NCBI GenBank assembly: GCA_023247195.1
Contig: JAHFGY010000009.1
Location: 1-32,068, forward strand
Direction of reading: 5' to 3'
Length of the DNA: 32,068 nucleotides
From: Candidatus Omnitrophota bacterium
Lineage (GTDB): Bacteria > Omnitrophota > Gorgyraeia > Aquiviventales > Aquiviventaceae
Under the pieces are notes generated by a model. That model was not told the origin of the DNA, made no database searches, and was given only the letters and a program-made list of their open reading frames with translations. Positions 1-32,068 of the stretch are shown piece by piece. Each line of letters starts with the position of its first letter. Position 1 is the first letter of the stretch. Made by a program: the position numbers and the translations under genes.

Positions 1-1
1 G

Positions 2-604
2 CCATCGCGCATCATGCTGATCCCGAACTACGTGGAGACCGAACGGTTCCGGCCGTTCGCTGGACCGGGGCAGCAAGCAAAGCGCGTATTGTGCATCGCG
101 CGCCTCGAGCAACAGAAAAACCTTTTTGCGTTGGTAGAAGCCCTGCGCGGCACGGACATCGAGCTCGACATCATCGGCGAAGGATCTTTGCGCGCCGGCT
201 TGGAAGCCGCGATCAAACGCGACCGGCCCGCGGTCCGGCTTTTGGGCCGCATGCCGAGCCGCGAACTGCCGGAGCGCATGAGCCAATACGCCGCGTTCGT
301 GATGCCCTCGCTCTACGAAGGGCATCCCAAAGCGCTGCTCGAAGCCATGAGCTGCGGAATGGCTGTAATCGCCACAAACGTCGTGGGGCTGCGCGAACTC
401 ATTGATCATGGGCAAACGGGCTACATGTGCGAACCTACGCCGGATTCCATCCGCGCCGCGCTCCAAGCGGTCTTGGCGGATGAGCCGCTTCGCCGCCGCA
501 TGGGCACGAACGCGCGGGAGATGATCTTGCAGCGTTTCACATTGGATCAAGTGGTCGAGCTGGAACTCGCCGCTTACCGCCAGGTGACTCAAGGCGCGCC
601 ATGA
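2..604 (+). CDS. Glycosyltransferase family 4/group 1 (5' partial, C-terminal part)
   Basis: Open reading frame continues to the 5' edge (PSRIMLIPNYVETERF...). GT4 C-terminal motifs IARLEQQKN, MPSLYEGHPKALLEAMSCGMAVIATNVVGLRELI. Confidence 0.9.
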   Translation, partial: PSRIMLIPNYVETERFRPFAGPGQQAKRVLCIARLEQQKNLFALVEALRGTDIELDIIGEGSLRAGLEAAIKRDRPAVRLLGRMPSRELPERMSQYAAFVMPSLYEGHPKALLEAMSCGMAVIATNVVGLRELIDHGQTGYMCEPTPDSIRAALQAVLADEPLRRRMGTNAREMILQRFTLDQVVELELAAYRQVTQGAP

Positions 605-1494
605 GAAAGTATTACCATGCCGCCGACACGCCGCACCGCTGCGGCTCCGCGAATCATGCGCATTGGGACAATCTCTGGAGCGCAACAGCGTTCGAGGAAG
701 CGTACCGCGCGGTGGAGAACCATTTCTTGCGCGACGTGTTCCAGCGAATTTTTCCCAAGCCGGGAAAAATTCTGGAGGCCGGCTGCGGCCTTGGTCAGTA
801 CGTCGCGTATTACCGGCAGCGCGGCTACGACATCGAGGGCGTGGACAGCTCAACCGTGGGCATTGAAAAAGTGAAGGCCCGGCATCCCGAGCTTTCGGTA
901 CAGGTGGCCGACATCCGACAACTCCCCTATGCGTCCGGCAGCCTGAAGGTGTATTTCTCCGGCGGCGTGATGGAGCATTTCGAGAACGGCCCCTGGGAAG
1001 CCATGGCCGAAGCGCGCCGCGTGCTTGCCGATGACGGTCGCTTGATCATGACCGTGCCGTTCATGAATAGGGCTCGCGCGCTTCGAGACGCGTTTCCCTG
1101 GTGGCGCGGCGATCATTACCGCGTGGTCAGCGCGTTCGGCCCGCAGCCCCCGGCGCCGGCCGGCCGCGAGTTCTATCAATATGCTTTTACGCGTTCCGAA
1201 ATCGTTCGCACGGTGCGCAAAACCGGATTCGAGCCTGTGGAGATGCGGCCGGTGCAGATCGTTTGGGGCGCGAAAAAGCTTTTTGGCCGGCAGGGCACGT
1301 CCGTAACGCGGCCGGTCAACGAAATCACCCCGGCTTCCACGAACGGAGCCAGAGCATCTAAGCCCGCAGCGGGTTGGCAGCGTGCGCTCCTGACGGAGCA
1401 AGCGGCCAGCGCGCCGGGACGCATGGTCCTGAACGCGCTCGGAGGCGCCGTTGGCCACATGATGCTGTTGGTCTGCCGCAAGGCGCCGCAGTAA
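601..1494 (+). CDS. Class I SAM-dependent methyltransferase
   Basis: Motif I ILEAGCGLGQYVAYYRQRGYDIEGVDSS. ATGA overlap with upstream gene. Confidence 0.88.
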   Translation: MRKYYHAADTPHRCGSANHAHWDNLWSATAFEEAYRAVENHFLRDVFQRIFPKPGKILEAGCGLGQYVAYYRQRGYDIEGVDSSTVGIEKVKARHPELSVQVADIRQLPYASGSLKVYFSGGVMEHFENGPWEAMAEARRVLADDGRLIMTVPFMNRARALRDAFPWWRGDHYRVVSAFGPQPPAPAGREFYQYAFTRSEIVRTVRKTGFEPVEMRPVQIVWGAKKLFGRQGTSVTRPVNEITPASTNGARASKPAAGWQRALLTEQAASAPGRMVLNALGGAVGHMMLLVCRKAPQ

Positions 1495-2675
1495 TGGCAG
1501 CGATGCTCGAAGGTTGGGACATTGTTTGCTTTTCCACGACCGACTGGGATTTTCCCTGGGGAAGCCGTCAACAATTGATGAGCCGATTCGCGGCAAGCAA
1601 CCGCGTGCTGTTCATCGAATACCAAGGCTCGTTTGTCCAGGATTGGAGCGGCCGGTGCGGCGTGCGATCGCCGTCCGCTGCCATGCCCGGACGCGTTCGC
1701 GCCGTGACGCCCCGGCTGTCTGTTTGGCGGCCGCCCGGCGCATGGCCCGGAGGCTACTATTCGCTTGCCGTGAACCGAGCCAATCAAGCAAAGCTCCGCC
1801 GGGGCTTGTCATCGGTGCTCAAGGACTTGGGCTTTTGCCGCCTTTTGCTCTGGGTGTACGCGCCCTGCTCGCTGGAGCAGATCGGCAACCTGGCAGAGCA
1901 GGGAGCGGTTTACCATGCCATTGACCTCTATAAGGAAGAGACCGGCCATCCGCGCCGGCGCACCGTGATCCAGGCCATGGAGCAACAGGGCGCGCCCAAA
2001 GCGGACCTGGTCATCGCGTCCTCGCCGCCGATCCAAGACCACTTGCGCCCCTGGGCCAAAGCCCTGACCTTGCAGCCGAGCGCAACCGATGCCGCTGAGG
2101 AACCTCAGCCAACGCGCCGCCAGCGCTGGAACTGGCCGGGCAAGGTCGCGGGTTTCGTCGGCACCGTGGATGACCGCGTGGACATGAATCTCTTGGAGCG
2201 TTTGGCGGCCGCGTACCCGGAAGTGCTGTGGGCCGCTGTTGGCCCGGTCGTGGGACAAGCGCGACAAGAGCGCCTGGACCGGCTTGCGGCCCGGCCCAAT
2301 GTCCGGCTCGTCGGCCGCGTTGACCGCGCCGACGTTCCGGGGTACATTGAAAGCCTCGATGTCTGCCTTTTGCCGTACCGCCGAACCCCTTTTACCGACG
2401 CTATTTCGCCGATCAAGGTGTATGAGTATCTCCTGCAAGGCAAACCCGTGGTAGCCTCGCGGTTGGGCGGCCTGGCCGGGATGGAGAACCTGGTCGCGCT
2501 TGCGCCGAGTCCGGAAGCCTTTGAGTCGCTCGTTGCGCGCGCGCTTGAGGCGCCTGACAACGGCGCGCGCCCTCGCCGGATCGATTTCGCCCGGCAGCAC
2601 ACCTGGGACCACCGCTTCCAAGCCATCTCCGCGGAAGTGGCCGCCCGGCTCCCGCAGCGCGCCCCGGGGTCCTGA
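1494..2675 (+). CDS. Glycosyltransferase (GT4-like), paralogue of the next gene
   Basis: Start chosen at ATG 1494 (taATG overlap) rather than the track start 1374, which lies in the upstream gene. WDIVCFSTTDWDFPWGSRQQL N-terminus; LPYRRTPFTDAISPIKVYEYLLQGKPVVASRLGG donor-site motif. Confidence 0.85.
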   Translation: MAAMLEGWDIVCFSTTDWDFPWGSRQQLMSRFAASNRVLFIEYQGSFVQDWSGRCGVRSPSAAMPGRVRAVTPRLSVWRPPGAWPGGYYSLAVNRANQAKLRRGLSSVLKDLGFCRLLLWVYAPCSLEQIGNLAEQGAVYHAIDLYKEETGHPRRRTVIQAMEQQGAPKADLVIASSPPIQDHLRPWAKALTLQPSATDAAEEPQPTRRQRWNWPGKVAGFVGTVDDRVDMNLLERLAAAYPEVLWAAVGPVVGQARQERLDRLAARPNVRLVGRVDRADVPGYIESLDVCLLPYRRTPFTDAISPIKVYEYLLQGKPVVASRLGGLAGMENLVALAPSPEAFESLVARALEAPDNGARPRRIDFARQHTWDHRFQAISAEVAARLPQRAPGS

Positions 2676-4558
2676 TGCCGAACCGCATGCTGCGCAGCCG
2701 AGACATCCTTTGCATCTCATCCATCGACTGGGATTTCCTGTGGCAGCAGCACCAGGAAATCATGTCCACGCTTGCCGAGCAAGGGAACCGCGTCCTCTTT
2801 ATTGAAAACACCGGCGTGCGCTCGCCGCGCTTTTCCGACATGCCGCGCATCTTGCACCGCATCCGCAACTGGCGGCGCAGCTTGCGCGGGTTCCGTAAGG
2901 AGCGGGAGCGGCTTTATGTCTACTCGCCGCTCGTGCTGCCGTTTCCATACTCGCGGATCGCGCAGTGGATCAACCGCCGCATCCTGGTGTCGTCGATCCA
3001 GTCATGGATGCGCTCCGTGGAATTCCATGACCCGATCATTTGGACATTCCTGCCCACGCGCGTGACGCTCGACCTTGCCTCGGCCATCAATCACCGGTTG
3101 CTGGTCTACTACTGCACGGACAATTTTTCCGCTACATCCGCAGAGGCGGCCAAAGTCGTATCCACCGAGCGCGAAGTGATCCGCATGTCCGACCTCGTGT
3201 TCGCCATGTCCCAAAAAATGGTGGACTACTGCCGCCAGTACAACGAACGCGTGGTGCAGATCCCCATGGGCGTGAACACCGCGCTGTTCGAGCAGGTCCG
3301 CGATGCGGACGGGGAACAGCCGGCGGATTTATCCGGAATTCCCCGGCCGATCGTGGGCTACATCGGCGGCGTGCGCCAATCGATCGACAAAGCGCTGATC
3401 AAGCGCGCCGCTGCCGCGCGTCCGGATTGCAGCTTTGTTTTCGTGGGACCGATTCAGACCGATGTGTCCGACTTGGAGGCGCTGCCGAACGTCCGTTTCC
3501 TCGGCGGTAAATCGCATGGCGATGTTCCGAAATACGTGAAAGCGTTCGATTGCTGCATCTTGCCGTACGTGAAGGATGCGTACACCGACAGCGTTTCTCC
3601 CGCGAAGCTGCACGAGTACCTGATCATGGGCAAGCCTGTGGTATCCACAAACCTCGCCGAAGTCTCGGCGTACCGCACCGCCAACGGCGCGCAGCCGGTG
3701 GTCTATGTTGCCGACGACACGGAGACGTTTGTACGGCTCATCGACGATGCGCTGCGCGCTGAGGGTGACGGCAACGCCCGCATCGCGGTCGCGCGGGGCC
3801 ACGGCTGGGACGACAAGATCAAGCGCATGACGGATCTCATCAGCGAGCACCTAGCGCTCAAGGAAGCGCAGTCGGCGGTAACGTGGCAGGACAAGTTGCG
3901 TCGCCTTTCAGAGCCTTACGGCGTTACAACGCGCCGGCTCATGGCGCTTGCCGCCGGGGTCCTGCTGGCTTACGCCGCGCTGTTTCACACGCCGCTTGCT
4001 TGGAAGCTTGCCGAGCCGCTTCGGATCGAGCAAGCGCCGGTTGCGGCTGACGCAATCGTGGTATTCGCCGGAGGGGTCGGCGAATCCGGGCAAGCCGGCC
4101 AAGGCTATGAGGAGCGGGTGCTCAAAGCCGTGGAGCTCTATAAAGCCGGTTGGGCCAAGCAAATCATCTTTTCATCGGGCTACATCTATACCGTGCAAGA
4201 ACCCAAGATCATGCGCGCGCTCGCCATTTCGGAAGGTGTGCCGGATCAGGCCATCCTGCTGGATACCAACGCGCGCAACACCGTGGAGAATGTCCGCAAT
4301 GTGCGGGAAATCCTAGACGCGCACGGGTGGAAGCGTATTTTGCTCGTCAGCTCGCCTTACCACATGCGGCGCGCATCGCTGGTTTACCGCAAAGCCGATC
4401 CGGAGCGCCAAGTGACTTACGTGCCGGTTTCGCCCAGCCACTTTTACACGCGGAGAACAGAATCGTGGGGAGGCCGACAAGTCGCCTGGGAACAGCTTGA
4501 CGCGTGGATCCATGAGCTCGGCGCTATTTTCTATTACCGGCTGACAGGGAAGATCTAG
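2675..4558 (+). CDS. Fusion protein: GT4-like glycosyltransferase + TM segment + DUF218 (SanA/YdcF/ElyC-like) domain
   Basis: N-terminal part similar to the preceding gene (RDILCISSIDWDFLWQQHQEIM; LPYVKDAYTDSVSPAKLHEYLIMGKPVVSTNL). Hydrophobic segment RLMALAAGVLLAYAALF. C-terminal DUF218 pattern DAIVVFAGGVGE...RVLKAVELYKAGWAKQIIFSSGY...ARNTVENVRN...ILLVSSPYHMRRASLVY. Confidence 0.88.
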   Translation: MPNRMLRSRDILCISSIDWDFLWQQHQEIMSTLAEQGNRVLFIENTGVRSPRFSDMPRILHRIRNWRRSLRGFRKERERLYVYSPLVLPFPYSRIAQWINRRILVSSIQSWMRSVEFHDPIIWTFLPTRVTLDLASAINHRLLVYYCTDNFSATSAEAAKVVSTEREVIRMSDLVFAMSQKMVDYCRQYNERVVQIPMGVNTALFEQVRDADGEQPADLSGIPRPIVGYIGGVRQSIDKALIKRAAAARPDCSFVFVGPIQTDVSDLEALPNVRFLGGKSHGDVPKYVKAFDCCILPYVKDAYTDSVSPAKLHEYLIMGKPVVSTNLAEVSAYRTANGAQPVVYVADDTETFVRLIDDALRAEGDGNARIAVARGHGWDDKIKRMTDLISEHLALKEAQSAVTWQDKLRRLSEPYGVTTRRLMALAAGVLLAYAALFHTPLAWKLAEPLRIEQAPVAADAIVVFAGGVGESGQAGQGYEERVLKAVELYKAGWAKQIIFSSGYIYTVQEPKIMRALAISEGVPDQAILLDTNARNTVENVRNVREILDAHGWKRILLVSSPYHMRRASLVYRKADPERQVTYVPVSPSHFYTRRTESWGGRQVAWEQLDAWIHELGAIFYYRLTGKI

Positions 4559-5299
4559 ATGCCCGAAAAGAGTCGACGCGCGATACCTTGGCAAGCTACG
4601 GCTGCTGTTACCGCGCTGGTGGCCCTGGCAACACTCTGGTGGATGCCGGCAAGCACGCGACAGGGCGTAAACTTCCAAGTCCGCACGGTCCAGATCCCGC
4701 TTGCGGTAAAAGGCATGGACTTTTTGGTGCGCGACTGGAAATACCGCGCCGCGGCCGCGGAGATCACCGCCGGCCAACGCTCGCCGGATGAGAAGATCCT
4801 GGCCATTTATGCGTGGACCCGCGAGCACATCCGCCGGCAGCCGCAAGAGTGGCCGGTTATCGATGACCACATTCTGCACATCATGATCCGCGGCTATGGC
4901 ATCTCAGACCAAATGGCGGACGTATTCACCACGCTGTGCGCTTATGCCGGTGTCCCGGCGTATTGGCGGCTGGTGCGCGTGAGCCCGAACAAGGGAGCGC
5001 TCGTTCTTTCCTTTGCTCGCGCCGAGCGCGGCTGGATCACGCTGGATTTATCGAACGGCGTTATTTTCCGCGATGCGGCCGGCGCGCTTGTGCCTTCGGC
5101 TGCGCTGCCGGCCAGCCCTGAGCTGGTCAGCCGCGTGGTCGGCGACCGCACAGTTGACGGCGTTCCTTATGCGGATTACCTGAACGCGATCGGCGACGTG
5201 ACGCCGCCATCTCCCATGCGCTCCGAGCTGCAGATGCCCGGCCGCCGGCTCGTGTATGAGTTAAGGCGGCTGGTTGGCTTTGGCCGGGTGCCGGGATGA
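4559..5299 (+). CDS. Membrane-anchored transglutaminase-like superfamily protein, probably catalytically degenerate
   Basis: N-terminal TM (ATAAVTALVALATLWWM); transglutaminase-fold pattern SPDEKILAIYAWTREHI...RGYGISDQMADVFTTLCAYAGVPAYWRLV...GWITLDLSNG. Expected Cys position reads Ser. Confidence 0.7.
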   Translation: MPEKSRRAIPWQATAAVTALVALATLWWMPASTRQGVNFQVRTVQIPLAVKGMDFLVRDWKYRAAAAEITAGQRSPDEKILAIYAWTREHIRRQPQEWPVIDDHILHIMIRGYGISDQMADVFTTLCAYAGVPAYWRLVRVSPNKGALVLSFARAERGWITLDLSNGVIFRDAAGALVPSAALPASPELVSRVVGDRTVDGVPYADYLNAIGDVTPPSPMRSELQMPGRRLVYELRRLVGFGRVPG

Positions 5300-6708
5300 G
5301 CACGCTCACCGCCAAACCGCCGATCCGCCGCATCGCGCAGGCCGCTGCCAAACGCACCGCCTCATGGACAGATTGGCTTGAGCGCGCGTGGTTCGCGTCC
5401 ATCGCGGTGTACGCTTTTGCGCTGCCTGTATGGTTTTTCAAGCCGACAGGCATTGCGATCGGCCAGTGGAAGAGTGTGCTGGTCGTGGATGCGCTTTTTG
5501 CCGTATCTGTGCTCTTAGGCGCTGTGTGGGCGGTCGCGTCTCGCGAGCTTCGCCTCAAACCCGCGGTGTTTTTGGACGCCGCGTTCTTGCTCCTGGCCGT
5601 GATCGTGCCGGTGCTGTTTTCGCCTGAGCCGCGCGCCGGCATGCCGGACCTCTTTCGTTTCGGCTATTCCGCCGCGCTGTATGTCATGGTTGCGCACAGC
5701 CGCATTAATCATGAGCGGTTGCGGTTGATCGCTTGGCTATGGGTCGGCGCCGCGTTGATCATTACAGGCCGCAGCTTCCTGGCCATGGCGGTTTATGAAA
5801 CAACCGGCATGCGCAGCCCGTTGCTCAGTTTCCAGGGCGGGCAAGCGTATCAACAAGGCAACTTGGCGGTGCGCATCCAAGGAACATTCGCGAACCCGAA
5901 CACATTCGCGCCTTTTTTAAACACCGCTCTCGTGTTTGCGCTCACCTTGGTTCAGGAGTACAAAGGCCGCCGGCTTGCGCGGACCGCAGCCATTGCGTCC
6001 GCGGCTGTTGTTTTTATCGGCGGTTTGCTGACCTCATCGCGCGGGACAGCGGGCCTGATCCTTACGCTCGGCCTGGTTCTCTGGGCTTGGTCCGCCTCCA
6101 GCCGCTGGCGGGCGCTGATCCGCGTGCCATCCGCAGCTGCGATGATTCTTGCGGTCGCCGCGGTCATGGTGACCAGCATTTGGTGGATCTATCCCGTTCA
6201 CACCGCGCGCGGTGCTGACGGACGAACGCACCTCCAGATCAACACAGACCGCGCGCCGTACTATCTCTTTCACGCCGGCGCGCTGCGCATGGCGCGTGCC
6301 CATCCCCTAACCGGCGTGGGGCCTGGGCGGTTCGAAGGCCAGTTCAAGAATTACGTTTCCTGGGAAGAAGTGCTGCCCTCGTTCCGCTGGTTCGCGGATG
6401 ACGAAGCGGGCGTTCGCGGACGATACGCCGCGGGCTCGGACCCGCATTCCACGTGGTTCGGCTGGCTCGCGCGCGGCGGCATCGCGGGAATGGTGCTCCT
6501 CTTGTTGTTCGTGGGGCGCGCAGCAACGCGCATCGCATCCGCTCGGGACGCGGTTTCTTGGATCGCGCTGGCCGGGCTCGCGGGCGTGGCATTTGCGGGG
6601 ATTTACGTTGAGATCCTTCACATGCGGTTTATTTGGCTGATGCTGGGAGTGGCGATGGCGTGGGTAACGCGGGATACCACCGCCCGCGCCTTAGGAGGCG
6701 AAGCATGA
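5296..6708 (+). CDS. O-antigen ligase/polymerase family (Wzy_C/PF04932-like) membrane protein
   Basis: Many hydrophobic helices; SSRGTAGLILTLGLVLW; LTGVGPGRFEGQF; DPHSTWFGWLARGGIAGMVLLLLFV. ATGA overlap upstream. Confidence 0.85.
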   Translation: MSTLTAKPPIRRIAQAAAKRTASWTDWLERAWFASIAVYAFALPVWFFKPTGIAIGQWKSVLVVDALFAVSVLLGAVWAVASRELRLKPAVFLDAAFLLLAVIVPVLFSPEPRAGMPDLFRFGYSAALYVMVAHSRINHERLRLIAWLWVGAALIITGRSFLAMAVYETTGMRSPLLSFQGGQAYQQGNLAVRIQGTFANPNTFAPFLNTALVFALTLVQEYKGRRLARTAAIASAAVVFIGGLLTSSRGTAGLILTLGLVLWAWSASSRWRALIRVPSAAAMILAVAAVMVTSIWWIYPVHTARGADGRTHLQINTDRAPYYLFHAGALRMARAHPLTGVGPGRFEGQFKNYVSWEEVLPSFRWFADDEAGVRGRYAAGSDPHSTWFGWLARGGIAGMVLLLLFVGRAATRIASARDAVSWIALAGLAGVAFAGIYVEILHMRFIWLMLGVAMAWVTRDTTARALGGEA

Positions 6709-7721
6709 CGCGTATTTTGGTCACCGGCGGTTTTGGATTTCTCGGAACGCACCTCATTGAGGAGCTCGTTCAGCAGGAAAACGCCGATGTCCACGTCCTG
6801 GATGATTTGTCCACCAGCCCGATTGAAGTTGACGCGTTCCTCACCGAGATCGGCCGCCCGAAGAACCTGACCTACACCATCCGATCCATTGCTCAAGACT
6901 TCTCGCATCTGAAGAAAGAGCACTTTGACCAGGTCTATCATCTCGCGTCCGTGGTTGGGCCTGCCGGCGTTCTGCCGCATGCCGGGCGCATCGTTGAAGC
7001 CATTGTGGGCGAAACGTACCGCGTCATGGACTTGGCGCTGCAATGGAAAGCGCAGCTGGTCGACGTGTCCACGAGCGAGGTGTACGGCGGGGTTTACCAA
7101 GAGGCCTGCACCGAGCAGCATGCCAAAGTTTTTCCTTGGGAAACCACGATCCGCATGGAATACGGCGTGGGGAAACTCGCGGTTGAGGTTGCGCTGGCGA
7201 ACTTGTGCCGCGTGCACGGGCTCAATGCCAGCATCGTTCGGCCGTTTAATATCTCAGGTCCGCGGCAATCGGGCAAAGGCGGCTTTGTGCTGCCGCGCTT
7301 TGTCGAGCAGGCGATCAGCGGCAAGCCCATCACGATCTTCGGCGACGGCTCGCAAGTGCGCGCTTTCACGCACGTGAAAGACATGGCCCACGGCGTTCTG
7401 CTCACCATGGCGCACGGCCGCGCGGGCGAGGTGTATAACCTCGGCAACGCGCGGAATAAAACCACCATCCTGGAGCTTGCGCGGCGCGTGATCGAGCTGG
7501 CTGAAAGCCGCAGCCCGATTGAGTACGTGGATCCGAAAGCGCTCTTTGGTCCGCTGTACGCCGAGGTGGGTGACAAGCACCCGGATGCCTCCAAAGCCAT
7601 GCGCGAGCTCGGCTGGACCGCTCGGTTCGATATCGACACCGTGGTGCGGGACACGATTGAATACATGCGCGCGCGCCGGCCTGAGCCCAAGCGACGGCGC
7701 GGTATAAAGGTGGCCGGGTGA
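6705..7721 (+). CDS. NAD-dependent epimerase/dehydratase (extended SDR)
   Basis: Start chosen at ATG 6705 (ATGA overlap, ttaggaggcgaagcATG RBS). ILVTGGFGFLGTHLIEEL; VSTSEVYGG; YGVGK; RPFNISGPRQ. Confidence 0.92.
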   Translation: MTRILVTGGFGFLGTHLIEELVQQENADVHVLDDLSTSPIEVDAFLTEIGRPKNLTYTIRSIAQDFSHLKKEHFDQVYHLASVVGPAGVLPHAGRIVEAIVGETYRVMDLALQWKAQLVDVSTSEVYGGVYQEACTEQHAKVFPWETTIRMEYGVGKLAVEVALANLCRVHGLNASIVRPFNISGPRQSGKGGFVLPRFVEQAISGKPITIFGDGSQVRAFTHVKDMAHGVLLTMAHGRAGEVYNLGNARNKTTILELARRVIELAESRSPIEYVDPKALFGPLYAEVGDKHPDASKAMRELGWTARFDIDTVVRDTIEYMRARRPEPKRRRGIKVAG

Positions 7722-8494
7722 ACACCGTTGCTTTGATTCCCGCGTACAACGCGGAACGCACATTGGCTGAGATCGTTGAGCGCATTCCGCGCAACCTCGT
7801 GGACAAGATCATCATCGTCGATGATGGCAGCCGCGACGGCACCTATGACCTCATGCGCCGTTTGCCCGGCGTTGAAGCGCTGCGGCATCCCCGGAACCAA
7901 GGCTATGGCGCGGCGCAGAGCACGCTTTACGGCGCGGCGCTGGCTTCGGGCGCGCGGTACAGCGTGATCTTGCATGCCGATGGCGGTCACCGGCCGGAAG
8001 AAATCCCATTGATGCTCGGCCCTGCGCTCAATGGCAGCGCGGACATGGTCGTGGGCTCGCGGATCCTGGGTCTCTTGAGCACCGCGCGGGCGCTTGCGGG
8101 GTCGGTGGCGCTGGGCGCCATTGTGCGCAGTCCCATGCCGCCGCACCGCGTGGCCGGCCACCTGGCGCTCACGCGGCTGCAGAACGTATGCTACGGCACG
8201 CGCTACCACGCGTTCCATGACGGGTTCCGCGTTTGCACGCGCGAAGTGCTAACCCGCGTGCCGTTCGACCGGCTGACGCGTACGTACCAGTACGACACCG
8301 AATTTTTGCTCGCGGCTCATGAGTTGGGCCTGCGCGTATCCGAGGTGCCGGTGAGCTCCCACTACGACGCGCGCGCGGGCTCGAGCGTGCCGGTTATGCG
8401 TTACGGGCTGCAGGTCGTGAAGCGGGCGCTGGCTTACCGGCTCGGCGGCCGCCGCGCGATCACGCAGCCGACACCCAGCGACGCTTTGCCATGA
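7718..8494 (+). CDS. Glycosyltransferase family 2 (polyprenyl-phosphate sugar synthase-like)
   Basis: GTG start overlapping TGA. TVALIPAYNAERTLAEIVERI...IIIVDDGSRDGTYDLM; LHADGGHRPEEIPLML; SADMVVGSRIL. Confidence 0.88.
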   Translation: MNTVALIPAYNAERTLAEIVERIPRNLVDKIIIVDDGSRDGTYDLMRRLPGVEALRHPRNQGYGAAQSTLYGAALASGARYSVILHADGGHRPEEIPLMLGPALNGSADMVVGSRILGLLSTARALAGSVALGAIVRSPMPPHRVAGHLALTRLQNVCYGTRYHAFHDGFRVCTREVLTRVPFDRLTRTYQYDTEFLLAAHELGLRVSEVPVSSHYDARAGSSVPVMRYGLQVVKRALAYRLGGRRAITQPTPSDALP

Positions 8495-10194
8495 GCCGCA
8501 CCGTGCTCGGCGTGACGATTTCCGTGCATGACTCCTCGGCCTGTCTGGTGCGCGACGGCAAGCTCGTCGCCGCTGTAGAGGAAGAGCGCCTGGTCCGCCG
8601 CAAGCACACGGGTGAGTTTCCGCTTAAATCCATCGAATACTGCTTGGCCAGCCAAGGCATGACCATCGGCGACGTGGACTGCGTCGCGTACACCCAGGTG
8701 CCGTGGAAAGCGATTCCCAGCAAAATCGGGTACACGCTCGCGCGGCTGCCGCACTCCACGTCGTTCCTGGCGCGCGAGCTGTACTGGTACCTCTTGAACT
8801 ACGCGCACGTGCGCACGTGGCCGGAACGGGTCACCCCGCGCAGGGCAGACCAGCCGCCGAAACGGCTCGAGCATCTTTTTCTCGAGCACCACCTCACGCA
8901 CGCGACCAGCGCGTATTATCCCAGCCCTTTTGAAGAAGCGGCGCTGTGCTCAATCGATCAACGCGGGGAATGGGCGAGCACCTTCTTCGCCACGGCGCGC
9001 CAGAATCGCATCACCCCCATCAGCGAGATCCATTACCCGGATTCGCTCGGCCTGTTTTACCTCATGATCACGCTCTTTCTCGGTTTCCGGTATCACGAGG
9101 AATATGAAGTCATGGGGCTCGCGGCCTACGGCAAGCCGCGGTACGTGGATGAGATGGCGCAGATCGCGCGCTACACCGGCGACTTGCGCTTCGAGCTGGA
9201 CGAGCGCTTTGTTGCTTCGAGCTGGAAGCGGCTCTACACGGACGATCTCATCAGGCTGCTCGGTCCGGCGCGCGGGTACGATGAGCCGTTCACTGAGCGC
9301 CACTACGACATCGCCGCGAGCCTGCAAGCGCAGACCGAGCGCATTGTGCTCGCGCTGCTGCGCGACCTGCACCGCCGCACGCGGCTGCCGCGGCTGTGCC
9401 TGGCCGGCGGCGTCGCGCTCAACTCCGTGATGAACGGCAAGATCCTCACGGAAACGCCGTTCACCGAGCTCTTTATCCAGCCGGCCGCGCATGACGCGGG
9501 CGGCTCGATCGGCGCCGCGATGCACGCTGCGCATTCGATCCACCCGAACGGGTCCCAGCGCCAGCCCATGGACCATGTCTATCTTGGGCCGGAATTCTCC
9601 GCGGATGAGATCCGCGCATTGCTCGACAGCTCGCGGCTCGCGTACAGCGAACCCGCGGACCTGGAAAGCGAGATCGCCAAGCGGCTCTCCGAGGGAAAGG
9701 TAGTGGGATGGTTCCAGGGCCGCATGGAGTTCGGGCCACGTGCGCTCGGTAACCGCAGCATCCTCGCGGACCCGCGGACGCGCGCGATGCAGGACCGCGT
9801 GAATCTCATGGTAAAGGAGCGGCAGTCGTTTAGGCCATTCGCACCTGCGATCCTTGAGGAAAAGGTCGGCGAATACGTGTCCGGCATCCAGTCATCGCCG
9901 TACATGCTGCTCGTGGGCCGGGTCACGGAAAAAGCCAAGGCCGCGATGCCAGCCGTGGTCCACGTGGACGGCACAGCTCGCGTCCAAACCGTGAGCCGCC
10001 GCGCGAATCCGCGCTTCTGGACGCTCATCAACCGCTTCGAGCAGTTCACCGGCGTGCCGGTGCTCTTGAACACCTCGTTCAACCTGCGCGGAGAGCCGAT
10101 TGTTTGCTCGCCGCGAGACGCTATCCGCACGTTCTTCACCTCGGGCCTTGACCTCCTTGTGCTTGACCGGTTCGTTCTGGCCAAACCAAAGTAA
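8491..10194 (+). CDS. Carbamoyltransferase, NodU/CmcH family
   Basis: Kae1-like N-terminal part (GVTISVHDSSACLVRDGKLVAAVEEERLVRRKH; HHLTHATSAYYPSPF; GLAAYGKP; LCLAGGVALNSVMNGKI) and YrdC-like C-terminal part (GRMEFGPRALGNRSILADPR; RQSFRPFAPAILEE; LNTSFNLRGEPIVCSP). Confidence 0.95.
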   Translation: MSRTVLGVTISVHDSSACLVRDGKLVAAVEEERLVRRKHTGEFPLKSIEYCLASQGMTIGDVDCVAYTQVPWKAIPSKIGYTLARLPHSTSFLARELYWYLLNYAHVRTWPERVTPRRADQPPKRLEHLFLEHHLTHATSAYYPSPFEEAALCSIDQRGEWASTFFATARQNRITPISEIHYPDSLGLFYLMITLFLGFRYHEEYEVMGLAAYGKPRYVDEMAQIARYTGDLRFELDERFVASSWKRLYTDDLIRLLGPARGYDEPFTERHYDIAASLQAQTERIVLALLRDLHRRTRLPRLCLAGGVALNSVMNGKILTETPFTELFIQPAAHDAGGSIGAAMHAAHSIHPNGSQRQPMDHVYLGPEFSADEIRALLDSSRLAYSEPADLESEIAKRLSEGKVVGWFQGRMEFGPRALGNRSILADPRTRAMQDRVNLMVKERQSFRPFAPAILEEKVGEYVSGIQSSPYMLLVGRVTEKAKAAMPAVVHVDGTARVQTVSRRANPRFWTLINRFEQFTGVPVLLNTSFNLRGEPIVCSPRDAIRTFFTSGLDLLVLDRFVLAKPK

Positions 10195-10197
10195 GCG

Positions 10198-11376
10198 ATG
10201 ATTGAAACAACTGCTGACACCATCCCCATTCAATCGTTTAAAACGCCGCAGGGCGGGCCGATGACCGCGTATCTCTTTGTGCCTTACCCGCTCGACCACG
10301 CGCCCAGCCAGCGGTTCCGGTTCGAGCAGTACCTCGCTCAGCTTGAAGCCGCGGGCATCCGTTGCCGCGTGTCGCCGCTCATGTCGCCCGCGATGTACCG
10401 GATTATGTACCAACGCGGCCACTTTTTTCTGAAAGCCGCGTACTGCGCAAAAGCTCTTTTTGTCCGTCTCGCGGACGTCTGGCGGGCGCGGGGCTGCGAC
10501 ATCTGCTACGTGCACCGGGAAGCGTTCCCAATCGGGCCGCCCTTTGTCGAACGGCTGCTGGCTTGGCTCGGCAAGCCCATCATTTTTGATTTCGACGACG
10601 CGATCTATTTACCCAACGCGTCGGCCGCGAACCGCTTTGTCGAGCCGTACAAGAATTCGGGCAAGACCGCGGCGATCGTGCGCCTCAGCGACACCGTGGT
10701 GGCAGGGAACCCTTATTTAGCGGCGTACGCGGCGCACCACAACGAACGCGTCGCGATCATTCCAACCACGATCGATACCGTCCGGTATAAACCGCTGGCT
10801 CGAGAACGCGGTCCGCGCGACCGGGTATGCATCGGCTGGAGCGGCAGCCGCACCACGATCGCTCACCTGCGGCTGCTTACCGGCGTGCTGCGCGCGCTTC
10901 ATGAACGCTTTTCCATCCGCATCAAGGTCATCGGCGACCGCACCTTTGCCATTCCCGGCGTGCCGGTTGAGGCGCAAGACTGGGACCCGGCCGACGAGTT
11001 GAAGTCGCTTTCGGATATCGACATCGGCCTTATGCCGCTGCCGGACGAAGAATGGGCAAAAGGCAAATGCGGGCTCAAAGCCTTGCAGTACATGGCGCTG
11101 GGGATTCCCGCGGTCTGCTCGCCCGTTGGGGTGAACACGCAAATCATTCAAGACGGCGTGAACGGTTACCTGGCATCGACGGATGCGGAATGGATCGACC
11201 GGCTGTCGCGGCTGATCCAAGAGGAATCGCTGCGGCAGCGCCTGGGCCAAGCCGCGCGCGAAACGGTTGAAGCGCGCTACTCCGTGGCCGCCAACGCGCC
11301 GCGGTACATCGCGGTCTTCCGCGGCGTTCAGGCCCGCGTTCACTCCGCCAGTACCGTTATGCGCGGCATCGCCTGA
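10198..11376 (+). CDS. Glycosyltransferase (GT4-like)
   Basis: PYPLDHAPSQRFRFEQYLAQLEAAG N-terminus; IGWSGSRTTIAHLRLL; GIPAVCSPVGVNTQII. The start may instead be ATG 10261 (MTAYLFVPYPLD...). Confidence 0.85.
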   Translation: MIETTADTIPIQSFKTPQGGPMTAYLFVPYPLDHAPSQRFRFEQYLAQLEAAGIRCRVSPLMSPAMYRIMYQRGHFFLKAAYCAKALFVRLADVWRARGCDICYVHREAFPIGPPFVERLLAWLGKPIIFDFDDAIYLPNASAANRFVEPYKNSGKTAAIVRLSDTVVAGNPYLAAYAAHHNERVAIIPTTIDTVRYKPLARERGPRDRVCIGWSGSRTTIAHLRLLTGVLRALHERFSIRIKVIGDRTFAIPGVPVEAQDWDPADELKSLSDIDIGLMPLPDEEWAKGKCGLKALQYMALGIPAVCSPVGVNTQIIQDGVNGYLASTDAEWIDRLSRLIQEESLRQRLGQAARETVEARYSVAANAPRYIAVFRGVQARVHSASTVMRGIA

Positions 11377-13274
11377 TGTGCGGAATCGCGGGCATTGTCA
11401 GCGCTTGCGCCGGCTCTGCGCCGGATGAAGCCGCTGTCCGCGCCATGATATCGCCGCAGCGCCACCGCGGTCCGGACGCCGAAGGCTATCACGTGGACGC
11501 GCAAACCGGCGTTGCCCTTGGCCACTGCCGGCTCAGCGTCATCGATCTTTCGGCCGGCGCGCAGCCCATGTCCAACGAAGACGGCACGGTCTGGACCACG
11601 TTCAACGGCGAGATCTACAATTTTCGCGAGCTGCGCGACCGCCTCACGCAGATGGGTCACCGCTTTGCAACGCGCAGCGACACCGAAGTCATCGTGCATG
11701 CGTACGAACAGTATGGCGCGCGCTGCGTCGAGCATTTCCGCGGCATGTTCGCGCTCGCGGTGTGGGACGCAAAAACCCGCACGCTTTTTCTCGCCCGCGA
11801 CCGCATGGGAAAAAAGCCGCTCTACTACCATGAGGCCGATGGCCGATTTTACTTCGCTTCCGAGCCCAAAGCCATCTTGGCCGCGATCGGCAAGCGGCCG
11901 GACGCGGACCCGGTTGCGATCCATCACTACCTCACGTGGGGCTACGTACCCGCGCCGCACTCCGCGTTCAAAGGCTTCCGCGTGCTGCCGCCGGCGCATA
12001 CGCTCACTTGGCGAAACGGCCAAATACATATTGAACGCTATTGGCGGCTCGCTTACCTGCCCAAGCGGCAGGAGAGCGAGGAAGCGCTTTGCGACGAGTT
12101 GCTCGCGCGGCTTACGGAGTCGATCAAGCTCCGGCTCATCAGCGACGTGCCGCTGGGCGCGTTCTTAAGCGGCGGCATTGACTCCAGCACGATCGTGGCG
12201 CTCATGAGCGGTTTGATCACGGAGCCGGTGAAAACCTTCTCCATCGGCTTCGAAGAGCAGGCTTACAACGAGCTGCCTTACGCGCGGCAAGTGGCTGAGC
12301 GCTACCACACCGACCACCACGAGTTCATTGTTAAGGCGGACGCGGCCTCCATCCTCCCGGATCTCGTGTGGCACTACAACGAGCCGTACGCGGATTCATC
12401 CGCGGTCCCCACCTATTACCTTGCGAAAATGACCCGCCAGCATGTCACGGTCGCGCTGAACGGCGATGCCGGGGATGAAAACTTTGCCGGTTACGCGCGG
12501 TATGTCGCGAACCGCATGGCCGCGTCTTATGACCGGTTGCCCGGCGGCGTTCGCAGCGGGCTGCAGCGAAGTACATCGCGGCTGCCGCGGCTCGGTTCGT
12601 TCAAGAGCCCGGCGCAGCGCGCCAAGCGTTTCATGGAAGCGCTCGCGGATCCGGCTGACCGCCGCTACGCCCGTTGGATCGGCTACTTCACGGATGATAT
12701 GAAGGCATCGCTGTACACGCCGGAGTTCCAAGCCGCGGTCGGGGAAAGCGACCCGGTCGCGCTGCTCGGCCAGGCGTATGCCGATGCCGGCGATGTGGAC
12801 TGGGTTGACCGCAGCATGGCCGCGGACACCGCGCTTTACTTGCCCGGCGACCTTATGGTGAAAGTGGACATCGCGAGCATGGCGCACGCGCTCGAGGTCC
12901 GGTCGCCGTTCGTCGACCACGAGTTCATGGAATTTGCCGCGTCGCTGCCGTCGAATCTCAAACTGCGCGGCTGGAAACGCAAATATTTGCTCAAAAAAGC
13001 GGTGCGCGATCTGCTGCCGCCTGAGCTCCTCTCGCGCCGCAAAATGGGTTTCGGCATCCCGATCGACCAATGGTTCCGCAGCGAATTGCGCGACATGGCA
13101 TACGACACGCTGCTCAGCAGCCGCGCGGTCAGCCGGGGATTGTTCCGTCCGGAACAAATACGGCGGCTTTTAGATGAGCACATGCAATTACGCGGCGAGT
13201 GGCAGTTTCACTTGTGGGCGTTGTTGATGCTCGAGCTGTGGTTTCAGCGGTTCATCGACGGCGCGTCCGGATGA
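11376..13274 (+). CDS. asnB: Asparagine synthase (glutamine-hydrolysing) family amidotransferase
   Basis: MCGIAGIVS class II GATase N-terminus with Cys2; YNFRELRDRL; PP-loop SDVPLGAFLSGGIDSSTIVALM; SPFVDHEFMEFAASLP. tgATG overlap upstream. In this context possibly a sugar amidotransferase. Confidence 0.93.
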   Translation: MCGIAGIVSACAGSAPDEAAVRAMISPQRHRGPDAEGYHVDAQTGVALGHCRLSVIDLSAGAQPMSNEDGTVWTTFNGEIYNFRELRDRLTQMGHRFATRSDTEVIVHAYEQYGARCVEHFRGMFALAVWDAKTRTLFLARDRMGKKPLYYHEADGRFYFASEPKAILAAIGKRPDADPVAIHHYLTWGYVPAPHSAFKGFRVLPPAHTLTWRNGQIHIERYWRLAYLPKRQESEEALCDELLARLTESIKLRLISDVPLGAFLSGGIDSSTIVALMSGLITEPVKTFSIGFEEQAYNELPYARQVAERYHTDHHEFIVKADAASILPDLVWHYNEPYADSSAVPTYYLAKMTRQHVTVALNGDAGDENFAGYARYVANRMAASYDRLPGGVRSGLQRSTSRLPRLGSFKSPAQRAKRFMEALADPADRRYARWIGYFTDDMKASLYTPEFQAAVGESDPVALLGQAYADAGDVDWVDRSMAADTALYLPGDLMVKVDIASMAHALEVRSPFVDHEFMEFAASLPSNLKLRGWKRKYLLKKAVRDLLPPELLSRRKMGFGIPIDQWFRSELRDMAYDTLLSSRAVSRGLFRPEQIRRLLDEHMQLRGEWQFHLWALLMLELWFQRFIDGASG

Positions 13275-13284
13275 ATGTTATAAT
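13255..13284 (+). promoter_or_regulatory. Candidate internal sigma70-type promoter with extended -10
   Basis: TGTTATAAT at 13276-13284 (TGN + consensus TATAAT), with weak -35 TCGACG (13255-13260) and 18-nt spacer, at the most evident intergenic gap in the cluster. Confidence 0.4.
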
Positions 13285-13287
13285 CCG

Positions 13288-14535
13288 TTGATTTCAAGTA
13301 TGCGGGGCCCCATTAAAATTCTCAGGATCGTGACGCGGCTAAATATCGGCGGTCCGGCGATCCACGTATCGATTCTTTCGACAAAATTGGATCCGAAGCG
13401 TTTCAGCACAACGGTCGTGGCCGGAACACCCAGTCCGGGCGAGGGGGACCTGAGCGAATTGTTGAACGGCGGGGAAGCCACGGTCGTGCGGCTGCCTACG
13501 CTCCGCCAGCCGCTGGCGCCGATCGCGGATCTTCGCGCGCTGCGCGACTTGATCCGCTTGGTGTGGCGAGAACGGCCGGAGCTGATCCATACGCATATGG
13601 CTAAAGCCGGAACGCTTGGTCGCGCCGCGGGAATCCTCTATAATGGCGCCGGCCCGGGAAGACGAGCGGGGAAACGCGCGCGGCTGATCCACACGTTCCA
13701 CGGCCATGTATTGGAAGGGTATTTTTCCGCGCGGCGTTCACAGTTCTTTCTAAGCATTGAGCGGTGGTTAGGGCGGCGCACGGATTGCGTGATCGCCGTG
13801 AGCGCCCGCGTTCAGCAAGACCTGCTCGCGCGCGGGATCGGCCGGCCCGAAGCCTGGCGCGTGATTCCGCTCGGGCTTGATCTGACCGCGCTCGCCGCGT
13901 TGGCACCTGCGACCGGCGCGCGGCCGTTGCGCTGCGGGTTGATCGGGCGGCTGGTGCCGATCAAGCACCCGGAGCTGTTTATCGACGCGATCGGCAAGCT
14001 GGCATCGAGCCAGGCGGAGCCGCCGGTGACCGGCTTGGTGGTGGGCGATGGTCCTCTTCGCGCATCGCTGGAAGAGCGCGTGCGGACAAACAACTGGGAA
14101 ACGAGCGTGCGCTTTACCGGCTGGCGGCGCGACCTGGTGAATGTCCACCGTGACTTGGATATCGTGTGCGTCACATCGTGGAACGAGGGAACGCCGGTCG
14201 CCATGATCGAAGCCATGGCAGCGGGCCGCCCGGTGATCGCCACGGACGTGGGCGGCGTCCGCGACGTACTGCAAGACGCGAACAATGCGGGTGCGGAAAT
14301 TCCCGCGGGCGCGTACCAGGTAACGGACCGCGGCATTCTGATTCGCGCAGGCGATGGCGATGGGCTCATTAGCGCGCTGCAGCGCCTGGCGGACGATAAG
14401 GATTTGCGCATACGATTGGGAGAAGCGGGGCGCCGGCATGTGGTGAGCCGGTTCGCGTACCAGCGGTTGTTGACTGACATGGCGGGATTGTACGAGGAGC
14501 TCGCGGGAAAGGACACGGATGGCCGAAACAACTAG
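13288..14535 (+). CDS. Glycosyltransferase family 4
   Basis: IKILRIVTRLNIGGPAIHVSILSTKLDPKRF; IHTHMAKAGTLGR; CVTSWNEGTPVAMIEAMAAGRPVIATDVGGVRDVL. TTG 13288 or, more likely, ATG 13300 as start. Confidence 0.92.
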   Translation: MISSMRGPIKILRIVTRLNIGGPAIHVSILSTKLDPKRFSTTVVAGTPSPGEGDLSELLNGGEATVVRLPTLRQPLAPIADLRALRDLIRLVWRERPELIHTHMAKAGTLGRAAGILYNGAGPGRRAGKRARLIHTFHGHVLEGYFSARRSQFFLSIERWLGRRTDCVIAVSARVQQDLLARGIGRPEAWRVIPLGLDLTALAALAPATGARPLRCGLIGRLVPIKHPELFIDAIGKLASSQAEPPVTGLVVGDGPLRASLEERVRTNNWETSVRFTGWRRDLVNVHRDLDIVCVTSWNEGTPVAMIEAMAAGRPVIATDVGGVRDVLQDANNAGAEIPAGAYQVTDRGILIRAGDGDGLISALQRLADDKDLRIRLGEAGRRHVVSRFAYQRLLTDMAGLYEELAGKDTDGRNN

Positions 14536-15559
14536 CAAGAGACCCATGCACGCGCTCATCACCGGGGGGGCGGGGTTCATCGGCTCGCACCTGGCGGAGG
14601 TGCTCCTTAAGCGGGGAGACAAAGTCACGATCTTGGACAACCTTTCAACCGGCCGCTACGAGAACCTCGCGCATTTGGACGGGCACCCGGACCTGCAGGT
14701 CGTGATCGGCACCATCCTGAACGAAACACTCGTCGACAAATTGGTCGAGCGCTGCGATGTGATTTTCCATTTGGCCGCCGCGGTCGGCGTTGAATTGATC
14801 ATTAAAAAGCCGCTCGAATCCATGATGACCAATATCCGCGGCAGCGAAATCGTCCTTGAGATGGCGCACCGGTACCGCAAGAAAGTCCTCATCGCTTCCA
14901 CATCGGAGATCTACGGCAAGAACTCGCACGGCCCGCTTCGCGAAGATACGGACCGCGTGCTCGGCTCGCCGCTCAAAACCCGCTGGAGCTACTCCACCTC
15001 CAAGGCCGTGGACGAAGTTTTCGCCCATGTATATTGGAAGGAAAAAGGCGTGCCCACCGTGATCGTCCGCTTGTTCAACACCGTGGGGCCCCGGCAGAGC
15101 GGCGCATACGGCATGGTCATCCCGCGGTTCATCAGCCAGGCGCTCGCGGGAAAACCGCTCGAAGTGCACGGCGACGGCAAACAGTCGCGCTGCTTCCTGC
15201 ACGTGCGCGACGTGGTCGGGGCGTTGGTCAAACTCATGGAGCACCCGCAAGCCGTGGGCCAGGTGTTCAACCTCGGGAGCCAGGAAGAGGTCTCGATCGC
15301 GGATCTGGCCGCGCGCATCATCCAAGTCGCGGGCAGCGGCTCCGAGGTGCGGCTCATTCCTTACGACCAAGCGTATGAAGAAGGCTATGAGGACATGCCG
15401 CGCCGCGTGCCGGACACCACCAAGATCCGTGCGTTGATCGGGTTCGAACCCACGATGAACCTGGATCAGATCATCCGCAGCGTGATTGACAGCACGCAAC
15501 CGCCGGAGAAACCCACGCCCGCTCAGCGGAAACAAAAAGCCGTCGCGAGAGCAACTTAA
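14519..15559 (+). CDS. NAD-dependent epimerase/dehydratase (extended SDR)
   Basis: ALITGGAGFIGSHLAEVLLKRGDKVTILDNLSTG; ASTSEIYGKN; YSTSK; RLFNTVGPRQSGAYGMVIPRF. Alternative start ATG 14546. Confidence 0.93.
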   Translation: MAETTSKRPMHALITGGAGFIGSHLAEVLLKRGDKVTILDNLSTGRYENLAHLDGHPDLQVVIGTILNETLVDKLVERCDVIFHLAAAVGVELIIKKPLESMMTNIRGSEIVLEMAHRYRKKVLIASTSEIYGKNSHGPLREDTDRVLGSPLKTRWSYSTSKAVDEVFAHVYWKEKGVPTVIVRLFNTVGPRQSGAYGMVIPRFISQALAGKPLEVHGDGKQSRCFLHVRDVVGALVKLMEHPQAVGQVFNLGSQEEVSIADLAARIIQVAGSGSEVRLIPYDQAYEEGYEDMPRRVPDTTKIRALIGFEPTMNLDQIIRSVIDSTQPPEKPTPAQRKQKAVARAT

Positions 15560-15564
15560 GCCCC

Positions 15565-17388
15565 ATGCTGCTTCGAGACAGCGCTCGCTTGGTTCCTCCT
15601 TTAGCCACCGCGCTCGTTGTTTCTCTCGCCTTAACGCCATTGGTGCGCCTGATCGCGGTGCGCTGCGGCTGGGTCAGCCGCCCGGTGCACGACCGATGGG
15701 GCAGGCGCGCGATCGCCCGCCTGGGAGGCGTGGCTATGTATGCCGCGTTTCTCCTTTCCACCCTCTTCTGGATGCCGCTCGATAAGCCGGTGGTAGGGCT
15801 GTTGATCGGCTCAACCATGGTCTTTGGGCTCGGCCTGGCGGACGACATCAAGCGCATGTCTCCCTATACCAAGCTCATTGGCCAGCTCGTTATCGGCACC
15901 GTGGTCGTTGTGTGCGGCATCCAAATCAACATCGTCCAATGGGAATGGGTCGCGATTCCGGCTACGGTGCTGTGGTTCGTGCTTGTGATGAACGCTTTTA
16001 ACCTGCTCGACAACATGGACGGCTTAGCGTCCGGGACCGGCGCGATCGCGGCCGGCTTTTGCGCGATCCACGCCGCGATGAGCGGCCAATGGGCGGTCGC
16101 GAGCCTGGCCGCCATCGTATGCGGCTCCTCGGTCGGATTCCTCGCTTTCAATTTTCCGCCGGCCAAAATCTACATGGGCGATTCCGGCAGCCATCTTTTA
16201 GGGCTCAGCCTCGCGGCGCTGGCGCTCATGGGCACGTGGCAACATTCCACCCAATTGCTGAGCGTCCTGGCTTTCCCGGCGCTGGTCCTGGCGGTTCCGA
16301 TCTTCGACACCTGCTTCGTCACGTTGCAGCGCTTGCTGAACCGGCAGCACCCGTTCGTCGGCGGCACGGACCATGTTTCTCATCGTCTGGCCATTCTGGG
16401 GTTGAGCGTGCGGCAAACCGTGCTGACGCTGTACGCGCTCAGCATGGCATTCGGGCTTCTCAGCCTGATATCCGTGCAGCTGCGCCCGCTGCCCGGCGTG
16501 GCTCTGTGGCTGTCCGCCTTGACCGGCTTGATTCTCTGCGGCGCTTACCTGGCGAATGTGAATGTCTACCGCCTCGAAGACCGACCGGCCGGCGACGAAA
16601 CCACGGCGGTACCCACGGGCGCGACGCGCATCGAAACCATGCTGCTCCACAAGCGGCGCTTGCTCGAAATCCTTGTCGATTTTTGCCTGATCTGCAGCGT
16701 GTATGTATTCGCGTACCTGTTGCGGTTTGAAGGCTACCTCAGCCCGGATCTCCAACGCTTGATCGTAAAATCGCTGCCCATTGTTTTGGTCATCAAGCTG
16801 ACGAGCTTTGCCTCTTACGGGCTTTACCGCGGGATCTGGCGCTACCTCAGCCTCACGGACATCATGGCCATGTTCAAAGCGGTCATCATCGCCTCGGTCG
16901 CTTCGGCGATGGCTATTCTTTATGTTTGGCGCTTTGAAGGCTTTTCACGGTCGGTGTTGATCATCGACGCCATGCTCACCTTTCTCGCTGTGGGCGGCTC
17001 GCGCGTGGTCGAGCGGCTCTTGGACGAGTGGATCACGCTCGCCACAGCCAGAGGCAAGCCGGTTCTGATTATCGGCACCGGCGACGCCGGCGTGCGTATT
17101 GTCCGGTTGCTCAAGGACGAGGAGCCGGTTATCCACCGCGTGGTCGCGTTTCTCGACGACGACCGCCGCATGCACGGGATGGTTATTCATGGCGTGCCGG
17201 TCGTGGGAGGTCGGGACCGGCTGGTTGAGCTTATCCAGCGTTATGGCGTTCGGGAAGTTTTGGTCGCGGTCTGCGATCCGCCGGGCGTCTTGCTTGAGCA
17301 CATCCGGACTTGCTGCGAGCCGAACAGCGTGACGTGGCGCGTCGTGACAGCCAGTGTGACCAACGCCGCTTACACGCATGCCGATTAG
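15565..17388 (+). CDS. Fusion protein: WecA/MraY-family polyprenyl-phosphate sugar-1-phosphate transferase + WbpM/CapD N-terminal-like TM/CoA_binding_3-like Rossmann module (no dehydratase domain)
   Basis: PNPT motifs GLADDIKRMSPYTKLIGQ, NAFNLLDNMDGLASG, FPPAKIYMGDSGSHLLG, HPFVGGTDHVSHRL. Second half: RLLEILVDFCLICSVYVFAYLLRFEGYLSPDLQ...ASYGLYRGIWRYLSLTDIM...GKPVLIIGTGDAGVRIVRLL...VVAFLDDDRRMHGMVIHGVPVVGG, ending at ...VTNAAYTHAD. Confidence 0.9.
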   Translation: MLLRDSARLVPPLATALVVSLALTPLVRLIAVRCGWVSRPVHDRWGRRAIARLGGVAMYAAFLLSTLFWMPLDKPVVGLLIGSTMVFGLGLADDIKRMSPYTKLIGQLVIGTVVVVCGIQINIVQWEWVAIPATVLWFVLVMNAFNLLDNMDGLASGTGAIAAGFCAIHAAMSGQWAVASLAAIVCGSSVGFLAFNFPPAKIYMGDSGSHLLGLSLAALALMGTWQHSTQLLSVLAFPALVLAVPIFDTCFVTLQRLLNRQHPFVGGTDHVSHRLAILGLSVRQTVLTLYALSMAFGLLSLISVQLRPLPGVALWLSALTGLILCGAYLANVNVYRLEDRPAGDETTAVPTGATRIETMLLHKRRLLEILVDFCLICSVYVFAYLLRFEGYLSPDLQRLIVKSLPIVLVIKLTSFASYGLYRGIWRYLSLTDIMAMFKAVIIASVASAMAILYVWRFEGFSRSVLIIDAMLTFLAVGGSRVVERLLDEWITLATARGKPVLIIGTGDAGVRIVRLLKDEEPVIHRVVAFLDDDRRMHGMVIHGVPVVGGRDRLVELIQRYGVREVLVAVCDPPGVLLEHIRTCCEPNSVTWRVVTASVTNAAYTHAD

Positions 17389-18577
17389 CCGTAAGCTACA
17401 AGCCGTCAGCCTCGTTATTCTTTTTTTCTTATTGCCGTTTTCCAAGGCCTCGATTGAAATTTGTTTTGGGCTGCTGATGCTCGGGTGGCTGCTCGAGCGT
17501 GCGGACCCGGCATCCCGATGGGATACGCTCTGGAGCGGCAAACCGCTTCGCCTCGTTCTTCTTTCTCTGGCCGGCTTTATCGCGGTTTGCGCCGCGTCCG
17601 TTGTGGTCAGCCGTTTCCCCCGAGCCAGCGTTGAGGGCTTGATCGGCAAATGGCTTGAGTATCTCTTGTTCACCGTGTTCGTCGCGGACGCGAGCCGCGA
17701 GCCTCGGGTCCGGACATGGATCTTGAGCACGCTCTCTGTTTCCTCAGCGCTCGTGATGTTCGAAGCCATCTCCCAAGAAATTTTCGGGAAGGGATTGATC
17801 CGCCACTATCCCTTGGAAGCGTATGCCCGCATGACAGGGCCTTATGAGAACCCCATTGATCTGGCCACGTATATCATGGTGGTGCTGCCTATCTTGGTGG
17901 CTTGGGCGCTGACCCTTCGCGGATATGTGCGCTGGCTTCTCGCGGCACTCCTATTGGTGATGATCGTGTGCCTCGGGAGGACGGAGGCATCGGGCGCATG
18001 GCTCGGCCTGCTGGTCGGCCTCGGTGCGATGATGCTCATGGACAACCGCTTGCGCAAAGCCGGGCTGATTGTCTTTGCGGCCATGATCGTTGCGGGCGGG
18101 GCGTGGCTCACCTATACGAAGCGGCTGCAGCAGACCTTTTCGCTTTCGGATTTAGGCACGCAAGACCGCTGGGCCATGTGGCAAGCGGCGCTGGGCATGA
18201 TCGCGGATCGACCGCTGCTCGGACACGGTGTGAACACCTTCATGTCCAATTATTTGGACTACTGGGTCGGGGGCGAGCGGATGCCGCGGTACGCGCATAA
18301 TTGCTACCTGCAGGTCGCGGCTGAGACCGGCTTGATCGGGCTTTCGTTCTTCTTGGCGCTCCTCGGAACTTTTTTCTTCCGCTTGCGATCCCGCATTCAA
18401 AAGATCGAGCCGAACGCGCGGCTGATCGCGCTCGGCATGGCCGCGGGCCTATTGGCATTCGTTACCCAAGCCGGCATTGACACGAACTTTTACGCCATGC
18501 GTCAAGCCGCGCTCTTTTGGACCGTAGCGGGTTTAGCCATTGGGCTGAGCGAGACGGCTAAAACCGCTGATAACTAA
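17378..18577 (+). CDS. O-antigen ligase/polymerase family membrane protein (second in window)
   Basis: Multiple TM helices; AYARMTGPYENPIDLATYIMVVLPIL; GRTEASGAWLGLLVGLG; LLGHGVNTF...RYAHNCYLQVAAETGLIGLSFFLALLGTFFFRL. Confidence 0.88.
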   Translation: MPISRKLQAVSLVILFFLLPFSKASIEICFGLLMLGWLLERADPASRWDTLWSGKPLRLVLLSLAGFIAVCAASVVVSRFPRASVEGLIGKWLEYLLFTVFVADASREPRVRTWILSTLSVSSALVMFEAISQEIFGKGLIRHYPLEAYARMTGPYENPIDLATYIMVVLPILVAWALTLRGYVRWLLAALLLVMIVCLGRTEASGAWLGLLVGLGAMMLMDNRLRKAGLIVFAAMIVAGGAWLTYTKRLQQTFSLSDLGTQDRWAMWQAALGMIADRPLLGHGVNTFMSNYLDYWVGGERMPRYAHNCYLQVAAETGLIGLSFFLALLGTFFFRLRSRIQKIEPNARLIALGMAAGLLAFVTQAGIDTNFYAMRQAALFWTVAGLAIGLSETAKTADN

Positions 18578-18590
18578 GGAGCGTCGTGCG

Positions 18591-19571
18591 GTGGACACCC
18601 GGCGCATCCTGGTCGCCCGAACCGATCGGCTTGGTGAATTCTTGCTGACCGTGCCCGCGATCGAAGCGCTGGCCCGCGCTTATCCCGCCGCCTCTGTTTC
18701 CGCGCTCGTTTCTCCGACGCTTGCTCCGCTCGCCCAGCGCCTCCCGGTGATTGACGCCGTGATCCAAGCTCCTCGCGGCCCGCGATCGACCTGGTTGCTC
18801 CGCGCAGTCCAGCTGGCGGTTACGCTGCGCCGGCAGAATATCGAGCTGGCGGTCGTGTTCAACGCTTCCAAGGAAACGCACCTGGCGGTCTGGCTCGCCG
18901 GCATTCCGGTTCGGGTGGGTTATGATCGCAAGTGGGGCTTCCTCTTGAATCGTTGCATAAAAGATGAGCGCCCCTCAGGCAACCGGCACGAGATAGAATC
19001 CAATTGGCTCCTGGCCTGTTCGGCCGGCGTTCAGGAAGAGCAGCCGCAAGTGACCTGGCTCCGGTTCGCCGAGGAATGGCCGATTGTCGCGCAAAAGCTC
19101 AAAGACGCCGGCTGGCGCATGGGGGAGCAGCTCATTTCGATTCACCCGTGGTCTTCAAACGCCGTGAAAGCCTGGCCGCAAGAGCGGTTCCTGCGATTGG
19201 CCGCGCTGATCGCTGAGCGGGCGAACGCGCGCGTTGTTTTCATCGGAGGGCAAGAGCACGCCGCGGACGCGGAGCGGCTCAATCAATCGGGCTCAGCGTT
19301 CATCCAATTGGTCGGCCGGCTGGCGCTGCCGGAGCTCGGAGCCTTGCTGAAAGAAAGCTCCGTGGTTGTTTCGAACGACAGCGGGCCCATGCACCTTGCC
19401 GCGATGGTGGGCACGCCGGTTGTCGCGCTTTTCGGAACCCAGAGCGCCGGGTCTCACCCAAAGCGGTGGGGGCCCTGGGGGGAAGGGCATACGGTCATCC
19501 GCAAACCCTTGTCTGAGATCAGCCCTGAGGAAGTGTTCCAGTCCATGCAACGGTACGTGCATTGCCGATGA
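18591..19571 (+). CDS. Glycosyltransferase family 9 (ADP-heptose:LPS heptosyltransferase-like)
   Basis: GTG start with aaggag upstream. RILVARTDRLGEFLLTVPAIEALARAYP; ISIHPWSSNAVKAWPQERFLRLAALI; VVSNDSGPMHLAAMVGTPVVALFG. Confidence 0.92.
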   Translation: MDTRRILVARTDRLGEFLLTVPAIEALARAYPAASVSALVSPTLAPLAQRLPVIDAVIQAPRGPRSTWLLRAVQLAVTLRRQNIELAVVFNASKETHLAVWLAGIPVRVGYDRKWGFLLNRCIKDERPSGNRHEIESNWLLACSAGVQEEQPQVTWLRFAEEWPIVAQKLKDAGWRMGEQLISIHPWSSNAVKAWPQERFLRLAALIAERANARVVFIGGQEHAADAERLNQSGSAFIQLVGRLALPELGALLKESSVVVSNDSGPMHLAAMVGTPVVALFGTQSAGSHPKRWGPWGEGHTVIRKPLSEISPEEVFQSMQRYVHCR

Positions 19572-20695
19572 CCGTTCCTCAGCCCAAAATCCTGTGCGTG
19601 AACCCGTTCGGCATAGGCGACGTGCTCTTTACCACGCCGCTTATCCGAGCCGTGCGCGAGGCATTTCCCAACAGCTACATCGGATACCTCTGCAATCGCC
19701 GCACTGAAGGCATCCTCCGCCACAACGTCCACCTGAATGAGCTGCTGGTTTATGAGAAGGACGATCTGCAGAGTCTGTGGCGGCAGTCGCCTTGGCAAGG
19801 CGCGAGCGCCTTGCTGGGCACGCTGCGCCGCATCCGGTCGCGGCAATTCAACTGGGTGATCGATCTGTCGCTCGGCGAGCGGTATAGCCTGATCATGAGG
19901 CTCCTCGGCATCCCGACGGTTGTGGGCTTCAATTACCGCAAGCGGGGACGCTTTCTGACCGAGTCGCTTCCCATCGACGGCTACCACGACGCGCATGTCG
20001 TGGAATACTACCGCCGGCTTTTATCCTTCATCGGCATTCGGATGCAAAACGGGATGTCCGAGCTGGCCATCGCGCCGGAGGATAGCGCCTGGGCGGAGCG
20101 CTGGCTAAAGGACCACGGCATCGATGCCGGAACGCCGTTGATCGGTATCGTGCCCGCGGGCGGCGTGAGCTGGGGATCCCACGCTTCGTACAGGCGCTGG
20201 GGCGTTTCAGGCTTTGCCGCGGTCGGAGACGCGCTGGCCGATCGCTTCCGCGCGTCCATCCTGCTCTTTGGAGAAAAATCCGACTCCGGAATTTGCTCCG
20301 AGGTCGCGCATGCGATGCGCCATCCGGTCGTCGATGTTAGCGGCCAAACCACGCTCGGCCGTTTCGTGAGCCTGATCGCTCGGCTGAGCCTCGTGATCTG
20401 CAATGACGGCGGGCCGCTGCACTTGGCGGTCAGCCAGGGTGTGAAGACGGTGTCTCTTTTTGGGCCGGTGGATCCCGTGGTTTACGGCCCGTACCCCCTG
20501 GATCCGAAGCGGCACCGAGTGGTCCTCCGGTCCGAGGTCCGGTGCCGGCCTTGTTACCATAACTTCCGGCTGCCGCCTTGCCCGTACGAGCGCGCATGCC
20601 TCACGCACATTGAGCCTCAAGACGTGATCCAGGCTTGCACGGAACTGCTGGAACAGGGCGCGAACGCCGCGCCACCGTTGGCGCATGCCGGATAA
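19568..20695 (+). CDS. Glycosyltransferase family 9 (heptosyltransferase-like), second of tandem pair
   Basis: Start chosen at ATG 19568 (ATGA overlap). KILCVNPFGIGDVLFTTPLIRAVREAFP; VICNDGGPLHLAVSQGVKTVSLFGPVDPVVYGPY. Confidence 0.92.
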   Translation: MTVPQPKILCVNPFGIGDVLFTTPLIRAVREAFPNSYIGYLCNRRTEGILRHNVHLNELLVYEKDDLQSLWRQSPWQGASALLGTLRRIRSRQFNWVIDLSLGERYSLIMRLLGIPTVVGFNYRKRGRFLTESLPIDGYHDAHVVEYYRRLLSFIGIRMQNGMSELAIAPEDSAWAERWLKDHGIDAGTPLIGIVPAGGVSWGSHASYRRWGVSGFAAVGDALADRFRASILLFGEKSDSGICSEVAHAMRHPVVDVSGQTTLGRFVSLIARLSLVICNDGGPLHLAVSQGVKTVSLFGPVDPVVYGPYPLDPKRHRVVLRSEVRCRPCYHNFRLPPCPYERACLTHIEPQDVIQACTELLEQGANAAPPLAHAG

Positions 20696-21077
20696 TCCCA
20701 CGAGCAAAACCCCGGGCTTCATCCTTTCACTCGTTGAGCGCGGCTGGCAAGCGGCGCGCTTGCTTTCGTTAGACTACGCTGAGCAGGGAACCGGCACGCT
20801 GCACATCGTCAAAGGCCGCGTGCCTGGCGAGGTCCGCGCAATCGTGCGACCGGTTCCGGGCATCCGATTGGCCGCCCTGCCAAAAACACTTTTCTGGCCG
20901 GTGCTGTGGCTGATCTGCGCTGGCACGCAACTCACGGGACGCTTGCGCGGCGTGATCGTGGACAACGAGCGCTCTGAAAAGCGCGTCCGCTCGTGGCTGT
21001 GGCCCGGCATACCGGTTGTCCGTGCCGAGCCGAGGCAGTCATGGTATGATGCGCAGGACTTGCGGCAATCTGCATGA
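20685..21077 (+). CDS. Hypothetical protein, 130 aa, no recognised family
   Basis: ATG overlaps upstream stop by 11 nt and its stop overlaps the next ATG (ATGA), so it fits the coding chain; composition is protein-like (LLSLDYAEQGTGTLHIVKG...KTLFWPVLWLICAG...GVIVDNERSEKRVRSWL). Confidence 0.65.
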   Translation: MPDNPTSKTPGFILSLVERGWQAARLLSLDYAEQGTGTLHIVKGRVPGEVRAIVRPVPGIRLAALPKTLFWPVLWLICAGTQLTGRLRGVIVDNERSEKRVRSWLWPGIPVVRAEPRQSWYDAQDLRQSA

Positions 21078-21922
21078 AAGTCGCGCTGATCTTTGACGCT
21101 TTGCGGCCGGATACGACCGGCACTTACTTCGCCCGAGCCTTTGATCAGCTTGGGGTTGCGTTCGACCATTTCCCATTGAAACAGCTTGAGTCGATCCCGT
21201 CCGGCTATGACTGGCATCTCCGGATCGACCATGGCGATGATTACGAAGTGCGCTGGCCCGATCGGCTGCGCCCGGTTTCTTTTTACGCCATTGATACGCA
21301 TCTCGCGCACTCGTGGAAAAAGGTGCAGCGCGTCGCGCCTTGGTATGACCAGGTTTTTTGCTGCCACCGTGAGGCTGCGGAGCGGCTCAGGGAAGCGGAG
21401 TGGGTCCCGGTGGGATGCGACCCGGAGATCCACGCGCCGTCCGGCGGCGCGGTCGAATGGGACGTCGGATTCGTTGGCACCGACGGCGGCGTGCCGCGCA
21501 AATTTTATCTGCAGGCGCTCCGGGAGCGCTACCCGAATTCCCGGATCGGCACGGGCGACTACCGCCAAATGAGCGGCGTGTACTCGCGCTCACGCGTGAG
21601 CTTCAATTATTCCATACGCGACGACGTGAACATGCGCGTATTTGAGGCGCTCGCCAGCGGCGGCTGCCTGGTCACGAACCGGCTCGCCAACGATGACTAC
21701 GCGCGCCTGGGCCTTGCGGACAACGAGCATTTTGTTTTGTACGATCCCGGGACGGACGTGTTCGCCAAGATCGACGCGCTGTTAAAAGACCCGTCGCGGC
21801 GCGAGAAATTGGCAAAAAACGGACGCGCCGCCGTGCTGGCCGCGCACACCTATAAACATCGGCTTGAACGCATGATGGAACTCGCAAACTCGCGGTTCGG
21901 ATGGAGGAGAGTACCCGTATGA
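21074..21922 (+). CDS. CgeB-like glycosyltransferase (Glyco_trans_1_2/DUF3880-like)
   Basis: MKVALIFDALRPDTTGTYFARAFDQLG; VGFVGTDGGVPRKFYLQALRERYPNSRI; RVSFNYSIRDDVNMRVFEALASGGCLVTNRL. Confidence 0.82.
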   Translation: MKVALIFDALRPDTTGTYFARAFDQLGVAFDHFPLKQLESIPSGYDWHLRIDHGDDYEVRWPDRLRPVSFYAIDTHLAHSWKKVQRVAPWYDQVFCCHREAAERLREAEWVPVGCDPEIHAPSGGAVEWDVGFVGTDGGVPRKFYLQALRERYPNSRIGTGDYRQMSGVYSRSRVSFNYSIRDDVNMRVFEALASGGCLVTNRLANDDYARLGLADNEHFVLYDPGTDVFAKIDALLKDPSRREKLAKNGRAAVLAAHTYKHRLERMMELANSRFGWRRVPV

Positions 21923-23031
21923 AGATTCTTGTAACCGGGGGCGCCGGCTTCATCGGGTCGCACCTCGTGGACGCGCTGGTCTCCAAGGGCCACTCGGTGC
22001 GCGTGCTCGACATGCTGGAACCGCAAGTACACGGCCAGTCCAAACCCACTTATTTGAACGCCAAGGCCGACTACCTCTGGGGCGATGTGCGCGATCGAAA
22101 CAGCCTGCGGCCCGCGCTCGCGGGAATCGAGGTCGTGTTCCACGAAGCGGCCCAGGTCGGCGTGGGCCAATCCATGTACGAGATCGAGAAGTACGTGGCG
22201 CATAACTGCGGCGGCACAGCGGTTTTGCTCGAAACCATCGTGAGCGACAAACTGCCCATCCGCAAATTGGTGGTTGCGAGCTCGATGTCCATTTACGGAG
22301 AAGGGCAGTACCGCTGCCCGAGCTGCGGCCCGGTGTTTCCTCCGCTGCGCGAAGAAGCGCAGCTGGCGGCAAACGACTGGGAAATGCATTGCCCCAAGTG
22401 CAACAAACAAGCGGCCGCGCAGCCCACTCCCGAGGAAAAACCGCTTTTTCCCACATCCGTGTACGCGGTGAGCAAGCGGGACCAGGAAGAGCTTTGCTTG
22501 TCCGTTGGCCGCAGCTACCGCATCCCGACCGTCGCGCTTCGGTACTTCAACGTTTACGGTCCCCGCCAGTCGCTTTCCAATCCCTATACCGGCGTGTGCG
22601 CTATTTTCTCCTCGCGCATCAAGAACAAGAAGCCGCCCATCGTGTATGAGGACGGCGCCCAGTCGCGCGACTTCGTGCACGTGCGCGACATCGTGCAAGC
22701 GAATGTGCTGGCCATGGAAACCAACGGCGCGGACTACGGCTCATTCAACGTGGGCACCGGCGTCGCCACGTCCATCGCGCGCATCGGCGAAGTGCTGGCC
22801 GAGCTGTACGGCATCCCGGTGAAGCCGGAATTGACGCGCAAGTTCCGCGCGGGCGACATCCGCCACTGCGTCGCGGACATCTCGCGCATTCAAAAATTAG
22901 GCTACGCGCCTTCGATGAAGCTGGCCGAAGGGCTGCGCGAGCTCGTGAACTGGGGCAAAGATATTTCAGCCGAAGACCGGGTCGAGCAAGCGGCGCGCGA
23001 GCTCGAAGCGCGGGGCCTGACCAAGGGATGA
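21919..23031 (+). CDS. NAD-dependent epimerase/dehydratase with CxxC...CxxC insertion (resembles dTDP-L-rhamnose 4-epimerase-type SDRs)
   Basis: ILVTGGAGFIGSHLVDALVSKGHSVRVLDMLEPQVHG; SSMSIYGEGQYRCPSCG...EMHCPKCN; SVYAVSKRDQEEL; RYFNVYGPRQSLSNPYTGV. Start ATG 21919 (ATGA) preferred over 21901. Confidence 0.88.
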   Translation: MKILVTGGAGFIGSHLVDALVSKGHSVRVLDMLEPQVHGQSKPTYLNAKADYLWGDVRDRNSLRPALAGIEVVFHEAAQVGVGQSMYEIEKYVAHNCGGTAVLLETIVSDKLPIRKLVVASSMSIYGEGQYRCPSCGPVFPPLREEAQLAANDWEMHCPKCNKQAAAQPTPEEKPLFPTSVYAVSKRDQEELCLSVGRSYRIPTVALRYFNVYGPRQSLSNPYTGVCAIFSSRIKNKKPPIVYEDGAQSRDFVHVRDIVQANVLAMETNGADYGSFNVGTGVATSIARIGEVLAELYGIPVKPELTRKFRAGDIRHCVADISRIQKLGYAPSMKLAEGLRELVNWGKDISAEDRVEQAARELEARGLTKG

Positions 23032-24143
23032 CCGCGCCTGTCTGCGATCTCGTTCTTCTGAGCTGGAACCACTTGGAAGAGACGCAGCCCTGCATTGAAA
23101 GCCTTTTTCGCACGACCACGGTTCCGTCGCGCTTGATCATCGTGGATAACGGCAGCGAGCCGGACATTCGCAAGGCGCTCGCGCAAGTCAAGCCGCAAGG
23201 CGCGGTGCAGGAAGTCCTCCTGCTTCAGAACGAGAAAAACGAAGGCTTTCCGCGCGGCATGAACCGCGGCATCCGCGCCACGACCGCGCCATACGTCTGC
23301 ATCCTGAACAACGATCTTCTTTTCACGCCCGGCTGGCTGGAAGAATTGATGGCGGTTTCGCAAAAAGATCCGGCCATCGGGTTGGTGAACCCCGCGAGCA
23401 GCACCTTCGGCGATCACCCTGAGCCGGGAGAGACGTTAGACGCGCATGCGCAGAAGCTCAGCGCGCGCCGCGGCACGTACACCGAAGTCGGCATGTGCAT
23501 CGGCTTTTGCGTGCTCATCAAGCGCGCGGTCATCGATAAGATCGGCGGCCTTACCGAGGAAGTCGAGCGCATCTTTTTCGAGGATGAAGACTACAGCATG
23601 CGCGCCCAAGAGGCGGGCTTCCTGTGCGTCGTGGCCGAGGGAGCTTATGTCTTCCATGCCGAGCATAAGACCGTGAAGAAAATGCCGGAGCGGGAAGCGC
23701 TTTTTACCCGTAACCGCGCCTGGTGCGAAAAGCGCTGGGGCAAGCGGCTTCGCATCGCGTGGCCGCTGCCCGAGCTACCGGAGCCGGGCTCGCCGCGGTT
23801 GCGCGAGTGCTTATCGCGGCTGCGCGCCTGGGCTCGCCGCAACAACCATGTGTACGCGTATGCGCCTTCCAGCCAGGGTTGCGAACCGCTCTTCCGCTCC
23901 GTGGGCCTGGTGCCGCATGCCGACATCCATTGGATCCCGGTGCCGCCGCAAGCCAGCCGGCTTTCAACCGCTGTGCGCATCCTTTCGCGGCGCAAAAAAC
24001 CCTTTGATCTCATCGCCGCGCCGGACAAGAGCTGGGAATCGCTCATGAATCGCTTCGGGTGGCTGCACCGCGCTGAAGTCGTGCCGCAGATCGATGACAA
24101 ACTGGATGAAGCATGGAAGCGAAAATCCCGCTCACCGTCGTAA
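23028..24143 (+). CDS. Glycosyltransferase family 2 with C-terminal extension
   Basis: CDLVLLSWNHLEETQPCIESLFRTT...LIIVDNGSE; YVCILNNDLLFTPGWLEEL; IFFEDEDYSMRAQEAGF; roughly 110 further residues of unclear family. Confidence 0.88.
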   Translation: MTAPVCDLVLLSWNHLEETQPCIESLFRTTTVPSRLIIVDNGSEPDIRKALAQVKPQGAVQEVLLLQNEKNEGFPRGMNRGIRATTAPYVCILNNDLLFTPGWLEELMAVSQKDPAIGLVNPASSTFGDHPEPGETLDAHAQKLSARRGTYTEVGMCIGFCVLIKRAVIDKIGGLTEEVERIFFEDEDYSMRAQEAGFLCVVAEGAYVFHAEHKTVKKMPEREALFTRNRAWCEKRWGKRLRIAWPLPELPEPGSPRLRECLSRLRAWARRNNHVYAYAPSSQGCEPLFRSVGLVPHADIHWIPVPPQASRLSTAVRILSRRKKPFDLIAAPDKSWESLMNRFGWLHRAEVVPQIDDKLDEAWKRKSRSPS

Positions 24144-24886
24144 CGCTCGCTAAAAACGAATCAAGCCGCATCGCTGCATGCCTTGCGAGCGTCGAATGGG
24201 CCGCGGAGCGGCTCGTCATCGATGACAACAGCACCGATGACACCGTCGCGATCGCCACGCGATGCGGAGCCCGCGTGCTCACGCGCGCCATGGAAAACGA
24301 GGGCCGGCACCGCAACTGGGCGCACACGCAAGCGTCGAACGAGTGGATCCTTAGCCTGGACGCGGACGAACATGTTTCGCCTGAGCTGGCGGATGAGCTG
24401 CGCGCGCTCTTTCGATCCACCCCCGCCTTTGAAACGTATGCCATTCCGCGGCGTACCTACCTCGGCAAGCGCTGGATCCGCTACGGCGGGTGGTATCCCA
24501 GCGGACAAATGAAACTTTTCAAACGGTCGGTGCTTAAGTGGGAAGAAGCTTCGGTGCACCCGCGCGCGCTCGCGGCCGTGGCGTGGGGAACGCTGCAGAA
24601 AGACATTCTGCATTATTCCTACCGCGACTTGCAGGACTACCTCGCTAAATTGAACCGCCACACAACTCTCGAGGCCCAAAAATGGGTCACGGATAAACGC
24701 CGCATGCCCATGGGCAAAGCTTTCTGGCGGGCTTTCGACCGGTTCTTCCGCGCTTACGTCATGAAAAAAGGCTATCGCGACGGGTTTCTCGGATTCTCGC
24801 TCGCCTGGATGGGCGGCGCTTACCAGCTTTTGAGCTACGGCAAATACCTTGAATTCACCCAGAACGCGCATGAATCAGCCCGCTAA
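24113..24886 (+). CDS. Glycosyltransferase family 2 (WaaE/KdtX-like), first of tandem pair
   Basis: PLTVVTLAKNESSRIAACLASVEWAAERLVIDDNSTDDTV; ILSLDADEHVSPELADEL; KKGYRDGFLGFSLAWMGG. 31-nt overlap with upstream gene. Confidence 0.9.
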   Translation: MEAKIPLTVVTLAKNESSRIAACLASVEWAAERLVIDDNSTDDTVAIATRCGARVLTRAMENEGRHRNWAHTQASNEWILSLDADEHVSPELADELRALFRSTPAFETYAIPRRTYLGKRWIRYGGWYPSGQMKLFKRSVLKWEEASVHPRALAAVAWGTLQKDILHYSYRDLQDYLAKLNRHTTLEAQKWVTDKRRMPMGKAFWRAFDRFFRAYVMKKGYRDGFLGFSLAWMGGAYQLLSYGKYLEFTQNAHESAR

Positions 24887-25694
24887 GGCAGCCGCTTCGC
24901 CCGCCACGGGCGTCAAGCGTCCGACGCTGGCCGCGGTGCTCATGGTCAAGAACGAGGAATCCCGCTTGGCCGCGTGCTTGGACCGCGTCGCGGGCTGGGC
25001 GGATGAAATCGTGATCATCGACGACCTCAGCCAAGACCGTTCGGTTGAAATCGCGCGGCGCTACACGGACAAGATTTTTCCGTACGCTTCCAATAACGAC
25101 CACTGCCTGCAGTGGAACCGCGGGAGCGACCACGCGACGGCCGAGTGGATCCTGCACATCGACGCGGATGAGTGGGTCACCCCGGAGTTGAAGCAAGCCC
25201 TTGACGCCGCGTTGGCCGCGAACCCGAGCCACCAGGCCTTTGAGCTCATGCGCCTGAATTTTTTCCTCGGGCACCCGATGCGCCACGGCGGCTGGTACCA
25301 CAAGCACCTGATTCTGTACCGCAGAGAAGGCACTCGCTGCGTGGGAAGCGGCATCCACACGCGCAACCGGCTCCAATTCGACGGCAGCATCGGGTTCATC
25401 GACGCGGCCATCGAGCATTACCCGTTCAGCTCCATCCACCAATTCGTGGACCGTCAGAATCTTTACTCGTCGGTTGAGGCGCAGGCGCTGTTTCGCGATC
25501 GCGGCCGCATTCCCATGCGCACCGTGCTGCACCAAGCGGTGATCCGGCCGTTTAAGTTTTTCTGGAAGTCCTACATCAAGCAAAAGGGTTATAAGGAAGG
25601 CTGGTACGGCTGCGCGTTTGCCATGCTCTCGGGCTTCTCGCACTTCATGTATTGGATCAAGTATTGGGAGCTCGCTTATGCCCGAACCGACTAG
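24870..25694 (+). CDS. Glycosyltransferase family 2 (WaaE/KdtX-like), second of tandem pair
   Basis: LAAVLMVKNEESRLAACLDRVAGWADEIVIIDDLSQDRSVEIA; ILHIDADEWVTPEL; IKQKGYKEGWYGCAFAMLSG. ATG 24870 preferred over TTG 24849. Confidence 0.9.
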   Translation: MNQPAKAAASPATGVKRPTLAAVLMVKNEESRLAACLDRVAGWADEIVIIDDLSQDRSVEIARRYTDKIFPYASNNDHCLQWNRGSDHATAEWILHIDADEWVTPELKQALDAALAANPSHQAFELMRLNFFLGHPMRHGGWYHKHLILYRREGTRCVGSGIHTRNRLQFDGSIGFIDAAIEHYPFSSIHQFVDRQNLYSSVEAQALFRDRGRIPMRTVLHQAVIRPFKFFWKSYIKQKGYKEGWYGCAFAMLSGFSHFMYWIKYWELAYARTD

Positions 25695-26070
25695 CGTGAT
25701 CGTGCCGCTGAGGCCGGCTTTCATCGATGAGCGCGGCAGTATCCAGAACCTCGTGGATGCGCCGTTCACCAGCGTTGCGATGATCACCTGCGCAAAGGGC
25801 TCCGTGCGCGCCAATCACTTCCACAAAACCGACTACCATTATTGCTGGCTCGCTTCGGGCGAAATGGACTATTACCACCGGCCGGCCGGATCCAAAACCA
25901 AAGCGGCTTGCGAACGCATCAAAGCCGGCCAATTGTTCTATACGCCTCCCATGACCGAGCACACCATGCATTTCCTGCAGGATTCCGTGTTCTTCGCTTT
26001 CAGCCGCAATAACCGTGAAACAAAAAACTACGAGGCCGACATCGTGCGCATCCCGTCGCTGCTGGCATGA
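25678..26070 (+). CDS. Cupin-fold protein (WxcM/FdtA-like or CapF-C-like), probable sugar-nucleotide tailoring
   Basis: IDERGSIQNLVDAPFTSVAMITCAKGSVRANHFHKTDYHYCWLASGEMDYYHRP; PPMTEHTMHFLQDSVFFAFSRN. ATG 25678 overlaps the upstream stop by 17 nt; track start 25618 lies in the upstream gene. Confidence 0.8.
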   Translation: MPEPTSVIVPLRPAFIDERGSIQNLVDAPFTSVAMITCAKGSVRANHFHKTDYHYCWLASGEMDYYHRPAGSKTKAACERIKAGQLFYTPPMTEHTMHFLQDSVFFAFSRNNRETKNYEADIVRIPSLLA

Positions 26071-27344
26071 GCTCCGCAACCTCCCGTTCGGCCATTCGGA
26101 CGCGAACCGACTGCCGCCTGTGCGGCTCACAGGATTTGACCGCGGCCATGCGGCTGGCCTCCACGCCGCCCGCAAACGCCTTCGTGCCGGAAAACGAGAA
26201 AAACCGCCCGCAGGAAAGTTTCCCGCTCGTGGTGCATTTTTGCCGCGGATGCGGCCATGTCCAATTGCTGGATATCGTGGATCCTGAAATCCTTTTCCGG
26301 AATTACGTTTATGTGTCCGGCACCTCTGCGGTCTTTGTCGAGCATTTCCGCCGCTACGCGCAATCGCTGCTTGAGTTGACCCGATTGGCGCCCGGCAACA
26401 CCGTGGTCGAAATCGGAAGCAACGACGGCACATTGCTGGGCTTTTTCAAGGCAGCGGGCATGACCGTTCTGGGTATCGACCCCGCGCGCGCGATTGCGGA
26501 GCAAGCGACGGAGCGGGGAATACCCACGCGCGCCGAGTTCTTCACGCCGCAGCTCGCGGACCAGCTCATCCGCGAAGGGATCCGCGACGTCCCGTTGGTG
26601 GTCGCCAACAACGTCTTTGCGCACGCGGATGACCTGCACGGCATCGCGCAGGGAATCGCGCAATTGCTCGGGCCCGATGGCGTGTTCGCGTTCGAAGTTT
26701 CCTACTTGCTCGATGTCTGCGAAAAAACCCTCTTTGATACGATTTATCACGAGCACCTGAGCTACCACAGCGTGCAGCCGCTGCTGGGCTTCTTTGAAAA
26801 GCATGGGCTGCGGGTTTTTGACGCGGAGCGCGTGGACCCGCACGGCGGCTCGATCCGGGTCATGGTCTGCCGCCGCGAGAGCCAGCGGTTTGAGCGCTCC
26901 GATCGCCTGAGCGCGGTGATCGCGGACGAGCAAGCGGCTAACCTCGACAGCCCGGTTGCGCTCGAGCGGCTCTACGCGCGCATCGAAGAGCGCAAACGCC
27001 AGCTCACAGCGCTGGTGCGCGGCTTGCGCGCGCAGGGAAAGCGCTTGGCCGGCTTCGGCGCCCCGGCCAAGGCAACGACATTGATGTTCCAGTTCGGCAT
27101 GGGGCCGGACATGATCGAGTATTTGATCGACGACAGCCCACTTAAACAGGGGCTTTACAGCCCCGGGCATCACTTGCCCGTGGTTCCGTCCACCTGGCTG
27201 TACGATCCCGCGCATAAGCCGGACGCGGCGGTTGTGCTTGCTTGGAACTTTGCGGATTCGATCATCGCCAAGCATCGGTCTTTTGTCGACGCGGGCGGCC
27301 GGTTCATCATCCCGCTTCCGGAAGTGCGCGAGGTAACGTCATGA
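26067..27344 (+). CDS. Sugar C-methyltransferase-like SAM protein with zinc-binding N-terminus (Methyltransf_13/_14 architecture)
   Basis: DCRLCGSQDLTAAMRLASTPPANAF...VHFCRGCGHVQLLD; VVEIGSNDGTLLGFFKAAG; YHEHLSYHSVQPL; LAGFGAPAKATTLMFQF; ILAWNFADSII-like C-terminus (VVLAWNFADSIIAKH). Confidence 0.92.
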   Translation: MSSATSRSAIRTRTDCRLCGSQDLTAAMRLASTPPANAFVPENEKNRPQESFPLVVHFCRGCGHVQLLDIVDPEILFRNYVYVSGTSAVFVEHFRRYAQSLLELTRLAPGNTVVEIGSNDGTLLGFFKAAGMTVLGIDPARAIAEQATERGIPTRAEFFTPQLADQLIREGIRDVPLVVANNVFAHADDLHGIAQGIAQLLGPDGVFAFEVSYLLDVCEKTLFDTIYHEHLSYHSVQPLLGFFEKHGLRVFDAERVDPHGGSIRVMVCRRESQRFERSDRLSAVIADEQAANLDSPVALERLYARIEERKRQLTALVRGLRAQGKRLAGFGAPAKATTLMFQFGMGPDMIEYLIDDSPLKQGLYSPGHHLPVVPSTWLYDPAHKPDAAVVLAWNFADSIIAKHRSFVDAGGRFIIPLPEVREVTS

Positions 27345-28402
27345 GCTGGTACCTAGCCGCCGACATCCGAGCCATTGCCGATGGCTTGGGCGAGCGCGCG
27401 GAGCGATTTGCCGGAAAAACCATCTTGCTCTGCGGCGGCGGCGGCTTTCTCGGCCGCTACCTCATGGGCGTGTTCGGCCATCTCAATGCCAAGCGGCTTT
27501 CCAAACCGTGCCGATTGATCATCCTCGACAACCTCATCACGAGCGGCTCAGGCGGATCGTTTCGGGTCAAGGACAAGCACTTCCGTTTTATTACGCACGA
27601 CATCACCAAACCGCTTGTTCTGGATGAGCCGATCCATTACGTCCTGCAGGCCGCGGGCATCGCGAGCCCGTTCTACTACCGGAAATATCCGCTTGAAACG
27701 CTTGAAGTAGCCACGGTTGGCACGCACCGCATGCTCGACATGGCGCTCGCGCAGAAAGTGCAGGGGTTTCTCTTTTTCAGCTCGAGCGAAATCTACGGCG
27801 ACCCGGACCCGCGGTACGTGCCCACGCCCGAATCCTACCGGGGCAATATTTCCTGCATGGGTCCGCGCGCTTGCTACGACGAATCCAAGCGTCTCGGCGA
27901 AACGCTGTGCACGGTGTTTCAGTACCGCTACGGCTTGCCGACCACGATCGTCCGGCCGTTCAACGTATACGGCCCGGGCATGCAGGAAACCGATTACCGC
28001 GTGCTGCCGAATTTCATGAGTCGCATCCTGTCGAAAAAACCGCTTCTCGTTTATGGTTCGGGCGAGCAGACGCGCACCTTTTGCTACGTCACAGACGCGA
28101 TCACCGGCTTCCTGCAAGTCCTGCTCGACGGCACGCCGGGTAACGCCTACAACATCGGCAACCCGGTCCCGGAGATCACTATGAGCGATCTCGTGGATAC
28201 GCTTGAACGCGTGGTGCGGAGAAAACTTCAGAAGGAATTGATCGATTATCCGGACGCCTACCCGGCGGATGAGCCGCAGCGCCGCTGCCCGGACATCCGC
28301 AAGGCATCGGTCCAGCTCGGTTTCAAGCCGGCTGTCGACCTCGACCACGGATTGAAGCGTTTCTATACCTGGGCGGCGAAGCACTACACGCGCGATGCCT
28401 GA
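27341..28402 (+). CDS. NAD-dependent epimerase/dehydratase (UDP-glucuronate decarboxylase-like)
   Basis: ATG 27341 (ATGA overlap) chosen over track start 27242. ILLCGGGGFLGRYLMGVF; FFSSSEIYGDPDPRYVPTPESYRGNISCMGPRACYDESKRLGETL; RPFNVYGPGM. Confidence 0.9.
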   Translation: MSWYLAADIRAIADGLGERAERFAGKTILLCGGGGFLGRYLMGVFGHLNAKRLSKPCRLIILDNLITSGSGGSFRVKDKHFRFITHDITKPLVLDEPIHYVLQAAGIASPFYYRKYPLETLEVATVGTHRMLDMALAQKVQGFLFFSSSEIYGDPDPRYVPTPESYRGNISCMGPRACYDESKRLGETLCTVFQYRYGLPTTIVRPFNVYGPGMQETDYRVLPNFMSRILSKKPLLVYGSGEQTRTFCYVTDAITGFLQVLLDGTPGNAYNIGNPVPEITMSDLVDTLERVVRRKLQKELIDYPDAYPADEPQRRCPDIRKASVQLGFKPAVDLDHGLKRFYTWAAKHYTRDA

Positions 28403-29366
28403 TCCGATCCCGGTTGCTCTCATCGGACTCGGACGTTGGGGCAAAAATTACCTCAAGACGCTGCTTTCGCTGCGCGAGCACTGCCGCGTCACGCACGTGT
28501 GCACCGAGCACCCGGACCGGATCGGATCCACTCCTTATCCCATCAAGGCGGTTGCCTCGTGGAAGGATTTGCTCGCAGCGGGTTGCAAAGCCTGGGTGCT
28601 TGCCGTTCCTCCGGCCGAGCAGCCGGCGATTCTCTCAGCGGCGGTGAAGAACAACATCCCGTGTTTGGCGGAGAAACCGCTGTGCCTGGACCTCAAAACC
28701 GCGGAAGAGCTGCATGCTGAGATCGAGCGGTCCAGCGTGCCGGTCTTGGTCGATCATATCCATTTGTTCAATCCGTGGTACCAAGCGCTCGCGCACAATG
28801 TGCGAGCCTCCGGCGAAAAATTGCACGTGATTCTTTCGGAAGGGGGCAACCTCGGCCCGTTCCACGAGCACACGCCCGCGCTGTGGGATTGGGCGCCGCA
28901 CGACATCAGCCTGTGCCTGGACTTGGCCGGCGCCTTGCCGGTCAGCATGGATGCGGTTGCCGGCCCGCCGGCTCCGCGCGAAGCGCCGGAGCTCGCCGCG
29001 ATCCGCTTGGATTTTCCTTACGGCCTTGGCGCGTGGATCCACACCGGCGGACTGGTTCCTGAAAAGCGGCGTAAATTGAGCGTGTTCACGGATTCGCATT
29101 GGTACCGGCTCGATGACCTTGCCGAAGAAAAGGTCGCGGTCTATGCTTGGTCCTTTCCGCGGCGATACGAAATCGCTCCTCCGGAGCTTAAGCCGAGCCG
29201 CGTGCTCAAACCGAGCGCATCCACATCGCCATTGGAAGCCGTTGTCCGCTATTTTTTCGATGGATTGGCGGGCGGCGATCGGTCGCGCTTCGGCACCGGC
29301 CTCGCGGTTGAAGTGATCCGCATCCTTACCCGCGTCGAGTCGCTCATGAAGCGCAAAACCGTGTGA
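28395..29366 (+). CDS. Gfo/Idh/MocA family oxidoreductase
   Basis: PVALIGLGRWGKNYLKTLLSL Rossmann motif; KNNIPCLAEKPLCLDLKTAEEL (EKP motif). Confidence 0.88.
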   Translation: MPDPIPVALIGLGRWGKNYLKTLLSLREHCRVTHVCTEHPDRIGSTPYPIKAVASWKDLLAAGCKAWVLAVPPAEQPAILSAAVKNNIPCLAEKPLCLDLKTAEELHAEIERSSVPVLVDHIHLFNPWYQALAHNVRASGEKLHVILSEGGNLGPFHEHTPALWDWAPHDISLCLDLAGALPVSMDAVAGPPAPREAPELAAIRLDFPYGLGAWIHTGGLVPEKRRKLSVFTDSHWYRLDDLAEEKVAVYAWSFPRRYEIAPPELKPSRVLKPSASTSPLEAVVRYFFDGLAGGDRSRFGTGLAVEVIRILTRVESLMKRKTV

Positions 29367-29367
29367 C

Positions 29368-30201
29368 ATGGCTGTTGCCGCTCCGGAACCGCTCGTTGCA
29401 AAACCATCGGCCTTAAAGCGCTTCACCAAAAAATTGTTCCGCGCCGTTGCCAACCGCGATCCGGAATACTACGACATGTACCTGGACCAGCGCGAATCGC
29501 GGTTCGCCGAGCTTTACTTGCGGCCGCTGCAGCAGCATTTAAAGGAAGCGGGCGTCCTGCCGCCGGCGCGCATCCTGGACGCAGGTTGCCAAACAGGCAG
29601 GCTCCTGGTTCCGCTGGCGAAAGACGGCTACTCGGTCACTGGAATAGACCGTTCGTTGTTTGCGCTCAGGCGCGCGAAGGCGCATTTGCGTAACGCGGGT
29701 GCGCGGGCAAAGCTCACGCGCGGGGATATCGGCAGCGTTTTGAGCAAGCCCGGAGACGGTTATGACGCGGTTATCTGCGCCGAAGTTTTGTACCTGTGCG
29801 AAGATTACCGCTTGCTCCTCGCCAAGCTTGCAAGCGCCGTGAAACCCGGGGGATTGCTCTGCGTCTCGCATCGCCCGCAAGCTTATTACCTGGTCGAAGC
29901 GCTTCGCAAAGGCGACATGGACGCGGCCGCATATGTGCTGTCCAACCGCGAAGGCGCGTTTCGCGGGCACAGCTATTTCAACTGGCAGACCGAAGAACAG
30001 CTCCGCGCGCTCTACGAGGAGCTTGGCTTGAGCCTTCTGGCGGTGTATCCTATTGACCGGTTTGCTTGGCTCGCGGGGCTCGATATCGGCGCATTCGACC
30101 AGGGTACATGCCAAGAATGGCTGCGCCGCGAGATAGATACGCCTTTAGAAGGAGGCCTTTGTGCCCGATACAGCTTTGCCATTGCCGCACGTGACCGTTG
30201 A
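29368..30201 (+). CDS. Class I SAM-dependent methyltransferase
   Basis: RILDAGCQTGRLLVPLAKDGYSVTGIDRSLFALRRAKAHL; YDAVICAEVLYLCEDYRLLLAKLASAVKPGGLLCVSH. Confidence 0.87.
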   Translation: MAVAAPEPLVAKPSALKRFTKKLFRAVANRDPEYYDMYLDQRESRFAELYLRPLQQHLKEAGVLPPARILDAGCQTGRLLVPLAKDGYSVTGIDRSLFALRRAKAHLRNAGARAKLTRGDIGSVLSKPGDGYDAVICAEVLYLCEDYRLLLAKLASAVKPGGLLCVSHRPQAYYLVEALRKGDMDAAAYVLSNREGAFRGHSYFNWQTEEQLRALYEELGLSLLAVYPIDRFAWLAGLDIGAFDQGTCQEWLRREIDTPLEGGLCARYSFAIAARDR

Positions 30202-30961
30202 GCCTAATCCAGAAATCGCAGGCGGCCGGTCGCCCGCCGCGGCCTCGTTCGGGAGCCGTTTCGGCTACTACCTTCCGATTCTCGGCTACCACTCCGTTGG
30301 CCAGAACCTGTGGCATCATGTGCCCACGGTCAGCGCAGCGGCGTTTGAATGGCAGCTCGCTTTCTTGAAGAAAACCCGCCACTCAGTACTGAGTCCGAAT
30401 GCCCTTGCCGATCTGCTGGAAGCCGGCCGGGATTGGCCCCGAAACGCAACCGCGATCACGTTCGACGACGGCTACGAAGACAATTGGACCGTTGCCTGGC
30501 CGCTGCTAAAGGACCATGGTTTCCCGGCCATCGTGTTCATCACCCCGTCCGAGATCGGTTTGCCGGGCTTCATGAACTGGGACCAAGTGCGCGCAGCCGC
30601 CGAGCAGGGCCTGACAATCGGTTGCCATACCATGAATCACAGTTATCTGCCGTCGGTTCCGGATGAGCGCCTGCACCAAGAGTTGGTGGAATCCAAGACC
30701 ACGATCGAACGCGAAATCGGCCGGCCGGTCGACTTTCTCAGTTATCCCATCGGCGGCTTTACCCAAGCCGCGCAGGACGTGGCAAAACGCGCGAACTACC
30801 GGCTTGCTTTCACCACCAACCGGCGCAGCTTCTGGCCCGGCGTTGACCGATGGGCGCTGCGGCGCGTCAAAATCACGGATAAAGACCGCTACGACCTCAC
30901 GCTGCGCGTCAAGCTTTCCGGATATTACGACTGCTTCCGCCAGCTGCGTAAGCCTTCGTGA
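30161..30961 (+). CDS. Polysaccharide deacetylase (NodB homology domain)
   Basis: GTG start with agaaggaggcctttGTG RBS. AITFDDGYEDNW; IGCHTMNHSYLPSV (HxxxH); LSYPIGGF. Confidence 0.93.
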   Translation: MPDTALPLPHVTVEPNPEIAGGRSPAAASFGSRFGYYLPILGYHSVGQNLWHHVPTVSAAAFEWQLAFLKKTRHSVLSPNALADLLEAGRDWPRNATAITFDDGYEDNWTVAWPLLKDHGFPAIVFITPSEIGLPGFMNWDQVRAAAEQGLTIGCHTMNHSYLPSVPDERLHQELVESKTTIEREIGRPVDFLSYPIGGFTQAAQDVAKRANYRLAFTTNRRSFWPGVDRWALRRVKITDKDRYDLTLRVKLSGYYDCFRQLRKPS

Positions 30962-32068
30962 CCCGCATCCAAATCGCTTATGTGAAAGCCGGCACCGGCC
31001 ATCGCCGGGCCGCGGAAGCGCTGATGCAAGCGGTCCAGGAACGCTTGCCGCACGCCCAGGTCGAATGCGTGGACGCGCTGGAGTCCGCGGACGGTCTCGC
31101 CGCCCGCTGCTACGAGCACTTTTACCTTTTCCTCGTGCGACGCGCCGCCTTCCTCTGGAGCATCGGTTACCGCTGCCTCGACACCCGTCCCGCTCATTTA
31201 TTGCTTCGCCCGGTCCGCGCGCTCTGGAACATGACCGTCGGGCGGCGCTTTGCCGCTCATCTCAGCACAAATCCGCCCGATGCCATTATCTGCACCCATT
31301 TTCTTCCCTCGGATATTTGCGCCAGCCTCCGCCGGGCCGGCAAGCTGGCCAGCCGCGCCGCGGTTGTGGTGACTGACTGGCACCCGCACCAATTCTGGGC
31401 GTGCCCGGAGTTGGATGCTACGGTGGTCAACTCCCCAGCGGCCGCCGAGCGGCTGCAGCATTTCGGCGTTCCGCGCGAGCGGATTCATGTCATCGGCATT
31501 CCGGTTGACCGAGCGTTTACCCGGCCGGTCGACCGCTCCGCGGTGCTCAAGCGGCTTGACTTGGACCCGAAACGAGCGACGCTTCTCCTGACCAGCGGCG
31601 GCACCACCGTTGGCCGCTTCGTGGAGATGGCGCAGCGCTTGGCAGCGCTCGAAGCCGATCTTCCGGGCCGCGCTCAATTGATCGTTGTATGCGGCACGGA
31701 CACAGCCGCGCGCGAGCAACTGGCGCCGGTCGTTGCATCCGCGGCCATGCCGATCCGCGTGCTTGGATTTGTGGAAACCATGCCGGAGCTCATGGCCGCC
31801 TCGGACTGCATCGTTGCCAAAGCGGGCGGGCTCACGCTGAGCGAAGCGCTGGCTTGCGGGCGCCCGATGGTCATCTACCATGTGATTCCAGGGCAGGAAG
31901 AAGCTAACGCGCGCTACGCGGTGAATCAAGGCGCTGCGATTCTGGAATCCAACCCGCAGCGCGCGGCGGATGCGGTTAAAAACCTGCTACTCGACCCGAA
32001 AGCTTTCGAGCGTCTTCGCGCGCGCGCCGAAGAACTGGGGCAGGGCAATGCCGCGCAGCGCATCGCAT
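30958..32068 (+). CDS. MGDG synthase/processive diacylglycerol glucosyltransferase-like (GT28, MurG-fold) protein, 3' partial
   Basis: Absent from the ORF track because it runs off the window. Reading from GTG 30958 (GTGA overlap): VTRIQIAYVKAGTGHRRAAEALMQAVQERLPHAQVECVDALE...VVVTDWHPHQFWACPELDATVVNSPAAAERL...LLLTSGGTTVGRF...SDCIVAKAGGLTLSEALACGRPMVIYHVIPGQEEANARYAV, open to the edge. Confidence 0.88.
   Translation, partial: MTRIQIAYVKAGTGHRRAAEALMQAVQERLPHAQVECVDALESADGLAARCYEHFYLFLVRRAAFLWSIGYRCLDTRPAHLLLRPVRALWNMTVGRRFAAHLSTNPPDAIICTHFLPSDICASLRRAGKLASRAAVVVTDWHPHQFWACPELDATVVNSPAAAERLQHFGVPRERIHVIGIPVDRAFTRPVDRSAVLKRLDLDPKRATLLLTSGGTTVGRFVEMAQRLAALEADLPGRAQLIVVCGTDTAAREQLAPVVASAAMPIRVLGFVETMPELMAASDCIVAKAGGLTLSEALACGRPMVIYHVIPGQEEANARYAVNQGAAILESNPQRAADAVKNLLLDPKAFERLRARAEELGQGNAAQRIA

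Follow-up and report, generated by a model that had tools for sequence, protein, structure and literature searches.

What does a DUF218 domain do when it forms a single polypeptide with a glycosyltransferase (GT)? This question is raised by a 627 amino acid open reading frame, P0001, found on a contig of a Candidatus Omnitrophota bacterium. The window analyzed here is the whole 32,068-nucleotide stretch of that contig. DUF218 and GT4 are each known families, but no description of the fused architecture was found in the open-access papers searched. In E. coli, the levels of peptidoglycan and ECA are under the control of the DUF218 proteins SanA and ElyC. To our knowledge no substrate or activity has been established for either protein, and the biochemistry of DUF218 is poorly defined. 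The fusion gene, its parts and the gene that precedes it are as follows.

1494..2675, + strand: GT4 paralogue lacking DUF218 (identity about 32%), with a 1-base overlap with the fusion gene (Pfam, tree)
2675..4558, + strand: GT4-transmembrane-DUF218 fusion gene, P0001, 627 aa, ATG start (open frame, Pfam, full-length homologues)
2675..3805, + strand: GT-B glycosyltransferase, residues 1–377 (Pfam, AF2, Foldseek, conservation)
3806..3988, + strand: continuous predicted helix, residues 378–438, leading out of the GT domain and into the membrane (AF2 model)
3938..3994, + strand: predicted transmembrane segment, residues 422–440, N-terminal side basic (hydrophobicity windows)
4049..4519, + strand: DUF218 domain, residues 459–615, with R481, T536, H563, R566 and E614 (Pfam, alignments, fold)

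The original prediction read the single 627-aa frame as a GT4-like enzyme, a hydrophobic helix and a DUF218 domain, and both Pfam and the hydrophobicity windows agree with it. The domain search, run as a test, shows DUF218 (PF02698) in the C-terminal part with E = 3.3e-29 and 101.9 bits (cut-off 27.6). Positions 1–131 of the 133 in the profile are matched, thus the segment belongs to DUF218. Glyco_trans_1_4 and Glycos_transf_1 match within residues 227–363 (E = 6e-10 and 1e-7; 39.9 and 32.1 bits, both above cut-off); together with the GT-B fold found by Foldseek, this places the N-terminal part in GT4. The helix lies where it had been predicted, and the motifs singled out earlier fall on conserved functional positions: ARNTVEN contains T536, and SSPYHMRRA contains H563 and R566. 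The AlphaFold model, the topology and the context of fused homologues, all described below, came out in favor of a fusion as well. No second DUF218 was found in this genome (2.16 Mb, 236 contigs; the window is contig C44).

A join of two genes by an assembly or frameshift error would also give such a frame. Full-length homologues of about 620 residues, stop-free and with 41%–49% identity, are present in 26 of 59 relative genomes; over all homologues the identity is 40%–50%. A query of public genome contigs with the single protein gave no relative, while an alignment-based query gave 172, of which 80 loci were kept. All 80 display the fusion in one frame (contig ends cut four of them). Because full-length, single-frame homologues occur in many genomes, the fusion is not an assembly join. 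The identical join without internal stops in the 80 loci and the 26 relatives excludes an artefact; nothing was found in its favor and its probability is negligible.

The 80 named loci include 53 from Candidatus Omnitrophota and 14 from Acidobacteriota. One or two records each come from Nitrospinota, Nitrospirota, Rokuibacteriota, Methylomirabilota, Planctomycetota, Thermodesulfobacteriota, Chloroflexota, Cyanobacteriota and Actinomycetota; since nearly all records are metagenome bins, phyla with a single record may be mis-binned. The nearest rows to the window protein in the tree are Omnitrophota. A phylum-wide sample gave a match at E <= 1e-60 in 28 of 193 genomes. Class-wide, a DUF218 match is found in 98 of 293 genomes, and a fusion-length DUF218 frame in 70 of 294 (strong matches, frames of 577–1044 aa), the latter counted by frame length and not by gene-by-gene domain inspection. 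The earlier statement that DUF218 proteins usually stand alone is correct for E. coli but not for this class, where strong matches lie mostly in fusion-length frames. DUF218 matches are also present in giant open frames of the class (9,075 to 22,400 aa; G053:C16, G258:C8, G154:C6, G067:C35 and G047:C7), which constitute a second, separate DUF218 context.

The N-terminal half of the GT part is strongly conserved among the fusions, with the segments SIDWDFxWQxHQEIM, ENTG, PFPYSR and WTFLPT, and K311 and E314 are invariant in 76 fusion sequences. The complete EX7E motif of GT4 enzymes is not present: E314 is retained, and position 306 is N, T, H, S or C in 75 of the 76. The upstream paralogue also lacks the first Glu of the motif, as judged by eye. 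As this Glu is not conserved, activity of the fused domain as a glycosyltransferase is probable, but not certain.

The AF2 model, based on 76 aligned sequences, has a mean pLDDT of 92.1 and a pTM of 0.76; with this pTM, the placing of the domains relative to each other is not fixed by the model. A Foldseek comparison of the GT part with the PDB shows similarity to the GT-B enzymes MshA, sucrose-phosphate synthase, PglA, PimB', WaaG, GumK and PimA. A sequence search of the PDB gave one match, Tll1590, which covers the GT part only. Among NCBIfam models, the best match to the GT part is the TuaH-type GT4 of teichuronic acid biosynthesis (NF047676, E = 1e-30). The fusion is not a TuaH equivalog, however: its score of 106.8 bits falls short of the cut-off (550), and the TuaH model, 384 positions long, does not extend to a DUF218 domain. 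Campylobacter PglA and GumK share the GT-B fold with the fusion (Foldseek E = 6e-14 to 2e-11), but their identity to its GT part is about 16%–18% and both lack a DUF218 domain. The acceptors of PglA and GumK are polyprenyl-linked, and these two enzymes and PimA are among the GT4 enzymes that use lipid acceptors. In a tree of GT sequences the fused proteins cluster apart from stand-alone relatives, with the exception of locus L138, which is nested inside on a long branch.

In 74 of 76 fusion proteins the linker holds the strongest hydrophobic window. Lys and Arg are in excess before the helix relative to after it in 71 of these 74 (mean 5.0 vs 1.8). By the positive-inside rule, this bias points to a predicted N-in/C-out topology, with a cytoplasmic GT and an extracytoplasmic DUF218. 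The AF2 model shows residues 378–438 as an unbroken 61-residue helix that would link the GT domain to the membrane segment.

SanA and ElyC, both anchored in the inner membrane of E. coli, resemble the fusion in family, in the membrane anchor and in having the domain outside, a trait that in the fusion is a sequence prediction (the 71 of 74 above). They differ in having no glycosyltransferase. The fusion is not an equivalog of either protein (NF008092 and NF007794; 25.3 bits vs 363 and 205). SanA acts in the periplasm, and its T125A, H149A and E182A variants do not complement, while C150A is functional (PMC12176290). Further variants that lose function are R152E, E182R and, in the pocket, R69E (PMC13251401). 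The protein was mostly stable in the loss-of-function point mutants (PMC12176290, PMC13251401).

When the fusion is aligned with SanA, ElyC, YgjQ and another eleven DUF218 proteins, SanA R69, T125, H149, R152 and E182 correspond to R481, T536, H563, R566 and E614 of the fusion. A first MAFFT alignment had paired SanA E182 with V603; this was dropped, as the addition of more stand-alone DUF218 sequences moved it to the invariant E614. The window protein thus has the T/H/E triad of the SanA/ElyC type and the pocket arginines. Among 76 fusions, R481 is present in 75, T536 in 71, H563 in 63, and R566 and E614 in all. Since residues essential in SanA are kept, the DUF218 pocket looks intact, although a strict triad is weakened by the replacement of H563 by N in the remaining 13. 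Two acidic residues that are invariant in the fused clade, E470 and E480, are extra, being absent at the aligned positions of SanA. A separate model of the DUF218 part (pLDDT 89.6, pTM 0.88) resembles viral DUF218/YdcF proteins in a fold search. The fold search of the PDB gave weak USP-like matches only, with no DUF218 entry among the best 50 matches listed.

The fusion gene sits in glycan clusters, and glycan genes are prominent among its neighbors. This supports the glycan context that had been proposed, and with it the relevance of the fusion to DUF218 function. The commonest nearby clusters in 72 loci are GT4 (40), NAD epimerase (36), asparagine synthase (35) and phosphoglycosyltransferase of the WecA/MraY type (31). 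Among 101 immediate same-strand neighbors, Pfam identifies DUF4330 (15), GT4 (13), GT2 (12), asparagine synthase (9) and polysaccharide deacetylase (8). All of these are raw counts. As the neighborhoods vary, no single glycan is implied. Further genes in the window are:

4559..5299, + strand: transglutaminase-like protein (PF01841), starting directly after the fusion stop (Pfam)
5296..6708, + strand: Wzy/O-antigen-ligase-like membrane protein (Pfam score 31.0 bits, slightly below the cut-off of 31.7)
15565..17388, + strand: phosphoglycosyltransferase of the WecA/MraY type (PF00953), fused to a CoA_binding_3 module (Pfam)

In three loci (L052, L065, L121) the fusion is immediately preceded by a homologue of the transglutaminase-like protein, and relatives of the Wzy/O-antigen-ligase-like protein are found in 37 of 81 fusion loci. 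The WecA/MraY-type protein is the likely source of a polyprenyl-linked acceptor. Its joining of PF00953 to CoA_binding_3 looks conserved, as 23 of 39 cluster members from fusion loci are 540–680 aa long. The window also carries a carbamoyltransferase (PF02543/PF16861) within the glycan cluster at 8491–10194, and an MGDG-synthase-like glycolipid glycosyltransferase at 30958–32067 that runs off the contig end.

DUF4330 (PF14221) is the commonest immediate neighbor family and by profile search lies directly downstream of the fusion in 17 of 81 loci; an example is L055, positions 11851–13122. No mention of DUF4330 was found in the literature searched. Class-wide, it occurs in 39 genomes, of which 34 also have a fusion-length DUF218 frame, compared with 70 of 294 overall (Fisher p = 8e-20, with related genomes treated as independent). 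The two are within 400 bases of each other in 22 of the 34. A profile search gave no DUF4330 match in the window; two partial matches are present elsewhere in its genome.

Two loci show other arrangements. In L138 (6161–8604, − strand) a complete GT gene precedes one that seems to encode half a GT domain, a membrane helix and DUF218; the fusion appears to have been split or duplicated here. L133 has a stand-alone 215-aa DUF218 inside a gene order of AsnB, GT4, epimerase and WecA-type, and the same order is present in the window at 11376–17388.

The explanation we favor, to which we assign slightly less than an even chance, is that the fusion is a bitopic enzyme, probably with two functions, that takes part in the assembly of polyprenyl-linked glycans, with the GT inside and DUF218 acting on the flipped intermediate outside. 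The cytoplasmic GT4 domain would add one sugar to a lipid-linked oligosaccharide at the inner leaflet. The helix that ends this domain would span the membrane and set DUF218, with its SanA-type T/H/E pocket, at the outer leaflet. There DUF218 may modify, hydrolyze or gate the flipped form of a lipid-linked intermediate from the same pathway, often alongside DUF4330. The computed domains, conservation, predicted topology, pocket residues, and linkage to glycan genes and DUF4330 form the basis of this explanation; from them we infer what the acceptor is, that DUF218 is catalytic and that both domains meet the same molecule. It is favored because the closest resemblance of the GT domain is to GT4 enzymes, a family with several members that act on lipid acceptors, because SanA and ElyC both act at lipid-carrier glycan steps, and because the gene context is one of glycan synthesis, with WecA-type genes near 31 of 72 loci. 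ElyC controls phosphoglyceride-linked ECA, a lipid-carrier glycan step, and SanA affects peptidoglycan polymerization and the use of lipid II. As neither has an established activity, catalysis by DUF218 is an extrapolation, and as both are E. coli proteins without a GT, the parallel with the fusion is one that we infer.

The main rival to an enzyme fits the data nearly as well, and we regard it as possible but not probable. Here DUF218 would be a sensor or feedback domain that binds the flipped intermediate or the finished polymer outside and tunes the cytoplasmic GT through the helix. ElyC together with cyclic ECA provides a post-transcriptional regulation of ECA-PG, and binding and sequestering of lipid II by SanA has been suggested as an alternative to catalysis. 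The unbroken 61-residue helix predicted to join the GT domain to the membrane also speaks for a sensor, and the change of H563 to N in 13 of 76 fusions points the same way. However, E614, R566 and R481 are invariant or nearly so, and the matching SanA mutants lose function, which fits catalysis at least equally.

In another reading, DUF218 would be a docking module, and the fusion would chiefly hold the GT at the membrane or in a complex for glycan assembly, of which DUF4330 might be a member. This would agree with the strong co-occurrence of DUF4330, which lies downstream in 17 of 81 loci, and with L138, where the GT and the half-GT-helix-DUF218 protein are separate adjacent genes and the covalent linkage is therefore dispensable. 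The helix alone would suffice as a tether, however, and a scaffold would not seem to require such strong conservation of the pocket residues; we consider this improbable. Far less probable still is a cytoplasmic, YdcF-like DUF218 that works, together with the GT domain, on a soluble nucleotide-linked intermediate. E. coli YdcF, also of the DUF218 family, is predicted to be cytoplasmic and is cited as binding S-adenosylmethionine, and the DUF218 fold resembles nucleotide-binding USP-like proteins. Against this, the fusion has a clear transmembrane segment and a strong positive-inside bias, and at the T and H positions YdcF has C and M, whereas the fusion agrees with SanA, ElyC and YgjQ in having T and H. 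A cytoplasmic placement of the fused DUF218 is thus unlikely.

The bifunctional enzyme may be taken one step further: the fused DUF218 would be an outer-leaflet enzyme acting on the product of its own attached GT, with DUF4330 as a dedicated partner, which together would form a two-sided checkpoint for carrier-linked glycans. This extension is rather doubtful. If true, it would give DUF218, including SanA and ElyC, its missing biochemical role. The conserved covalent link to a GT narrows the likely substrate of DUF218 to the carrier-linked product of that GT, and the DUF4330 link brings a second uncharacterized protein to the same step. Through these two links, the long-standing question of what DUF218 does becomes testable in vitro.
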